IMG/VR virus record: IMGVR_UViG_3300023296_001598
Span: 1-54,950 of that record
From: a virus
Strand: one strand, 5' to 3'
DNA: 54,950 nucleotides
Position 1 is the first letter of the stretch, and every line of letters begins with the position of its first letter. Shown one piece after another: positions 1-54,950 of the stretch. Position numbers and translations under genes: made by a program. The notes under the pieces were generated by a model. The model saw nothing but the letters and a program-made list of their open reading frames with translations. It was not told the origin of the DNA and ran no database searches.

Positions 1-104
1 GTTGCATTTTCGACAGTGCGATTTGCAACGACAAGAATGTCGTTTGAGCCAGCGATTGTTTCTGTAACAACGCCTCGTGAATCAATTGTAGTTTTAATAG
101 CCAT
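1..104 (-). CDS. Partial CDS (N-terminus only), unknown, possibly virion protein
   Basis: The minus strand reads from an ATG at 104-102 to the window edge without a stop and gives about 34 residues beginning MAIKTTIDSRGVVTET. An AGGA Shine-Dalgarno lies just upstream on the minus strand. Only the N-terminus is visible, so no family can be assigned. The minus orientation, shared with the tail-fibre-like gene at 7790-8971, and the polar beta-prone sequence make a structural role possible, but that is inference. Confidence 0.6.
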   Translation of the reverse strand, partial: MAIKTTIDSRGVVTETIAGSNDILVVANRTVENA

Positions 105-290
105 TTTTTCCTAACCTTTTTTTGGGTCCCTATTAAATATAAATCAACCCTACCTTTTCTGAAAAAGTGTTCAAATAAATGATAAAGTTTTCACTGCCAG
201 CGCCAGACTTTTGTTGACCTGCTTGCTTTTATGGGCTTTATGTTGTTTGGTTTCACCAAAATGGACTGTGACAGTCAACAAAACTAAAGA

Positions 291-319
291 TTCAATGGTG
301 CCCCACACCACTGTACAAC
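291..319 (+). promoter_or_regulatory. Promoter, TTCAAA family, upstream of the DNA methyltransferase
   Basis: TTCAAT at 291-296 and TACAAC at 314-319 are separated by 17 bp, matching the family found across the window. This is the main content of the gene-free stretch 105-368, together with the divergent start of the minus-strand gene; nothing else is evident there. Confidence 0.5.
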
Positions 320-368
320 CTGTACAACTTCATTCACCCTGAGCTTCAACCCGTTACCTGATATTCCT

Positions 369-1145
369 ATGAGCAATTTAATACACCTTCATCTCGGCAA
401 TAACTTGGACATCCTCAGTTCTTTTGAGGATAATTCCTTCCCCCTTATTTACCTTGACCCTCCTTACGGTTGCGGTAAATCCTTCAAAAGCCATAACGGG
501 TCCTTCAATGATAAGCTTAAAGGAAAGGCTTTCCTTGACTGGCTGAAGCCTAGAATTGTGGAAGCAAAACGACTCTTGACCAAAGAGGGTTCATTTTTCA
601 TCCATTTGGACTGGCACGAGATTCACTATGTAAAGGTCATGTGTGATGAAATCTTTGGCAGAGCTAGTTTCATGAATGAAATTATTTGGGCCTATGATTA
701 TGGGGGTCGTTCCAAATCAAAATGGTCATCGAAACATGACACCATTCTTTGGTATGTAATTGACCCAAAAAGGTATACTTACAACTATGATGCGATTGAT
801 CGCATCCCTTATATGGCCCCTGGGCTTGTAGGACCCGAGAAGGCAAAAATAGGCAAAACGCCAACTGATGTTTGGTGGAATACAATTGTGCCTACGAACG
901 GAAAAGAACGAACGGGATACCCAACGCAGAAGCCGCTGGCAATCATTGAGAGAATCGTGAAAGTACATTCCAACCCAGGTGATGAATTATTAGATTTTTT
1001 TGCTGGGTCTGGGACCACAGGAGAAGCTGCGGCAAAACATGGACGAAGAGCTACCCTCGTTGACTCAAATAGTGAAGCAATCAAGGTGATGAAACGTCGC
1101 TTAAAAAAATATGGTGTTGTACAGATACAAAATTCTGATAAATGA
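369..1145 (+). CDS. DNA methyltransferase, N4/N6 amino-methyltransferase (beta-class order)
   Basis: This 258-residue protein is an S-adenosylmethionine-dependent DNA amino-methyltransferase. Catalytic motif IV, DPPY, is at residues 30-33, and the AdoMet-binding motif FAGSGTT is at 211-217. Motif IV preceding motif I is the beta-class (or related type III Mod-like) order. No restriction partner is nearby, so protecting phage DNA from host restriction is the likely role. There is no clear Shine-Dalgarno before the ATG. The next gene follows after a strong inverted repeat. Target sequence and adenine versus cytosine specificity cannot be read from the sequence. Confidence 0.9.
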   Translation: MSNLIHLHLGNNLDILSSFEDNSFPLIYLDPPYGCGKSFKSHNGSFNDKLKGKAFLDWLKPRIVEAKRLLTKEGSFFIHLDWHEIHYVKVMCDEIFGRASFMNEIIWAYDYGGRSKSKWSSKHDTILWYVIDPKRYTYNYDAIDRIPYMAPGLVGPEKAKIGKTPTDVWWNTIVPTNGKERTGYPTQKPLAIIERIVKVHSNPGDELLDFFAGSGTTGEAAAKHGRRATLVDSNSEAIKVMKRRLKKYGVVQIQNSDK

Positions 1146-1180
1146 TCCGTTATTAGAGGTTTGTCAGGCGACGAGTTTGA

Positions 1181-1208
1181 GTACTGCTTCTTTTTATAAG
1201 AAGTGTAC
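1181..1208. repeat. Inverted repeat between methyltransferase and next gene
   Basis: GTAC at 1181-1184 and CTTCTT at 1187-1192 are mirrored by AAGAAG at 1198-1203 and GTAC at 1205-1208 around a TTTAT centre. It could be a terminator-like hairpin for the methyltransferase mRNA or an operator. No U-tract follows, so the terminator reading is weak. Confidence 0.5.
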
Positions 1209-1216
1209 GTCAAGTC

Positions 1217-1438
1217 ATGCACAAACACATTATTTATCTAAAGGGTGGGCCAGACGGAACCACCTTTGGATTGAAGAATAAAAACATTTCCAGGAAACAC
1301 AAATTTTCCAACCAAATAGGTTTGGAGATTCGACAAGCTCAAATAGCAGCAGAAGACGAGAGTTACGAGCAGGTCGTTAAAATAACGGCAGAAAGAAACA
1401 TTGTTTCTTTCCGCACACCTCAAAGAGAAACAGTATGA
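1217..1438 (+). CDS. Hypothetical small protein
   Basis: A 73-residue basic protein with no recognisable family. Its stop overlaps the ATG of the M23-like gene in an ATGA arrangement, which implies translational coupling and supports it as a real gene. The Shine-Dalgarno is weak and the start is the first ATG. It has no membrane segment or cysteine cluster. Confidence 0.6.
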   Translation: MHKHIIYLKGGPDGTTFGLKNKNISRKHKFSNQIGLEIRQAQIAAEDESYEQVVKITAERNIVSFRTPQRETV

Positions 1439-2016
1439 CAGATAATATCGACCTCCCCAATGAGGGAACAGGTGCTCGATGGGCAAATCCGCTTCCAGGA
1501 TGTTTTTGGTCCTTGTCAATTGGCAAGTATCACCAATCAGGTTTTGGAGCGAAGCGCAAATATGGTTTTCACACGGGAATTGATTTAAGTTGTGAACATA
1601 ATCAACCTCTCGGTACCGTGGAAGATGGAATCGTAATTGCAATCCGAGATTTTACAAATAATAAGAAGAAGCAAAAACCCGCACCCTGGCTCAATAGAAC
1701 CAGGGTGATTCTAATTGAGGGTGAAACGGGTGTGGTAGCCTATTGCAATGTGAGGGAACGGCCAGGCCTGAGAGTTGGTGACCTTGTAGACGCAGGTGAA
1801 ATCATTGGTAACGTAGTTCGCCTCAATAAGAAAAAGCGGCGAAAAGATAAGTGCATGCTCCATATAGAACTGTATACCAAGGAAACGAAACGCCGAGTTA
1901 GTTGGAGCAACAGTTACCCAAAACCTCCCCAGCTTTTAGACCCGACAGACCACCTTGTTGACATTATTTCACAAACGCATGTCACCAGGCGACGGATGCA
2001 CAAACCCTCTTTATAA
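1435..2016 (+). CDS. M23/LytM-like protein, probably degenerate peptidase
   Basis: This 193-residue protein resembles M23 zinc endopeptidases (LytM fold), which cut peptidoglycan cross-links. The HxxxD zinc motif is visible in GFHTGIDL, followed by the usual V.VGDLVDAGEIIG segment and LHIEL, matching the family HLHFE. The first, catalytic histidine of HxH is replaced (CMLHIEL), and the histidine of the family YAHL segment is replaced as well (YCNV). Zinc may still bind, but catalysis is doubtful. There is no signal peptide. It may be a wall-binding or lysis accessory protein. Confidence 0.6.
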   Translation: MTDNIDLPNEGTGARWANPLPGCFWSLSIGKYHQSGFGAKRKYGFHTGIDLSCEHNQPLGTVEDGIVIAIRDFTNNKKKQKPAPWLNRTRVILIEGETGVVAYCNVRERPGLRVGDLVDAGEIIGNVVRLNKKKRRKDKCMLHIELYTKETKRRVSWSNSYPKPPQLLDPTDHLVDIISQTHVTRRRMHKPSL

Positions 2017-2058
2017 ACCCCTAAATCTTTGGTACCTTTTCTGTGGAGACGTATCGAG

Positions 2059-3318
2059 ATGAACAAAAAAGAAATCCACATTATTGGCGGCGGAACAGTA
2101 TTTCATGTTAGGCCTCACTTGGCACTCAGTGCCCCAGCCTACGGAGCAACCGCTCGAAAGATCTCTGAACTACTTTCGGATAGCCACCACGAGGTTCTAG
2201 GCGATTCGGTTCACCTTCACCTGACTAAGATGGCCCAGTCCAGTTCGAGGCTTGAGACAAACGAAGACATTGCTAGACTGGTTGACAGGCTTATAGCTGA
2301 TCCTAAGCCCAAGATCATCTTCATGAATGCAGCTTTGTGCGATTACCAGGGCCAAATTGTTGGCGCTTGTGACGTATTGACACCAGCTGGCAAAGATCAG
2401 CCGAGACTAAAGACCTCAGAGGGTAAGCAGACTATGACGCTTTGGCCTGCTGACAAGGTCCTTGGGCGTATTCGTAAGCACCGCAAGGATATTTTCCTTG
2501 TTGCCTTCAAGACAACAGCTGGAGTAACACCCGACGAGCAATTCAAGGCTGGCATGGGGCTTCTGAAGAAGAATTCCTGCAACCTTGTCCTAGCGAACGA
2601 TGTCCAGACACGCAACAACATGATTCTGACACCTGAGTTGGCTTCTTACGGCAATACCACAAATCGGCATGATGTATTAAAGGAGCTGGTCGACATGGCC
2701 TTGGCACGTAGCAGCAATGAATTTGTACGTACCAAGGTGCTCGGTAACGAACCTGTAAGCTGGTCTAAGGCTCCAAAGGCCCTGAGAGACGTAGTAGAAC
2801 ATTGTGTGGCACAGGGCGCTTATAAGGCTTTCAATGACACTACTGTGGGCCACTTTGGTCACATGTCCAAAGACCCAATTTGGGGCAACTACCTCGATGT
2901 CTTCCTTTCTAGTCGCAGGAAGCAGAATTACAACAAACCTGGGGGACTAGATCTTGCGCAAGTCTACTTTTTGGAAGATGGAGCCGTCCAATCGCAGGGC
3001 GGAAAGCCGTCAGCTGGTGTTAGAAGCCAGTTCGAACTTTTGAAGTCACACAACGAATTTGATTGTGTGATTCACTTCCACTGCCCGAAGAAATCAGAAA
3101 GCAAGGTGCCTGTACGGCCGCAGAGGAATTTTGAATGCGGTTCACTCAATTGTGGGCGTAATACCACAAAGGGCGTTCAGTTGTTTGCTGATGACCAGAT
3201 TGGTGCAGTCATGCTGGACAAACACGGTCCCAACATATTGTTCAAGTCCGACGGCGACGTTCAAGAAGTGATTAGGTTTATCGAAGAAAACTTTGAGCTG
3301 AGCGAACAATCACGCTAG
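2059..3318 (+). CDS. CoaB-like (phosphopantothenate-cysteine ligase) / class II aldolase-like fusion
   Basis: The 419-residue protein has two domains. Residues about 1-200 resemble the CoaB half of the DFP flavoprotein family of coenzyme A synthesis: a nucleotide-binding GGGT near the start, IIFMNAALCDY like the family AAVADY, and LANDV later. The C-terminal half resembles class II aldolase/adducin, with GKPSAG, IHFH as a metal-binding His pair, and AVMLDKHGPN. The ATG at 2059 follows a GGAG and is preferred over upstream in-frame starts. It ends tail-to-tail, overlapping the minus-strand methyltransferase by 4 nt. The substrate is unknown; CoA-precursor metabolism is an inference. Confidence 0.7.
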   Translation: MNKKEIHIIGGGTVFHVRPHLALSAPAYGATARKISELLSDSHHEVLGDSVHLHLTKMAQSSSRLETNEDIARLVDRLIADPKPKIIFMNAALCDYQGQIVGACDVLTPAGKDQPRLKTSEGKQTMTLWPADKVLGRIRKHRKDIFLVAFKTTAGVTPDEQFKAGMGLLKKNSCNLVLANDVQTRNNMILTPELASYGNTTNRHDVLKELVDMALARSSNEFVRTKVLGNEPVSWSKAPKALRDVVEHCVAQGAYKAFNDTTVGHFGHMSKDPIWGNYLDVFLSSRRKQNYNKPGGLDLAQVYFLEDGAVQSQGGKPSAGVRSQFELLKSHNEFDCVIHFHCPKKSESKVPVRPQRNFECGSLNCGRNTTKGVQLFADDQIGAVMLDKHGPNILFKSDGDVQEVIRFIEENFELSEQSR

Positions 3319-3926
3319 GGCTCGTATGTTCCATTTAGTTTCTGGATAGAGGTCAGGATGTCTTCACCATTGACTCCATCGCCAATCGACGTCCAGCCTG
3401 GAACTGGTTTTCTGGAAAACATCTCAAGTTTGTCGTAGGGAGGCTTGAAAGTAGCCTCAATGTGCTCACGAAAGACCTCAGGTTTGGCTGAATGTTTGCC
3501 TCTTGGAGCAAGAATGACCTGTGGGGTGTTGAATTTTTGCAGAGGGATTGGTCGTCCAGCTTTTCTGGTCGTTCCCAGTAGGACAAATTCAGTAGTTGGC
3601 TTTGTGAAGGTCGGTGGAACACCTTGACCGTTGATGATTTTACCATCTTTCCTAGTTTTAACCCAGACAAACGCCACACCCCTGTAGCGCAGCCCCCACT
3701 CCTCTAGAGTTTGAATTGCGAAATTTAGGCGAGGTCCCGTTGCCCACATAAGAACAGCACCAGGCCGTTTGAGAAGTGATTTCACGGGCAGAGCATTAAT
3801 TTCCTCTTGAGACATTAGATTGTAGTGCTTACTGGCATGGTTAGTACCTGTGGCATCCGAATGATATTTCCAAGGCGGATCACAGTATACTAGATCAAAT
3901 TTTGTCAAGTTTCTATCCTCTTTCAC
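3315..3926 (-). CDS. MT-A70 family adenine N6-methyltransferase
   Basis: A 203-residue protein on the minus strand with the DPPW motif at residues 16-19, diagnostic of the MT-A70 family (DNA or RNA adenine N6-methyltransferases). SLLKRPGAVLMWATG and a later TTEFVLLGTT match the family core. It is close to the size of phage members, which modify viral DNA. It is one of the few minus-strand genes here and is convergent with the CoaB fusion. Whether DNA or RNA is the target cannot be decided. Confidence 0.85.
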   Translation of the reverse strand: MKEDRNLTKFDLVYCDPPWKYHSDATGTNHASKHYNLMSQEEINALPVKSLLKRPGAVLMWATGPRLNFAIQTLEEWGLRYRGVAFVWVKTRKDGKIINGQGVPPTFTKPTTEFVLLGTTRKAGRPIPLQKFNTPQVILAPRGKHSAKPEVFREHIEATFKPPYDKLEMFSRKPVPGWTSIGDGVNGEDILTSIQKLNGTYEP

Positions 3927-4046
3927 AGGGAGCTTAAGATGAGTTTGTCGAAATGGAAATTGGATTAGTGTTTTACTTCACAACCGCTAGCCTCTTGTCA
4001 TAAAGAGCCCTTTGGACTGTTTGAACCAGAGGACATATTTAGAAAT

Positions 4047-4403
4047 GTGGAACCAAGACTTGTTGCGGGTGATGAGCAAATTCATGAATTTGCGAGAGAG
4101 GTCTGGACGATAGACGATCCTATTATTTGTATCTGGAAGACAGAAAAAAGTCCTGACCTCTTAGATGAAGACCTTGATGGCAAATTCGTGTCCATAGACC
4201 TTGTCAATTTTTACAGTAAAGAACATTTCCATTCTCTGTTCTTTCCATTCGGATTTCAGCTCGGCGTCTACAATTTAGTTCTTGCAGGGATCAAAGATGA
4301 TAATTCCGAAGTGATCCACGTGCCGATGAATGGAATGCTAAAAGGTTGGCTTCTCGGGACAGACATGAAAGAGCTTATGATTAATCTCGACTTGGAAATT
4401 TAG
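4047..4403 (+). CDS. Hypothetical acidic protein
   Basis: A 118-residue acidic protein with no recognised domain. The frame is open from 3969 but has no ATG. The GTG at 4047 is the only plausible start, with GAGG about 13 nt upstream, so the start is uncertain. It lies between the divergent methyltransferase and the UDP-glucose dehydrogenase gene. Confidence 0.6.
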   Translation: MEPRLVAGDEQIHEFAREVWTIDDPIICIWKTEKSPDLLDEDLDGKFVSIDLVNFYSKEHFHSLFFPFGFQLGVYNLVLAGIKDDNSEVIHVPMNGMLKGWLLGTDMKELMINLDLEI

Positions 4404-4440
4404 CCAATACTCTCTGCCTTAGCTCCACTAAACTAGTGAC

Positions 4441-5292
4441 ATGAACACTAGAGACCCACAGTACAAGCCAACACTCGGTATAATTGGATACGGTATTGTT
4501 GGGCAAGCCGTCGCATACGGTTTCAGTAATCATCAGATTGTATATTACGACAAGTACAAGTCGAGTAAGACTCTGGAAGAGGTAGTCGAAGCCTCAGAAA
4601 TTGTTTTTGTGTGTCTCCCGACACCCTTCAAGGGAAAGAGGATTGACCTTGATATCGTCGAAGAGTCTGTAGCAAACATCACCAAGTATACCGATGGCAC
4701 AAACAAACTACTTGTGATAAAATCTACGATCACACCAGGGACCACACGACGTCTCGCTGCACAATACCCAAAAACTAGATTTGCGTTCAATCCAGAGTTC
4801 CTTACAGAAGCTAACTACCTGGAGGATTTTGCAAATGCAGATCGACATGTTGTTGGCACGGATGACAATAAAACCAGTTTGACACTTTCATCGCTCTACA
4901 AGAATCAATGGCCCCATATTCCAGTCATTCAAACAGACCCAACCACAGCTGAGTTAGGCAAATATGCAGCAAATTGCCTGCTGGCCAGCAAGGTCATGTT
5001 TGCAAACGAAATGAATGAACTTTGTGAATCACTTGGGATCGAGTGGTCCGAAACAAGAAAAATTATCGTTGCAGATGATCGAGTTGGTCCAAGTCATTTG
5101 GACGTAAGTTCCACCAGAGGCTTCGGTGGGAAATGCTTCCCAAAAGACATGATTGCTCTCTTGGGCCTGTATGAAGAACTGGGAGTAGATAGTTCTATGC
5201 TTACTGCGGTTTGGGAAAAGAATCTCCGAATACGCAAAGTCCGTGACTGGGAAGACATCCCATTTGTTAAAACAGACACTGAGGAAATTTAA
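4441..5292 (+). CDS. UDP-glucose/GDP-mannose dehydrogenase family, C-terminally short
   Basis: This 283-residue protein is a nucleotide-sugar dehydrogenase that oxidises UDP-glucose-type substrates to uronates using NAD. The Rossmann GxGxxG is at residues 16-21, the conserved lysine helix around K174, and the catalytic cysteine at C232 in GFGGKCFPKD. Cellular enzymes are about 390-450 residues. Here the C-terminal UDP-binding domain is essentially absent, so the protein may be a minimal enzyme or work in an oligomer. The gene may serve surface polysaccharide or DNA sugar modification. A TAAACT box ends 6 nt before the ATG, and no Shine-Dalgarno is visible. Confidence 0.88.
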   Translation: MNTRDPQYKPTLGIIGYGIVGQAVAYGFSNHQIVYYDKYKSSKTLEEVVEASEIVFVCLPTPFKGKRIDLDIVEESVANITKYTDGTNKLLVIKSTITPGTTRRLAAQYPKTRFAFNPEFLTEANYLEDFANADRHVVGTDDNKTSLTLSSLYKNQWPHIPVIQTDPTTAELGKYAANCLLASKVMFANEMNELCESLGIEWSETRKIIVADDRVGPSHLDVSSTRGFGGKCFPKDMIALLGLYEELGVDSSMLTAVWEKNLRIRKVRDWEDIPFVKTDTEEI

Positions 5293-5327
5293 CAAGGTGG
5301 TCCTAGTTATCCATTTAGAGGCCAAAA

Positions 5328-6602
5328 ATGAAGATACCCCAAATACTGAGTGCAGTCTTAGCACTCCTCTTGGTCGGCTGTTTTGCCGACGGTAGTGTAA
5401 TCACTCAAGATACCCTTGAAATAGAAGGGACAAGACCGCTAATTGTTCTACTGGCTGAATACCCATCCGATGTGGCTGAAACATCGTTACAGCCTGGCTA
5501 TGCATACAATGACCTTTTTGTTAGCGGGCCCAGGGCCAACGTTCAGGATTACTTCACACATAATTCGTACGGGAGGTTCACAATCTCTTTCCAGGGTGTC
5601 TGGGGGCCATACCAGGTCACCAATACCGAAACTATTTCTACAGTGTTCGCAGATGTAATTTTAGAACACGTAGCTGCTGGTAATTCCCTAGGAAGATATG
5701 ACACAAATGGCGACGGGACTCTGACCTCAGATGAGCTAATGATAGTAGTTATTGGTAATGGGGGACCCTGGGGTGGTGCTGTTCGAGGCGTGTCGGTCGA
5801 CACACCAGGAGGGCTAGAAGTCCGTTCTGAAGCTGTGATCGTTGGATCACAGGCGACCTTAGCAACTATCATTCATGAATCACTACACTTGTTAGGCACG
5901 TATGATATTTATGGTTCGGATTGTAACAGCGCCGATCTATCCGTTATGAGCTGCACAGTACATGACAGCCCTGGTGATTTTTCCGTCTGGCTTGATCCTT
6001 GGCACCGAATGCAATTAGGTTGGGTTGAACCACGATTTGTTGAGATTGATCCATCAACCTCATTGTATGAATGCTTTGATTTACACGCCCCGCAATATCG
6101 AGGCAGAGCAATTAGAGACGAACAAAGGCCTCTCTTGCTCTATAATCCTGTGAGGGATCCCGACGAATACTTGATGGTAGAATTTAGAACTCCGTATTTT
6201 GAGGAACCTGGGTACAACTCATATGAGCATGCGGTTCCCGACCAAGGCGTTGTAATCTGGTCGATTCGTCTACAAAACGGGTCAGAGCCCTTTCAAGTCC
6301 CATCAGTGTTCGTTGAAAACAAGACTGATCTCACAATTTGGACGTTTGGCAGCAATGAGTTAGTGTCATATTTCGCACCATTTCCCATCGAAGAATGGGC
6401 CACAAAACCAGGTTTGTCTTTTAGGAGAGTTAACCCTCGGGCGGGAACCATTTGGCAGTCTGGAGCCGTCGACACTGAATGGCAGGATGGCACGCAAACA
6501 GGAGCCCAGATTTTCATCGGTGAACTCTCATTTTCAGGCAACAGTGTAGAAGTTTGTGTGGCACAAGAAGGAGATCCTTACGTACTTGATGGAGGCAGAT
6601 AG
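5328..6602 (+). CDS. Lipoprotein metalloprotease, M6/immune-inhibitor-A-like
   Basis: The 424-residue protein starts with a lipoprotein signal peptide (hydrophobic residues 4-17, lipobox VGC, lipidated Cys18). HESLH at 183-187 followed by G190 and D193 fits HExxHxxGxxD zinc proteases, and MSC shortly after could be the Met-turn. A 12-residue EF-hand-like loop at 125-136 (D.NGDG.LT.DE) suggests calcium binding. It should be exported and membrane-anchored, outside the cytoplasm. An exported metalloprotease is unusual for a phage. It may modify the host surface or exclude other phages; that role is inference. Confidence 0.8.
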   Translation: MKIPQILSAVLALLLVGCFADGSVITQDTLEIEGTRPLIVLLAEYPSDVAETSLQPGYAYNDLFVSGPRANVQDYFTHNSYGRFTISFQGVWGPYQVTNTETISTVFADVILEHVAAGNSLGRYDTNGDGTLTSDELMIVVIGNGGPWGGAVRGVSVDTPGGLEVRSEAVIVGSQATLATIIHESLHLLGTYDIYGSDCNSADLSVMSCTVHDSPGDFSVWLDPWHRMQLGWVEPRFVEIDPSTSLYECFDLHAPQYRGRAIRDEQRPLLLYNPVRDPDEYLMVEFRTPYFEEPGYNSYEHAVPDQGVVIWSIRLQNGSEPFQVPSVFVENKTDLTIWTFGSNELVSYFAPFPIEEWATKPGLSFRRVNPRAGTIWQSGAVDTEWQDGTQTGAQIFIGELSFSGNSVEVCVAQEGDPYVLDGGR

Positions 6603-6832
6603 TGAGCATTTTAGAAGATAAACTTGGTGAGTTGACCACAAATAAAGCCGTCTTTGGTTTCAACATCTTCAACAAGGACGGTGAGTTTACAATTGAAGTC
6701 CACTTGAGAGGCAGGGAAGATTGGCCGACTTTCCATAAAATTGAAATCGGGCCCAAGTCAAACCTTCACCAGGTTGTGGACGAAGCAATAGAAGTTCTAA
6801 GAGAGCACCTCTCAGATTGCTCGCTCTGTTGA
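6602..6832 (+). CDS. Hypothetical small acidic protein
   Basis: A 76-residue protein starting at GTG 6602, overlapping the metalloprotease stop by one base, with GGAGG about 10 nt upstream deciding the start. It is acidic and has no cysteine motif until a C-terminal Cys-Ser-Leu-Cys. No family is recognised. Its TGATG junction with the next gene indicates an operon. Confidence 0.65.
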   Translation: MSILEDKLGELTTNKAVFGFNIFNKDGEFTIEVHLRGREDWPTFHKIEIGPKSNLHQVVDEAIEVLREHLSDCSLC

Positions 6833-7386
6833 TGGCTAAGATTACTTCAACAGCTACAAAAATTGCACGACTGCCTAAGGCCAGTACAGGCAAAAATTTA
6901 GTCAAAAAAAAGACAGCTATTAAAAAGATCATAGCAGGTCAAAAGCGCAAAAAAATACGAGCACTGAGAGTATTTGTCAGGGCGAAAAAACGAAAGCGTT
7001 CCAAGGGGCTTTTTGGTTTCAGGTGGGCCAGGCCATCCAGTACACTTATCGTTGATTACCTTGAATATAATGGTAGGTTGACAAAAGTCGATAGTTTTAC
7101 CAAGCTGCGCCCTGGGGCTCTTGTGAAGGTCATGTACGGCATTGATGCTCGCTCAGCGAGGCCGAGGTCGAGAGATGGGGTCAAGAGTTATAAATACCTG
7201 ATGAAGATTCTTGTTGACCTGCCCCAGGGAACACATCTGATGTTCATGGAAAGACACCCAAAGTTTCCCGAGTGGTACAAGTTCCTTGTTTTTGGAGGCC
7301 GAACGGTCTGGGTTGATATCTCTGATTATGTTGACTTTCTTTCTATAATGAGAAAGCCTAAGGCAGAGAAAAAAAAGCTGCGATAA
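6832..7386 (+). CDS. Hypothetical protein with lysine-rich N-terminus and small beta-type domain
   Basis: A 184-residue protein. Residues 1-65 are very rich in Lys, Arg and Ala, histone-tail-like, and could bind nucleic acid. The rest contains LRPGALVKVMYG and a hydrophobic beta-rich segment, resembling the PG-type small domain found in many genes here (25385, 43796, 45258, 50612, 53471). The ATG at 6832 overlaps the upstream stop. The function is unknown. Confidence 0.65.
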   Translation: MAKITSTATKIARLPKASTGKNLVKKKTAIKKIIAGQKRKKIRALRVFVRAKKRKRSKGLFGFRWARPSSTLIVDYLEYNGRLTKVDSFTKLRPGALVKVMYGIDARSARPRSRDGVKSYKYLMKILVDLPQGTHLMFMERHPKFPEWYKFLVFGGRTVWVDISDYVDFLSIMRKPKAEKKKLR

Positions 7387-7457
7387 GTTATCTGTTCCTT
7401 GTTGTTGGTGAATTGTAGAACCATTTCTAGTTTCGAGAAATTGAAAGACGAAACTCA

Positions 7458-7463
7458 TATACT
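7458..7463 (+). promoter_or_regulatory. Candidate -10 box of a leaderless IscA mRNA
   Basis: TATACT ends 7 nt before the ATG at 7471, and no Shine-Dalgarno is present. The -35 is poor (GAGAAA at 7435-7440), so this is a -10-only candidate. Confidence 0.35.
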
Positions 7464-7470
7464 TACTCAT

Positions 7471-7797
7471 ATGCTAATAGAACTCACAGAAAATGCAATC
7501 AACAAGGTAAAAGAAGTTGCCCTTTCCGAAAAAATCGCTCCAATTATTCGAGCAGGGATAAAGGGAGGTGGTTGTGCGGGTTATTCTTACGATCTCCACT
7601 ACGAAGAAGAAGAACACATTACTGACACGGACCAAGTGGTTGAATTTAATGAAGTTAAAGTAGTAGTTGACATGATGTCGCTGACTTATATTGAAGGTAC
7701 AACAATCGATTACATCGAAGGGCTTATGGGAGCGGGCTTCAAGTTTATCAACCCATCGGCATCGAATACCTGCGGATGTGGTTCGTCGTTTAGCTAA
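7471..7797 (+). CDS. A-type iron-sulfur carrier (IscA/ErpA/HesB family)
   Basis: A 108-residue protein matching the A-type Fe-S carrier family in length and motifs. The three ligand cysteines are C35 (GGGCAGYSY) and C101/C103 in the C-terminal CGCG. It would bind and deliver Fe-S clusters to apoproteins. The ATG at 7471 is the family-typical start (MLIELTENAI). It is convergent with, and overlaps by 8 nt, the minus-strand fibre gene. Which Fe-S client the phage needs is unknown. Confidence 0.88.
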   Translation: MLIELTENAINKVKEVALSEKIAPIIRAGIKGGGCAGYSYDLHYEEEEHITDTDQVVEFNEVKVVVDMMSLTYIEGTTIDYIEGLMGAGFKFINPSASNTCGCGSSFS

Positions 7798-8971
7798 GAA
7801 TCCAAATTTCCATAAACGAATTAGAAGTTACTCGTTCGGAGGCGCCTTCCATCCTAATTTGCAAGGAGGCTATTGTTGCTGGGGCTAATGGGTAGTAGGC
7901 CCCGATGCTTTCAACAACAGTTGGTGCAACAGTGGGGCCTGACTGCCCAACAAACCCACCCTTGTACCTTATGGAGTGAATGGCGTTAGTGCTTATTTGA
8001 GCGAACGTCAATTCCCCGAACAAACGCCTGGCACTTGTCAGTAGACCAGTTCCCGTGGCTGTGCCTGTTAGGGAAAATTGATTTACGCTGGTTGCAGACT
8101 GGTTGGTGGTACCTCTTCTTACGGTCCAGGCATATCTCGCTGTAGCATCACCGTTAATTCTTAAGATGATCCTAGAGTTGGCACTGCCAGAAGGGTTGGT
8201 GTTGACTCGAACCAACAAAGTTTTAGCAGTTGCTAGACGTGAATCACTGAATGTCAAAAAACCACTCCCATCTGGTGTCACCAATGCAATTCTCTTCATG
8301 GACAGCGCAGGTGTCAGCCAGTTTGGTGCCGCAGCACCTTTGCCATGAAGGAAAGAGCCCGACACACCTGCGGCCAATGGCTGCCATTTGGTGCCGTTGT
8401 AGTATTGAATATTGCCCACTAACGCCGAGCCAGAAATTAATCGTGGGTCAATGTCAGTGACAAAGCGATTGGCGGTGTCGACAGAACCAGAAGTCCCCAC
8501 AATAGCATTCTTCTCATTTTGTGTCAGAAGTCGGCCTCGTTCAATCGTGGTTATAACCTGGCCAGAACCCTCGTCTGTTATTGCGTCCAAGATTGCTTTA
8601 TTGGAATGCGTATGCCGTGACACGGTATTTGCAGCAACATCAACGTTTCCAGTCACACGATTCTCGGTGTAGTAGAGATTAGAAATACCTTCATTGATGT
8701 TGTCTGTGTCGAGAACAACCACACCTTGGTTGCTGTTTACTGAAATAACCAAATCCGTCCTGGTGACCTGGGCCCAGGAACCCGAGGCAAAAATAGCAGA
8801 ATCCCCAACACTCCAACTAGAAATTCCATCTAGGTTAATGGTTCCTGAGACGGTCACAATGTAATAATCACCCTCAGCTCCCACGCCTGAAACGAGGGCG
8901 AAATCACTCACGTGACGCCCATGTATGTATATTTCCAGACCAAATTTGCAGCGGGCGTAAACGAATCTCAT
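7790..8971 (-). CDS. Tail-fibre-like virion surface protein
   Basis: About 393 residues from an ATG at 8971 with a strong AAAGGTGG four bases upstream. The frame stays open to a GTG at 9028. It is rich in Gly, Ser, Thr and Asn. It contains INEGISNLYYTENRV, matching the phage structural motif of the type EG..NLYFT..RV common in tail fibres and neck or baseplate appendages. The C-terminal half is beta-rich and probably carries the receptor-binding or surface role. It is divergent from the NAD-salvage promoter. Confidence 0.75.
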   Translation of the reverse strand: MRFVYARCKFGLEIYIHGRHVSDFALVSGVGAEGDYYIVTVSGTINLDGISSWSVGDSAIFASGSWAQVTRTDLVISVNSNQGVVVLDTDNINEGISNLYYTENRVTGNVDVAANTVSRHTHSNKAILDAITDEGSGQVITTIERGRLLTQNEKNAIVGTSGSVDTANRFVTDIDPRLISGSALVGNIQYYNGTKWQPLAAGVSGSFLHGKGAAAPNWLTPALSMKRIALVTPDGSGFLTFSDSRLATAKTLLVRVNTNPSGSANSRIILRINGDATARYAWTVRRGTTNQSATSVNQFSLTGTATGTGLLTSARRLFGELTFAQISTNAIHSIRYKGGFVGQSGPTVAPTVVESIGAYYPLAPATIASLQIRMEGASERVTSNSFMEIWILS

Positions 8972-9082
8972 GCCACCTTTCGTTTCAAGCGCAAAGGCAC
9001 AAGTTGGATCGAAGACCACAAGGTTCACCTCTATCTGGTGCCCGCTTCAAAGTGAGTAAACGCACACGTGTTGATTATAGGG

Positions 9083-9111
9083 TTTACAACCACAAGGGTT
9101 AGTGTTAGATT
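9083..9111 (+). promoter_or_regulatory. Promoter of the NAD-salvage operon
   Basis: TTTACA at 9083-9088 and TAGATT at 9106-9111 are 17 bp apart, with GG before the -35, matching the window-wide family. It lies upstream of the first copy of the NAMPT 5' end, so it is the ancestral NAMPT promoter. Confidence 0.6.
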
Positions 9112-9137
9112 GACACTAGAGACAATTGAATGTTGAA

Positions 9138-9207
9138 GCAGCATTCCAGGAGACAAAATGAAAATCCTACCAAATAGAAGATACCACAAAACTCCGAGAC
9201 CCCTTAG
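9138..9207 (+). repeat. 70-bp direct repeat, copy 1 (NAMPT 5' end)
   Basis: These 70 bases are identical to 9940-10009. They hold the ribosome-binding site, start codon and first 16-17 codons of NAMPT. The two copies bracket the HNH gene. Confidence 0.95.
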
Positions 9208-9229
9208 GAGTATCCTGCTGACAGCATGA
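9158..9229 (+). pseudogene. Displaced NAMPT N-terminal fragment (23 codons)
   Basis: From ATG 9158 the frame reproduces the NAMPT N-terminus (MKILPNRRYHKTPRPL) and then diverges at the end of the repeat, terminating at 9229 in an ATGA overlap with the HNH gene start. It uses the original AGGAGA ribosome-binding site and so may serve as the translational leader that couples expression of the endonuclease. Confidence 0.8.
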
Positions 9230-9963
9230 AAAAGTGTTCTAAATGTAGGAATGAAAAGCCAGCTGAACAGTTTGGTAAAAACAAATCTGCAAAAGACGGT
9301 AGGCAGTTTTGGTGTAAGTGTTGTCGAAAAAAACGATACGAGCAGAATCGATCAAGCATTCTTGCAGAAGCACATGAACGTCGATGGCCCAATGGGAAAC
9401 CAGAAGTAAGTACAAGGATTAAGAATATCACAGGTCAAAGATTTGGCAAACTTATGGCTGTTTCGATGACAAATAACAGGCAGCCTGATGGTTCAGTCGT
9501 TTGGCGGTGCAAGTGTGATTGTGGAAACGAATGTGAAGCTCCTGGAGTATATTTGAGGTCTGGCAAGAAGAAATCATGCGGCTGTTTGTTTCTTGAGTTT
9601 TATGAGAAACAAGGAAAAAGGTACAAGGAAATAAGTGGTGCATTTTGGTGCAGCTATAGAAATCATGCCAAACAACTTGGAAGAGAGTTCTCCATAACCA
9701 TGAAAGAAGCATGGAAAATTTGGGAGAACCAAAATGGGTACTGTGCACTTTCTGGAGTAAGGCTCAGCTTTGCCCAGTGCTCTGCAAAGGGCGGGTTTAA
9801 GCTCCAAACAGCTTCAATGGACCGAATAGATTCAACCCAGGGCTATTTCAAAGAAAATATTCAATGGGTTCATAAGGAGATAAACCTTATGAAGCAAACA
9901 CACACCGACGAAAAATTTATTGAGTGGTGCAACGTAGTTGCAGCATTCCAGGAGACAAAATGA
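9226..9963 (+). CDS. HNH homing endonuclease inserted at the NAMPT start
   Basis: A 245-residue protein. It begins with a zinc-finger-like CSKC...C..CC region, then a central WRCKCDCGN...KSCGC module typical of phage homing nucleases, and ends with an HNH-type core (CALSGV, then SMDRIDSTQGY and NIQWV). It is flanked by 70-bp direct repeats of the NAMPT 5' end. Its stop overlaps the ATG of the restored NAMPT gene (ATGA), so it is co-translated with both neighbours. It probably cuts NAMPT alleles lacking the insertion and spreads by recombination. Confidence 0.88.
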   Translation: MKKCSKCRNEKPAEQFGKNKSAKDGRQFWCKCCRKKRYEQNRSSILAEAHERRWPNGKPEVSTRIKNITGQRFGKLMAVSMTNNRQPDGSVVWRCKCDCGNECEAPGVYLRSGKKKSCGCLFLEFYEKQGKRYKEISGAFWCSYRNHAKQLGREFSITMKEAWKIWENQNGYCALSGVRLSFAQCSAKGGFKLQTASMDRIDSTQGYFKENIQWVHKEINLMKQTHTDEKFIEWCNVVAAFQETK

Positions 9964-10009
9964 AAATCCTACCAAATAGAAGATACCACAAAACTCCGAG
10001 ACCCCTTAG
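9940..10009 (+). repeat. 70-bp direct repeat, copy 2 (functional NAMPT 5' end)
   Basis: This copy is identical to 9138-9207. It supplies a fresh AGGAGA ribosome-binding site and the first codons of the intact NAMPT frame, so the insertion does not inactivate the gene. Confidence 0.95.
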
Positions 10010-11549
10010 ATCCGACGCCTATACGGTTTGTGGCTATACTTTTGAAAGTGCTGAGGCAACGGAGCAGTCAAAGTATTATGGAATGTTCCGCAAGTTTCCC
10101 CACCGCCACGAGCCAACTTATAGCCCTGCCGACGAACGTATTGTTTTCGCTGGACTACAGCCGCTCGTAGACCAACTTTTCTACGAACCAATCACACATG
10201 AGGAAATCGACGAAACGGTTGCCTTCCTGAAGGGTCGCAAGGTCAAAAACGATGGAACATTTGCAGACTTTGAGTTTCCCGAGGCGTTGTGGCGGCGGGT
10301 GGTTGATGAAAAGGGGGGCTGGCTCCCTCTTCGAGTTGAGGGCATGCCTGAAGGCTCCGTGGTCTACCCACATGAGCCTTTCCTGCGAGTGACAGCGACC
10401 GAGACAGGGTTCGGGCCTCTTGTTCCTTGGTTTGAGTCGACACTTCTTCACGTGTGGGCTGCAACTGAGCGTCTCACGGCTGCAAGACACTTTTTGAAGC
10501 ATACCTTTGAGTTGATTCGTCGGTATGAGCCTGAAACGGTCTCAGACGAGGAATGCCTGTTTTTTGCCCGTGTAATGATTCACGATTTTGGTGATCGTGC
10601 AGGTGCTTCTCCGATGGAGTCGGAACTTGTAAGCCGAGTGCACAACTACGTTTGGTTTGGCACGGATACTTTCCGAGCAGCTTACCAGAACTGGAAAAAC
10701 GGCGCCCCTGCGGCCTTCGGGTCATCCGTAAAGGCCCTTGCTCACCGTATTGTTCAAGGGTATGCTGAGGAAACGGATTGTTACAATACAATGTACCACT
10801 CAGCAGACGGCAACGAGCTACTTAGCATGGTTGGTGATTGTTATGATTACTGGAGCGCCCTGGAGAAGGACCTTATTCCTCTGGCACTCAAGGCTAAAAA
10901 CAGTGCGACCGATAACGCAAATACCATTGTTGCCCGACCCGATTCTGGTGATTCAGTTGACATGGTTCTTGGAACGCTCCAACGAGCGCATGCCGCTGGC
11001 TTGATGGAGGACCACCTGTGTGCAGATGGTATTACTCGTCATGTAGCAACAAACCTTCGTTACATTGTCGGGAACGGCGAGTCGTTTGATTCGGTTCTTC
11101 AAATCACAAACGCCGCCCTCGATGCTGGGTTCGTGCCTTGGCGTTGTGGAATTTATGGTATTGGTGGACACCTGCGAAACAACATCAACCGAGACCATAT
11201 GAGTACAAAGTTTGCTCTTTGTGCCGTCGGTGAAGACGAACGCCCTGTCATCAAGCTGAGCAACACACCTGGGAAACAAACACTCCCTGATTGCCATGTG
11301 CTCCGAGATGACATCGCTCTTACAACTGGTGTTACACTTGTGACTCCAGGTGAAGTAGGGGTGGATGCTTTGGTCACCTACTATGACGGTTCGCTTGAGG
11401 AACCTTTTGGCTCTGGGTTCACAGATGACTTTTTGACTTGCGAAGCTAGAGTTGTTCGTGAATTCGATGAAATGCCGCTGACTGGCGGGAAGCGTTCTGA
11501 ACTGCTTCAGGGCCAGGTTGAACATCTAATCGAACACTATCGAGGATAA
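9960..11549 (+). CDS. nadV: Nicotinamide phosphoribosyltransferase (NAMPT/NadV)
   Basis: A 529-residue enzyme converting nicotinamide and PRPP to NMN, the first step of NAD salvage. Family motifs include ARPDSGD with a following hydrophobic helix, GNGESFDSVL and FALCAV. It has the usual single-chain length of about 490-530. The start is ATG 9960, not the upstream in-frame codon, because AGGAGA lies directly before it and the N-terminus equals the displaced copy at 9158. It heads an operon with CinA-like and NMN adenylyltransferase genes. Phage NAD salvage is known as a counter to NAD-depleting immunity. Confidence 0.95.
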   Translation: MKILPNRRYHKTPRPLRSDAYTVCGYTFESAEATEQSKYYGMFRKFPHRHEPTYSPADERIVFAGLQPLVDQLFYEPITHEEIDETVAFLKGRKVKNDGTFADFEFPEALWRRVVDEKGGWLPLRVEGMPEGSVVYPHEPFLRVTATETGFGPLVPWFESTLLHVWAATERLTAARHFLKHTFELIRRYEPETVSDEECLFFARVMIHDFGDRAGASPMESELVSRVHNYVWFGTDTFRAAYQNWKNGAPAAFGSSVKALAHRIVQGYAEETDCYNTMYHSADGNELLSMVGDCYDYWSALEKDLIPLALKAKNSATDNANTIVARPDSGDSVDMVLGTLQRAHAAGLMEDHLCADGITRHVATNLRYIVGNGESFDSVLQITNAALDAGFVPWRCGIYGIGGHLRNNINRDHMSTKFALCAVGEDERPVIKLSNTPGKQTLPDCHVLRDDIALTTGVTLVTPGEVGVDALVTYYDGSLEEPFGSGFTDDFLTCEARVVREFDEMPLTGGKRSELLQGQVEHLIEHYRG

Positions 11550-11560
11550 TAAGGTTTCTT

Positions 11561-11821
11561 GTGAAAATCAACATTGAACTAGAATTTGAGCTTACTGATG
11601 TGTGGGTTGATGCGACTAAGGCAGAAATTAGCCAGCACCTATGGGATCTAATAGTCAAAGACCCACATGTTACAGCGCTTAACAAGGTTTGTCAGTCAAT
11701 GGCTGACAAGTACCTTGAAGAAACCATGAGGGAAGCTTTAATTGCGTCTTATCGTGATGATGCGAAGCTCTTGAAGTCGGGTAAAATTCTCTCCATTACC
11801 AAGGAAGACGGATCGGGGTGA
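11561..11821 (+). CDS. Hypothetical protein in the NAD-salvage operon
   Basis: An 86-residue protein from GTG 11561 with AAGG upstream. It is mostly helical and charged, without a recognised domain. It sits between NAMPT and the CinA-like gene and overlaps the ribosome-binding region of the latter, so it is co-transcribed. Its role in NAD metabolism is only suggested by position. Confidence 0.65.
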   Translation: MKINIELEFELTDVWVDATKAEISQHLWDLIVKDPHVTALNKVCQSMADKYLEETMREALIASYRDDAKLLKSGKILSITKEDGSG

Positions 11822-11823
11822 AT

Positions 11824-12351
11824 ATGGATTTTAATGAAGTTGAAAAAAAGGTAGCAGCCTACAAAGGCAACAAGGTTGCTATTATTGTAACAGGTGGAGG
11901 CCAGGGCATCGCCCAGCTTTCAACTATTCCAGGTGTGAGCAAGGTTTTGCATTCAATTATCATTCCATACTCATACGAGGAGTCGGAGCGCCTCATCGAC
12001 GATGAGCTTGGCAAGGGGACAGGAAAGTCTTATACCGAGAAGGCAGTTTCGGAAAGTTCAGCTGAACTACTCTGTCTTAGTGGACTATATCGGTGGGCAA
12101 ACTGTAAGGTGATTGCTTGTACGGCTGCTACGACCACTAACAGATGGCGACGTGGTGTGAATCAGGCATTTATTGCGACTGGTAGAAACTTAGGAGGTGA
12201 AAAGCCAATTGACCATCACCATCTTAAGTTCAGCAAGCTCTTGGAAGAGGACCACAAAACGCCAGGAGGGTATGCCTCTTGGAAGCGTCGTGACGAAGAT
12301 CGTCAGATCACGGAGTACATTTTAAAACTCATTTTTGGTGAAGGACGATGA
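11824..12351 (+). CDS. CinA C-terminal-like protein (PncC family, NMN amidohydrolase-like)
   Basis: A 175-residue protein with the CinA C-terminal pattern: GGGQGIAQLSTIPG, PYSYEES, KAVSESSAELL and an RRG..QAFIA segment. Members such as PncC deamidate NMN to nicotinate mononucleotide. The same fold is found linked to nucleotidyltransferases. Whether the catalytic residues are intact is uncertain. GGGGTG before ATG 11824 supports this start; a GTG at 11818 is in frame. It overlaps the adenylyltransferase gene, strongly linking it to the same pathway. Confidence 0.7.
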   Translation: MDFNEVEKKVAAYKGNKVAIIVTGGGQGIAQLSTIPGVSKVLHSIIIPYSYEESERLIDDELGKGTGKSYTEKAVSESSAELLCLSGLYRWANCKVIACTAATTTNRWRRGVNQAFIATGRNLGGEKPIDHHHLKFSKLLEEDHKTPGGYASWKRRDEDRQITEYILKLIFGEGR

Positions 12352-12974
12352 ATCTCGAACAAGCGTACAAGCGGTTGCTGGTTGATAGCAGTTTCAGTTT
12401 TTTGGTTACAAAAGATGGTGAGCATGTTAGTTGGGCAGACTATCCTGATAAAGTTAACCTCACTGAAGCACAGACTAAGGTATGCACCCACGTAGTTCCT
12501 GGCTCGTTTAACCCTCTTCATTCGGGTCACAAAGCAATTTACGAAGCAAGCCATTGGGCTCCAGAACTGACTTTTTTTGAGATCTCAATCCAGCGAGTCG
12601 ACAAGGATATGGTTTCGTTTGAGGAGTTGGTGGAAAGACTTGAGCAATTCAAGGGATATGCACCTGTTATTGTGGGCCGAGCTGGTAGGTTCATAGAAAA
12701 GATTGGCACGTATTTGGAGCACACCAAGGAATTAGTTTTTCATGTGGGCATAGACACAATTACCCGTATGAGGGATGATTATGCTACAACAGGTATCCAG
12801 GGATTAAATGCTAAATTTGTTGTCCATGATCGTATTGTGGATGGTAGGCTGAAATCTTTGAAGACTGAATTTGGCAGGCGAGTCCCTTTCAATTGTGTGT
12901 CTAGCCCAGTAGTACGATCGCCTGAGAATCTATCGATTTCATCATCTAAGATTCGCAGCGAAGAGAAACACTAG
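12348..12974 (+). CDS. Nicotinamide/nicotinate mononucleotide adenylyltransferase-like protein
   Basis: A 208-residue nucleotidyltransferase of the HxGH superfamily. PGSFNPLHSGH gives HSGH at 58-61, and a C-terminal SISSSKIR matches the family ISSTxIR phosphate-binding motif. With NAMPT upstream, the expected reaction is NMN plus ATP to NAD. Residues 1-45 are a non-catalytic extension. It overlaps the CinA-like gene by ATGA, which makes the three-step salvage route one operon. Confidence 0.82.
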   Translation: MNLEQAYKRLLVDSSFSFLVTKDGEHVSWADYPDKVNLTEAQTKVCTHVVPGSFNPLHSGHKAIYEASHWAPELTFFEISIQRVDKDMVSFEELVERLEQFKGYAPVIVGRAGRFIEKIGTYLEHTKELVFHVGIDTITRMRDDYATTGIQGLNAKFVVHDRIVDGRLKSLKTEFGRRVPFNCVSSPVVRSPENLSISSSKIRSEEKH

Positions 12975-12982
12975 TCAATCGG

Positions 12983-13011
12983 TTAAATTAGTCTTGCTCT
13001 CATGGTACAGT
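12983..13011 (+). promoter_or_regulatory. Promoter, TTCAAA family, for the SPFH operon
   Basis: TTAAAT at 12983-12988 (preceded by GG) and TACAGT at 13006-13011 are 17 bp apart, with TGG just before the -10. The predicted start near 13016 leaves a leader of about 12 nt containing GAGG for the ATG at 13028. Confidence 0.6.
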
Positions 13012-13027
13012 GAACTATGAGGAAAAT

Positions 13028-13216
13028 ATGTTTTACGTTCTTATCATGATCGTTGCTCTAATGAACATCGGTCTTCTCGGCTTTTATGGGGCACACATCT
13101 ATTACACAGAACGACTTTTGAAGATGCGAAAGATTTCTGTGGAGCATGCTCCTACATACATGCTCGAAGATGAATTAAATAAAAGAAAAGCCTTGAGAGC
13201 TTCAGCATACCGCTGA
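13028..13216 (+). CDS. Small single-pass membrane protein
   Basis: A 62-residue protein. Residues 2-25 form one hydrophobic segment, followed by a basic stretch and a charged tail. ATG 13028 is chosen because GAGG lies 5 nt upstream; a GTG at 13010 is in frame but sits inside the -10 box. It is followed 12 nt later by the SPFH protein, so it may be its membrane partner. No family is recognised. Confidence 0.7.
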   Translation: MFYVLIMIVALMNIGLLGFYGAHIYYTERLLKMRKISVEHAPTYMLEDELNKRKALRASAYR

Positions 13217-13228
13217 CATGGAGAAATA

Positions 13229-14206
13229 ATGATTTATATTGCTATCGTCCTTTTTGTATTGGCCATTTGTGCTTTTATTGTGTCCGCCTTCCTAAAGGAA
13301 GGCGTGGGTTTTGTTCGCTTGGGTGGAGTTGGAGGTATTATCTTGACGCTTGTTTTTGGCGGGCTTTCGTCGGCAGCTACAGTGCAACCTGGGCATGTAG
13401 GGGTGCCGATTCTCTTTGGCTCCGTTCAGGAGTACACCTACGATGAAGGTTTCCACTTTGTTAATCCCTTCGCCATCATTGAGGAGATGTCAATTCAAAC
13501 TGAGACAGTGACAATGGCCAACGAGTCTAGTCTCCATGCAATGTCAAGTGACCAGCTGTCTATGACCTTGGATGTATCTGTATTATACCACCTGAATCCT
13601 GCCGAAGCACCTGGCGTTCGTCGTTTCATGCCGACCTATCGAAGTCGTGTTGTTGAACCATCTGTTCGAACCGCCGTCCGTGAGGCGGTCCGAGAGTTTG
13701 ATGCGGTGGCAGCGGTCTCAACTTCACGTGATGAACTCGGCACAGAAATGATTCGACTAGTTCGTTCACGAATTGCGAATGCATTAGAACAGCGTGAATT
13801 AGAGTCGCTTTCTATTCATATTGACGATGTTCAGCTCCGCAATATTTCGCTTCCACCTGAAATCCGTGAGTCGATCGCACAAGTTCAGAGGCAAAGACAG
13901 CTCGGAAATGAGCGGGAGCAGTCAATCCGTACAGCCAACCAGGAAGCCGAGCGTGCAACTGCTGAGGCCGAGGGCCAGCGTCGTGTGGCAATCATCCAAG
14001 CCCAGCGTGATGCCGAATCTCGTCTAATCCGTGTTCACGCCGAAGCGGAAGCCAACCGAGCCTTGAACGCCTCACTCACGCCACTACTTCTTCGTCTTCG
14101 TGCCATTCAGGCCACACAGGCGATCACGACAAACGAGCATACTAGAACTGTTATTCTGGGCAGCGGCGACTCACAGACACCTCTAATCATGAATTTGGGC
14201 CAGTAG
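13229..14206 (+). CDS. SPFH/prohibitin-domain membrane protein
   Basis: A 325-residue protein with two N-terminal hydrophobic segments (about 2-22 and 33-52). An SPFH domain follows (QPGHVGVPILFG, EGFHFVNPF), then a long Ala/Glu/Arg coiled coil (about 220-285). This is the layout of prohibitin and HflC/HflK. Such proteins form ring scaffolds around membrane proteases and respiratory complexes. A phage copy could modulate host membrane proteolysis (as HflKC does to FtsH) or protect the membrane. It is co-transcribed with a small membrane protein. Confidence 0.9.
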   Translation: MIYIAIVLFVLAICAFIVSAFLKEGVGFVRLGGVGGIILTLVFGGLSSAATVQPGHVGVPILFGSVQEYTYDEGFHFVNPFAIIEEMSIQTETVTMANESSLHAMSSDQLSMTLDVSVLYHLNPAEAPGVRRFMPTYRSRVVEPSVRTAVREAVREFDAVAAVSTSRDELGTEMIRLVRSRIANALEQRELESLSIHIDDVQLRNISLPPEIRESIAQVQRQRQLGNEREQSIRTANQEAERATAEAEGQRRVAIIQAQRDAESRLIRVHAEAEANRALNASLTPLLLRLRAIQATQAITTNEHTRTVILGSGDSQTPLIMNLGQ

Positions 14207-14255
14207 TTGAACTGAATTTCAGGCAACGTACCTTGGGCTGAGGAGTTATTTTTGA

Positions 14256-14495
14256 ATGAGTAAGAAAAAGGGACAGGACGTTGAAGTAGCTGAGAAGCTA
14301 ATCCACGAGAAAGCAGTCAGCGAGAAGGAATTCTGGTATACTGCTCCTGATACAGGTCAGAGGGTTTTGACTGCCTATTTTTTATGTCATCGAGGCTATT
14401 GCTGTCGGTCAAATTGCAGGTGGTGCCCTTATGGGTTTGTGAAAGGTGAAGATTGGAATGGGCGGAACGATAGTGAGAAATGTGAAGAGGAATGA
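14256..14495 (+). CDS. DUF5522-like cysteine-rich protein
   Basis: A 79-residue protein with CHRGYCCRSNCRWCPYG, close to the RGYCC...CRHCPY signature of the DUF5522 family. Five clustered cysteines probably bind a metal. Its function is unknown. The ATG follows GAGGAG by about 11 nt. It overlaps the chagasin-like gene start. Confidence 0.7.
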   Translation: MSKKKGQDVEVAEKLIHEKAVSEKEFWYTAPDTGQRVLTAYFLCHRGYCCRSNCRWCPYGFVKGEDWNGRNDSEKCEEE

Positions 14496-14757
14496 AATCT
14501 TCACGGTAAAATTGGATGAGCCTGCGGCAGCTGGGTACCAGTGGCGAATGCTTCCACAGAAAAACTTGGAGATTTGTGGAGTGCGTTCAGAGGTCCAAGA
14601 TGAAGAGGCGGTAGGAGGCAACATCACTAAAGTCTTTTTCATCAAAGCAGAAGAGGTTGGGGAGTACGAGTTGATTTTCAACCTAATTCGGCCATGGGAG
14701 AAAAATAATCCTGTGCAGCATTATCATGAACATATAGATGTTTCGGAGGACAGATGA
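14458..14757 (+). CDS. Chagasin-like cysteine peptidase inhibitor (I42 family)
   Basis: About 99 residues from ATG 14458 (a GTG at 14446 is also in frame). The I42 loops are visible: AAAGYQW corresponds to the family NPTTGYxW loop, and LIRPWEK to the RPWE loop, with a central GG segment between. Such inhibitors plug the active site of papain-like peptidases. It sits beside SPFH and GroES genes. It lacks a signal peptide, so it should act in the cytoplasm. The target peptidase is unknown; a host defence protease is one possibility. Confidence 0.75.
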   Translation: MGGTIVRNVKRNEIFTVKLDEPAAAGYQWRMLPQKNLEICGVRSEVQDEEAVGGNITKVFFIKAEEVGEYELIFNLIRPWEKNNPVQHYHEHIDVSEDR

Positions 14758-15026
14758 CATTTCAAATTGAACCAATTTACAAGCAGGTAATCCTGCAAGC
14801 AATCGAAGAAGAAGACAACCACGGTTTTATCGTTCCCGAGCAGCTCAAGAAAAAGCGCCTGGCTGAAGTAATCGCAGTGGGTCCCAAAGTAGAGCAAGTA
14901 TCTGCGGGTGACACAGTCGCCTTCAGACCACAGTTGGTTCAGGAACTAGAGCTTGATGGACAGAAATACCTAGTATCTGAGGAACACACCCTTTTATGCA
15001 TTATCAGGGAAAAGGCTGATGAGTGA
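14754..15026 (+). CDS. groES: Co-chaperonin GroES (Cpn10)
   Basis: A 90-residue GroES-family protein. The order of segments matches Cpn10: an N-terminal strand, a mobile-loop region around DNHGFIVPEQ, KKRLAEVIAVGP, GDTVAFRP and a C-terminal E.HTLLCII. It would cap host GroEL and adapt it to phage substrates, as T4 Gp31 does. It overlaps the upstream inhibitor gene (ATGA) and the downstream gene. Confidence 0.85.
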   Translation: MTFQIEPIYKQVILQAIEEEDNHGFIVPEQLKKKRLAEVIAVGPKVEQVSAGDTVAFRPQLVQELELDGQKYLVSEEHTLLCIIREKADE

Positions 15027-15423
15027 AAGTGAAACACAGGATCCTAGAAACTTCTTGAAGAAAGGCGACTTGAAGTACGGTGAAGCATACCGTACAACCA
15101 AGGCATGGACCTGGTCTGACTACGACAAAAAAATGGCGAAAGTGATAGTTCCAGCGGACGAACTTCTCATTTATCGTATTTCCGAATCGGTTCGCAAGGA
15201 TGCTGAACATGTCATGTTTGTTTGGCTTTCACAGAGAATTACAATTTGCCTACTAGCAACTGAAACAGCAATCATATATGTTAGGCATAGGGATTGGGAT
15301 GAACGACACAACAGTCTTAACATTACGGAAAGAGAAGATGATACAGGGAAAATCAAACTCATCCCCAGGGGAACCTTTGGGGAAGATTCAGCAACTGCTA
15401 AAAATGAATCCAGGGATTCGTGA
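15019..15423 (+). CDS. Hypothetical small beta-rich protein
   Basis: A 134-residue protein overlapping GroES by 8 nt. It contains GEAYRTTKAWTWS, like the Y(R/K)TTRA start of the gene at 42967, so it belongs with the PG-type small-domain proteins of this phage. Its C-terminus is charged and probably disordered. The function is unknown. Confidence 0.65.
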   Translation: MSESETQDPRNFLKKGDLKYGEAYRTTKAWTWSDYDKKMAKVIVPADELLIYRISESVRKDAEHVMFVWLSQRITICLLATETAIIYVRHRDWDERHNSLNITEREDDTGKIKLIPRGTFGEDSATAKNESRDS

Positions 15424-15631
15424 ACATAAAGGTTTCCACGCTTTAGGCTTTGGTATTCCGTCCCCATATACAAACACAGATGATGAGCTAGGCCTTGTCG
15501 TATTTGTCCTCACAGTTGAGGACATTAAACCAATTAAGCAGCTCTTCAGAGAGAGGCTTGGTTCGAGCAGCAGGTGGGGAAGTTACCCGATCTACTATGA
15601 CATAGCTGAAACTCCCAAGGCTCTTAAATGA
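15338..15631 (+). CDS. Hypothetical protein
   Basis: About 97 residues from ATG 15338, which has a GAGAAG-type ribosome-binding site; in-frame ATGs also exist at 15278 and 15404. It overlaps the upstream gene in another frame. HALGFGIPSPY followed by LGLVVFVL suggests an alpha/beta fold. No family is recognised. Confidence 0.55.
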   Translation: MIQGKSNSSPGEPLGKIQQLLKMNPGIREHKGFHALGFGIPSPYTNTDDELGLVVFVLTVEDIKPIKQLFRERLGSSSRWGSYPIYYDIAETPKALK

Positions 15632-15637
15632 GCAGAA

Positions 15638-15997
15638 ATGAGTAATAAAATGACAACCAAACGTGAGGGAGTGGTGAGGACATACCAGCACCACAATAAT
15701 AGGCTTGCAACACTTGTTGAGGCTTCGTCCGATACAGACTTTGTGGCAATGAACAAGGAATTTCTTTCCTTCGTTGATCAGTTGAATCTGCACATTGCCT
15801 CCGAAGCTCCGAGTTCCGTCGAGGAACTTTTGGAGCAGACTTGGCTCTTTGGTGAGTCACAGACTGTGGGTGAGGTGCTCCTAGAGACACGCAAGAAATT
15901 CGGCGAAGACATCCAAGTGGTTTCTTTTATGCGGTGGTCTATGGACCCACCTGACCTGTCTAAAGGTGAACAATCAACCTCAGAGATAGAGGAATAG
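15638..15997 (+). CDS. Hypothetical helical protein
   Basis: A 119-residue protein, mainly helical and acidic at the C-terminus. No domain is recognised. Its C-terminal coding sequence carries the GAGGA that acts as the ribosome-binding site of the next gene, so the two are coupled. Confidence 0.6.
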   Translation: MSNKMTTKREGVVRTYQHHNNRLATLVEASSDTDFVAMNKEFLSFVDQLNLHIASEAPSSVEELLEQTWLFGESQTVGEVLLETRKKFGEDIQVVSFMRWSMDPPDLSKGEQSTSEIEE

Positions 15998-16000
15998 AAA

Positions 16001-16645
16001 TTGGGTCTGGGCATAGGATTTTCAAGCGGTGATGATGGGTGTATTACCTATTCAACTACAACTACCCCTGCCAGAGATGGCAATCCAAACAAATATCGTT
16101 TTGAGTTGGTGCGTCGTTTAGATTTTCCCAAGGCAGATAGGAAAGTTAGTGTAGTTGAAATCAATTACCCAGATTGTTTCAATTACAAGGGTAACAAGAT
16201 CCTTGTCTACGCTGACAGTGCGATAGAGGGCCTGTTGCGCCACGCTGAACAGATGTTCACCCGAGGTGAGCCCGCCCAGACATATGGCTGGGATCTTGGT
16301 ACCAAATTCGCACCAGACAAATCCCCTCCTTACCCTCCAGCACTTTGGCATCACCCGAAGCCTGGGCCAATTGAAGACCCTTTCTTGAGAGAATACTGGC
16401 TTGCGGCGCCCTTTGTGGAGCGTGCGCAGTCGGTATTCGGATTCCCTGATGTGGAAGCAATACAGAATTGGTTTTGTTATAGTGATCAACTCAAGTGGCT
16501 GTCCGAAAATGGGTTTGGAATTGCCGAGTATCGTAGTAAGATGATTAAGCATGGATTGAGGCAATCAGTGATGCTGGTCAACCAACCTTACGAGTTCCTT
16601 GGTTTCAAACCACTTACGGAATACGTAAGGTTAGTCGATTGCTAG
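16001..16645 (+). CDS. Hypothetical protein, TTG start
   Basis: A 214-residue protein starting at TTG 16001. GAGGA seven bases upstream decides this unusual start. There is a Pro-rich central section (PDKSPPYPPALWHHPKPGP) and aromatic C-terminal helices. No known family, cysteine cluster or membrane segment is seen. Confidence 0.65.
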   Translation: MGLGIGFSSGDDGCITYSTTTTPARDGNPNKYRFELVRRLDFPKADRKVSVVEINYPDCFNYKGNKILVYADSAIEGLLRHAEQMFTRGEPAQTYGWDLGTKFAPDKSPPYPPALWHHPKPGPIEDPFLREYWLAAPFVERAQSVFGFPDVEAIQNWFCYSDQLKWLSENGFGIAEYRSKMIKHGLRQSVMLVNQPYEFLGFKPLTEYVRLVDC

Positions 16646-16681
16646 AGCGCCCAACAGAGAAGCATATAGGAGAATAGTATT

Positions 16682-16891
16682 ATGGCAAGTGGAAATAAAA
16701 AACGTCACTCGTGTGGTCATCGGAACTTTGGCTTGAGCTGCCATCGATGTGAATTCGCAGACAAGCTTGAGAAGCTTGCAGCAGCCAAGAAAAATCTGGT
16801 GACCTGCAAGAAGTTGCCGAAACCAAAAAGGTGGACAATTGAGGAAATGCTCGCCGAGGTCAAGCGCCTTCGTTCAGAAGGCCGAAGGTAA
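16682..16891 (+). CDS. Small zinc-finger-like protein
   Basis: A 69-residue basic protein with a CxH...CxxC cluster (C11, H13, C20, C23) likely to bind zinc, followed by a charged helix. AGGAG precedes the ATG. A nucleic-acid-binding role is plausible but unproven. Confidence 0.7.
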   Translation: MASGNKKRHSCGHRNFGLSCHRCEFADKLEKLAAAKKNLVTCKKLPKPKRWTIEEMLAEVKRLRSEGRR

Positions 16892-16909
16892 ACGCTTTTC
16901 GCTAAATAG

Positions 16910-16938
16910 TTCAAATTCCAAGAAGGTCGTGTTAGGAT
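16910..16938 (+). promoter_or_regulatory. Promoter, TTCAAA family
   Basis: TTCAAA at 16910-16915 and TAGGAT at 16933-16938 are 17 bp apart. The -10 overlaps the ATG of the 36-residue ORF, so its transcript would begin inside that ORF and mainly serve the gene at 17058. Confidence 0.6.
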
Positions 16939-17047
16939 GTTGATAGACAGTTTGCTCGTCGCTGGAACCATCATTACCGTGCTGGCGCCACTGGGCATTT
17001 TCCTGAACATCTGTTTCGGATCCAGGAATTCTAAAAGTAAGGATTAG
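16937..17047 (+). CDS. Tiny membrane protein (36 aa)
   Basis: ATG 16937 opens a 36-residue ORF with a single hydrophobic segment (residues 5-27) and a basic tail, the layout of small phage membrane peptides. AAGG lies about 10 nt upstream. The overlap of its start with a -10 box means it would have to be translated from a readthrough transcript, which lowers confidence. Confidence 0.45.
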   Translation: MLIDSLLVAGTIITVLAPLGIFLNICFGSRNSKSKD

Positions 17048-17057
17048 GTAACACTAA

Positions 17058-17582
17058 ATGAGCAACGAAAACAAGCCAAAGCCGATTAAGTTCTTTCGGC
17101 TGACCCCACAACTGAAAACTTTCAAGCAGGGTGTGGTTTTGAAGACGAAGCAAGACCTTTATTACACTCTTGAGGAGGATATCGTGGATACAGGAGGTGA
17201 AGATTCCTGGAGTCCCTTTGCAAGTCTTCCTCTTCCAGCCCAGGCCGCACCAGGTGTCGCTAACCCTAGCCTCACAGGGCAAGCGCAAAATGCTCCAGGT
17301 GCACTTCCTGCTGGGGCAGTCCCTGTAGTTCCACACCAAAGTTTCAATCAATCGAGTAATTTCATCCACAAAGAAGCCACAGTGATGTTTGTTGAAGCCG
17401 CACAGTTTCGTGCAGCAGACAACAGGGTCTATGTCCGACTTCAGCTTATTGACGGCGAAAAGATTGTTTGGATAAACCTTCTTCGGGTGCCACAGTCAGT
17501 CTGGGGTTACAAGATTCGCTCAGAGCAAAAAAAGATGATCAAGGATGAGATCAGTAAAATGTTTGACTTGCTCATTGAGTGA
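17058..17582 (+). CDS. Hypothetical protein with Pro/Ala-rich linker
   Basis: A 174-residue protein. The N-terminus has FKQGVVLKTKQDLYYTLEED, close to the PG-type domain start in other small proteins here. A Pro/Ala/Gly-rich linker spans about 56-95, and a beta-alpha C-terminal domain follows. It may be a two-domain adaptor with a flexible joint. No family is recognised. Confidence 0.65.
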   Translation: MSNENKPKPIKFFRLTPQLKTFKQGVVLKTKQDLYYTLEEDIVDTGGEDSWSPFASLPLPAQAAPGVANPSLTGQAQNAPGALPAGAVPVVPHQSFNQSSNFIHKEATVMFVEAAQFRAADNRVYVRLQLIDGEKIVWINLLRVPQSVWGYKIRSEQKKMIKDEISKMFDLLIE

Positions 17583-17611
17583 TTTACACAGGCAAGCAAA
17601 ACATACATACT
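17583..17611 (+). promoter_or_regulatory. Promoter giving a leaderless mRNA
   Basis: TTTACA at 17583-17588 and CATACT at 17606-17611 are 17 bp apart, and the -10 ends 7 nt before ATG 17619. No Shine-Dalgarno precedes that ATG. Confidence 0.5.
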
Positions 17612-17618
17612 TACAAAC

Positions 17619-17972
17619 ATGACTTATGATTCAAACACAAGTGACCTGGATGCCGAGTTCTTCTCTAACTGGCTGAAAAAGATGGACAAGGATGTGGCGG
17701 CGGCTTTCATCCTCTCGGGTCTCGCACTTGACAAAGAGCGGATATTAGAAGCTTTTGATACTGCGTGCCAGGTGATGCATATAAGGTCGCTTGAAAAGTC
17801 GGCACAACTTCAAAAGGAATTGGGGCTCGACAGTGCAGACCTTATTGGAACCTTAGACCCATCAGGCATTTCTGTTGAAGAGGACACAAGAGAGTTTGTT
17901 AAAAAGATCGACGGTCTAATTGCTTCGGTCCTTGAGTCAGGCAAAAAGAAAAAGTCTGACTTGGACAAGTAA
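17619..17972 (+). CDS. Hypothetical helical protein, probably leaderless
   Basis: A 117-residue, mostly helical acidic protein with a lysine-rich tail. No family is recognised. The ATG has no ribosome-binding site, and a promoter -10 lies 7 nt upstream. It is followed after 4 nt by the next helical protein. Confidence 0.65.
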   Translation: MTYDSNTSDLDAEFFSNWLKKMDKDVAAAFILSGLALDKERILEAFDTACQVMHIRSLEKSAQLQKELGLDSADLIGTLDPSGISVEEDTREFVKKIDGLIASVLESGKKKKSDLDK

Positions 17973-17976
17973 TAAC

Positions 17977-18270
17977 ATGAATAAGCCATACAAGGCCAGA
18001 AACTACAAAGAAGTCCTCGAAACAATTGATGGTGAGGTTTCACGTGCGCTGAAAGACGAAAAAGTTTCTGAATACGAGCGTAAGTTCGTAAAATCAAAAA
18101 TGGAAGCGATGGTAGGGGCCAGCCGATGGCCCGAGCGCTATGGACCAACATGGGCATCGCATATTTTTGATATGAATGCATTGTCTCTTCTGGAGACATG
18201 TAGGGAATGGGCCAAGGAAGGCCACACTCCAGATGTCGACGTTCTTAACAAGATGAGAAAAGACGAGTGA
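17977..18270 (+). CDS. Hypothetical helical protein
   Basis: A 97-residue charged helical protein starting at ATG 17977, just after the upstream stop. The upstream extension of this frame overlaps the previous gene and is not used. No family is recognised. It is the last gene before the tRNAs. Confidence 0.65.
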   Translation: MNKPYKARNYKEVLETIDGEVSRALKDEKVSEYERKFVKSKMEAMVGASRWPERYGPTWASHIFDMNALSLLETCREWAKEGHTPDVDVLNKMRKDE

Positions 18271-18283
18271 TAACGATACTTTT

Positions 18284-18367
18284 GCCCAGGTGATGTAATT
18301 GGCAGGCATGGGAGATTCAAAATTTCCTGCTCGAAAGAGCGTGCGGGTTCGAGTCCCGCTCTGGGTA
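18284..18367 (+). tRNA. tRNA-Leu (CAA)
   Basis: An 84-nt class II tRNA. The acceptor GCCCAGG pairs with TCTGGGT (two G-U pairs) and the discriminator is A. The anticodon stem GGAGA/TTTCC carries loop TTCAAAA with anticodon CAA. The long variable arm is GCTC-GAAA-GAGC, and the T arm is GCGGG/CCCGC with TTCGAGT. No CCA is encoded. It reads UUG codons. Confidence 0.92.
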
Positions 18368-18376
18368 TTTGCTCTT

Positions 18377-18450
18377 GGCTCAGTGCGCTAATCGGCAAAG
18401 CGGTTAGACTTAAAATCTGATGAGTGTCGGTTCGAATCCGACCTGAGCTA
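18377..18450 (+). tRNA. tRNA with UAA anticodon (Leu codon UUA), class I shape
   Basis: A 74-nt cloverleaf. The acceptor is GGCTCAG/CTGAGCT with discriminator A, and the D stem is CGCT/AGCG. The anticodon stem TTAGA/TCTGA carries loop CTTAAAA with anticodon TAA. The variable loop is only 5 nt (TGAGT), and the T arm is GTCGG/CCGAC. Bacterial tRNA-Leu normally has a long variable arm, so its charging identity is uncertain. No CCA is encoded. Confidence 0.85.
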
Positions 18451-18500
18451 CTGCTATAATCTTAATTCAACCTTCAACACTAGATAATTCCCGTAAGTCA

Positions 18501-18529
18501 TTCAAACCTCAGGCTTCGGGTGCTAAGAT
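18501..18529 (+). promoter_or_regulatory. Promoter, TTCAAA family, for the lipoprotein/AlkB operon
   Basis: TTCAAA at 18501-18506 and TAAGAT at 18524-18529 are 17 bp apart, with an extended TG two bases before the -10. A leader of about 15 nt carries AAGGGAAG for the ATG at 18552. Confidence 0.65.
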
Positions 18530-18551
18530 TAGTGTATAAGGGAAGTTTTTT

Positions 18552-18770
18552 ATGAAAAAGTTACTAGTACTGATTTTTGGCTCGGTGATGATCGTTGGTT
18601 GTGGAGCATCGCTCCATGAGTCCCGTTGGACCGAAAGTTATTGTGTAGAACATCGTATGACCTATAATCACGCAGCTCTACAATGCCGTGATCATGCTCA
18701 CGAGCCTGACTGCCTGTTTCGGGCAGAATGGCGTGCACACTGCCGTATCAGTTCACGAGCTATGCCGTGA
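18552..18770 (+). CDS. Small cysteine-containing lipoprotein
   Basis: A 72-residue protein with a lipoprotein signal peptide (lipobox IVGC, lipidated Cys17) and several further cysteines that could form disulfides outside the cytoplasm. It resembles superinfection-exclusion lipoproteins in size and location, but no family match is evident, so that role is speculative. Confidence 0.75.
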   Translation: MKKLLVLIFGSVMIVGCGASLHESRWTESYCVEHRMTYNHAALQCRDHAHEPDCLFRAEWRAHCRISSRAMP

Positions 18771-19012
18771 TCAATAGGGAGATAAAGGGCGTAGGCTCTA
18801 GCGTTGTTTTGAAGTCACGCAAGGACTTGATTGAAATGATCGGGCGGCTCCGCTCGCAGATTTCTGAGCTTTGCAGTGATGGAATTCGATGTTTTCCAAC
18901 TCTCGAAGAGATTGAATCTCAATTTGTCCATTGGGATGCGGGCGGCACCTCAGATAGCGAGATTCCCATGCTGCACTTGGGCGACACGACCGAAGTTCTA
19001 GAATATTGTTAG
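18767..19012 (+). CDS. Hypothetical protein
   Basis: About 81 residues if it starts at GTG 18767, which overlaps the lipoprotein stop (GTGA); an ATG at 18728 is in frame but overlaps far more. It is mostly helical and has no known family. It overlaps the AlkB gene start. Confidence 0.55.
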   Translation: MINREIKGVGSSVVLKSRKDLIEMIGRLRSQISELCSDGIRCFPTLEEIESQFVHWDAGGTSDSEIPMLHLGDTTEVLEYC

Positions 19013-19584
19013 AGGAGCTTGGAGAAGAATGTTGGTTTGTCCATTCCCCTGGTGCTTGGGAACACCTTTCAATTGACGATCTCAAAAAGGAAATCGAGTT
19101 GGAACAAAAGACACTCACTTGGTACGGAAAAACCCTCGATCTCCCCAGACTTACTGCCTGGTATGGAGAAAAGGGCTACAACTACAGTGGCGTCTTCAAC
19201 GAACCCAAGGAAATGCCAGAAGCCTTAGACCAAATTCGAAAAGAGTTTAGAAAACTTGAACTGGGTGGCAAACCACTAGAGTTCAATTCGGTGTTGTGCA
19301 ACTATTATCGAGACGGTTCTGATAGTGTGGGATGGCACTCAGACTACGAGACCAGTCTCGGACCGACAAGAGATAATATTCACATTGGTTCTGTGTCATT
19401 TGGGGGCACACGGAAGTTTGTCCTTAGGCACAGGAAAACCAAAGTGAAAGTGGAATTCAAGCTTGCTCATGGAGACGTGTTCATCATGGGGGGCAAACTT
19501 CAAATGCCTTGGGAGCACCAGGTTCCAAAAACCTCTAGGAAAGTTGAGCCGAGACTCAACCTGACATATAGGCACATCATATAA
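19006..19584 (+). CDS. alkB: AlkB-like 2-oxoglutarate/Fe(II) dioxygenase
   Basis: A 192-residue protein with the AlkB active site: H111 and D113 (GWHSDYE), H171 (PWEHQVPK) and R183 (RLNLTYR) for iron and 2-oxoglutarate. It would oxidatively remove alkyl lesions from DNA or RNA. The start is TTG 19006, as no ATG exists in frame near it. The Shine-Dalgarno is weak, so translation probably depends on coupling to the overlapping upstream gene. It overlaps the ATP-grasp gene by one base. Confidence 0.9.
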   Translation: MLEELGEECWFVHSPGAWEHLSIDDLKKEIELEQKTLTWYGKTLDLPRLTAWYGEKGYNYSGVFNEPKEMPEALDQIRKEFRKLELGGKPLEFNSVLCNYYRDGSDSVGWHSDYETSLGPTRDNIHIGSVSFGGTRKFVLRHRKTKVKVEFKLAHGDVFIMGGKLQMPWEHQVPKTSRKVEPRLNLTYRHII

Positions 19585-20345
19585 TGCACTGGGCAATACA
19601 AACAAACGTCATTTGTGAGGATGACCGTGAGGCCATCCTCCAGGCCCTGAGAGCCCTCGGTTATTCGCATGAGGGCTTCACAGCAATTCCCTTTTCAAAG
19701 GTTTTACCGAATGTCTTAGAGCCGAACACGGTCTTCTACGGCTCAACTAACGTCATCAACGAGATTCACTTGAGTAACAAGTGGGATCCTGGGACATTTT
19801 TTACTGAAAAGTTTGATTACCGTGTTTGGTCCGACAGGTATAAAATTCTCAACGCTAATCACGAGCTTTTAGAGCTTCGTGAGATAGGAGAGAAACACTT
19901 CTATGGCCCCGACAAGCTTGCATTCATTCGCCCCGTCTTAGATTTGAAAGAGTTTGCTGGAGATGTGATTTCCTGGAACCGTTTTGAAACTTGGAAGTCT
20001 CAACTTTTGAATTTGAAGTTGTTACTTGATTGTGTTTGCGTGGTCGCCGAGCCATTTGGCATTGCTAAAGAGTGGCGTACGTTCGTCGTTGATGGCAAGC
20101 TAGTAGCAGCCTCCCAATATCGTGAGTATATGAAGTTGAGCACAACTTCTGGTTGTCCTAATGAAGTGACAGCTTTCGTGGAGGAGCAATCGACATTTTT
20201 TAGCCCACACCCAATTTTCGTAATGGATGTAGGCTTATCTGGGGATGACTTGTATGTGATCGAAGTCGGTTGTTTTAACAGCGCTGGGTTCTATGATAGC
20301 AAACTTATCCCGTTGTTCGAAGCAATCCAAAACTATCACGCTTAG
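19584..20345 (+). CDS. ATP-grasp protein, DUF4343-like
   Basis: A 253-residue protein with the ATP-grasp pattern: FIRPVLDLKEFAG, EWRTFVVDGKLVAASQYR and a C-terminal VIEVGCFNSAGFY. ATP-grasp enzymes join a carboxylate to an amine or thiol using ATP. DUF4343 members are common in phages and defence islands but lack defined substrates. The start overlaps the AlkB stop (TAATG). The gene at 31894 has an N-terminus like the pre-ATP-grasp region of such enzymes. Confidence 0.75.
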   Translation: MHWAIQTNVICEDDREAILQALRALGYSHEGFTAIPFSKVLPNVLEPNTVFYGSTNVINEIHLSNKWDPGTFFTEKFDYRVWSDRYKILNANHELLELREIGEKHFYGPDKLAFIRPVLDLKEFAGDVISWNRFETWKSQLLNLKLLLDCVCVVAEPFGIAKEWRTFVVDGKLVAASQYREYMKLSTTSGCPNEVTAFVEEQSTFFSPHPIFVMDVGLSGDDLYVIEVGCFNSAGFYDSKLIPLFEAIQNYHA

Positions 20346-20352
20346 GGGAAAT

Positions 20353-20577
20353 GTGTATTCAGGGAACAAAAAGAGTAGAGGCGTAACATACAAGAGGTTG
20401 AATCGTTGGCATAAACTCCGATACAACTTTTATCGCACAATGAACGGCTGGGGTTTCGGACGATGTCCTGCGGAGTATTGGGAACCTGTTGGGTCAGAAG
20501 CCCGAAGGCACATGGAAACTTGTGGTTATAAGCTTACCAAACATGGGTGGATCAAGGGCCAGGCTCTGCCAGAATAA
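20353..20577 (+). CDS. Hypothetical small basic protein
   Basis: A 74-residue basic, aromatic-rich protein. GTG 20353 is chosen because AGGGG lies just upstream; earlier starts overlap the ATP-grasp gene. No family is recognised. An RNA- or DNA-binding role is possible from its charge only. Confidence 0.6.
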   Translation: MYSGNKKSRGVTYKRLNRWHKLRYNFYRTMNGWGFGRCPAEYWEPVGSEARRHMETCGYKLTKHGWIKGQALPE

Positions 20578-20579
20578 GG

Positions 20580-20608
20580 TTCAAACTTGAACACGAATAT
20601 ACTAGAAT
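20580..20608 (+). promoter_or_regulatory. Promoter, TTCAAA family
   Basis: TTCAAA at 20580-20585 and TAGAAT at 20603-20608 are 17 bp apart, with GG before the -35. It starts the operon beginning at 20654. Confidence 0.65.
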
Positions 20609-20653
20609 GCATTAGGCCTAAAATATTAGGCTGTGTGAAAGCAAAGGCAGGAA

Positions 20654-20926
20654 ATGGTTTGGATAATAAATCTTTTATGGTTCCTTGTAGGGGGCTGCGT
20701 CGGAGCACTCTTCGTTAAAGCAAAGTTTTCCAAGTGGCGTAAGGAATACGAAGTGAGCCTCGATCAAATCTCTCGGGAGGCCGAGCATAAGTGCGAACAG
20801 ACGTTCATTGATGCACAAAAAAAGCTTGATCAACAGATGATTGCCTATCGTAACGAACTAAACAAGTTGATAATGGAGGAGTTGCTTGTCAAAGCAGAAT
20901 TCCCTGAGAGAGACCAGGCTAACTGA
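20654..20926 (+). CDS. Single-pass membrane protein with coiled coil
   Basis: A 90-residue protein. An N-terminal transmembrane segment (about 3-22, GGCVGALF) is followed by a charged coiled coil. The topology is like inner-membrane spanins or other phage envelope proteins, but no lysis genes are adjacent, so this is not assigned. It is coupled to the next gene by TGATG. Confidence 0.65.
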   Translation: MVWIINLLWFLVGGCVGALFVKAKFSKWRKEYEVSLDQISREAEHKCEQTFIDAQKKLDQQMIAYRNELNKLIMEELLVKAEFPERDQAN

Positions 20927-21186
20927 TGTTTAGGACTCATGTAAATTCAATTGTTGGGGTCACCGACGCACTGGGAAAGCTGAAAAATGCTATTGTGAAG
21001 AAGTATCCAAATGCAAGTAAAAGTCGATTTGAAGTCGGCGTTGACCCTTTCAGTGGCCGATATACACTGGTCGTCTTCCTAACAGACCTGTCAGTTGCCA
21101 AGAGACTTCCATCCACTGTTGATGGGTACAAAGTGTGTGATGGCTTCAAACCCTTTGACCTTGAAGAAGGAAGTAATAATGCGTGA
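20926..21186 (+). CDS. Hypothetical protein
   Basis: An 86-residue alpha/beta protein whose ATG overlaps the upstream stop. No known domain is seen. Its 3' end contains the AAGGA used by the next gene. Confidence 0.6.
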   Translation: MFRTHVNSIVGVTDALGKLKNAIVKKYPNASKSRFEVGVDPFSGRYTLVVFLTDLSVAKRLPSTVDGYKVCDGFKPFDLEEGSNNA

Positions 21187-21541
21187 TCGAAATTCAGATG
21201 ATCTCACTGACTGGGAAAAGTCTTTTGTTGAGCTGAATGAAAAAATGGGCAATGATGTCTGGGGCATTCAATCTGAATCTGATGGATCTGGCGGCATTCG
21301 TTTACGTGTTTATATCAGCCATGAGTCTTTTGAGAGCAAAGTTCTTGAAGAGACAAACGGTATTCTTGATGGCCACTCTATAATGTTCACGGTTTATAGC
21401 CAGTACGATTACGCTCTTTTAGAGTCTGGCCGTGCTATGAGTGAAGACCTAAAGAAAAGGATAGAAGAGTATGCAGAAAACACAAAGGCCGAAGGCCCCA
21501 CATCTAGTATTGATGGAGATGTGCAAGGAGATAGCAGGTGA
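21179..21541 (+). CDS. Hypothetical acidic protein
   Basis: A 120-residue acidic protein starting at ATG 21179, with AAGGA 8 nt upstream. The frame extends further upstream but overlaps the previous gene. No family is recognised. It partly overlaps the next gene. Confidence 0.6.
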   Translation: MRDRNSDDLTDWEKSFVELNEKMGNDVWGIQSESDGSGGIRLRVYISHESFESKVLEETNGILDGHSIMFTVYSQYDYALLESGRAMSEDLKKRIEEYAENTKAEGPTSSIDGDVQGDSR

Positions 21542-21797
21542 AGCAGCCTGGGCACTTGGAATGGGTGTCGATGACTTAGGTCAAAGGCAATGGGAGGTGT
21601 ATTGTGAAGATGAAGAGTTGGCCAAACTCTTACCAGAAGAATATGGAGGCAATAATATCCATGTGATAGTCGCCTTTAAACCTGACCGAGCGAAGGTTGA
21701 AGAAGCAAAGCGGCGTGAGAAAGAAGCCGAAGAACAAGAAAACAGGCGATGGTATAAGAAAATCTGGTCGCCCAAAAAGAAGAAGAAACGAAAGTAA
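21513..21797 (+). CDS. Hypothetical protein with lysine-rich tail
   Basis: About 94 residues from ATG 21513; alternatives are 21471 and 21519. An alpha/beta N-terminal part is followed by a Glu/Lys/Arg helix and a Lys-rich C-terminus that could bind nucleic acid. No family is recognised. Confidence 0.55.
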   Translation: MEMCKEIAGEAAWALGMGVDDLGQRQWEVYCEDEELAKLLPEEYGGNNIHVIVAFKPDRAKVEEAKRREKEAEEQENRRWYKKIWSPKKKKKRK

Positions 21798-21799
21798 AC

Positions 21800-22876
21800 A
21801 TGGCAAAAACAATCAATCGCTTGGGAGAAATCTCCAAATTTCCCAGCTATCGGGAAGGTGAAAAATTCCTTTGTTCGGTTCCTGAAGACCTGTGTAACCT
21901 CAATCTGAGAAAAAATGGTGGGGTCATTCGTGAAAACAGCGAACTCGCATGGGACCCTTGGCCAAAGAGCTTTGGGACTGTCCGCCTTGGTCGCCACCTC
22001 CTAATGATTGATGAGAAATATTCCTGGACAGACCATTATAGCAAAAATAAAAATTATGTTCGAATGATTGCCGAGGCGGACGAACATGGCCAACCAATTG
22101 AGTGGATGCGCTTTGATTTATTTGTACCTGGCAATGTCAAGGCCAGTAAAATTAAATACTACTTGGGTAAGAGGGCTCGGGATATAATTAAGTCGTCGGT
22201 AAAAACCCTTCCAGGAGTAATACTGCGGGTTAAATCCGATATTGAAGATGAAATCCACAAGTGGGTTATTGCCGAGAATTACAAGGTTGGGAGAGAAACT
22301 TACGCTGTAAGTGATAGGGCCTTCCTTTTTAACGAAAGAAATATTCAAACAAGAGTTTTGAAGACACCTGAAGGTGTCGCTCTTGAAGAGGCAAGGTGTC
22401 AGGAGGCCATGAAATTTTTCGACCTGTCTGAAGTAGAAATTCGCACTGCCCTTGGAAATAAAAAAGGTAGCTTATGTTGGCGATTCGGTGAAAATTATTC
22501 GCCGTCTTGGGAGTTTCAATATCGTGAGCATTTTCTTGTAGTTGAAGCTGAGTGGGCTCGGAAACAGCTGATGAAGCTCCAGCGAGCTACCCGTAAGAGA
22601 CTAAAGGAAAAGGAACTTGCCGAGCGTAATATTGATGCTGCAACTTTTGCGGCTGAAAAAGCTGAACAGGTAAGGCTTGAGCGTCGTGTGAAACGCACTG
22701 TAGAGTGGGTAAAGGTTTCCAAGGACGTTCACAACTCAATCGACTGGCTCCAGGAGTTCGCAAGACGAATTGGAGACTCGGACAACATTGATCAAAAATG
22801 GTTTGACGAAAATCGTCGTGAACTTCGGACGCTTGCAACTAAATTGAAACCACTTGGTCGAGTCTTGAATGACTAG
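21800..22876 (+). CDS. Hypothetical protein, 358 aa
   Basis: A large protein without a recognised domain. Residues about 1-230 are mixed alpha/beta. Residues about 255-310 form a highly charged, coiled-coil-prone region rich in Arg, Lys and Glu. It precedes RNase HI in the same operon, so a role in nucleic-acid metabolism is possible, but nothing specific is seen. Confidence 0.6.
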   Translation: MAKTINRLGEISKFPSYREGEKFLCSVPEDLCNLNLRKNGGVIRENSELAWDPWPKSFGTVRLGRHLLMIDEKYSWTDHYSKNKNYVRMIAEADEHGQPIEWMRFDLFVPGNVKASKIKYYLGKRARDIIKSSVKTLPGVILRVKSDIEDEIHKWVIAENYKVGRETYAVSDRAFLFNERNIQTRVLKTPEGVALEEARCQEAMKFFDLSEVEIRTALGNKKGSLCWRFGENYSPSWEFQYREHFLVVEAEWARKQLMKLQRATRKRLKEKELAERNIDAATFAAEKAEQVRLERRVKRTVEWVKVSKDVHNSIDWLQEFARRIGDSDNIDQKWFDENRRELRTLATKLKPLGRVLND

Positions 22877-22888
22877 TCTGCTTTTTAG

Positions 22889-23398
22889 ATGTGGGTAACA
22901 ATATATACCGACGCTTCGTACTGCCAATATACCAACGTGGCAACCTGGTCATTCTGGGCGAGGTCGTCCGAAGGTAGGATCGTTGACGATGGACTGAGCC
23001 CTTCATTTGTGAAAGATTCAAATGCCGCAGAAATGATGGCCGTTTACAAGGCAACAGTTGCAGTTTTGCGGGTGTGGGGCGCCAGCGAGATCGAAGGTTT
23101 GTTTTTCAATACGGATTCAATGAATGCTATTCATTATCTGAAGTATAAATCACCTGTCGTAGAAAAGCCGTTGAACAAGAGAAAAGAGTATCTGCGAATT
23201 CGCAGTGAACTATATATCCTGCTTGACAATTTTGAGTGCAAGGTTAAATTCAAACACGTCAAGGGGCATCAACGCAAAGAAAAAAGTGTTAGAACCTGGC
23301 TCAACAACACGGTTGATGAAAAAGCTAGAGCTAGGTTGGAAAAAGGGAGAGCAAGTGTACGACGTAGTCATAAGAAAAAGTCGACCAAGTCGACGTAA
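22889..23398 (+). CDS. rnhA: Ribonuclease HI
   Basis: A 169-residue RNase HI. The catalytic residues are D8 (YTDAS), E48 (NAAEM), D76 (NTDS) and D143, with the basic KHVKGH loop around 122-127. It would degrade RNA in RNA-DNA hybrids, for example replication primers. The C-terminal tail is very basic. There is no clear ribosome-binding site, so expression may rely on readthrough from upstream. Its 3' end overlaps the next gene. Confidence 0.88.
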   Translation: MWVTIYTDASYCQYTNVATWSFWARSSEGRIVDDGLSPSFVKDSNAAEMMAVYKATVAVLRVWGASEIEGLFFNTDSMNAIHYLKYKSPVVEKPLNKRKEYLRIRSELYILLDNFECKVKFKHVKGHQRKEKSVRTWLNNTVDEKARARLEKGRASVRRSHKKKSTKST

Positions 23399-23741
23399 AT
23401 TAATCTCCGCAATTAAGTCTTGTTTAACAGATAACCTAAGGTATAAGAAATACCAAGGAAATCCTAATAGGCTGGTTGGCCATTGTTACATCGCATCTGA
23501 ATGTTTCTATCACATGGATAAGTCTAGTGATTGGAAACCCATGTTTATGTATTATGAGGATGAGCCTCATTGGTTTCTGCAACATAGGGCAACTGGAAAG
23601 ATTGTTGACCCAACAGCGGATCAATTTACTACTCCTCCAAATTATGCCTGCGGCAAAGGGAAAGGTTTTTTAACAAAAAAGCCTTCACGACGTTGTCGTG
23701 TGCTTATGAGCAAGGTTAAAGCAAGCTTGCTTGAGGTGTAA
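23355..23741 (+). CDS. Conserved phage hypothetical protein
   Basis: A 128-residue protein from GTG 23355, with GGGAGAG upstream deciding the start, overlapping RNase HI by 44 nt. GHCYIASECFYH, HWFLQHRATG and DPTADQF match a widespread uncharacterised phage family. An invariant Cys and His suggest a papain-like or transglutaminase-like fold, but that is inference. It is followed directly by the first MORN-like array. Confidence 0.7.
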   Translation: MYDVVIRKSRPSRRKLISAIKSCLTDNLRYKKYQGNPNRLVGHCYIASECFYHMDKSSDWKPMFMYYEDEPHWFLQHRATGKIVDPTADQFTTPPNYACGKGKGFLTKKPSRRCRVLMSKVKASLLEV

Positions 23742-23744
23742 GAT

Positions 23745-24269
23745 ATGGTGGGTAGAACTAAAAGAAACGATAAGGTAGGCAAACCCAGGTGCTGCAAAAA
23801 ATCAAATGGAACAAAGTGTTGGTACCTGGATGACAAGTTGCACAGGACCGATGGTCCTGCTCACGTACGTGCTGATGGAACAAAACGTTGGTACCTGAAT
23901 GGTCAGAGACACAGGACCGATGGTCCTGCAATCGTACATGCTGATGGAAGGAAATGCTGGTACCTGGATGACAAGTTGCACAGGACCGATGGTCCTGCTA
24001 TCGAGTGGCCTGATGGAACAAAACATTGGTACCTGGATGACAAGTTGCACAGGACCGACGGTCCTGCTATCGAGTGGCCTGATGGAACGAAATACTGGTA
24101 CCTGGATGACAAGTTGCACAGGACCGATGGTCCTGCAATTGAGCGGGATGATGAAACGAAGAGCTGGTACCTTTTCGGAAGAAGGTACGAAGACTTGGAG
24201 CTTTGGAGGGTAACCTCCGAGATATTCGCTTATTTATTCCCTAAATTTGAAAATGGGTTTAGAAACTAA
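23745..24269 (+). CDS. MORN-like repeat protein, array 1
   Basis: A 174-residue protein with five 23-residue repeats of the type WYLDDKLHRTDGPAIE..DGTK and a conserved C-terminal module (WYLFG..YEDLE.WRVTSE, then a hydrophobic end). It resembles the MORN_2-type repeats found in giant viruses and phages. The repeats probably form a beta-hairpin solenoid that binds a partner. Four paralogues exist in this window (29991, 38550, 38849, 52120). The function is unknown. Confidence 0.8.
   Translation: MVGRTKRNDKVGKPRCCKKSNGTKCWYLDDKLHRTDGPAHVRADGTKRWYLNGQRHRTDGPAIVHADGRKCWYLDDKLHRTDGPAIEWPDGTKHWYLDDKLHRTDGPAIEWPDGTKYWYLDDKLHRTDGPAIERDDETKSWYLFGRRYEDLELWRVTSEIFAYLFPKFENGFRN
23820..24165 (+). repeat. 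69-bp tandem repeats, array 1
   Basis: Five units of 69 bp are conserved at DNA level. Each contains an inverted repeat built on CAGGACC-GAT-GGTCCTG. Confidence 0.9.
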
Positions 24270-24286
24270 CTTGAGTACCATACATT
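24258..24286 (+). promoter_or_regulatory. Promoter, TTCAAA family
   Basis: TTTAGA at 24258-24263 (preceded by GG) and TACATT at 24281-24286 are 17 bp apart. It starts within the end of the repeat gene and would serve the 59-residue gene at 24326. Confidence 0.5.
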
Positions 24287-24325
24287 AGGATTGGAGTCTT
24301 TTACGGGCTACTGTTAGGAATTGAT

Positions 24326-24505
24326 ATGACAAAAACAAAAAAGATGCAAGTGACTCTACTTGCACAGATTGAGCTTGATTATGATGAAACCGCAGATGAA
24401 GAATATCAAGAGAAATTAGAGCTTCTAGTTGAAGAACTTGAAGAGTTGGGACTCAAAGTTGATGTTGAGGCTGAAGAGCCTGTCACAGATGAGGAAGAAT
24501 ATTAG
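24326..24505 (+). CDS. Small acidic protein (59 aa)
   Basis: ATG 24326, with AGGA upstream, opens a 59-residue, highly acidic protein rich in Glu and Asp with a leucine-rich helix (about 25-45). Such acidic small proteins can mimic nucleic acid or act as anti-defence factors, but nothing specific is shown here. Confidence 0.6.
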   Translation: MTKTKKMQVTLLAQIELDYDETADEEYQEKLELLVEELEELGLKVDVEAEEPVTDEEEY

Positions 24506-24514
24506 TCTTGCTAG

Positions 24515-24543
24515 TTTACTTCTACGCAGAAAGCTGCTAGAGT
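24515..24543 (+). promoter_or_regulatory. Promoter, TTCAAA family
   Basis: TTTACT at 24515-24520 and TAGAGT at 24538-24543 are 17 bp apart. It precedes the HD-domain gene at 24576. Confidence 0.5.
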
Positions 24544-24575
24544 GATTATTAAGTACAGTCAACCAAACGGAGAGA

Positions 24576-25031
24576 ATGATGCTGGGAAAAGCTATTGCCA
24601 TCGCAAGTAAAGTCCACGAAAACCAAAAGGACAAAGGTGGTCACGCTTATATCCTACATCCAATTCGCATCATGATGCGTCTTAGGACCAACGATGAGGA
24701 GTTGATGCAAATTGCCATACTCCACGACGTCGTTGAAGATTCAGACGAATGGACTGTTGACAGGCTTCTTCAGGAAGGTTTCACGGGCCGAGTTCTAAAC
24801 GCCCTCAAGCTTCTAACACATGATTCCAAGGATACCTATGAGACTTACGTCAAACAGCTTTCCACAAACACAGATGCAATTAGGGTGAAGCTAGAGGACT
24901 TGCGGGACAACTCAGACATAACTCGGCTCAAAGGTCTTAGGGGTCAAGATTTGGAGCGTATGGAGAAGTACCACCGAGCGTACCTGTTTCTCAGGAAGAC
25001 ACTCGAAAACTCCCAAGCTTGCGGTTATTAA
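24576..25031 (+). CDS. HD-domain (p)ppGpp hydrolase-like protein (SpoT/MESH1 type)
   Basis: A 151-residue protein with the RelA/SpoT hydrolase HD pattern: YILHPI, ILHDVVEDS (H50, D51, then E54-D55) and KLEDLRDNSD. It matches small alarmone hydrolases such as MESH1 in layout. It would remove the 3'-pyrophosphate of (p)ppGpp and so keep host growth and translation on during infection. A different nucleotide substrate cannot be excluded. Confidence 0.82.
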   Translation: MMLGKAIAIASKVHENQKDKGGHAYILHPIRIMMRLRTNDEELMQIAILHDVVEDSDEWTVDRLLQEGFTGRVLNALKLLTHDSKDTYETYVKQLSTNTDAIRVKLEDLRDNSDITRLKGLRGQDLERMEKYHRAYLFLRKTLENSQACGY

Positions 25032-25040
25032 TAAAGCGAA

Positions 25041-25388
25041 ATGACCAAGAAAAAGTTCAATAAGGAACGACACACTGTATCAGCAATTAATCACGTCTTT
25101 GGCGACAAGGAAGCAACCGCAGAGTACCAAAGACGTATGATTTACAACGTATTGAGTCGTAACCTCTCTGGAGGGCAAGGAAACAGTGTTAATAGGCACA
25201 AACGAATTTTTGGGCGCCAAGATTATTGCTACTTCAACGGGGAATTCAGATTTTGGGTCTGGGATTTCCAGGACTGGAGAATCTGGGTCAATAACCAAAA
25301 GGGGGTTTCAATAGAAGTCGACCCTAATTTTGGTTTAACTCAGACCATGTCCATTCTACGTTCCTACTGGGACAGGATGGGGCTATGA
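25041..25388 (+). CDS. Hypothetical aromatic-rich protein
   Basis: A 115-residue basic protein with a Trp- and Phe-rich centre (FRFWVWDFQDW). No family is recognised. It overlaps the next gene by ATGA, placing it in the operon with the HD-domain gene. Confidence 0.6.
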   Translation: MTKKKFNKERHTVSAINHVFGDKEATAEYQRRMIYNVLSRNLSGGQGNSVNRHKRIFGRQDYCYFNGEFRFWVWDFQDWRIWVNNQKGVSIEVDPNFGLTQTMSILRSYWDRMGL

Positions 25389-25726
25389 GACCTGGAAAAT
25401 TATTCACGCCCACGGAGGCGCCTATCAAGCTCTACCCGACAACTCGTACAGCGAAAGGTCTGCCTGAAAAATCCAGTACAATAGGGATTGGCGGACTTTT
25501 CTTCGTTGTCGCTGTTGACCTTGATAAAAAATTCACGAAAGTTGTGAACTATCACGATCTCAGAAGCCCGTGGCTCGTCCTCTATAAAGAGGAAGTTTGG
25601 CTGGCTGAGTTTTATGGTCGTTCTATTATTGACCTCACCCCCTGGGCTCCCTGGGAAGAGGGTTACAAACACAACTCTGATCTCCTGGAATGCTTTAAGC
25701 AGTATGTGGTGCCTTGTAGTGACTAA
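25385..25726 (+). CDS. Small PG-type beta-barrel-like protein
   Basis: A 113-residue protein starting MRPGKLFTP, then alternating hydrophobic strands (GGLFFVVAVDL, WLVLYKEEVWLAEF). It is one of roughly a dozen proteins here that open with a PG turn and predicted SH3-like strands. The function is unknown. It is coupled to its upstream neighbour. Confidence 0.6.
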   Translation: MRPGKLFTPTEAPIKLYPTTRTAKGLPEKSSTIGIGGLFFVVAVDLDKKFTKVVNYHDLRSPWLVLYKEEVWLAEFYGRSIIDLTPWAPWEEGYKHNSDLLECFKQYVVPCSD

Positions 25727-25730
25727 GAAA

Positions 25731-26189
25731 ATGACCAAAGAACTTTTCGGTCTAAGGAAGTTTGCGTTTTCGGACGAAAACTGCAACCAGGAACGATTGG
25801 ACCTCTATGGCAAGGAGGGTTCTCTTATTCAGCTTATTATTGATTACGAAGGCTGGTATGTGGTATCAGGAAAGTCAGATGCAAACGACAGGCTGAGGCA
25901 CAAAAAAACATCCAACGGGGTTTGTATTTGCTTTTTACCTGGGGATGTTGCGTTGTATCTCGGATCCAAGTGCATAGTAGACAAAAAGTCTGCCTATTAC
26001 GGATACTGGAAACATCGGCTGCTCTGGGGCGAGGCCATCCTGGAGACGACGTTCACCGTACTAGCACCCGACAATCTCTTCAATAAATATGAAGCTATAT
26101 TGCTGCAAACAGGTGATGAACCCTGGGATTGTTCTGAACTCATAGGGCTGGAGGTCGAGTACCGTAAAAGGTTTATCGAAAACGTGTGA
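25731..26189 (+). CDS. Hypothetical beta-rich protein
   Basis: About 152 residues from ATG 25731; the frame extends upstream but overlaps the previous gene. It has strands and an LPGDVALYLG segment resembling the PG-type proteins, and LLWGEAI like the LWGERIF of the gene at 46042. No family is recognised. Confidence 0.6.
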   Translation: MTKELFGLRKFAFSDENCNQERLDLYGKEGSLIQLIIDYEGWYVVSGKSDANDRLRHKKTSNGVCICFLPGDVALYLGSKCIVDKKSAYYGYWKHRLLWGEAILETTFTVLAPDNLFNKYEAILLQTGDEPWDCSELIGLEVEYRKRFIENV

Positions 26190-26209
26190 CAAGCCTTCCA
26201 TCTGGAGTT

Positions 26210-26244
26210 GCTTTTGTGAATTTTAGGACCTAATTCACAAAAGC
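26210..26244. repeat. 13-bp perfect inverted repeat before the split ligase
   Basis: The arms 26210-26222 and 26232-26244 are exact reverse complements around a 9-nt loop. It lies between the stop at 26189 and the ligase promoter. It may end upstream transcription or act as an operator; no U-tract follows. Confidence 0.7.
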
Positions 26245-26253
26245 TTAATTGTG

Positions 26254-26282
26254 TTCACAACGTGGTCCAGGTGTGCTATTAT
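26254..26282 (+). promoter_or_regulatory. Promoter giving a leaderless ligase mRNA
   Basis: TTCACA at 26254-26259 and TATTAT at 26277-26282 are 17 bp apart, with an extended TG. The -10 ends 5 nt before ATG 26288, so the predicted transcript begins at or near the start codon. Confidence 0.7.
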
Positions 26283-26287
26283 AGGGT

Positions 26288-27082
26288 ATGTCGACATTCA
26301 CAGTAATAGTTGAGCGTGTGCTCATTTACTGCCATCCACAGGCAGATAGGTTGGAAATTGCGCAAGTGGGTGATTACCAGTCGGTCGTTGGAAAGGGGAC
26401 TTTCCAAACAAACGATCTTGTAGCCTATATTCCTGAACAAGCGCTCGTGCCACAAAATCTCCTAGCGGAGATGGGGCTTGAGGGTCGGCTCGCAGGTAAG
26501 GACAAAAATCGTGTGAAGGCTGTTCGTCTTCGTGGCGTCGTGTCCCAAGGCCTCTGCTACCCTGCACGTGAAGAGTGGCAAGAGGGTGCTGATGTCACCG
26601 AGGCGCTCGGCATCACCAAGTGGGAGCCGCCGATCCCCACACATCTTGCTGGGGAGGTGTTCAATGCAGGCCAGAATCGTACTCTCAAGTATGATATCGA
26701 AAACTACCGACGATTTCCCGACGTCCTTCAGGACGGTGAACCCGTCGTTTTCACAGAGAAACTTCATGGGTGTCTTCACGAAAACAGTTTGGTGACGATG
26801 CCAGATGGAAATGAGCGCACAATCGCAGAGGTGGTTGCAGATGAGACTATCGATAGTGTTTGGTCATACAATGAAGACACTGACGGATATGTTGTCAGGC
26901 CAATTACTGGTCGCATGCGACGTGCGAACAGCGAAGAAAAAAAATGGGTTAGGTTGACTATGGAAAATGGACGAGAGCTAGTTCTTACAGAAGATCACCC
27001 AGTTTATTCACGTGATCGCAAAGACTGGGTCAAGGCAGGCGAAGTTCGCCCCGAAGAAGATATTGAAAGCCCGATCATGTAG
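26288..27082 (+). CDS. RNA ligase (Rnl5-like) N-half fused to N-intein
   Basis: A 264-residue protein. Residues 1-161 are the ligase N-extein: an OB-fold-like module (about 1-100) as in the Deinococcus Rnl5 family, then a nucleotidyltransferase start ending with motif I EKLHG, catalytic K158. Residues 162-264 are an N-intein, with Cys162 as first residue, the block A-like CLHENSLVTMPDG and block B-like LTEDHPVYS. Joined to the product at 27881 it would give a 367-residue ligase. Its mRNA appears leaderless. Confidence 0.85.
   Translation: MSTFTVIVERVLIYCHPQADRLEIAQVGDYQSVVGKGTFQTNDLVAYIPEQALVPQNLLAEMGLEGRLAGKDKNRVKAVRLRGVVSQGLCYPAREEWQEGADVTEALGITKWEPPIPTHLAGEVFNAGQNRTLKYDIENYRRFPDVLQDGEPVVFTEKLHGCLHENSLVTMPDGNERTIAEVVADETIDSVWSYNEDTDGYVVRPITGRMRRANSEEKKWVRLTMENGRELVLTEDHPVYSRDRKDWVKAGEVRPEEDIESPIM
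26771..27079 (+). other. Split intein, N-terminal half (103 aa)
   Basis: It begins at the Cys codon 26771 directly after the KxHG motif of the ligase and ends at the gene's stop. The splicing blocks at its start and near its end (TxxH-type EDHP) are present; there is no endonuclease domain inside. Confidence 0.85.
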
Positions 27083-27102
27083 CACGTTCCGTGCAAACGA
27101 AC

Positions 27103-27894
27103 ATGCTTATTTACATGAGTAAATCAACGATAAAAGAGTATAAGTGTGCTGACTGTAAAGTGGCAATGTTTTACCCCTTTCACAGGGTAAGAAAACGTAT
27201 AGAAAATGGCATCTCAATACGGTGTAAATCATGTGCGCAAAAAAGAGCAGCTAGAAATCGTTCGCCAGAAGCGGCAAGGGCCATTCAAGAAGGTAGAAAA
27301 AGAGCTGCAAAAAAAATACACAATGTTCCTAAGTCAGTTCGAATTGAAAGAGCCAGTAAAGCTGGGCAAGGAAACAGAAACAATAACGGGTTAGCTGTTC
27401 GGCGGCAATGGGAAACGATAAAATCAGACGAAAAACGATACAAGCAAGCTTGTGAAAGATTAAAGCAGACAGCACTAAATTTCCATGCGTCGATGAGTGA
27501 GGAAGAAAAAAAGCTTCACTACGCTAAGGTTTTCAAGAATACTGGAAAGTCCAAAGCGTGCGAATTATTTTTGCAGGCAGTCGAAACTAAAACTAAGCGA
27601 AAAATTCTTCGTAAGAAAATGGTTTCTGGTTTCTTTGTAGACGGAATGTTCGACGAACAAGAAATCATACTAGAATTTTATGGAGATATGTTTCATTGTA
27701 ACCCAATAAGGTTTAATGATCCGAATAAATACTGTTCTTGGATTTCCAGGACCGTTGGCCAACAATGGAAAAGAGATGAAAGGCGTATAGTTGCCTTACT
27801 CAAAAACGGATATAAGGTTTTGATTGTTTGGGAATATGATTGGATCAACCAAAGCGAAGAAGTGGTAAAAAGGATAAAGAATGCGTTGTCTTAA
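27103..27894 (+). CDS. Free-standing Vsr/EDxHD-like homing endonuclease between intein halves
   Basis: About 263 residues from ATG 27103 (GTG 27091 and ATG 27115 are in frame). The N-terminus has a C-x2-C...C-x2-C zinc finger (CADC, CKSC), and the middle is basic. The C-terminal domain, with DGMFDEQEIILEFYGDMFH and later KNGYKVLIVWEYDW, has the Vsr-like nuclease fold reported for homing enzymes linked to split inteins. It overlaps the C-intein gene by 14 nt. It probably spreads the whole intein cassette by cutting intein-free ligase genes. Confidence 0.8.
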   Translation: MLIYMSKSTIKEYKCADCKVAMFYPFHRVRKRIENGISIRCKSCAQKRAARNRSPEAARAIQEGRKRAAKKIHNVPKSVRIERASKAGQGNRNNNGLAVRRQWETIKSDEKRYKQACERLKQTALNFHASMSEEEKKLHYAKVFKNTGKSKACELFLQAVETKTKRKILRKKMVSGFFVDGMFDEQEIILEFYGDMFHCNPIRFNDPNKYCSWISRTVGQQWKRDERRIVALLKNGYKVLIVWEYDWINQSEEVVKRIKNALS

Positions 27895-27988
27895 AGTCGA
27901 ATATATTGAAAGTGACAGTGATTTGTACGATCTTGAGATCGACGGCGGGGGCAATAACTACATTGCTGAAGGTGTTGTGGTTCACAAC
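27881..27988 (+). other. Split intein, C-terminal half (36 aa)
   Basis: The 36 codons from the start codon to the Asn codon at 27986-27988 are typical of natural C-inteins (about 35-40 residues). The next codon is Thr, a valid +1 residue. Confidence 0.85.
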
Positions 27989-28609
27989 ACCTGGTGCATG
28001 GTCGGGCTTGTGCCCAGGCACATGGGGCACCCCGAGGAGGGTCGACTCATTGTCTCATCCAAAGGTTTGGCAACTCGTGGCCTTGCTATGAAATACGATG
28101 CCGAGGCAAACAAAACAAATCTATATGTTCGTGTTGCTCGACACCATACTTTGGAAAATCGTATCAGTTTCGCTTTCGGTCGTGTTCTCAAGGACGAAGA
28201 GAACCCTCGCCCTGTGTACATCGTGGGCGAGATTTTCGGCGGTGGAGTTCAAGATCTCGCTTATGGTGCGAAGGCTGATAAGGACGTCGATATTGGGTTT
28301 CGTATTTTTGATGTGTATATTGGAGCGCCTGGCCAGGGTCGTTACCTGAACGATGCTGAGTTGGACGACGCTTGCAAAAGGCTTTCGATTCCCCGAGTAC
28401 CTGTTCTTTATCGTGGTCCGTTCTCTAAGGCAGCGATGTTGGAACATACCGACGGCTGTGAGACAATCACTGGCCAAGATACCCACATCCGTGAAGGCAT
28501 TGTTGTTCGTCCACAGGTGGAGCGCAGAAATGAGCAAATTGGACGTGTTCAGCTCAAGAGTGTGAGCGGGGCCTACCTGGTACGAAAAGGCGGGACTGAG
28601 TTTAACTGA
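27881..28609 (+). CDS. C-intein fused to RNA ligase C-half
   Basis: A 242-residue protein. Residues 1-36 are the C-intein, with block F-like LYDLEIDGGGNNYIAEG and block G-like VVVHN ending in Asn36. Thr37 is the +1 nucleophile and begins the C-extein (TWCMVG), which completes the ligase motif KxHG-T. The rest holds the later nucleotidyltransferase motifs (YIVGEIFGGGVQDL, EGIVVRP, VQLKSVSGAYL). ATG 27881 has AAGGA upstream. Splicing in trans with the 26288 product is predicted. Confidence 0.85.
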   Translation: MRCLKVEYIESDSDLYDLEIDGGGNNYIAEGVVVHNTWCMVGLVPRHMGHPEEGRLIVSSKGLATRGLAMKYDAEANKTNLYVRVARHHTLENRISFAFGRVLKDEENPRPVYIVGEIFGGGVQDLAYGAKADKDVDIGFRIFDVYIGAPGQGRYLNDAELDDACKRLSIPRVPVLYRGPFSKAAMLEHTDGCETITGQDTHIREGIVVRPQVERRNEQIGRVQLKSVSGAYLVRKGGTEFN

Positions 28610-28611
28610 GA

Positions 28612-28632
28612 GAAGGGACCAATGGTCCTTTT
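28612..28632 (+). terminator. Intrinsic terminator after the RNA ligase
   Basis: A short hairpin AAGGGACC-AAT-GGTCCTT is followed by further T residues, three bases after the ligase stop codon. It is the clearest factor-independent terminator in the window. Confidence 0.7.
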
Positions 28633-28656
28633 TCGCTTGCTCTAACAGGAGAATAA

Positions 28657-29106
28657 ATGGCACGTATCAAGAAGATTGAAGTAGTCCCTGGAACGAAGTT
28701 GCAGGTCGCTAAGGTTGGCAAATTTCAAGGCTATACCAATACTCGTTTTCACCTGAGTCCAGTTTCCAATAAGTGTCCAGTACCTGACAGAATTAAACAG
28801 GGCATTTGTGATGGGCACCCGTTGGAAGAGAACGTTGGTATTCCACTCCCAATTCAATCAGATCACACAACGTATTGCTGTCCGAATGGTATTCTTCGAG
28901 CCCTTTACTTCCCTATCGGAACAAGTTTTGAAGTTCTCAGTAAGGTAAAAAAGCACCCTGGGGATCGAAGTCCGACTGTGAAACTTCGACTTGCAAAGAA
29001 TGCACAAGCATTTGCGCACCCTCTAGAACCACGGCCAAATCTTGGTGTATTACAGCCTGGCGTGGTTGGATTTGCATACTGGTGTAATGTGTGGACAATG
29101 TGCTAA
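28657..29106 (+). CDS. Hypothetical protein
   Basis: A 149-residue protein with AGGAG before its ATG. The N-terminus is basic, a central segment contains four cysteines, and two PG turns with hydrophobic strands (RALYFPIGTSFEVL, LQPGVVGFAYW) resemble the PG-type small proteins. No family is recognised. Confidence 0.65.
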   Translation: MARIKKIEVVPGTKLQVAKVGKFQGYTNTRFHLSPVSNKCPVPDRIKQGICDGHPLEENVGIPLPIQSDHTTYCCPNGILRALYFPIGTSFEVLSKVKKHPGDRSPTVKLRLAKNAQAFAHPLEPRPNLGVLQPGVVGFAYWCNVWTMC

Positions 29107-29144
29107 TTCATGCAAACAACACTTTGCAGGAGAAGGCTAAATGG

Positions 29145-29420
29145 TTGATCCGACATCTTACTCCAGGCCAGCTCATTGAGACCGATTCGAACAATATTCA
29201 CTTGTTTGTTCGAACTCGAAACCTTTCTACAGTACAATTTGTAGACAGTGTTTGGGTCATGTTCTACAGTGGGCAATCTGATACAACTAATTGGATTTCC
29301 GTGCTCTATGACGAATCAATCTATGAGGTTTCTGTATTTGCGTTTATGAAGTGGTTTGATTCCCAGGGAATGATTCCAAAAGCCTGGGATGACATGTTAG
29401 AATGGACATGTTATGAATGA
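29145..29420 (+). CDS. Small PG-type beta-barrel-like protein
   Basis: About 91 residues from TTG 29145, which has GGAGAAGG 9 nt upstream; an earlier GTG at 29091 is in frame but has no such site. It reads HLTPGQLIETDSNNIHLFVRTR and then strands, as in the PG-type family. The function is unknown. Confidence 0.55.
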   Translation: MIRHLTPGQLIETDSNNIHLFVRTRNLSTVQFVDSVWVMFYSGQSDTTNWISVLYDESIYEVSVFAFMKWFDSQGMIPKAWDDMLEWTCYE

Positions 29421-29466
29421 CCCACGTGGAAGAACTAAAGTTAGTTCAAAAAGGAATGTTCAATGA

Positions 29467-29961
29467 ATGAGCGGAACGTCTTGGGAACAACTAGTTGGAG
29501 AGGCTGTGTGCGTAATGGACATTGACGTAGTCCCTTATGTCATCCATAATGTGTTGGTTGTTGGTCATAATGAGGACTGGGACCACCTGACTGAAGAGCA
29601 GCAAATGCTCATAGCGCCCGAGAATTGGGCTTCAGGCTGCACACCTGCAACCCGTCGTTTTCGGAGTGAACTTGAAGGCAACCCACGGCTTGAGGCTGTA
29701 CTTCGTGGCTGGACCGTACATCTTTTCACTACAAACCCAAAGCATGAGGACATCGATTTTGGAAAGCACGGTCGGATCTGGGCTCATGTTTGGAGGAAAG
29801 GTGCTAACATGGTTGGCCTCTTGAATGAGAGCGAATATAATGATGTTGGTGAGGTCCGTCTTGCTGTTATCGGAAATGATAAGAAGTCAATCAAAGCCTT
29901 CAAGAAGGATTTTGAGCTTTCTGGTAAGATTGAGAAAAAAGATTCTATAACACAAGCTTAG
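29467..29961 (+). CDS. Hypothetical protein, paralogue of 31411
   Basis: A 164-residue protein sharing VVP(Y/F)V.H near the start, GWTVHLFTTNPKH, VWRKG..MVGLLNESEYNDVGE and a C-terminal SGKIE motif with the protein at 31411, so the pair arose by duplication. AAGGA lies about 11 nt before ATG 29467. The function is unknown. Confidence 0.7.
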   Translation: MSGTSWEQLVGEAVCVMDIDVVPYVIHNVLVVGHNEDWDHLTEEQQMLIAPENWASGCTPATRRFRSELEGNPRLEAVLRGWTVHLFTTNPKHEDIDFGKHGRIWAHVWRKGANMVGLLNESEYNDVGEVRLAVIGNDKKSIKAFKKDFELSGKIEKKDSITQA

Positions 29962-29979
29962 CCTCACCCTTGATTATGA

Positions 29980-29985
29980 TATAAC
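29980..29985 (+). promoter_or_regulatory. Candidate -10 box of a leaderless mRNA, array 2
   Basis: TATAAC ends 5 nt before ATG 29991, and no Shine-Dalgarno is present. The -35 position reads CTTAGC, a poor match. Confidence 0.35.
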
Positions 29986-29990
29986 GAGTT

Positions 29991-30560
29991 ATGAACAACA
30001 AGCCAGATGAACCTGCGTGCAGGGAAGAGAACAATAGGTCCAAACATTGGTACCTGAATGGCAAGAGACACAGGACCGACGGTCCTGCCCTTGAATATCC
30101 TGATGGAGAGAAACGTTGGTTTCTGAATGGTAAGTTGCACAGGACCGATGGTCCTGCTGTTGAAAGACCTGATGGAGTAAAGCATTGGTACCTGGATGAC
30201 AAGTTGCACAGGACCGATGGTCCTGCAATTGAGCGGGATGATGAAACGAAGGAGTGGTGGCTGAATGGTAGTCGACACAGGGCGGACGGCCCTGCTATCG
30301 AGCATGCTGATGGTTCGAAGGAATGGTTCTTGAATGGTAAGATGCACAGGACCGATGGTCCTGCTGCCGAATATGCTGACGGAACGAAACATTGGTGCCT
30401 GAATGGTAAGTTGCACAGGACCGATGGTCCTGCTTGCGAGTATGCTGACGGAACGAAATATTGGTGCCTTTTCGGAGAACGGTACGAAGATTTGGAAGTC
30501 TGGAAGATAACCTCCGAGATGCTTGTCCTCCTGTTCCCTGGAATCGAGAGCGAAGAATGA
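29991..30560 (+). CDS. MORN-like repeat protein, array 2
   Basis: A 189-residue paralogue of the array 1 protein with six 23-residue repeats and the conserved end module (WCLFGERYEDLEVWKITSE). A 66-nt stretch, 30186-30251, is identical to 24096-24161 in array 1, evidence of recent exchange. One repeat has HRADGPA instead of HRTDGPA, with compensating changes in the DNA palindrome. Confidence 0.8.
   Translation: MNNKPDEPACREENNRSKHWYLNGKRHRTDGPALEYPDGEKRWFLNGKLHRTDGPAVERPDGVKHWYLDDKLHRTDGPAIERDDETKEWWLNGSRHRADGPAIEHADGSKEWFLNGKMHRTDGPAAEYADGTKHWCLNGKLHRTDGPACEYADGTKYWCLFGERYEDLEVWKITSEMLVLLFPGIESEE
30042..30470 (+). repeat. 69-bp tandem repeats, array 2
   Basis: Six 69-bp units, each with the CAGGACC-type palindrome. 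The fourth unit reads CAGGGC and GCCCTG in its arms. Confidence 0.9.
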
Positions 30561-30607
30561 ACAACAGAAATCTAGACATAGAAATGAAAAACATAGAAAT
30601 GGAAAAC

Positions 30608-30881
30608 ATGCATAAAAAAGAATTTTTTACTTGGTCCAGGCGACCGTGTTCGCTTCCAGGATGGTGCCTTTACAGAGTGCACGCCAGAAGCACAAAAGAT
30701 TTTCAAGTCTCTCCGAGGTACAATCACAGAAACGGATGAGTCGGGACGGGAGTGTGATTACCACGCAGTAAAGTGGGACAACACCGAAAAACTTGACTTT
30801 GAAGAATTGTTTGAGATGAGCGCTCCAGGCTATATGGAGTTCGACATGGACATCCAGGGCGATTTGTTGGAGCCCGAGTAA
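30608..30881 (+). CDS. Frame-disrupted small protein, paralogue of 30905
   Basis: The main frame, ending at 30881, encodes about 84 residues starting LGPGDRVRFQDG and including LRGTITETDESGRECDY, with an acidic C-terminus. It has no start codon. The only ATG (30608, MHKKEFF) is in another frame, and joining needs a +1 or -2 shift at the TTTTTT run 30623-30628. The paralogue at 30905 shows the same layout and its own shift. Sequencing error, decay or programmed frameshifting are all possible. Confidence 0.6.
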
Positions 30882-30904
30882 AACCCTCCCGAAAGGGGAT
30901 AAAA

Positions 30905-31146
30905 ATGGCTAGTGAAACTTTTTTGATGATGGTAACAGAGCGAGGTTCTCGAAGGGTTGGTGGTCACGCCGCAAGCACGAAAAAGATTTAATGAAGCTTC
31001 GTGGTGTTATTACAGATGCAAATGATTCTGGACGAGAATGTTGTTATTACTACGTTGAGTGGGATGCAACTGAAGCAGAACTTGTGGCCCTCGGGCTGGA
31101 ACAGAATGGTTCATACCAAAGTGATGCTCTGGCCTTGGCCAGATAA
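30905..31146 (+). CDS. Frame-disrupted small protein with candidate -1 slippery site
   Basis: ATG 30905 with AAGGGG upstream starts MASETF. The conserved domain (DDGNRARFSKG, LRGVITDANDSGREC) lies in the -1 frame and ends at 31146. The shift coincides with TTTTTTG at 30919-30925, a canonical X-XXY-YYZ heptamer in register. The product would be about 80 residues and paralogous to 30608-30881. A homopolymer sequencing error is the main alternative. Confidence 0.6.
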
Positions 31147-31159
31147 TTCCTCAAAACCA

Positions 31160-31188
31160 TTCAAAGCCTGAGCATTCTGTGGTAATGT
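31160..31188 (+). promoter_or_regulatory. Promoter giving a leaderless mRNA
   Basis: TTCAAA at 31160-31165 and TAATGT at 31183-31188 are 17 bp apart with an extended TG. The -10 ends 6 nt before ATG 31195. Confidence 0.65.
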
Positions 31189-31194
31189 TTGCAT

Positions 31195-31401
31195 ATGGAC
31201 CAAGACCTTAGGATGCCCACCAAGTGGCTCATCATGCTTGCGGACAAGATTAAGTCCGATCAGAATTTCTCTGAGATGAAATTTATCTCAGAAGGTGGAA
31301 ATATAATTTATGCTCGTCGCACAATAGCTACGAGACCCAAGAATGACCCGCAGGGTGGTCAGATAGATGTTTGGGATTTTTACGTAAACCCTGGTGATTG
31401 A
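31195..31401 (+). CDS. Hypothetical small protein, probably leaderless
   Basis: A 68-residue protein from ATG 31195, which lies 6 nt after a -10 box and has no Shine-Dalgarno. A TTG two codons earlier is in frame but would be upstream of the predicted transcript start. The N-terminal helix is followed by beta strands. No family is recognised. Confidence 0.6.
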   Translation: MDQDLRMPTKWLIMLADKIKSDQNFSEMKFISEGGNIIYARRTIATRPKNDPQGGQIDVWDFYVNPGD

Positions 31402-31410
31402 TAGGTAGAT

Positions 31411-31869
31411 ATGGGACATAGTGTTTGGGCAGATGTGGTACCTTTTGTGATGCACAGATTTCTGGAAACAAGCCAGAGTGGGATGGAAGACTTCAGCCTA
31501 ACTGAGCAGTTGATGACAATGCCTGATGAATGGGCAGTCGGTGAACTTGAAGAAGACGAAGCCGAATACTTGAAGATTGAAGCCGAGCCACGCAGGGAAG
31601 CCGAAATCAATGGATGGCGTCTGGCTATTGCTACAGACCACCCAGAATATTGCGACGCAAATATTGGCAAGGACGGGACGCTATATGGCTATGTTTGGAA
31701 GAAGGACCAATTTGTTGTTCATGTAGTAAACGAGAGCGAATACAGCAATGTTGGTGAGTATGAGATGTCTGCTTGCTCAAACGACAGAGCCTCAATTGAG
31801 GCTTTCAAGAGTGACTTCGGGCTTTCTTCTAAAATCGAAGAAGTTGATGTTGTAATGCAGGCAGGATGA
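31411..31869 (+). CDS. Hypothetical protein, paralogue of 29467
   Basis: A 152-residue acidic protein aligned along its length with the 29467 product (ADVVPFVMH, GWRLAIATDHPEY, VVNESEYSNVGEYE, LSSKIEEVD). The two copies bracket the frame-disrupted pair, so this 2.5-kb segment is built from duplicated genes. The function is unknown. Confidence 0.7.
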   Translation: MGHSVWADVVPFVMHRFLETSQSGMEDFSLTEQLMTMPDEWAVGELEEDEAEYLKIEAEPRREAEINGWRLAIATDHPEYCDANIGKDGTLYGYVWKKDQFVVHVVNESEYSNVGEYEMSACSNDRASIEAFKSDFGLSSKIEEVDVVMQAG

Positions 31870-31893
31870 GAGAACAAACGTGAGGTGTTGTAA

Positions 31894-32385
31894 GTGCTAA
31901 TTCTGTTTCCAAGCGAACTATCCGAATCAAAAAAGGTCGATTCCGCCTTTCTTGAGGAATGTCGTGCTGCCGAATCGGCTGGACACGATGTCGGTCTTAT
32001 CAATCAAGATGAGCTGGATGCGGGCAACTTCCAAAGGGCTGTCGCCCGAGTTTTGGGTGCTGGGGAAGAGGCTGTAAACCTTCTTACGGAGGTCGCCCTT
32101 GAGAATGTCTTGAATATTGTCATGAATAACTTCCCACCCGAGTGCAAGGTGTCTGAATACCTAGATGACATCTTGGTGACTTTGGATAGTTGTCAGAGTG
32201 ATTTCGGTGACTATAAGGTTGTCAAGGAAACTGTTGAGGTCAACACTTTGGAAATGGAAGTCCTCAGGGCGAAGTGGCATGCGCAATTGGCGCAGGATTT
32301 CAAGGACTGGGATCAGTCTGAGCGAGACCAAAAAGAGAAGGAAGAGCGAGCGCAGCTCACCAAGCTGAAGGCCAAATATGAGTAG
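31894..32385 (+). CDS. Hypothetical protein with pre-ATP-grasp-like N-terminus and coiled coil
   Basis: A 163-residue protein from GTG 31894 with GAGGTG upstream. The first 45 residues (MLILFPSELSESKKVD, then EECRAAESAGHDVGLIN) resemble the N-terminal domain that precedes ATP-grasp catalytic domains, but no catalytic part follows. The C-terminus (about 115-163) is a charged coiled coil. It could be a partner of the ATP-grasp protein at 19584; that is inference. Confidence 0.6.
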   Translation: MLILFPSELSESKKVDSAFLEECRAAESAGHDVGLINQDELDAGNFQRAVARVLGAGEEAVNLLTEVALENVLNIVMNNFPPECKVSEYLDDILVTLDSCQSDFGDYKVVKETVEVNTLEMEVLRAKWHAQLAQDFKDWDQSERDQKEKEERAQLTKLKAKYE

Positions 32386-32836
32386 CACTCCCACAAAGAC
32401 GCTTCCAGAGGGCTGGTATTGGGTGAGCGGTCGCAAGGGTTTCTCTAGTCCCGAATACGCCAGGCATGATGCCGATCTGTATACACCACATGGTTGCCAT
32501 GCTGGTCAAATTCGGCACTCCATGTTTTTTGCGGGCGAGGTAAGGTTCACCACTTTCACGTGGAGCGAAGACTGTTGTGGCGGGGAGAATTCCTCACATG
32601 ATTCTTTTGAAGGCGCCAAAGCTTTTGTAGAGGCAGCCATCGTTCGTCAGGGCTTTCACATGGAATGTGAGTTCAACTGCTCCGACGATGGCGACGTCGA
32701 AGAGGCTGCTGAAATTGCATCTCTTGGCTGGGACAGCCTCAGTGGGGATGCCCAAGACCTAGTCCAGGATATTGTTGAAGCCATGCTCGGCCCCAAGAGG
32801 TTTAGAGCGTGGTGTGAAGAAGGAAAAGGTGAATAA
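32378..32836 (+). CDS. Hypothetical protein
   Basis: A 152-residue acidic protein whose ATG overlaps the upstream stop. PEGWYWVSGRKG at the start and an aromatic beta-rich middle precede a helical C-terminus. It has a CC pair and two further cysteines. No family is recognised. Confidence 0.6.
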   Translation: MSSTPTKTLPEGWYWVSGRKGFSSPEYARHDADLYTPHGCHAGQIRHSMFFAGEVRFTTFTWSEDCCGGENSSHDSFEGAKAFVEAAIVRQGFHMECEFNCSDDGDVEEAAEIASLGWDSLSGDAQDLVQDIVEAMLGPKRFRAWCEEGKGE

Positions 32837-33034
32837 GTGTCAGAACTAAAACGTGACATCGAAGATGTCAAGTGGGCGCTACGAACCTTCAGCGTTGAAG
32901 AGCGGCGACGTAATGCTGGCATGATGCGCCTCTCATTTGGTTCGGGGCGCTGCGTGAATACCGTAGATTCATTTGAACGAATCGTGAAAAGGCTTGAGCT
33001 TCTAGAAGCAAAACTGGGTTTATTGGCCCGTTGA
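32837..33034 (+). CDS. Hypothetical small helical protein
   Basis: A 65-residue basic helical protein starting at GTG 32837 immediately after the upstream stop, with AAGGTGA as ribosome-binding site. No family is recognised. Confidence 0.6.
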   Translation: MSELKRDIEDVKWALRTFSVEERRRNAGMMRLSFGSGRCVNTVDSFERIVKRLELLEAKLGLLAR

Positions 33035-33047
33035 AATTTGTTATACT
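33019..33047 (+). promoter_or_regulatory. Promoter, TTCAAA family
   Basis: TTTATT at 33019-33024 (preceded by GG) and TATACT at 33042-33047 are 17 bp apart. A short leader carries GAGGAG for ATG 33064. Confidence 0.5.
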
Positions 33048-33063
33048 GATAGAGGAGACATAG

Positions 33064-33425
33064 ATGGCTGATTGGAAAACAGAAGAGTTTAAAGCAGCAA
33101 TTGAGGCGATGCCCTTAGTTTGTAAAGCTGAAGTAGGTGGGTCAGGCGGCGACTTCGACACTAATAACATTACCGTTTCCGTCGAGGGTGCTTACCACCG
33201 CCTTTTATTAGGGGGTTTGGCTCCACTGAAAAGTCAATTGAAGAGTTAGGAGCAACACATGACTTCGTTCCGAGTTGTGAATTCGTTGAACTAAATTGCG
33301 GTTTGGATTCACGTGGCGGCCTGCGCTCGGATCAGTTGAACGTTGGACTAGTCTATGCACGAATTAACTCATACCTCAGAAAACGTGGGTTCAACGTCAT
33401 TGGACACTATAAACAGGTTTTTTAA
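33064..33425 (+). CDS. Hypothetical protein with candidate -1 frameshift (GGGTTTG)
   Basis: The ATG frame gives 61 residues to 33249. From about 33213 the -1 frame carries a convincing continuation (STEKSIEELGATHDFVPS and onward), ending at 33425 in a TAATG overlap with the next gene. The switch point holds GGGTTTG at 33213-33219, a canonical slippery heptamer in register. The combined product would be about 120 residues. A one-base sequencing deletion in the G run is the alternative. No family is recognised. Confidence 0.6.
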
Positions 33426-34333
33426 TGACTAAAGCATTTGTTCCCGAAATCGGTTCCAAACTAAAACTGGAGAAGGATTGGACATTTGATGTCCATGTAG
33501 AACTTAGAAACTCACAGCTTTACAAGGCAGATAGTCGCAAGGTCAAACCCTGGGGTCAAGCTGGTAAGTTATATAAAAGAACCTTACCAGCGGGCTCAAC
33601 TTTTTTGATTGATCAAATATATGTGAGAACTGGCGCTAAAGACTATTCCTCCGTCACTTTGCTCGTGCTCGATACAACCGATCCTGTTCTAGGCAGTCTC
33701 AAGAAGAAGAGGCAGCCTTTCAAGGCCAAAGGTGCCGAATTCCTTGCTCGTTTTTGGGTGAAACTCGTCCAATTCAATGAAGCTGAGTTCATTGTGACAG
33801 ATGATGCGACTCGGCCGATGAGGGTCAGAGCAGTTTGCGGTGAGCCAATTACCCTTGGTCGATTCAAAAATCGCAAAAATGCAAATTGGTGGATCAAGTT
33901 TGAACATGGCAACCCTGATTATTGTTTTGAAGGTAATTTGACGGGTCGTGTACAAACGGACAAACGACTCCCCACACAAGATTCCTACTTTGTCGGTCAG
34001 GGTTGGGTAGAAAATGTGGAGGTGGTAAAGGATGTCCAAGGCAAAGTCAGGACATACTATCGATACAACCCGCCTTCCTACCTTCCTACCCTAGTTCCTG
34101 AGTCTTGGCTGGTTTCACATGAGTGTGTGGAAAAGTTCAAGGTGGCTGAGGCAGGGTATAACAACAGAACAATTATCAGAACAAGACACCCGCTCCACAA
34201 ACAGCTCCGTATTCCTCGCCAAAAGAGAGACAGAATACCCCTGGGGATTCCCAATGACAAGACGTTGTTGGAAGATATCAAGGTTGCTGGCGGGCTGCTG
34301 ACCATCAGCGAAGTCAAAGAAGTGGAAGCATAA
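33425..34333 (+). CDS. Hypothetical protein, 302 aa
   Basis: A basic, beta-rich protein without a recognised family. Several strand-rich segments (AEFLARFWVKLVQF, KNANWWIKFEHG) suggest two SH3-like or OB-like domains, related in style to the smaller PG-type proteins. It is translationally coupled to the frame-disrupted gene upstream. Confidence 0.65.
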   Translation: MTKAFVPEIGSKLKLEKDWTFDVHVELRNSQLYKADSRKVKPWGQAGKLYKRTLPAGSTFLIDQIYVRTGAKDYSSVTLLVLDTTDPVLGSLKKKRQPFKAKGAEFLARFWVKLVQFNEAEFIVTDDATRPMRVRAVCGEPITLGRFKNRKNANWWIKFEHGNPDYCFEGNLTGRVQTDKRLPTQDSYFVGQGWVENVEVVKDVQGKVRTYYRYNPPSYLPTLVPESWLVSHECVEKFKVAEAGYNNRTIIRTRHPLHKQLRIPRQKRDRIPLGIPNDKTLLEDIKVAGGLLTISEVKEVEA

Positions 34334-34334
34334 G

Positions 34335-34799
34335 ATGCCCCAAGAACGTAAATCAATCTACGAAATTCAGAGAATTCTTGCCGACGTCAAGTATAAGGAC
34401 TGGGTTGTTCGTCTTTTGGATAAAGGTGACGGCTTCCTAGCCCAATGGGTTTTTCTGGGTGTGGATGTCGACCACCCAGAAAAGGGCGAGGTACTTCAAC
34501 ACTGTCGGAAGTGGTACGTTTCTCCGTATTCAACCACAACAGAAATCGTGGAAACTGCATGGAAGGCATGTTGGATAGCTGTTCAACACGAGACTCGTGA
34601 GGAGTTTACGTACAAGGGCGAACGAGTTTATAGCCCGCACTTTGATATCGAAGCCCGTGTTCAGATGTGTGTCGCCGCCGCCTATGATGTTCGTGACCCT
34701 CTTCAAGAAAAACCCGCAAGACGAATGAGGCCTTGCGCTGAATGTGGTCGGGAAATGCAGCCTGACTACATGTCTGACCTAAGGTCTGATTGCGACTAA
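34335..34799 (+). CDS. Conserved phage hypothetical protein
   Basis: A 154-residue protein. Segments such as WVVRLLDKGDGFLAQW, LQHCRKWYVSPYSTTTEIV, REEFTYKGERVYSPHFD and a C-terminal CAEC match an uncharacterised family common in large phages. The function is unknown. The stretch 34800-34963 after it holds no supported gene. Confidence 0.7.
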   Translation: MPQERKSIYEIQRILADVKYKDWVVRLLDKGDGFLAQWVFLGVDVDHPEKGEVLQHCRKWYVSPYSTTTEIVETAWKACWIAVQHETREEFTYKGERVYSPHFDIEARVQMCVAAAYDVRDPLQEKPARRMRPCAECGREMQPDYMSDLRSDCD

Positions 34800-34963
34800 A
34801 GAAATACGAAGTATGAGAAGTGGGCAAAGTTCCTACGTCGGCTTCTGACGCAGTTAGCTAAGTTACAGCAATATCAGTTAAGTCACATAGGAAAAGAGGG
34901 ACTCCGAGGAGACTACCTACTAATAGTAAGTGTAGCCATCACCTGCCCCATAGAACTCCTAAT

Positions 34964-35428
34964 ATGCCTGCAAAAAAACGGAATGACCCTCGATTCAAGC
35001 CGTTCCTCGGTAGAATGTTTACCTTGCGGAAACATAAGGTCATTCCTGGGTATCCATCCACCCTAAATCAAAATAGGACTGAATATACCTCAGAGCAGTT
35101 TGGCGAGGTCGTGCTTGTGTTAGATGAGACGAATACAAGGGTTAGAGTTTGTGATCATGAAGGTTCTGCTATTTGGATCTCAAAGTTTTTCCTGCATAAA
35201 GAAGTCAAAAACAGTACCTTTCAGGACATTGATGCGTTTTCTGAATGTGTTCAGGAACTACTCACTATCGCCGAAGACATAAAAGACCATGATTGTAGGA
35301 ATGACGCCGATGTGACGTCATTGGAAATCTATTCTAGTGAACTCGAACGAATCGCCAATTCGATTCGACAATATGCTGACTGTTTCAATCCTGTTATTAA
35401 CCCAAAGTATGACGAGCAAATGAAATGA
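34964..35428 (+). CDS. Hypothetical protein, paralogue of 35963
   Basis: A 154-residue protein. The N-terminus (RFKPFLGRMFTLR) matches the N-terminus of the gene at 35963 (EFKPYIGRFFQF), and both end with a helical half (ECVQELLTIAEDI versus LLEEFRKFLVYC). This indicates duplication around the BRCT gene. It overlaps the BRCT gene by ATGA. The function is unknown. Confidence 0.65.
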   Translation: MPAKKRNDPRFKPFLGRMFTLRKHKVIPGYPSTLNQNRTEYTSEQFGEVVLVLDETNTRVRVCDHEGSAIWISKFFLHKEVKNSTFQDIDAFSECVQELLTIAEDIKDHDCRNDADVTSLEIYSSELERIANSIRQYADCFNPVINPKYDEQMK

Positions 35429-35955
35429 ACTGGGACATGAAAACCATAGAAATACTCCTTAAAGAAGGGCAGGAATTGCCTAAGGGCCATCTCGCAATTG
35501 TCTCACACGGCATTGATGGATGGGCTGGTAACCCGAGCCTTTCGTTCTGGAGTCGCACGCCAGTCTATGTGCCTACTGGGGCTGTTGTGCTGATCCTCGG
35601 CTTGCCACTTCCAGCTCGCCTTAGTATCCGTGGAAAGCAGGTATTACAAATTTTTCATGAAGGACAAAAAGTTAATATTCTAGACTTACACCGTTTGGTT
35701 ATGATAAACCCTGATAATAAGTTTGGGTCACTAGCGTTTTCGATGACAGGCACGTTGGGAAAAAACCGTCAGTTTTACAGGTCCCTAATTGAATCTAAGG
35801 GTGGCACGTGGAAGAAATCTGTCTCCAACCAGACAAATGTCCTCATTGTTGGAAATTATAGACACAGCACCAGGACAACCAAATACAAGAAGGCAATGAA
35901 GCTCGGGATAAAAATCATTGACGAGGATGGCCTAGGAAAGATGCTCGACAAATAG
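35425..35955 (+). CDS. BRCT-domain protein
   Basis: A 176-residue protein. The C-terminal half (about 102-175) is a BRCT domain of the bacterial DNA-ligase type: SMTGTLGKNRQFYRSLIESKG, TNVLIVGNY and LGIKIIDEDGL. BRCT domains bind phosphopeptides or DNA ends. The N-terminal half contains VYVPTGAVVLILGLP, a PG-type strand region. It may be a docking protein for repair or replication. Confidence 0.8.
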   Translation: MNWDMKTIEILLKEGQELPKGHLAIVSHGIDGWAGNPSLSFWSRTPVYVPTGAVVLILGLPLPARLSIRGKQVLQIFHEGQKVNILDLHRLVMINPDNKFGSLAFSMTGTLGKNRQFYRSLIESKGGTWKKSVSNQTNVLIVGNYRHSTRTTKYKKAMKLGIKIIDEDGLGKMLDK

Positions 35956-35962
35956 GGCTTAT

Positions 35963-36409
35963 ATGTCTAAAAAAAGGGAACTTGAGTTCAAGCCATACAT
36001 AGGACGTTTTTTCCAATTCAGTTCTCGAATTCGTATGTCGCCCGAAAAAGCGATAATTGGGAAAACGCTTTACGGGAACTCGTTGAAACACCTTCTTTGT
36101 CAAACCAAAGAGACACTACCGAATTCCGTCTTCATTATTGCCGAGAAGAGAAACCACGTTAGATTTCTCTCGGGGGATTCGGACCATCTCTGGGTGCCGA
36201 AGACACAACTTGTACCTCTGAAACTACCAACTTTTGAGGGAAATCCTCTGATTTTGCTAGAGGAGTTTCGTAAATTCCTGGTTTATTGTACGGACACGAA
36301 GCTCAAAGATTTCAGCACAGATGAAATGGTTCGCCAGGCCATAAAACTGCTGCCGCAACTAGATGCCCTTATCGATAATCAGAGGGTAAAAATCATACCT
36401 GACGACTAA
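35963..36409 (+). CDS. Hypothetical protein, paralogue of 34964
   Basis: A 148-residue basic protein with the same plan as the 34964 product: a beta-rich N-terminal half and a helical C-terminal half. No family is recognised. It is followed by the LysRS promoter. Confidence 0.65.
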   Translation: MSKKRELEFKPYIGRFFQFSSRIRMSPEKAIIGKTLYGNSLKHLLCQTKETLPNSVFIIAEKRNHVRFLSGDSDHLWVPKTQLVPLKLPTFEGNPLILLEEFRKFLVYCTDTKLKDFSTDEMVRQAIKLLPQLDALIDNQRVKIIPDD

Positions 36410-36419
36410 ATCAATTAGG

Positions 36420-36448
36420 TTGAAAAATCTCTATAACCGTGGTACAAT
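36420..36448 (+). promoter_or_regulatory. Promoter of the lysyl-tRNA synthetase operon
   Basis: TTGAAA at 36420-36425 (preceded by G) and TACAAT at 36443-36448 are 17 bp apart with an extended TG. A leader of about 22 nt carries GGAGG for ATG 36477, so this promoter gives a normal leadered mRNA. Confidence 0.75.
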
Positions 36449-36476
36449 GAGGTATTACTAATGGAGGTCCCTTACT

Positions 36477-37799
36477 ATGGGCTTTGGATATCAGGTCACG
36501 CACACGTCTGAAACAGCTCTAGCTGAGTCTGAAGGCGCAGAAGTACAACTGGCAGGTCGGGTCGTTTTTTGGCGAAAGCTGGGGAAGGTGGCGTTCGGAA
36601 AGCTGGCTGATTCAGAGGGTGTCATTCAGTTCTCTTTCAACATGCGAGAGACACCTAACACTTACAAGGAGTGGGTAAAGTCTATCAAGATGGGCTCGCT
36701 TATTGCTATTTCAGGACAGATGTGGACTTCAAGCACAGGCGAGTTTACTGTCTTGGTTGATACAGACTTCATGGCGCTGCGCCATTCAATGCACCCTTTC
36801 CCCAACAAGTGGGCTGGGATTGTTGACCCCGAATTGAAGCTCCGTAAGCGCTACCTCGATATCGCCCTTGACCCTGAAGTAAAGCGACGCTTTAGGTTGC
36901 GAAGTCAACTAATTTCGTTCATGCGGCTCTACTTGGACACGCAGAACTTCATGGAAGTGGAGACCCCAGTTCTTTCGCCGAGTGCATCTGGGGCTCAGGC
37001 AAAGACTTTTGTTACACACCACAATGCCTTGGGCGCATACCTGCATATGAGGATTGCACCTGAAACCTATCTCAAGAGGACAGTTGCAGCAGGCTTCGAC
37101 CGAGTTTTTGAGATAGGCAAGCAATTCCGCAACGAAGGCATGGACCCCTCCCATCTCCAGGAGTTTACATCTGTGGAGTGGTATGCGGCCCATTGGGATT
37201 ACAAAGACAATCTACAGTTTTTTAATGGGCTGCTAAAGGGAATTTTTGAATTCTGCCTTCCTAAGGATGGAGCCGACGAAACTACCTACATTCTAAACTA
37301 TCAGGGAGTAGAGCTAGATTTCAGTGACCCCCCTGTCAAAACCTATCAAGAAGTCTGTCTTGAGCTGGGAGGATTTGACCCATTTGAGTTGGATGACTGG
37401 AAGGAGGTTGACGAACGTTTCAAGGCCGAGGTGCGACCGAAGCTCATTCAGCCGATTTACTTGGTTGATTATCCTGCCCACATGAGCCCGTTGGCCCATC
37501 GCTCAGAAGATGGGAAGACAGTTGAACAGTGGCAGTTTATTGTCAACGGTTGGGAGCTTGTAAAGTGCTACACGGAGCTTACCGACCCCGTTCTTCAGCG
37601 TCAGCTACTTGAGGAACAGATGGAGGCTCGTGGTGCTGGTGATGACGAGGCCATGATGCTTGAGGAAGACTTTCTTGAGTGTATGGAATACGGCATGCCG
37701 AACATGAGTGGTTTAGGAATGGGAATTGACCGCTTGGTCGCTCTTTTGACTAACCAAACGTCGCTGCGTGACGTTGTGCTATTTCCCACCGTTCTATAG
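36477..37799 (+). CDS. lysS: Lysyl-tRNA synthetase (class II)
   Basis: A 440-residue class II LysRS. An N-terminal OB-fold anticodon-binding domain (about 20-105) is followed by LRKRYLDIAL, motif 2 (RNEGMDPSHLQEFTSVEWY) and motif 3 (GLGMGIDRLVALLTNQ). Cellular enzymes are about 490-510 residues, so it is compact. It charges tRNA-Lys, and no tRNA-Lys lies in the window. It could resist host changes to LysRS or make dinucleotide alarmones; both are inference. Confidence 0.93.
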   Translation: MGFGYQVTHTSETALAESEGAEVQLAGRVVFWRKLGKVAFGKLADSEGVIQFSFNMRETPNTYKEWVKSIKMGSLIAISGQMWTSSTGEFTVLVDTDFMALRHSMHPFPNKWAGIVDPELKLRKRYLDIALDPEVKRRFRLRSQLISFMRLYLDTQNFMEVETPVLSPSASGAQAKTFVTHHNALGAYLHMRIAPETYLKRTVAAGFDRVFEIGKQFRNEGMDPSHLQEFTSVEWYAAHWDYKDNLQFFNGLLKGIFEFCLPKDGADETTYILNYQGVELDFSDPPVKTYQEVCLELGGFDPFELDDWKEVDERFKAEVRPKLIQPIYLVDYPAHMSPLAHRSEDGKTVEQWQFIVNGWELVKCYTELTDPVLQRQLLEEQMEARGAGDDEAMMLEEDFLECMEYGMPNMSGLGMGIDRLVALLTNQTSLRDVVLFPTVL

Positions 37800-37818
37800 G
37801 AAATTTGGCATAAAACAA

Positions 37819-38232
37819 ATGAAGACAAAGAAGACAATAAGGCGAAAGCAAAAAAAGCTCAAGGCAAGGTATTGGCCACCATCTGCTATCTGGTTGGAGC
37901 CTGGAACACTTGTTCAATTCCGAAAAAGATTTGAGCCCCATAAGCCCAATGAGTGGGTCTATGAAGGGGGTATCCTACGCTGGAACTCTCTTAGCAGCTA
38001 CAAAGACTTTATTATAAGACGCCGACCCCCAAGGAGCGCTCCGCTCGACATCAGGAGGTTAAGGCCGCATGGAGAGACATATTACATGGAAGACAGTTAT
38101 GGGGAGCTTTGCCTGGTAGTTGATAGGCACCGTCTAAGTGATAATGCCATTCTCATAAGAGTTGCTTATGAAGACAAGATGTTTTGGGTGGAATCTAGTG
38201 AATTGTGTAAACAAGAAAGGGAAAATGAATGA
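37819..38232 (+). CDS. Small PG-type beta-barrel-like protein
   Basis: A 137-residue protein with a very basic N-terminus (residues 1-17), then LEPGTLVQFRKRF and beta strands (ELCLVVDRHRL, AILIRVAYEDKMFWVES). It belongs to the PG-type set. ATG 37819 follows LysRS closely. The function is unknown; the basic tail suggests RNA binding. Confidence 0.62.
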   Translation: MKTKKTIRRKQKKLKARYWPPSAIWLEPGTLVQFRKRFEPHKPNEWVYEGGILRWNSLSSYKDFIIRRRPPRSAPLDIRRLRPHGETYYMEDSYGELCLVVDRHRLSDNAILIRVAYEDKMFWVESSELCKQERENE

Positions 38233-38546
38233 CTTGGAAACTGTTTCTTGATGATGTGCGTAACCCTACTGAAGAGGGCTATATTGTGGCCCGTTCTTCG
38301 ATTATGGGGGTGGTTGAAATCGCCAACCGAAAGGAACTACCAGATTTTATGAGTTTGGACCATGACCTGGGTGAGGCTGATACAACTATGAAGTTCCTAA
38401 AAGAGCTGTATCAGATTTGGGAGATTCGTGGTGCAGACCCCAAGGAAATTCCTGACTACGTCGTCCATTCAGCTAACCCTTTGGGAACGTTGAATATTAT
38501 CTCGTACATGGAGTCTTGGAAGAAATCGGTAGTAGGTGATTGCTGA
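38229..38546 (+). CDS. Receiver-like protein (cyclic-phosphate processing cREC type)
   Basis: A 105-residue protein with LFLDDVRNP near the start and MSLDHDLGEADTTMKFL in the middle, the signature of the cREC receiver-like domain. That family is linked to nucleic-acid end processing, in particular cyclic phosphates. Its presence in a phage with two RNA ligases suggests tRNA or RNA repair. It overlaps the LysRS-linked gene upstream. Confidence 0.7.
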   Translation: MTWKLFLDDVRNPTEEGYIVARSSIMGVVEIANRKELPDFMSLDHDLGEADTTMKFLKELYQIWEIRGADPKEIPDYVVHSANPLGTLNIISYMESWKKSVVGDC

Positions 38547-38549
38547 TTC

Positions 38550-38852
38550 ATGTTCTTGGACGAGCTAAGAGAGACTAAACCGCATTGTATCGAGTACTCC
38601 GACGGAATGAGGCGTTGGCTTTTGGGCTATAAATTGCACAGGTCTGATGGCCCTGCTGTTGAATATCCTGATGGTTCAAAGTTTTGGTACCAAAACGGTC
38701 AATTACACAGGACCGATGGTCCTGCTATCGAGTATATTTGTGGTTATCATGGCTGGTATCTTTTCGGAGAACGGTACGAGGATTTGGAAGTCTGGAAGAT
38801 AACCTCCGAGATGCTAATCCTTCTGTTTCCTGGATTCGGGAGCGAAGAATGA
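38550..38852 (+). CDS. MORN-like repeat protein, array 3 (short)
   Basis: A 100-residue member of the family with only two full 23-residue repeats and the conserved end module (YEDLEVWKITSEMLILLFPG), nearly identical at DNA level to the end of array 2. It overlaps the next array by ATGA. The first repeat has HRSDGPA. Confidence 0.75.
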   Translation: MFLDELRETKPHCIEYSDGMRRWLLGYKLHRSDGPAVEYPDGSKFWYQNGQLHRTDGPAIEYICGYHGWYLFGERYEDLEVWKITSEMLILLFPGFGSEE

Positions 38853-39478
38853 GCAGCAAGTCAGATGAACCTGCGTGCATTGAATATCCTGATGGAACGA
38901 AAGAATGGTGTCAGAATGGTAAATTGCACAGGACCGATGGTCCTGCTATCGAGTGGCCTGATGGAACGAAAGAATGGTGTCAGAATGGTAAATTGCACAG
39001 GACCGATGGTCCTGCTATCGAGTGGCCTGATGAAGAGAAGTCTTGGTACCTGAATGGTAAAAGGCACAGGACCGATGGTCCTGCGATTGAACGTGCCAAC
39101 GGAACCAAACATTGGTACCTGAATGGTCAGAGACACAGGACCGATGGTCCTGCGGTTGAACGTGCCAACGGAACAAAACGTTGGTACCTGAATGGTAAAA
39201 AACACAGGACCGATGGCCCTGCGATTGAATACCCTGATGGAACGAAAAAGTGGTACTTAAATGATAAGAAACACAGGACCGATGGTCCTGCTAACGAGCT
39301 TTCGAATGGAGCAAAGCTTTGGTATCTAAATGGTAAGAGACACAGGACCGATGGTCCTGCAATTGAATATCCTGACGGTTCAAAGCATTGGTATCTTTTC
39401 GACAAAAAGTACGAAGATTTGGAGGTCTGGAGAGTAACCTCGGAGATACTCACTTGCTTGTTTCCAGCCCTGAAGTAA
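38849..39478 (+). CDS. MORN-like repeat protein, array 4
   Basis: A 209-residue protein starting MSSKSDEPACIEYPDG with seven 23-residue repeats and the end module (YEDLEVWRVTSEIL). The ATG at 38849 overlaps the array 3 stop; the frame upstream of it is not used. The first two repeats are near-identical (WCQNGKLHRTDGPAIEWPD), suggesting recent duplication. Confidence 0.8.
   Translation: MSSKSDEPACIEYPDGTKEWCQNGKLHRTDGPAIEWPDGTKEWCQNGKLHRTDGPAIEWPDEEKSWYLNGKRHRTDGPAIERANGTKHWYLNGQRHRTDGPAVERANGTKRWYLNGKKHRTDGPAIEYPDGTKKWYLNDKKHRTDGPANELSNGAKLWYLNGKRHRTDGPAIEYPDGSKHWYLFDKKYEDLEVWRVTSEILTCLFPALK
38902..39388 (+). repeat. 69-bp tandem repeats, array 4
   Basis: Seven units of 69 bp. The first two are almost identical at DNA level, consistent with slippage or unequal exchange. 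Confidence 0.9.
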
Positions 39479-39542
39479 GGAAGAGGAAACATAACAAACG
39501 GGAGTAAAATTCACCTTGCTTGTGTTACTCTAATCAAGTCAG

Positions 39543-39905
39543 ATGAGAATGAAATACAGGCAAATACAAGTAACCCTTCTTGAAAAAAAGCGAGAGGAGC
39601 AGGTACACAAGGTTCCTTCTGGTGACAGGGCACAAGTCAACCATGTTTTAGCTGCCAAGGTTTGGAAAGCGCCTAATCTAGGTCTCTGGAAAGGGCCAAA
39701 ACTCCTTGAGGTTTACTCAGATGACTATCGTGGAGACAGAATCCTCCATTACGTAAAAAAACTGGAAGATGAAAACCAGGAATTGAGAACCATAATGGCT
39801 GGTGAGCGGCGAGTTGAATTTGAGCAAACCATAAACCTTTGGCCAATATTCTTAGTCGCCGTAGTGCTATGGTGTATCTGTACGCTATTTTTCTTTATTC
39901 TATGA
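39543..39905 (+). CDS. C-tail-anchored membrane protein
   Basis: A 120-residue protein. A basic N-terminal part, a short coiled coil (about 70-90) and a C-terminal transmembrane segment (about 99-119, rich in Val, Leu, Trp and Phe) give a tail-anchored topology. No family is recognised. It is followed by the exonuclease gene. Confidence 0.65.
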   Translation: MRMKYRQIQVTLLEKKREEQVHKVPSGDRAQVNHVLAAKVWKAPNLGLWKGPKLLEVYSDDYRGDRILHYVKKLEDENQELRTIMAGERRVEFEQTINLWPIFLVAVVLWCICTLFFFIL

Positions 39906-39913
39906 GGAGCCCA

Positions 39914-40504
39914 ATGAAGAAGTATTTTTTGTTTGATTGTGAGATGGGTGGAACAAGCCCTAAAACTAGTTTATTGACATTGCATGGCTTGGTTCTTGAC
40001 CAAGGTCTAAATGTAATAGACGATATCTCCCTAATGATTAAGCCCAATAACGGCATTTATTATGTAACAGCTAAAGCAATGGAGGTCAATCAAATTGATC
40101 TAGCTGCGCACGACAAAGAAGCGATACCTCTTTTTGAGGCCGCAAAGATTTTCGAGAATTTTGTGTGCAAACATTCAATCGGTTGCGACAAAATGATTCC
40201 CGCAGGACACAACTTGTCACTAGACATTCGTTTCTGTAAGCGATACTTCCTAAAGGCCACCAACAACGCAGAGGGCGACGATTGGAATCGCTTCTTCTCA
40301 CACCGTCGAGTCGACACAGCAACGCTGGCTCACGGGCTCATCCTTGCTGGGAAGCTGCCTTCCGTGCTCGAATGTAGCCTTGGCTCGCTTGCAGCTCATT
40401 TTGAGTTGGACTACAGCGGCGCACACAATGCTAAATTTGATGCTGAGCTGACCCTGGAGGTTCTCAAACGCCTTATCGCTCTAATGAAGGCCTCGCAGTG
40501 CTAA
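39914..40504 (+). CDS. DEDDh 3'-5' exonuclease (RNase T/DnaQ-like)
   Basis: A 196-residue exonuclease with D8 and E10 in FDCEMGG, D in AGHNLSLDIRF, and the H...D of HNAKFDAELTLEVL, a complete DEDDh set. GAGGAG before ATG 39914 decides the start. It could trim RNA or tRNA ends like RNase T or oligoribonuclease, or proofread DNA synthesis. The substrate cannot be decided from the sequence. Confidence 0.85.
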   Translation: MKKYFLFDCEMGGTSPKTSLLTLHGLVLDQGLNVIDDISLMIKPNNGIYYVTAKAMEVNQIDLAAHDKEAIPLFEAAKIFENFVCKHSIGCDKMIPAGHNLSLDIRFCKRYFLKATNNAEGDDWNRFFSHRRVDTATLAHGLILAGKLPSVLECSLGSLAAHFELDYSGAHNAKFDAELTLEVLKRLIALMKASQC

Positions 40505-40530
40505 GAAACTTGAATTAAGCCCGATTCCCG

Positions 40531-40560
40531 TTGTTCTTCTCGGCCCCCGTTTTCTATACT
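40531..40560 (+). promoter_or_regulatory. Promoter of the ClpP gene
   Basis: TTGTTC at 40531-40536 and TATACT at 40555-40560 are 18 bp apart. A leader of about 14 nt carries AAGGGAG for ATG 40581. The -35 differs from the main family. Confidence 0.45.
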
Positions 40561-40580
40561 CATATTACAAGGGAGTCCGC

Positions 40581-41222
40581 ATGAAGTATCTCGTAGATAT
40601 TGATCCAAGAATTAAGTTGTCCGAGCCTGACAAGGCTTTAGATGTTCCAGCCCACGTGACATTCACTGGGGCGTTTACAGAGGCTAGCGCTAAAAAGTTC
40701 CGAGATGAACTTGAAGCAGTTGAGTCTCATTGCCTACGTTCCCAGCAGGACATCATTCCAATTGTTATCGACTCATATGGTGGCTCAGTATATGCTTTGC
40801 TGTCAATGGTAGATACAATTGAAAACTGCAAGGTTCCAGTCGCAACAATTGTTGAAAGCAAAGCCATGTCATGTGGCGCTGTATTGTTTTCTTGCGGTGC
40901 CGAAGGCCACAGGTACATGGGCCCTAGAGCGACTGTCCTAATCCACGATGTTTCTTCACATGCTTTCGGAAAAGAGCCCGAGCTAAAAGTTGGCGCCGAT
41001 GAGGCAAGTAGGCTCAATCAGATCATCTATGAAATGATGGCCGAGAATTGTGGTCATAAAAACAAGAACTATTTCTATGACAAGGTAACAGAAAAGCGTG
41101 GTGCAGACTGGTTTTTGACGCCCGAAGAAAGCCTAGAGCATAACCTGGCCAACCACATCGCCATTCCAGAAATGAAGATCAAGCTGTCTTTGGACTGGTC
41201 TTTCGGTCTCTCAAAGGACTGA
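40581..41222 (+). CDS. clpP: ClpP-like serine protease
   Basis: A 213-residue ClpP/crotonase-fold protease. The catalytic triad is S97 (SKAMSCGA), H122 (VLIHDVS) and D176 (DWFLTPEES), and the IDSYGGSV substrate-binding strand is at 63-70. It could degrade host proteins with a host ATPase, or process virion proteins. It lies far from any head gene, so a regulatory role is more likely. Confidence 0.88.
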   Translation: MKYLVDIDPRIKLSEPDKALDVPAHVTFTGAFTEASAKKFRDELEAVESHCLRSQQDIIPIVIDSYGGSVYALLSMVDTIENCKVPVATIVESKAMSCGAVLFSCGAEGHRYMGPRATVLIHDVSSHAFGKEPELKVGADEASRLNQIIYEMMAENCGHKNKNYFYDKVTEKRGADWFLTPEESLEHNLANHIAIPEMKIKLSLDWSFGLSKD

Positions 41223-41255
41223 ACTAGGAAGAGCGTTACCCAAGGAGGTAAACAC

Positions 41256-41284
41256 TCCACACCTGCTTATGTTTAAGGTATTAT
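41256..41284 (+). promoter_or_regulatory. Promoter of the phosphatase operon
   Basis: TCCACA at 41256-41261 and TATTAT at 41279-41284 are 17 bp apart. It gives a leader of about 70 nt before ATG 41364. Confidence 0.5.
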
Positions 41285-41363
41285 AAGGCCTGGTGACTAA
41301 CTGAAAGTAGCAAATCACCTAGCCCTTCTTCGAATATGCGGAAAGAAAACACAGGTGTGAAGC

Positions 41364-42125
41364 ATGAGAAAACGAACGATAATTTGTGGTGATATTCATG
41401 GTATGCTTGATGAGTTCAAGGAACTCTTAGAAGTGTGTGAGTATGACATTGAGGAAGACCGACTGATATCTGCTGGCGACCTTGTGGACCGTGGTCCTAA
41501 ATCTGCGGAATGTATTCGCCATGTCAAGGAAGTCGGTGCAGAATTGTGTATCGGTAACCACGATGACAAGTATTTACGTTATTGGCGACACGAACAGAAG
41601 AAGACGCACACGGGTCGCAAACATTATCGCAACCCGATGAGACTCCCTTCAGAAAAAATGGAGATCTGGGAGTCACTTACAGAAGAAGACATTACCTTCA
41701 TTCATGAAGGGAAGTACTGCATTCCTCTTTGGGAGTACAACGCTCTGGTAGTTCATGCGGGAGTCCTCCCTGGGAATAGTGACGTCCCATTTGACAAGCG
41801 TGGCCGAGAAGAATATATCTTTACTCGATATATCCATAAAGACACATATAAACACATGAGATTGGGACCGAACTATTCTCAACCCGAGAACTCCGTTCAC
41901 TGGACTGAGGTTTATGATGGCTCTGCAACTATTGTTTACGGACATGACGTGCAGTCTTTTACTGAGCCCGTCATTGTAACCAATGATAGAGGTGGCCGTA
42001 CTGTTGGAATCGATACAGGAGCGTGTTTCGGCGGACTACTTACTGCTATGATTTTTAACACAGACGGGACAGAGGAGTTTCGTTCGGTGAAGGCCAAGAA
42101 GGCTTGGAAAAAGTTCAAGGACTAG
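41364..42125 (+). CDS. PPP-family metallophosphatase (ApaH/serine-threonine phosphatase-like)
   Basis: A 253-residue phosphatase with the full metal-binding set: GDIHG (9-13), GDLVDRG (38-44), GNHDD (64-68), VVHAG and VYGHD. It may dephosphorylate proteins like lambda phosphatase or hydrolyse Ap4A-type dinucleotides like ApaH. The family order is clear, but the substrate is not. Confidence 0.9.
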   Translation: MRKRTIICGDIHGMLDEFKELLEVCEYDIEEDRLISAGDLVDRGPKSAECIRHVKEVGAELCIGNHDDKYLRYWRHEQKKTHTGRKHYRNPMRLPSEKMEIWESLTEEDITFIHEGKYCIPLWEYNALVVHAGVLPGNSDVPFDKRGREEYIFTRYIHKDTYKHMRLGPNYSQPENSVHWTEVYDGSATIVYGHDVQSFTEPVIVTNDRGGRTVGIDTGACFGGLLTAMIFNTDGTEEFRSVKAKKAWKKFKD

Positions 42126-42129
42126 AACA

Positions 42130-42444
42130 GTGTTCCATTGTAATGCTGGTAACATCCTTATTGTCAATGCTTTCTATGAAGAGGACAGAGACTATTTCTT
42201 TGACACATTAGGCCTAAACCCTTACGTGCGTGCTCGGATTGCAGACAACTCAGGGCGTATGATTAACATACCGCATGGTGAACTTGTAATGGCTCTTGAA
42301 AAATCAGTGCCACCATGGTATAAATCAGATAGGATTCGTTGCCTCTGGTTTACCAGAGAAGTACACATCCTTAGATTGGCGTTGGTATACCATGAGCGAA
42401 ACTACAAAGTCGCAACTGAGATTCTTCCAAAAGGATCTGTTTGA
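42130..42444 (+). CDS. Hypothetical protein
   Basis: A 104-residue alpha/beta protein from GTG 42130, shortly after the phosphatase stop. No family is recognised. It overlaps the macro-domain gene by 53 nt, so its C-terminus or the macro start may be mis-set. Confidence 0.55.
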   Translation: MFHCNAGNILIVNAFYEEDRDYFFDTLGLNPYVRARIADNSGRMINIPHGELVMALEKSVPPWYKSDRIRCLWFTREVHILRLALVYHERNYKVATEILPKGSV

Positions 42445-42901
42445 GCATTTGACACAAGGGACCTACTTGGCTCATGGTGTGAATTGTATGGGAGCAATGG
42501 GTCGTGGCATAGCGGTTGAGTTCAAAGAACGTTGGCCGAGGATGTATGAAGAATACCGTGCTAAGTGCAAGGAAGGCAGATTAATACTCGGAGATTTCCA
42601 TACATGGCAGCCAGGGTTACGCTACTTTAGGCAGCAAGAATTCTTGTCCATTAAGATATACAACCTTGCGATAAAGTCCCACTGGAGAAATCCAGCTAGT
42701 TACCTGGCTATTGAGTCTTCTGTAAACCTAATGCTTGATGATATGTCTGAGAATGGAGGGGCTGTAGTTACTATGCCATGGATTGGTTGTGGGCTTGGTG
42801 GGCTTGATAAGAAGCACAGTGCCAAAATCTTGAAACGGTGCCTCGCTAAAGAAAGGCCTAATGGCCGAGAGCAGCAAATCTGGGTATACGAAGGAAAGTA
42901 G
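42392..42901 (+). CDS. Macro-domain protein (ADP-ribose binding or hydrolysing)
   Basis: A 169-residue macro domain. YLAHGVNCMGAMGRGIAVEF matches the family start (NA.N..G..GRGIA..F). MPWIGCGLGGLDK is the phosphate-binding loop of ALC1/Poa1p-like members. It would bind or hydrolyse ADP-ribose derivatives and could reverse ADP-ribosylation of phage nucleic acid or protein. The start is ATG 42392, as upstream sequence has no family match. Confidence 0.85.
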   Translation: MSETTKSQLRFFQKDLFEHLTQGTYLAHGVNCMGAMGRGIAVEFKERWPRMYEEYRAKCKEGRLILGDFHTWQPGLRYFRQQEFLSIKIYNLAIKSHWRNPASYLAIESSVNLMLDDMSENGGAVVTMPWIGCGLGGLDKKHSAKILKRCLAKERPNGREQQIWVYEGK

Positions 42902-42932
42902 GCAAACATAAGGAAATGGCCTGTTTAAACGG

Positions 42933-42961
42933 TTCACATCCCCTTCCGAATAAACTATAAT
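42933..42961 (+). promoter_or_regulatory. Promoter giving a leaderless mRNA
   Basis: TTCACA at 42933-42938 (preceded by GG) and a perfect TATAAT at 42956-42961 are 17 bp apart. The -10 ends 5 nt before ATG 42967. Confidence 0.75.
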
Positions 42962-42966
42962 GAAAC

Positions 42967-43362
42967 ATGGGCAATTGTCGAGAAATGAGTTATGTGGAGC
43001 CACAATTTGGGAAATTGTACCGAACCACGAGAGCCTTCCGAGTTCAAATAGACAGCCATCGCCAGCGGGTCGGTGCCTGGAGAGGCTATAAGTTCCCAAA
43101 GGGTGCCGTATTTATGCTGGTAGGCAGAGGGAACGACCAAAGGCTAGTGGCGTTCAGAAAACGACGCATCTGGACTGATGGGCACAATCGTGATAGCTCC
43201 GAGCTTCGTGGAACCGACATTGTCGAAAGTTACAACATTATTTATGGGGATAGGGTGTTTGAGGTTGGGTTTCGGAAATCTGATTGGGGTGATGCTTTGG
43301 TGCCCTGTAAAACAGATGGTGAGGCCCTCACGGACTGCTTGAGCGGCGAGGAAAGATGTTGA
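42967..43362 (+). CDS. Small beta-rich protein, probably leaderless
   Basis: A 131-residue basic protein. GKLYRTTRAFRV at the start and FPKGAVFMLVGRGNDQRLVAFRK place it in the PG-type small-domain set. Its ATG lies 5 nt after a TATAAT box without a Shine-Dalgarno. It overlaps the deaminase gene. Confidence 0.65.
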   Translation: MGNCREMSYVEPQFGKLYRTTRAFRVQIDSHRQRVGAWRGYKFPKGAVFMLVGRGNDQRLVAFRKRRIWTDGHNRDSSELRGTDIVESYNIIYGDRVFEVGFRKSDWGDALVPCKTDGEALTDCLSGEERC

Positions 43363-43799
43363 AGCACTTGAAGACAGCGGAAAAACTTGCTCTCGACCAT
43401 GAATATGACGAAGGCCTAGAGTACTTTTTGTGTGCCCTTATTGTAAAGGGTGGCAGCATTCTCAGCGTTGGATTCAACAAGAAGTCAACAAATGGGTTCG
43501 TCGAACACTTCGCAGATGTAGCTCGTGGCCAACGAGACTATTGCTTGTCCACACATGCCGAGATGGATTGCATTCTTCAGGTACGATCGAAGATCGACCT
43601 TAGAGGTACAAAGCTATACGTGGTCCGTAGCAAGGCTTCTGGGGGGCTGGGCATGGCTAAGCCGTGTGAAATTTGTGAGCATGTACTCTACAACTACGGC
43701 ATTCGTCGTGCCTATTACTCAATTGATGATGGGGAATATGGTGTGATGAAAGTGACGAACCCTGCAAAGAAGTTCAGGAAGCTAGGAAACAGCTCATGA
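43356..43799 (+). CDS. Deoxycytidylate/cytidine deaminase-family protein
   Basis: A 147-residue deaminase-fold protein with HAE at 67-69 and PCEIC (C104, C107), the zinc and catalytic motifs of the dCMP deaminase family. It would deaminate dCMP to dUMP and so feed thymidylate synthesis, as in T4. Its substrate could instead be another cytidine compound. Confidence 0.85.
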   Translation: MLKHLKTAEKLALDHEYDEGLEYFLCALIVKGGSILSVGFNKKSTNGFVEHFADVARGQRDYCLSTHAEMDCILQVRSKIDLRGTKLYVVRSKASGGLGMAKPCEICEHVLYNYGIRRAYYSIDDGEYGVMKVTNPAKKFRKLGNSS

Positions 43800-44152
43800 C
43801 CTGGGATGTTCCAAGAGAAGAACAGGCAGAACTCGGTTATATCGAGGAAGACAAGCGACTCGGGAAGTTCGCCATCGAGTTTCTCAAGGTGGCAAAACCT
43901 GGGGCTCTTTATACATTTAGACTTGGTACAATGGACTTTTACTCCCCTATCTTGAGGAAGGATTTTGAACATTACTCAAGACCATTTACAGCAGACCCAA
44001 CCTTGGCCATGATTTTTCTTGGTCGTCCTCGCCGCAGGTGGAAGAAAGGTCCAAGGAGTATACAATTCCTGGCGACGAACGTCGATGGCGACGTCGCTAC
44101 TGTTTGGATGGATGAAGAAGCTCTCGGTGCTCTCTGCGAATTCAAAAGGTAA
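43796..44152 (+). CDS. Small PG-type beta-barrel-like protein
   Basis: A 118-residue protein coupled to the deaminase by ATGA. KPGALYTFRLG and subsequent strands (TLAMIFLG, IQFLATNVDGDVATVWMD) mark it as PG-type. The function is unknown. Confidence 0.62.
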   Translation: MTWDVPREEQAELGYIEEDKRLGKFAIEFLKVAKPGALYTFRLGTMDFYSPILRKDFEHYSRPFTADPTLAMIFLGRPRRRWKKGPRSIQFLATNVDGDVATVWMDEEALGALCEFKR

Positions 44153-44239
44153 AGACTTTTTTGCTAAGGGGATATCATTTGCTAGTGTTTGTCGGAATGC
44201 TATGCTTAGCGACAGGTTCGTGTTTGCTTTCCTTATAGC

Positions 44240-44431
44240 ATGAAAAATGAAGAACACAGCGAAACAGAGGCTTCCGAGACTCTCTTGGAAATCATTGAGA
44301 GAGGTCGGCTTATATCCCAAGGCCGTGAAGAGAAACGCATAAGACAGGAAAAAAAGGCTGAGATAGCTGAACTGTTAATGCTTTTTGTCTTGTTGACAGC
44401 CCTACTACTTTCACTACTGTTCTGGCGTTAA
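44240..44431 (+). CDS. C-tail-anchored small membrane protein
   Basis: A 63-residue protein. A charged, acidic-to-basic coiled coil (1-43) is followed by a C-terminal transmembrane segment (about 44-62, LLMLFVLLTALLLSLLF). The topology resembles the protein at 39543. No family is recognised. Confidence 0.65.
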   Translation: MKNEEHSETEASETLLEIIERGRLISQGREEKRIRQEKKAEIAELLMLFVLLTALLLSLLFWR

Positions 44432-44481
44432 GACACGTACCATTTTACTCCACTGATACCTTTCCCTAGAAGAGTTTTGGG

Positions 44482-44510
44482 TTCATACTCAAAGCCAGGA
44501 ATGGTACAAC
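44482..44510 (+). promoter_or_regulatory. Promoter, TTCAAA family
   Basis: TTCATA at 44482-44487 (preceded by GG) and TACAAC at 44505-44510 are 17 bp apart with an extended TG. The leader carries GAGGG for ATG 44543. Confidence 0.65.
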
Positions 44511-44542
44511 ATGTAGTGTTAGTGTCGAGTAAGTGAGGGACA

Positions 44543-45010
44543 ATGAAAGTAATGAAAAAAAATGCCTTAGGCAGTTTGCGACAAACCATGCGGCTCGAAG
44601 CTGACGAGAACGTGGAGCAAGCAACTAAGTTCAGGGAGGCCTACGTTGCTCAGCAACGCTCGTCTATTTCTGGTGTTCGAAAAAAGAATCGGCTGCCGTC
44701 TTCACCTGTTGAGTTTGAACCATACGTAATTGTGCCTAAACAGTTCTTGGTAGTAGTTCACTATCATTACCCGCTTGTCGTATTCCCCAGGGGACTTAAA
44801 GAAGAATTGAATGAGCTGGAAGAGTTTTTCAGTATTCGACTAAATCAGCGAGGCGAAGGCACCCTTATTCAAGGGGGGCGACTTCTTGCCACTATGACTT
44901 ATAGGACCAATATGAAACCAGTCAATGTGCTGGGCTTCCGCAAGACTCTCTGTGAACTGCTCGACCGATATGGCGTTGAGATTATTAATTACAAAATCAC
45001 CCGTATATGA
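44543..45010 (+). CDS. Hypothetical protein
   Basis: A 155-residue basic protein with a helical N-terminus and an alpha/beta C-terminal half. No family is recognised. It is coupled to the next gene by ATGA. Confidence 0.62.
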   Translation: MKVMKKNALGSLRQTMRLEADENVEQATKFREAYVAQQRSSISGVRKKNRLPSSPVEFEPYVIVPKQFLVVVHYHYPLVVFPRGLKEELNELEEFFSIRLNQRGEGTLIQGGRLLATMTYRTNMKPVNVLGFRKTLCELLDRYGVEIINYKITRI

Positions 45011-45261
45011 ACAAAAAGCCGAATAAGAAGAACAAGCGGACGGCGGGTAAAAGTCTGACCGAACGTGTTTATGACCGAAAGATAAGGAAGGCCACCAAGC
45101 GAGGCGGCAAGCTTTTTGTTTGTGAATCACACGCACACAACCCAAACGCCTGTGGCGTGAAATTTGTAAGTAGCCATGGGTGGGTTGCGTGTCCGAGTTG
45201 TGGTAACGAATATTGCCGCTGGCTTAACTACAAGGAGCCTAAGGAGCCATTTGTGTCATGA
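45007..45261 (+). CDS. Zinc-ribbon-like basic protein
   Basis: An 84-residue protein. The first 37 residues are Lys/Arg-rich. FVCESHAHNPNACG and VACPSCGNEYC then give a cysteine pattern consistent with a zinc ribbon. It probably binds nucleic acid. It is coupled to both neighbours by ATGA overlaps. Confidence 0.65.
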   Translation: MNKKPNKKNKRTAGKSLTERVYDRKIRKATKRGGKLFVCESHAHNPNACGVKFVSSHGWVACPSCGNEYCRWLNYKEPKEPFVS

Positions 45262-45617
45262 ATACCGTAATAGAAGTCGGAAAACTAGACCCGTATCACC
45301 TGCTTATACCTGGGCAGGTGATTTGGTCAAAGAGCGATTGGGTTGCATTGTATAGGCCATGGCCCCTTTCAGAAAACATAGAAGAGTCGTTCACACACCA
45401 GAGTCACTTAGGCCCTAAAAAACCAGTCTTGCTTATTGAGAGAGTAAAGAACGAAAGTGGCCCACTAAGAGGCCTTATCATTTTTTACGAAGATCAACAG
45501 TGGTATGTAGAGTGCAAATACCACTGGAAATTGGATGAACGCAGCAAGCGACGCTACCAGGTTTTGGGCCCTCCTCATTTTGAGGTTATTGGGGCAGTTG
45601 AAAGTGGGTGTGGGTGA
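45258..45617 (+). CDS. Small PG-type beta-barrel-like protein
   Basis: A 119-residue protein with LIPGQVIWSKSDWVALY and strands (PVLLIERV, LIIFYEDQQWYVE), as in the PG-type set. The function is unknown. It sits between the zinc ribbon and nucleotidyltransferase genes. Confidence 0.62.
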   Translation: MNTVIEVGKLDPYHLLIPGQVIWSKSDWVALYRPWPLSENIEESFTHQSHLGPKKPVLLIERVKNESGPLRGLIIFYEDQQWYVECKYHWKLDERSKRRYQVLGPPHFEVIGAVESGCG

Positions 45618-45622
45618 GTAAA

Positions 45623-46042
45623 ATGAAGTCATCAATAATTTGTCTGTCGGGAGGCTTCGATTGTATTCACGCTGGCCATGTGAGAATGTTGCAAGGCGCA
45701 GTTCACTTTGGAAGGGTTGTGGTCATTCTTAATTCGGATGAGTGGCTAATAAGACGCAAGGGATACTGCCTTCAGCCGTGGCATGAGCGCAAAGAGATAC
45801 TCTTAGCCATCAAAGGTGTTTCTGAAGTCGTTTCTGTTGATGATTCGGATGACACTGTTTGTGAAGCTCTGAGCCGCATTAAGCCTAACGTTTTTGGCAA
45901 TGGGGGTCTGAGGGTCAAGGGCAATACACCCGAGCGTGAGCTATGTCAAAAACTTGATATTGCCCTGGTTTATGGCATTGGTGGTGGTGAGGGTGACGCT
46001 AAAACACTTGATCTCTTAGAGAAGATTAAGGCGGTGAAGTGA
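45623..46042 (+). CDS. Cytidylyltransferase-like protein (HldE-C/TagD type)
   Basis: A 139-residue nucleotidyltransferase with SGGFDCIHAGHVRML (HxGH) and the HERKEILLAIKGVSEV segment typical of RfaE/HldE C-domain and glycerol-3-phosphate cytidylyltransferases. It would activate a sugar- or polyol-phosphate with a nucleotide. With the UDP-glucose dehydrogenase it may serve glycan modification. ATG 45623 gives the family-like start. Confidence 0.82.
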   Translation: MKSSIICLSGGFDCIHAGHVRMLQGAVHFGRVVVILNSDEWLIRRKGYCLQPWHERKEILLAIKGVSEVVSVDDSDDTVCEALSRIKPNVFGNGGLRVKGNTPERELCQKLDIALVYGIGGGEGDAKTLDLLEKIKAVK

Positions 46043-46422
46043 TGGCTTTTAGCTTAGGCAAAATCAAGAAAATTAGTGCCAACTCATTGGCCCACGATGA
46101 TTACTGTATGATTGACCCACAAATAACCAAACGAAACCATTGTAGAAGGTATAAGGGCAAGCTTTACAAGATCAGCATGTGCAAAGCCATCAGGGATTGG
46201 ATTGCTGATAGTGATTTGGAAGACATACTTCAGGAGTATGGCACTATTGGCCTTCGCCAGAACTCCAAGTCTGATGGTTGGACCCAATCAAGGCCTATCC
46301 CTGAAGGGGAAATAGTGTTATACCTCCAAACAATTTCAAAAGGTCGAGCAAAAGTACTCTGGGGCGAGCGAATCTTCACAGTACCGAGACATGATCTCGA
46401 AGCTACGCCGATTTCTTCTTAA
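46042..46422 (+). CDS. Hypothetical basic protein
   Basis: A 126-residue basic protein coupled to the nucleotidyltransferase by TGATG. PEGEIVLYLQTISKGRAKVLWGERIF resembles the strand region of PG-type proteins, notably LPGDVALYLG and LLWGEAI of the 25731 product. No family is recognised. Confidence 0.6.
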   Translation: MAFSLGKIKKISANSLAHDDYCMIDPQITKRNHCRRYKGKLYKISMCKAIRDWIADSDLEDILQEYGTIGLRQNSKSDGWTQSRPIPEGEIVLYLQTISKGRAKVLWGERIFTVPRHDLEATPISS

Positions 46423-46426
46423 ACGG

Positions 46427-46455
46427 TTCAAAAGAACCAACACAAAGGCTATTAT
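46427..46455 (+). promoter_or_regulatory. Promoter giving a leaderless IF-1 mRNA
   Basis: TTCAAA at 46427-46432 (preceded by GG) and TATTAT at 46450-46455 are 17 bp apart. The -10 ends 6 nt before ATG 46462. Confidence 0.75.
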
Positions 46456-46461
46456 CACCAT

Positions 46462-46740
46462 ATGAGCGATACACACATTGAGCTAGAGGGCGACATCGTC
46501 CACTCAACCAAGGGCATTTTCAAGGTTCAGCCGCTGGATAGCGAAGGCGACTATCTAACTGACCCGCTAGGAAAGGTGCAGGTAATTGTCTGCACAATTG
46601 CGGGAAAGCTGCGGAAGAACAGGATTCAACTACTCGTTGGCGATCGAGTAAAGATTGAGGTGAGCCCCTACGACCTGACTCGTGGTCGTATTACCTATCG
46701 CCTGAAGAAGCCAAGGGTTTACCAGGGTTATAACGACTAG
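46462..46740 (+). CDS. infA: Translation initiation factor IF-1 homologue
   Basis: A 92-residue S1-type OB-fold protein. [14 protein letters not shown] and VEVSPYD-type [16 protein letters not shown] are the IF-1 signatures. It has an acidic insertion (about residues 25-37) and a C-terminal tail compared with the usual 72 residues. IF-1 binds the ribosomal A site during initiation. A phage copy could bias initiation toward phage mRNAs, many of which appear leaderless here. Its own promoter is one of the leaderless set. Confidence 0.88.
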
Positions 46741-46757
46741 GCCACAGGTCAAATAAG

Positions 46758-47264
46758 ATGACAACCCCTCCAGATATAAGCGACTTCTCTATTGAAGAGA
46801 TTCGCACTGCACTTGATGATGTTCGACATCCCTTTGAAGTTGCAGTATATAGCTCGGAAAACTACTACAACATGGGCTCAGTCCTACGTGTAGCTCACAA
46901 CTTCCTGGCCAAGAAGGTCTGGATGGTAGATTTCACCAGTTTTTACAAAAAGGCAGGAATGGGCACCCACAAATGGGAGTCAATTGAAGAGGCGACTCTC
47001 ACTGAGTTCCTCACGAGGAACAAGGATCGTAACATTATTGCTTTCGAGCGGAGACACAATCTTACAACAAAGGACATTCGAAACTTTGAGTATCCCGAGA
47101 ACCCAATTTTATTCTTCGGTTCTGAGAAATTTGGTGTTCCCGACCGTGTAATTGAGCAGGCGCATTCCGTAGTCACTATTCCTGTGTTCGGTGTACACAA
47201 CGATTACAACCAAGCAGTTGCCGCAGGCATAGCAATCTACGATTTTGTTTCTAAGTTGCAGTAA
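46758..47264 (+). CDS. SpoU/TrmH-family RNA 2'-O-methyltransferase
   Basis: A 168-residue SPOUT methyltransferase. The family motifs are NMGSVLRVAHNF, ILFFGSEKFGVPD and IPVFGVHNDYNQAVAAGIA. It would methylate ribose in tRNA or rRNA. It is co-transcribed with IF-1, so the two probably act on translation together. Confidence 0.88.
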   Translation: MTTPPDISDFSIEEIRTALDDVRHPFEVAVYSSENYYNMGSVLRVAHNFLAKKVWMVDFTSFYKKAGMGTHKWESIEEATLTEFLTRNKDRNIIAFERRHNLTTKDIRNFEYPENPILFFGSEKFGVPDRVIEQAHSVVTIPVFGVHNDYNQAVAAGIAIYDFVSKLQ

Positions 47265-47620
47265 TGTCTAGGCACCTGACCAAGGAGCCACGAGAAATTC
47301 TTGTGGGTGATATTCTTATCCACAGTGATTTCTCAAGAATCTACCATTTCTTGGTGGTAGGTACTTGCACAAAGGGAGTAGGGGTAGAAACAAGGACCGT
47401 TCTTATGCTGGCGCTGGTTTGGGCTAATGAAGCTGGCACATATTATGGTTGTGGTGTTGGGTATAGAGAACAATTTACATTTTACAATTCGAGCAAAGTT
47501 AGGTTCAAAATCTTAAAGCCAGCCTGGCGTGGCCATTGTAGGGCTTGCTCAGGTGAGCTTTTCTGTGTCGGGTTTGCAGTAAAGTGTGTTGTTTGTGACA
47601 AATTTTACTGTGATATTTAA
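47264..47620 (+). CDS. PG-type-like protein with zinc ribbon
   Basis: A 118-residue protein coupled to the methyltransferase by TAATG. Its N-terminus has ILVGDILIHSDFSRIYHFLVVG strands; its C-terminus has CRACSG and CVVCDKFYC, a zinc-ribbon pattern. It probably binds RNA or protein; no family is recognised. Confidence 0.62.
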   Translation: MSRHLTKEPREILVGDILIHSDFSRIYHFLVVGTCTKGVGVETRTVLMLALVWANEAGTYYGCGVGYREQFTFYNSSKVRFKILKPAWRGHCRACSGELFCVGFAVKCVVCDKFYCDI

Positions 47621-47661
47621 GTCTGGTGGATGCCCACCTGCCTTGGAAACATTTTACTGAT

Positions 47662-47892
47662 ATGGCTGAACAAGTATTTCGTATTACCTTCTGGACTCGC
47701 CTGGCTAATAGTAACTGGCGTCAAAAAAAGAAAAACCTCTATGACTCTGAATTTGACTTCAAAAGAGGCATGAAGTCTTACAGACGCATGGTGGATAGAA
47801 AACAGGGCGGCATGCTGCTTGTTCGTGTTATTTTTGAAGAGTTCCTCGGCGGGGACTGGGCTGAGCTGGAACGGTACCCAGAAGATGAATAA
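47662..47892 (+). CDS. Hypothetical small basic protein
   Basis: A 76-residue basic protein from ATG 47662; GTG 47626 is in frame. No Shine-Dalgarno is clear for either. It overlaps the Nudix gene by 8 nt. No family is recognised. Confidence 0.55.
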   Translation: MAEQVFRITFWTRLANSNWRQKKKNLYDSEFDFKRGMKSYRRMVDRKQGGMLLVRVIFEEFLGGDWAELERYPEDE

Positions 47893-48310
47893 GGCATCAG
47901 GCATTCTCTTGATCCGCAAATCGGATGGCAAGGTTCTCACAGCTTCACGCAGGAACTCGTTTGATAGGATTGGTATCCCAGGTGGCAAGGTCGACCCAGG
48001 GGAGACAAATATAGAAGCCTGTATTCGTGAAGTGTTTGAAGAAACAGGTATCGGGCTTGAGGTAGAAGAGATAGAACTAGTTTATATTCGTCCGTGCAAA
48101 GGTGACGTGCCATATGAAATGCATGTTTACTTTTGTTATGCGGAAGACATTAGCCCCAGGGCCGATTTCAACGAACCTTTTCAAAAGGAAGCGGGGATAC
48201 AGATTCGCTGGGCAACGTGGGAAGAGCTGGTAGCAGAGCACAACCCCTTTTCCAAATATAACACTGGCTTATATGAGCACATGAAAAGCAAGCTTGGAAA
48301 CGAACAATGA
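47885..48310 (+). CDS. Nudix hydrolase
   Basis: A 141-residue Nudix protein with the full box at 34-56 (G-x5-E-x7-REVFEETGI). It would hydrolyse a nucleoside diphosphate linked to another group, such as ADP-ribose, NAD(H) or oxidised nucleotides. With the macro domain and NAD salvage genes, ADP-ribose recycling is plausible. It overlaps dnaJ. Confidence 0.88.
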   Translation: MNKASGILLIRKSDGKVLTASRRNSFDRIGIPGGKVDPGETNIEACIREVFEETGIGLEVEEIELVYIRPCKGDVPYEMHVYFCYAEDISPRADFNEPFQKEAGIQIRWATWEELVAEHNPFSKYNTGLYEHMKSKLGNEQ

Positions 48311-49380
48311 AGAATTACTATAAAGCTCTAGATGTTTCTGAGGATGCAGACGAAACGACTATCAAAAAAGCTTACAGGAAGCTTGCGATGGAACATCACC
48401 CTGACCGTAATCAGGGCAATGCCGAGTCTGAAGAGAGGTTCAAAGAAATCTCTGAAGCCTACGCTGTACTTCAAGACGTTGATAAACGCCGAGAATACGA
48501 CATGAAACGTAAGATGCCCGAGGGTTTTGGTTACAGCGGTCCGAATATTGGCGGGATCAACTTAGACGATTTCCTCAGGGAGATGGGTTTTGCAGGCAAT
48601 CCCCACCAAAGGGCCCAACGTCGACCAGCACCTCCCCAACGTGGCCAGTCCGTTCGTGCTTCCTTCACCCTGGATCTTGAGGATGTGCTTGATGCAACAA
48701 TTAAGAAAATCAATCTGGGTCGGATGAAGCGCTGTGTGGATTGTGGTGGGAGTGGAGCTGGTGATGGTCCCAACGCTGTAAAAACTTGTGATACTTGTAA
48801 TGGGCTAGGCGTGAATACACAAACCCGAGGTGGGTTTAGGATGCAAAGCACCTGTGAAGGCTGCTTAGGGGAAGGAAAGGTAATCCAAGAGGTTTGCAAG
48901 ACCTGCTCCCGCTCAGGGTTTCAAAAGGTCACAGAAGAGGTCACAGTCAGAGTTCCCGCTGGCGTAAAGACTGGGGACTTACTCAGAGTCCCAGGCAAGG
49001 GTCATGAAAGTAGGAGCATACACGGAATGCCTGGAGACCTCCACATCCAAATCAAAATTTCAGACCACCAAATATTTGAGCGTGATGAGGTAGAGATATA
49101 TCAAAAGGTTCAACTTCCATACACCCTGTGCGTACTCGGTGGGAAAGTAGAAATACCTATTCTATCAAATAGTGATGTAAAGAAGCGTGAGGTAATTGTT
49201 GAACCAGGTTTGTCGACAGGTAGAGTTCAACGATTTTCAGAAATGGGCTTGCCTCATCCACGTTCTCAACAACGTGGTGACATGGTAGTGGAATATGAAG
49301 TCCAGGTGCCAAAAGCGGTTGACCTGACAGAAGAACAGCGTGACTTAGTGGAGAAGCTCCAGTGGGCATTTAATGACTAA
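48307..49380 (+). CDS. dnaJ: Chaperone DnaJ (type I)
   Basis: A 357-residue type I DnaJ. The J-domain carries HPD at 31-33. A short Gly/Pro-rich linker and four zinc-finger repeats follow (CVDCGGSG, CDTCNGLG, CEGCLGEG, CKTCSRSG), then the C-terminal substrate-binding domains. It would recruit host DnaK to phage substrates. A complete type I DnaJ is unusual in a phage. It overlaps the Nudix gene by ATGA. Confidence 0.95.
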   Translation: MKNYYKALDVSEDADETTIKKAYRKLAMEHHPDRNQGNAESEERFKEISEAYAVLQDVDKRREYDMKRKMPEGFGYSGPNIGGINLDDFLREMGFAGNPHQRAQRRPAPPQRGQSVRASFTLDLEDVLDATIKKINLGRMKRCVDCGGSGAGDGPNAVKTCDTCNGLGVNTQTRGGFRMQSTCEGCLGEGKVIQEVCKTCSRSGFQKVTEEVTVRVPAGVKTGDLLRVPGKGHESRSIHGMPGDLHIQIKISDHQIFERDEVEIYQKVQLPYTLCVLGGKVEIPILSNSDVKKREVIVEPGLSTGRVQRFSEMGLPHPRSQQRGDMVVEYEVQVPKAVDLTEEQRDLVEKLQWAFND

Positions 49381-49576
49381 TATTGGACCCTATCGAACAA
49401 ACGCTAAATTGCCACTACGACCTAAGACGTGCGGCTACACCGATGACTACAAGACCTGTGAAGACGAAGTTCAGGCCAATCAGGAATATTGCTGTTGGCA
49501 TCTACATGAGATGTACGGCTGGCATGACATTCCTTTTCAAGGCTGCGGAAACCCAGGTTGCGACTGCTGGCCATGA
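49373..49576 (+). CDS. Cysteine-rich small protein
   Basis: A 67-residue protein overlapping the dnaJ end by 8 nt and the ligase start by ATGA. Eight cysteines and several histidines (CGYTDDYKTC, CCWHLHEMYGWH, CGNPGCDC) suggest metal binding. No family is recognised. Confidence 0.62.
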   Translation: MTNIGPYRTNAKLPLRPKTCGYTDDYKTCEDEVQANQEYCCWHLHEMYGWHDIPFQGCGNPGCDCWP

Positions 49577-50190
49577 AACAATACCCAACAATCCCTAAAA
49601 AGCCCAAGAAGGGCCCAACTAAATTCTACGTGTTCGACAAGCTGGATGGTTCCAACGTCCGTGCTAAGTGGTCTATGAAGCGAGGATTCCATAAGTTTGG
49701 AACTCGTAAGAGACTCCTTGGTAGCGACCAGGGGCTTTTGTACTTGGCACAAGGGCTGATTGAGGCTACGGACGGTAAATTCCGCAAGGTCTTTAGCGGC
49801 GCAAAAATTGAGCAGGCCACCTGTTTCTTTGAATTCTGGGGTGACAAGTCCTTCGCTGGAAGTCATGTGGCAGACGATGTTCACAGGGTGACTCTGTTTG
49901 ACGTCAGTATTTCTGGGCGGGACTATCTTTCTCCGAAGGAATTTGTTGGCCTATTTGAGCAGGCACCTATCGAAACAGCTGACTTGCTATATCACGGTCC
50001 TATAGATGAACTTTTTAGAAGCCAGGTTGTTGATGGCACACTTCCTGGGATGACTGATGAGGGCGTGATTTGCAAAGCGAATCCCACCAAACGGTTTAAT
50101 CAGCCAAATATGTTTAAGATCAAGTCTCAGGATTGGATTGATCGTGTAAAGGCTAAATTTGACAAATCACGCTGGGAAGACCTGTTGTAG
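49573..50190 (+). CDS. RNA ligase, second copy (Rnl2-like)
   Basis: A 205-residue nucleotidyltransferase. Motif I is DKLDGSN (K23), CFFEFWGDKS corresponds to motif III, DEGVICKA to motif IV and MFKIKSQDW to motif V. It is shorter than T4 Rnl2, lacking most of the C-terminal domain. It would seal RNA nicks. It is unrelated in architecture to the intein-split ligase at 26288, so the phage has two RNA-sealing enzymes. Confidence 0.85.
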   Translation: MKQYPTIPKKPKKGPTKFYVFDKLDGSNVRAKWSMKRGFHKFGTRKRLLGSDQGLLYLAQGLIEATDGKFRKVFSGAKIEQATCFFEFWGDKSFAGSHVADDVHRVTLFDVSISGRDYLSPKEFVGLFEQAPIETADLLYHGPIDELFRSQVVDGTLPGMTDEGVICKANPTKRFNQPNMFKIKSQDWIDRVKAKFDKSRWEDLL

Positions 50191-50207
50191 CTAAAGCTAG
50201 ATTGTAG

Positions 50208-50236
50208 TTCAAATTTACCTCCCGAGGTGATGTAAT
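50208..50236 (+). promoter_or_regulatory. Promoter giving a leaderless mRNA
   Basis: TTCAAA at 50208-50213 and TGTAAT at 50231-50236 are 17 bp apart. The -10 ends 6 nt before ATG 50243. Confidence 0.6.
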
Positions 50237-50242
50237 ATAAGC

Positions 50243-50572
50243 ATGTCAACTAAAAGGCGCTGCAAGGTTTGTCGGAAACTCCGTGAGTCGAGGGCAATGC
50301 ATGTTTCCACAAAGATTTGTCGCCCATGCGGGCAAGGCACGTCTGAAGAAGGCGCAAAACGTGCGAAGTATTGGAACCTTCGAGACACCAATTTTATGTA
50401 TGAATGGGACCTCAGAGGCCAGACGAGGGCAGCGGCCTTCAAAGACCCGCAGCGAGGCGAGCTTCGGCATTCTATGCTCCGACTTGTTCCTATCCCTGAT
50501 GGCGACAGTATACGAGCACAGGATGTCCGTTTGCGCCTGAACTACCATCGGCATGAGTCTTCGCCCTGTTAG
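50243..50572 (+). CDS. Zinc-finger-like protein, probably leaderless
   Basis: A 109-residue basic protein with CKVC and later CRPCG in the first 35 residues, a likely zinc finger, then a charged region. It has no Shine-Dalgarno before the ATG. No family is recognised. Confidence 0.65.
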   Translation: MSTKRRCKVCRKLRESRAMHVSTKICRPCGQGTSEEGAKRAKYWNLRDTNFMYEWDLRGQTRAAAFKDPQRGELRHSMLRLVPIPDGDSIRAQDVRLRLNYHRHESSPC

Positions 50573-50611
50573 TTTGAGGCGTCCAGGAATTAGGGCACAT
50601 AGTTACCTTAT

Positions 50612-50866
50612 GTGACACCAGCTCCAGGGACCCTGCTTCGTTCTAGAACCGATCTTATTGGTACGGGTTTCCCGCATGGTGATAACGTGATCATGAAAGA
50701 TCGGATTTGCATGTTTGTGAAGGTGCGACCCTTTAATGATGTATATTTGCATTATCAGGTCTTAGTGCTGAATTATCATGAACACCCAATCGTAGACGAT
50801 ATAATCGTGACTCCAGCCGAGTTTGGTGAGTATTTTCAGGTTTTGGACTTGTCCGAGCACAACTAG
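50612..50866 (+). CDS. Small PG-type beta-barrel-like protein
   Basis: An 84-residue protein from GTG 50612 starting TPAPGTLLRSRTDLIG, followed by strands (DRICMFVKVRP, YQVLVLNYH, IIVTPAEFGEYF). It is among the clearest members of the PG-type set. There is no ribosome-binding site, so the start is uncertain. Confidence 0.6.
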   Translation: MTPAPGTLLRSRTDLIGTGFPHGDNVIMKDRICMFVKVRPFNDVYLHYQVLVLNYHEHPIVDDIIVTPAEFGEYFQVLDLSEHN

Positions 50867-50870
50867 GCAG

Positions 50871-50899
50871 TTAATACTTCGCTCGAATTGCGCTACACT
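50871..50899 (+). promoter_or_regulatory. Promoter, TTCAAA family
   Basis: TTAATA at 50871-50876 and TACACT at 50894-50899 are 17 bp apart. A short leader carries TGGAGG for ATG 50916. Confidence 0.55.
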
Positions 50900-50915
50900 A
50901 ATCTTGGAGGTTCGG

Positions 50916-51125
50916 ATGAACAACAAGACGGCAACAAAAACTTTGGAAAAGACAGCGGAAGCATCAGAGATGCTTGGGGAGCTATCTAAGCTCTACGAGC
51001 AGGCAGTTGTAGACAAAAATTACCAGCTGTGTGACATTATTCGCCTAGAAATTCAGCGGTGTATTTTGCAAAAGCCACTTCTGATTCCAGCGGGTCAAAT
51101 TGAGGGGTTTGTTTTAGATCTGTGA
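50916..51125 (+). CDS. Hypothetical helical protein
   Basis: A 69-residue helical protein from ATG 50916, with GGAGG 6 nt upstream; the frame upstream overlaps the previous gene. Its central helix has KLYEQAVVDKNYQLCDIIRLEI, which is coiled-coil-prone. No family is recognised. Confidence 0.62.
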   Translation: MNNKTATKTLEKTAEASEMLGELSKLYEQAVVDKNYQLCDIIRLEIQRCILQKPLLIPAGQIEGFVLDL

Positions 51126-51150
51126 ACGCTTTTAGTTTGGCGGTATCACG

Positions 51151-51414
51151 ATGGCACAGAAAACACTGAAGCTCAATATCCGTAAAAAGTGGTGTAAAGA
51201 CCATGGCATGTTAGGAGCTTCCTTGGAACGTCTAATGACGTTCTACGATCAGAAAGCCAACAGCCTGCTTGTGAGGTCCGATGGCGATTTTTTGACTAAA
51301 CCTAGGCCCCAAGATAAAGAATATTACGATTATTGCAAAGGGGTGGTTGTGGGCCTCAATATGGCCTGGAAACTAATCTTCGGCACCGATTCAGAAAAGA
51401 ACCTAAAACAATAG
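51151..51414 (+). CDS. Hypothetical basic protein
   Basis: An 87-residue basic, mainly helical protein. No family is recognised and no clear Shine-Dalgarno precedes it. It is co-directional with the upstream gene, 25 nt away. Confidence 0.6.
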   Translation: MAQKTLKLNIRKKWCKDHGMLGASLERLMTFYDQKANSLLVRSDGDFLTKPRPQDKEYYDYCKGVVVGLNMAWKLIFGTDSEKNLKQ

Positions 51415-51465
51415 AAGAAAGGCTTCTTAGACCTAGGTTTAGAGGGCGACATATAGCAAATACGG

Positions 51466-51494
51466 TTCAAATTGTTGGCTCAGTGTGGTATTAT
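51466..51494 (+). promoter_or_regulatory. Promoter giving a leaderless mRNA
   Basis: TTCAAA at 51466-51471 (preceded by GG) and TATTAT at 51489-51494 are 17 bp apart with an extended TG. The -10 ends 6 nt before ATG 51501. It is the best single match to the consensus. Confidence 0.78.
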
Positions 51495-51500
51495 TAGGGT

Positions 51501-51653
51501 ATGGATGAAGTACTCATCAACCGTATTCGTGGGGCTCTTGGCCTGGGAATGTCCTTGGACGAGATCGTTCGTCATTTTGTCGACACACCCATGAACCTTG
51601 TTTTCCTGGCATATCACGCTGCAATTATCCTGGAGAACGATATCAATGTCTGA
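51501..51653 (+). CDS. Small leaderless ORF (50 aa)
   Basis: ATG 51501, 6 nt after a consensus -10, opens a 50-residue ORF (MDEVLINRIRGALGLGMSLDE and onward). The hydrophobic, helix-rich sequence with ALGLGMSLDEIV looks like a small helix-turn-helix, but this is weak. Its 3' end holds the GGAG used by the next gene and overlaps it by 8 nt, which supports translation. Confidence 0.6.
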   Translation: MDEVLINRIRGALGLGMSLDEIVRHFVDTPMNLVFLAYHAAIILENDINV

Positions 51654-52068
51654 ATCCGTCCACTACCTTATCCTCAGGTGCAAGGACACTGCGGTCAGCG
51701 CAGCCTTTGCCTTCGCAGTTGTCAACAGTGAACATGTGACTGTTTACACCTTGGACCAGGCAGCTAAGTCGCCGTCAGTGGAAGACCGTGTGTCTAAAAC
51801 CACGATGAGTACCGAGGCTGCCCGTGAGGTTTACATTGAATGTTTACGGCAAGGTGCTGTCAGGCGCAATGGTGCAGTGGCAGTGGGCTCCGCTAATGGC
51901 TTCGGAGTCTCTGGAGTCGGCCTAGCTTCGCTTGTTGATGCTGAGACCTGGCGAGATGAGTACTACAAGAGTTATCATCCTGCTGGTTATGGCACTCGGG
52001 TGCACTTTGTTGATCTAGGTGATAGTATGGTGGCATTTCGCTATCAGCGTGCCAACTCTTGTGACTGA
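51646..52068 (+). CDS. Hypothetical protein
   Basis: A 140-residue protein from ATG 51646, with GGAG upstream, overlapping the 50-residue ORF. It is an alpha/beta sequence with a Gly/Ala/Val-rich centre (NGAVAVGSANGFGVSGVGLA). No family is recognised. Confidence 0.62.
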   Translation: MSESVHYLILRCKDTAVSAAFAFAVVNSEHVTVYTLDQAAKSPSVEDRVSKTTMSTEAAREVYIECLRQGAVRRNGAVAVGSANGFGVSGVGLASLVDAETWRDEYYKSYHPAGYGTRVHFVDLGDSMVAFRYQRANSCD

Positions 52069-52119
52069 TGCCGAGACTTTAGGGAATACAGTGTCTGCTC
52101 TCTAAGTTTGTAGGTGAAA

Positions 52120-52674
52120 ATGAACAACAAGTCAAATAAACCTGTGTGCCTCGAAGACAACACTGGAACCAAGCGTTGGTACCTAGGTACCAACTTGCAC
52201 AGGACCGATGGTCCTGCCCTTGAATATGTTAATGGCTTGAAAAAATGGTTTCAGAATGGTAGGTTGCACAGGACCGATGGTCCTGCAATTGAAAAAGCTG
52301 ATGGAACCAAACATTGGTATCTGGATGACAAGTTGCACAGGACCGATGGTCCTGCAATTGAAAAAGCTGATGGAACCAAACATTGGTATCTGGATGGTCA
52401 GAGACACAGGACCGATGGCCCTGCTACCGAGCTTTCGGATGGTTCGAAGGAATGGTTTCTGGATGATAAAAGACACAGGACCGATGGTCCTGCGGTTGAA
52501 TGTTTTGATGGAACCAAACATTGGTATCTAAATGGTAAGAAACACAGGACCGATGGTCCTGCTGTTGAATATCGTGGTGGAACAAAGTGTTGGTACCTTT
52601 TCGGAGAAAAGTACGAAGACCTGGAACTTTGGAGAGTAACCTCGGAGATGTTCACTCAACTGTTTCCTGAATAA
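52120..52674 (+). CDS. MORN-like repeat protein, array 5
   Basis: A 184-residue paralogue with six 23-residue repeats and the end module (YEDLELWRVTSEMF). AGGTGA four bases before ATG 52120 sets the start. Two adjacent repeats (IEKADGTKHWYLD) are near-identical in DNA. The N-terminus MNNKSNKPVCLED matches array 2. Confidence 0.8.
   Translation: MNNKSNKPVCLEDNTGTKRWYLGTNLHRTDGPALEYVNGLKKWFQNGRLHRTDGPAIEKADGTKHWYLDDKLHRTDGPAIEKADGTKHWYLDGQRHRTDGPATELSDGSKEWFLDDKRHRTDGPAVECFDGTKHWYLNGKKHRTDGPAVEYRGGTKCWYLFGEKYEDLELWRVTSEMFTQLFPE
52176..52594 (+). repeat. 69-bp tandem repeats, array 5
   Basis: Six 69-bp units with the CAGGACC/GGTCCTG palindrome, two of them near-identical. Confidence 0.9.
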
Positions 52675-52684
52675 CATAAAATAG

Positions 52685-52713
52685 TTCAAAGCCATCTCCA
52701 AATGTGGTAGAAT
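52685..52713 (+). promoter_or_regulatory. Promoter giving a leaderless mRNA
   Basis: TTCAAA at 52685-52690 and TAGAAT at 52708-52713 are 17 bp apart with an extended TG. The -10 ends 6 nt before ATG 52720. Confidence 0.72.
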
Positions 52714-52719
52714 AAAACA

Positions 52720-52929
52720 ATGGGCAGCAGCTTCAAAGCAGGGTACGGTCAGGCCAAGGCCGATACATTGATGGCAATTACCGAGGCAATAAAGCTGTTG
52801 CACCGTGAGATGCACTCGTCCGAGCCTGGTTTCAAGCCGACCTCGGAGCAGAAAAAAGAGCTTCGGCGCAAAATTGATGTCATGCGATGGGTAAGGTCCA
52901 TCGTCAAGGCACAGAGGAGTCCAAGATGA
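52720..52929 (+). CDS. Hypothetical helical protein, probably leaderless
   Basis: A 69-residue basic helical protein. The ATG lacks a Shine-Dalgarno and lies 6 nt after a -10 box. Its 3' end contains GAGGAG for the next gene (ATGA overlap). No family is recognised. Confidence 0.62.
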   Translation: MGSSFKAGYGQAKADTLMAITEAIKLLHREMHSSEPGFKPTSEQKKELRRKIDVMRWVRSIVKAQRSPR

Positions 52930-53471
52930 ATGAAGTCAAGTATGATCCTGAGTGTGCGATCTCTCAGTCCTACCTCGCAGGCGAGGTTCTCGTTCGCCTG
53001 GTCAGGTGTGGGTTCAAGGAAATCGACCCAGGTCCCAAGTGCATGGAGCGGGTTTTTGAGCGTCCCCGTAACGACGATGCGGACATCCGAGTGGTGGTAT
53101 TCACCAGCATTCACAAGACCAAGGGTCTAGTCCGAGGCAAGGGGCACGACGCCATTCGTGTCTGTCTCGTTCGACGTACCAAGAATGGTACCGATCGTGG
53201 CCTTGTCAAGGCCAAGCGAGTCAACCGTGTCGGTCTGGTCAGCGCCATTTGTGATCGTATGCACGAGCGCATGCGTGACTGCTGGCGTGCACTCAGGGAT
53301 GTCAAGTCCTGTCACAACTGTGATTCTCCCATGTTTATTACGAAAAAGGGTAAGCCGTGTTGCTCAGAACTTTGCTTCAAAAACAAGTCGGCTTATAAGG
53401 CAAAGCCTTCTAGAGCGGGCCACGGACGTCGTCACCAAACTTCAGCAACAATGCAGAATCGGAATTACTAA
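52926..53471 (+). CDS. Conserved phage hypothetical protein with zinc-finger tail
   Basis: A 181-residue very basic protein. The N-terminal 120 residues are alpha/beta. CHNCDSPMFITKKGKPCC and a following C give a likely zinc ribbon near 140-160, then a disordered basic tail. The layout suggests nucleic-acid binding. GAGGAG before ATG 52926 sets the start. Confidence 0.68.
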   Translation: MNEVKYDPECAISQSYLAGEVLVRLVRCGFKEIDPGPKCMERVFERPRNDDADIRVVVFTSIHKTKGLVRGKGHDAIRVCLVRRTKNGTDRGLVKAKRVNRVGLVSAICDRMHERMRDCWRALRDVKSCHNCDSPMFITKKGKPCCSELCFKNKSAYKAKPSRAGHGRRHQTSATMQNRNY

Positions 53472-53728
53472 TGAATTTTCGTGAAACACTCAAGCCTGGA
53501 ACAGCAGCCTTTACGAGTCGTGAACTTGTCTTTTATAAGAAACACGACTCCTGGGTGACTACAGAGTTTCCAGCAGATACCACCATGATGATCTGGGGAT
53601 TTAGACGCTTCACGGACGAAATTGATCCTGCAACCATGATTGAGATTGAGTTTCTACACAACTCAGATTTGTGGTGTCTCGCTATCCCGCATGGCGATGT
53701 CCTCGAAAATTACTTTACCTTTGCCTGA
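53471..53728 (+). CDS. Small PG-type beta-barrel-like protein
   Basis: An 85-residue protein coupled by TAATG. It begins NFRETLKPGTAAFTSRELVFY, then strands (MMIWGFRRF, IEIEFLHNSDLWCLAI). A clear member of the PG-type set. The function is unknown. Confidence 0.62.
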   Translation: MNFRETLKPGTAAFTSRELVFYKKHDSWVTTEFPADTTMMIWGFRRFTDEIDPATMIEIEFLHNSDLWCLAIPHGDVLENYFTFA

Positions 53729-53740
53729 AAGGCATAATAC

Positions 53741-54079
53741 ATGCATACGCTAAATATCGCCTACTATGAGAGCCTTCAGGCAAGGGAACTCCATGTCCAG
53801 ATTTCCAAAAATGAGGGAAGGTGCTGTCACCGTCCATTTGGATTTTTCTGTGAGGTGACGCTGCCGATCGTTCCTCATGCAGGAGACAGAATCTTTCTCC
53901 ACCTCCCAACTGAATATGCGTCCTTCTTCCGCCAAAGCAGAATCAGTGATGACGGTCGAGTTGAAGTTGTTGGCGAAGTCAAATTTATTGAGCTTCAGGA
54001 CGGACAAAAGGAAATGACAGTTCACGTAACCGAACCTGGGTGCGGGCCTTACGGCTCCCCAGATTATTTGTCCGAGTAA
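53741..54079 (+). CDS. Hypothetical beta-rich protein
   Basis: A 112-residue protein with alternating strands (FFCEVTLPIVPHAGDRIFLHLP, EVVGEVKFIEL). No family is recognised. Two small inverted repeats follow it. Confidence 0.6.
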   Translation: MHTLNIAYYESLQARELHVQISKNEGRCCHRPFGFFCEVTLPIVPHAGDRIFLHLPTEYASFFRQSRISDDGRVEVVGEVKFIELQDGQKEMTVHVTEPGCGPYGSPDYLSE

Positions 54080-54082
54080 TTG

Positions 54083-54100
54083 TTGGTGATTCAACACCAA
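54083..54100. repeat. Inverted repeat TTGGTG/CACCAA
   Basis: The arms 54083-54088 and 54095-54100 flank ATTCAA just after a stop codon. It could be a weak terminator or mRNA 3' end hairpin. Confidence 0.4.
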
Positions 54101-54118
54101 TGACCTGAAATATTTGCC

Positions 54119-54137
54119 AGGCATCGTTTACATGCCT
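54119..54137. repeat. Inverted repeat AGGCAT/ATGCCT
   Basis: The arms 54119-54124 and 54132-54137 flank a 7-nt loop, 16 nt before ATG 54154 at the position of a promoter. A regulatory site is possible. Confidence 0.4.
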
Positions 54138-54153
54138 TGAAATACTTACTGAC

Positions 54154-54399
54154 ATGGAAGATATGACCGAACCTGATACAGAAACAACAGCGGATGAGGC
54201 ACCGCATACGACGGCAGGGACCTCAGCGACGCCCGAGGCAGCTTTGACACAAGTTAGTTTTTTCGATAAAGCTAAATACGCTGACCAACGTCAAAAGGGT
54301 GGTCGTTGGGCACCTGCGTTTCCAGAAACGAATACCGACAAACAAGAGGCGTATTTCCTGCGAATGCTGAAGCGGGACGAAGAGCTGAATTTGGGCTAA
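54154..54399 (+). CDS. Hypothetical protein with Thr/Ala/Glu-rich N-terminus
   Basis: An 81-residue acidic protein. The first 40 residues are low-complexity Thr, Ala and Glu, probably disordered. The rest is helical and charged. No Shine-Dalgarno is present, and AATACT lies 7 nt upstream, similar to the upstream sequence at 7471 and 17619. No family is recognised. Confidence 0.58.
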   Translation: MEDMTEPDTETTADEAPHTTAGTSATPEAALTQVSFFDKAKYADQRQKGGRWAPAFPETNTDKQEAYFLRMLKRDEELNLG

Positions 54400-54404
54400 A
54401 CCAG

Positions 54405-54433
54405 TTCAGATAACCAAAAACTAGTGTTACGCT
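54405..54433 (+). promoter_or_regulatory. Promoter, TTCAAA family
   Basis: TTCAGA at 54405-54410 and TACGCT at 54428-54433 are 17 bp apart with an extended TG. A short leader carries GAAGG for ATG 54453. Confidence 0.5.
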
Positions 54434-54452
54434 CACATGAAGGTAGAGCTGC

Positions 54453-54836
54453 ATGAGTGGACCATACGACCCATATCCGATCGATCATTCTATAGCGTAT
54501 TCAGACGTCTGCTCCTGGGCTAATGATGAGCCTTATGCGAGCAGACCAAAGCTTGCTACGCTTGACAAGGCCCTGAAACACGCCCAATTTCTGGAGGATT
54601 ACTACATCGTCCGAAAGATCAGAGAGGCTTACGCAATCTGGGAGGACATAGAAATAACTCCCACACCCCGTGACTGCCATCCACCACCAAGCCCAGAGGC
54701 CTTGGCTATGGAAAGCGAGCTTACAAGGCGCTTTCAGGTTTTTCGACGGCCAGGCAGTGAAGTCCAAGTGTTTGAAACGGATTTGTTGGGTGTGAGTACC
54801 AAGGTCTATTCGCCTCTCATGGACGAGAACAACTAA
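54453..54836 (+). CDS. Hypothetical protein
   Basis: A 127-residue protein with a helical centre and a Pro-rich stretch (ITPTPRDCHPPPSPEA). GAAGG about 9 nt before ATG 54453 supports the start. No family is recognised. Confidence 0.6.
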   Translation: MSGPYDPYPIDHSIAYSDVCSWANDEPYASRPKLATLDKALKHAQFLEDYYIVRKIREAYAIWEDIEITPTPRDCHPPPSPEALAMESELTRRFQVFRRPGSEVQVFETDLLGVSTKVYSPLMDENN

Positions 54837-54847
54837 ATTGAAAATGG

Positions 54848-54876
54848 TTTAAATCCCTAAAATATGCGTGTAGGAT
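54848..54876 (+). promoter_or_regulatory. Promoter, TTCAAA family, for the gene at the window edge
   Basis: TTTAAA at 54848-54853 (preceded by GG) and TAGGAT at 54871-54876 are 17 bp apart. A CA-repeat leader follows. Confidence 0.6.
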
Positions 54877-54883
54877 ACTGCTA

Positions 54884-54902
54884 TCACACACACACACACA
54901 CA
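54884..54902 (+). repeat. CA dinucleotide repeat in a 5' leader
   Basis: A run of about nine CA units lies between the promoter and the purine-rich ribosome-binding region of the last gene. Length changes would alter the leader, not the reading frame. Confidence 0.8.
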
Positions 54903-54922
54903 GACAGAAAGAGTGAGAGAAA

Positions 54923-54950
54923 ATGTCAAACAAACTAACCACAGACCAAG
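54923..54950 (+). CDS. Partial CDS (N-terminus) at window edge
   Basis: ATG 54923 after a GAGTGAGAG purine-rich site gives MSNKLTTDQ and runs out of the window. A promoter and leader precede it. Nothing can be said of its function. Confidence 0.55.

What the first reader, a model, noticed from the sequence alone, without database searches (positions are those of the whole stretch)
26254..28632. RNA ligase split by a trans-splicing intein with a homing endonuclease gene between the halves
The 26288 product ends an Rnl5-like ligase at its catalytic KxHG motif and continues into an N-intein (Cys162 onward). The 27881 product starts with a 36-residue C-intein ending in HN and resumes the ligase at Thr37. 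Between them lies a free-standing Vsr/EDxHD-like nuclease. This is the fractured-gene layout known from environmental phage sequences (Dassa et al. 2009), for helicase, IMP dehydrogenase and ribonucleotide reductase genes; I do not recall an RNA ligase case. The predicted spliced ligase is 367 residues.
Basis: partly seen in the sequence, partly recalled or inferred. Interest (0 to 1): 0.9.

Follow-up and report, generated by a model that had tools for sequence, protein, structure and literature searches.

The report
RNA ligase split by mobile intein
In an uncultivated phage, the gene for an RNA-repair enzyme is cut in two exactly behind its catalytic motif; each piece carries half of a self-splicing protein element that should rejoin the enzyme, and a DNA-cutting gene that probably spreads the element sits between them: a known kind of arrangement, here in an enzyme for which I found no published case and which several different elements have invaded at the same spot.

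Summary
Confirmed. Window 26288-28609 encodes a two-piece Rnl5/DRB0094-type RNA ligase. The first ORF holds ligase residues 1-161 (ending at motif I, EKLHG) plus a 103-residue N-intein. The second starts with a 36-residue C-intein and resumes at Thr. One ligase model covers both pieces without a gap. The gene between encodes a Vsr/EDxHD-type nuclease whose best structural match is the homing endonuclease I-Bth0305I. A second assembly has the same layout. This is the 'fractured gene' arrangement (Dassa et al. 2009), a known kind; I found no report of an RNA ligase host. New from comparison: the same junction is invaded in other phages by split inteins with such an endonuclease, with a decayed one, with DNA-methylase genes instead, and by ordinary LAGLIDADG inteins (including in cultured mycobacteriophages). 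Rnl2-type ligases carry split inteins with the same endonuclease family at the equivalent motif. Close relatives are uninterrupted and the intein is scattered on the ligase tree, so the element moves horizontally. Splicing, cleavage and ligase activity were not tested. New member of a known kind.

The parts
26288..26770 (+). N-extein: RNA ligase residues 1-161 (OB domain and start of the nucleotidyltransferase domain)
   Evidence: TIGR02306 model 3-179 and PF21189 OB domain; NgrRnl structure match
26759..26770 (+). Motif I K-L-H-G with the catalytic lysine K158; intein insertion point directly behind it
   Evidence: Alignment with uninterrupted ligases, EKLHG|T
26771..27082 (+). N-intein, 103 residues from Cys1, and stop codon
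   Evidence: TIGR01445 3e-9, PF01079, PF14890; split-intein structure match
27115..27894 (+). Free-standing Vsr/EDxHD-type homing endonuclease gene, 259 aa (GTG at 27091 is an alternative start)
   Evidence: Vsr profile, PHROG homing endonuclease, I-Bth0305I fold match, relatives
27881..27988 (+). C-intein, 36 residues ending His-Asn; its start overlaps the end of the endonuclease gene by 14 nt
   Evidence: TIGR01443 1e-4, PF14890; AAGGA upstream
27989..28609 (+). C-extein: RNA ligase residues 162-367, starting at Thr+1, and stop codon
   Evidence: TIGR02306 model 179-341, PF09414

Best explanation
A phage Rnl5-type (DraRnl/NgrRnl-like) ATP-dependent RNA ligase gene has been invaded, exactly behind catalytic motif I (E-K-L-H-G | T), by a split intein with a free-standing EDxHD/Vsr-type homing endonuclease gene between its halves. 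The two ligase pieces are translated separately. The N- and C-intein associate, Cys1 starts an acyl shift, Thr+1 accepts the N-extein, the terminal Asn cyclises, and a 367-residue ligase with an intact EKLHGT motif results. Neither piece alone can be an active ligase, because the adenylated lysine is in one and the other catalytic motifs are in the other. The endonuclease is predicted to cut the intein-free motif I sequence in other phages, so that repair copies the whole cassette. Shown by sequence or model: the anatomy, family assignments, identical site in relatives, intein-free relatives, scattered distribution. Inferred: splicing, cleavage target, ligase activity.
For: One ligase model covers both pieces, 3-179 and 179-341. 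Intein models match at both junctions and the N-half model matches both NgrRnl and Npu DnaE split-intein structures. Cys1, TEDH, penultimate His, terminal Asn and Thr+1 are present. The nuclease matches I-Bth0305I and Vsr by fold. Close relatives keep EKLHGT uninterrupted, and 141 of 165 related ligases scored as full-length have T or S at the would-be +1 position. Split inteins at the same junction occur in other phages: L046/L047 with endonuclease, L078/L114 with a 49-aa endonuclease remnant (51 bits; best of 500 shuffles 9), L149, L117. The intein is scattered on the ligase tree: 7 changes for 7 inteins, at least 5 forced by well-supported branches. Intein and extein identities disagree: window-L046 exteins 61%, inteins 28%; L046-L149 exteins 40%, inteins 49%. 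A relative of the nuclease lies between the split-intein halves of DNA polymerase in Campylobacter phage CP21, and that split intein splices in vitro (PMC12707363).
Against: No biochemical evidence here. The block F histidine common in inteins is Asn in the window (GGGNNYIAEG), as in L078; from my own knowledge other inteins tolerate this, but it could slow splicing. The window intein is a long branch, at most about 36% identical to any other found. The endonuclease ATG has no obvious ribosome-binding site. The cleavage site is unknown.
Confidence: 0.88

Rival explanations
1. Decayed element: the endonuclease gene broke the intein and the ligase is now a pseudogene whose halves no longer splice.
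For: Block F His is missing and the intein is divergent; no splicing assay exists.
Against: All three ORFs are intact and keep catalytic residues of ligase and intein although the ligase is only 61-62% identical to its nearest relatives; L046, L078, L117 and L149 keep the same two-ORF form over long divergence.
Confidence: 0.06
2. The middle gene is removed at RNA level (group I or II intron) and the gene is not trans-spliced at protein level.
For: Endonuclease genes are often carried by introns.
Against: No Rfam intron match in the window. Both flanks of the middle gene are coding intein sequence with separate stop and start; if only the middle were removed, the result would still be an intein-containing protein.
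Confidence: 0.02
3. Regulatory split: the phage uses the two-piece ligase as a switch, keeping the enzyme off until both pieces accumulate.
For: The break separates the catalytic lysine from the other motifs; split inteins outlive the endonuclease in L078 and possibly L149.
Against: Scattered distribution with close uninterrupted relatives fits a selfish element; no sign of separate regulation, since the genes are consecutive and overlapping.
Confidence: 0.04

Closest known systems
Fractured genes of Dassa et al. 2009 (NAR 37:2560; not held in the library, known to me and through citations)
   Same: Gene split by a split intein with a free-standing EDxHD/Vsr-type homing endonuclease gene between the halves; break at the usual endonuclease insertion point, N-intein of about 100 aa and C-intein of about 36 aa
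   Different: Host gene is an ATP-dependent RNA ligase, interrupted behind the catalytic lysine motif; the reported hosts, as I recall them, include helicase, IMP dehydrogenase and ribonucleotide reductase genes
Campylobacter phage CP21 PolB split intein with CP21_248 between the halves; splices in vitro (PMC12707363)
   Same: Same layout, and the middle gene is homologous (36% over 99 aa)
   Different: Host gene is DNA polymerase; intein uses Ser1 and Ser+1; the inteins are only about 22% identical
Pseudomonas phage MIJ3 PolB split intein (PMC6892783)
   Same: Split intein with an endonuclease gene between the halves in a cultured jumbo phage
   Different: DNA polymerase host; the endonuclease is described as HNH family
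Contiguous intein in the RNA ligase of mycobacteriophage Phoebus gp158 and relatives
   Same: Intein at the same point, QKLHG | C...HN | S, in a phage RNA ligase
   Different: One chain with a LAGLIDADG endonuclease domain inside the intein; the record names only an RNA ligase
RtcB inteins (NCBIfam models NF038162 and NF052663, met)
   Same: Inteins in an RNA-ligating enzyme
   Different: RtcB is an unrelated GTP-dependent ligase (own knowledge); those inteins are contiguous

Membership tests
Intein (Hint, protein splicing) | N-terminal nucleophile, block B TxxH, C-terminal HN, +1 C/S/T | tested here: met
   Cys1, TEDH, VVHN, Thr+1; TIGR01445 and TIGR01443 matches
Intein (Hint, protein splicing) | Block F histidine (common, not universal, so not a defining residue) | tested here: not met
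   NNYIAEG where most relatives have HNFFANG
Intein (Hint, protein splicing) | Excises itself and ligates the exteins | not testable with these tools
   Needs co-expression and mass spectrometry
Fractured gene (split intein with free-standing EDxHD endonuclease) | Two separate ORFs with N-intein and C-intein, endonuclease gene between, same orientation | tested here: met
Fractured gene (split intein with free-standing EDxHD endonuclease) | Intein-free homologues exist, so the element is an insertion | tested here: met
   L003, L013, L014, Nannocystis and others are uninterrupted
EDxHD / Vsr-like homing endonuclease | Vsr-type fold with conserved acidic residues and His | tested here: met
   I-Bth0305I and Vsr are the top fold matches; D176, E187, D191, H194, D221 are at least 90% conserved in 32 relatives
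EDxHD / Vsr-like homing endonuclease | Cuts the intein-free allele at a long specific site | not testable with these tools
   Needs a cleavage assay
Rnl5 / DRB0094 RNA ligase | N-terminal OB domain followed by a nucleotidyltransferase domain with motif I KxHG/KxDG | tested here: met
   TIGR02306 over both pieces (each piece alone, 138 and 106 bits, is below the whole-protein cut-off of 151); K158, H160, G161, E242, K351 invariant in the alignment
Rnl5 / DRB0094 RNA ligase | Seals RNA nicks with ATP | not testable with these tools
   Needs an assay

The most novel reading that the evidence does not exclude
Motif I of phage ATP-dependent RNA ligases is a shared landing site: related split intein + EDxHD endonuclease cassettes have crossed between two ligase families (Rnl5-type, this window; Rnl2-type, L226/L240/L249) by targeting the conserved catalytic-lysine codons. 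Hints: the window endonuclease aligns over its full length with those in the Rnl2-type ligases L226 and L240 (E=9e-17, 7e-15) but only over the nuclease domain with those in L046 or L151; the window intein's nearest tree neighbours are L117, L226 and L249. The intein tree does not resolve it: grouping the window with these (p-AU 0.25) or with L046/L078/L149 (p-AU 0.096) is not rejected.
Probability: 0.35. Interest if true: 0.68.

Novelty: new member of a known kind. Interest (0 to 1): 0.52.

Why it matters
It adds an RNA-repair enzyme to the genes fractured by split inteins and places the break a few residues from the catalytic lysine, so splicing is all-or-nothing for activity. The set of relatives shows several stages at one site: empty, contiguous intein with LAGLIDADG domain, split intein with EDxHD endonuclease, split intein with decayed endonuclease, and split intein with DNA-methylase genes in the slot. 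That makes the origin and persistence of split inteins testable by comparison and by cleavage assays. Fast natural split inteins are also wanted as protein-ligation tools, and this gives several untested ones in two ligase families.

Tried and rejected
DNA-level search of the 50,697 phage records: no match. Single-protein scan with the endonuclease found only the twin contig; a profile scan was needed. RNA intron: no Rfam match besides two tRNAs. Assembly artefact: rejected by the 99.97% twin. Whether the window intein and those of L046/L078/L149 are one lineage: unresolved (p-AU 0.096). The intein-like extension of the L101 BLAST match beyond motif I was checked and is spurious; L101 is uninterrupted. 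The proposed endonuclease remnant in L149 is not significant by itself (6.9 bits against a best shuffle of 7.3), unlike that of L078 (51.2 against 9.1). Literature: searches for split inteins with RNA ligase returned nothing relevant, but the library lacks most subscription papers and Dassa et al. itself, so absence of a report is weak evidence.

Full report
WHAT IS THERE. Window 26288-28609 (+) has three consecutive ORFs. ORF 1, 26288-27082, 264 aa: residues 1-161 are the front of an RNA ligase (TIGR02306 RNA_lig_DRB0094, model 3-179, E=3e-40; PF21189 OB domain) ending EKLHG, the nucleotidyltransferase motif I; from Cys162 an N-intein of 103 aa follows (TIGR01445 3e-9, PF01079 7e-8, PF14890 4e-5). 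ORF 2, 27115-27894 (259 aa; GTG 27091 would add 8 aa) is a nuclease. ORF 3, 27881-28609, 242 aa: a 36-aa C-intein ending VVHN (TIGR01443 1e-4), then the ligase resumes at Thr (TIGR02306 179-341, 1.5e-30; PF09414 1.6e-19). The two ligase stretches meet at model position 179. Joined, they give 367 aa, alignable end to end with uninterrupted phage ligases, with the motif residues kept (K158, H160, G161, E242, the REG block, K351).

STRUCTURE. The AlphaFold model of the N-half (mean pLDDT 74; the unpartnered stretch 114-159 has low confidence) matches Naegleria RNA ligase (6vte, E=1.4e-7) with one part, and with the other the Npu DnaE split intein (4lx3, E=3.7e-3) and NrdJ-1. The nuclease model (pLDDT 86, most of the C-terminal domain above 95) matches the homing endonuclease I-Bth0305I (E=2.6e-4) and Vsr (3.8e-4) best. 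I-Bth0305I exemplifies the EDxHD family (PMC3943268).

NOT AN ARTEFACT. An IMG/VR contig of another record (3300022821_000020) is 99.97% identical over 10.6 kb with the same three ORFs. The window's own record is a 54,950-base virus record, possibly a fragment.

RELATIVES AT THE SAME SITE. A profile scan of IMG/VR found hundreds of related ligases, most of those examined uninterrupted; 141 of 165 scored as full-length have T or S right after motif I, so the +1 residue that splicing needs is already there. At exactly this junction: (a) L046/L047, split intein with a 300-aa EDxHD-type endonuclease; (b) L078/L098/L114, split intein with only a 49-aa C-terminal endonuclease remnant (51 bits; best of 500 shuffles 9); (c) L149, split intein with a 102-bp gap and a possible remnant too short to be significant; (d) L117, split intein whose gap holds a 252-aa ORF (HNH-like by eye, no family match), a C5 DNA methyltransferase (PF00145, 6e-71) and a domain of unknown family fused upstream of the C-intein; (e) L146, L152 and, in cultured phages, Phoebus gp158 and relatives: one-chain inteins with a LAGLIDADG-type endonuclease (LAGLIDADG_2 matched in L146 and Phoebus; by sequence in L152). 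L147/L148 carry a contiguous intein there whose reading frame is broken. L151 has a split intein with a Vsr-like endonuclease at another point (TDEER|C) of a related ligase.

RNL2-TYPE LIGASES. Scanning with the endonuclease profile and testing flanks with intein profiles built here showed 27 of 79 endonuclease loci with a C-intein just downstream (E<0.1) and 18 with an N-intein upstream too. Among them L226/L227, L240 and L249 are split at KLHG|C...HN|(T/S)N, in ligases of Rnl2 type (L249 C-half: TIGR02307, E=9e-6, nearly full length; L240 weak; L226 placed by similarity to these). The window's endonuclease aligns over its full length with those of L226 and L240 (9e-17, 7e-15) but only in the nuclease domain with L046 and L151. 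This suggests, but does not prove, that one cassette lineage crossed between ligase families at the homologous motif.

MOBILITY. On a ligase-extein tree of 77 rows the 7 intein bearers need 7 changes, no fewer than shuffled labels, and at least 5 are forced by well-supported branches (a quick tree). L046 pairs with intein-free L013 (support 96). Window and L046: exteins 61%, inteins 28%. L046 and L149: exteins 40%, inteins 49%. So intein and host gene have different histories, as expected for homing. The nuclease gene's GC (38.5%) is below the exteins' (52-53%), with the intein halves between.

EXPRESSION. The C-half start overlaps the end of the nuclease gene by 14 nt, with an AAGGA site inside that gene. 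L046 has the same kind of overlap, and the L078 remnant ends just before the C-half start. My inference: the nuclease tail is retained because it carries the ribosome-binding site of the C-half.

ANALOGY WITH TESTED SYSTEMS. In Campylobacter phage CP21 a homologous nuclease (CP21_248) lies between the split-intein halves of DNA polymerase. That split intein was expressed by others and splices with a half-time of about 36 s, about 40% of the N-precursor being converted (PMC12707363). Pseudomonas phage MIJ3 has a similar PolB arrangement (PMC6892783). These support splicing here by analogy only.

KNOWN OR NEW. The arrangement is that of the fractured genes of Dassa et al. 2009. The ligase host, the hot-spot character of motif I, and the range of states at one junction are what I did not find described, with the caveat that the literature held is partial. 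Overall: new member of a known kind, interest 0.52.

Noticed in passing
L117 4871-7745 (IMGVR_UViG_3300031227_000050): The slot between the split-intein halves holds an HNH-like ORF, a C5 cytosine DNA methyltransferase and an unidentified 175-aa domain fused upstream of the C-intein: possibly a restriction-modification system in place of a homing endonuclease.
   Followed up: partly
L229, L230, L235, L231, L259, L280, L281, L291: Split inteins with the same endonuclease family in what looks by motif like dUTPase (D-C...HN-C-x-Y-x-G); host gene not tested by profile.
   Followed up: no
L219-L221, L232, L234, L243, L254, L278: The same endonuclease family followed by a C-intein in other genes, with no N-intein found upstream: probably atypically split inteins with a short N-part.
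   Followed up: no
L116 3117-4004 and L035 2231-3118: Free-standing endonucleases of this family directly next to uninterrupted RNA ligase genes, upstream and downstream respectively: possible pre-invasion state.
   Followed up: partly
L051 2938-3966; also L121 and L217: Ligase genes broken at another point (ligase model about 92-107); in L051 by a GIY-YIG endonuclease gene, without intein sequences seen. Group I introns not checked there.
   Followed up: no
window 23745-24269, 29991-30560, 38684-39478, about 52120-52650: Several genes made of tandem repeats of the type WYLNGKxHRTDGPAIExxDGTK, about 75-85% identical at DNA level between copies; a similar gene lies just upstream of the split Rnl2-type ligase in L249 (2430-2786).
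   Followed up: no
window 36477-37799, 9924-11549, 18283-18451: By eye a lysyl-tRNA synthetase and a nicotinamide phosphoribosyltransferase-like gene; two tRNA-Leu genes found by ARAGORN. A large-phage gene set; with the RNA ligase this would fit tRNA repair.
   Followed up: no
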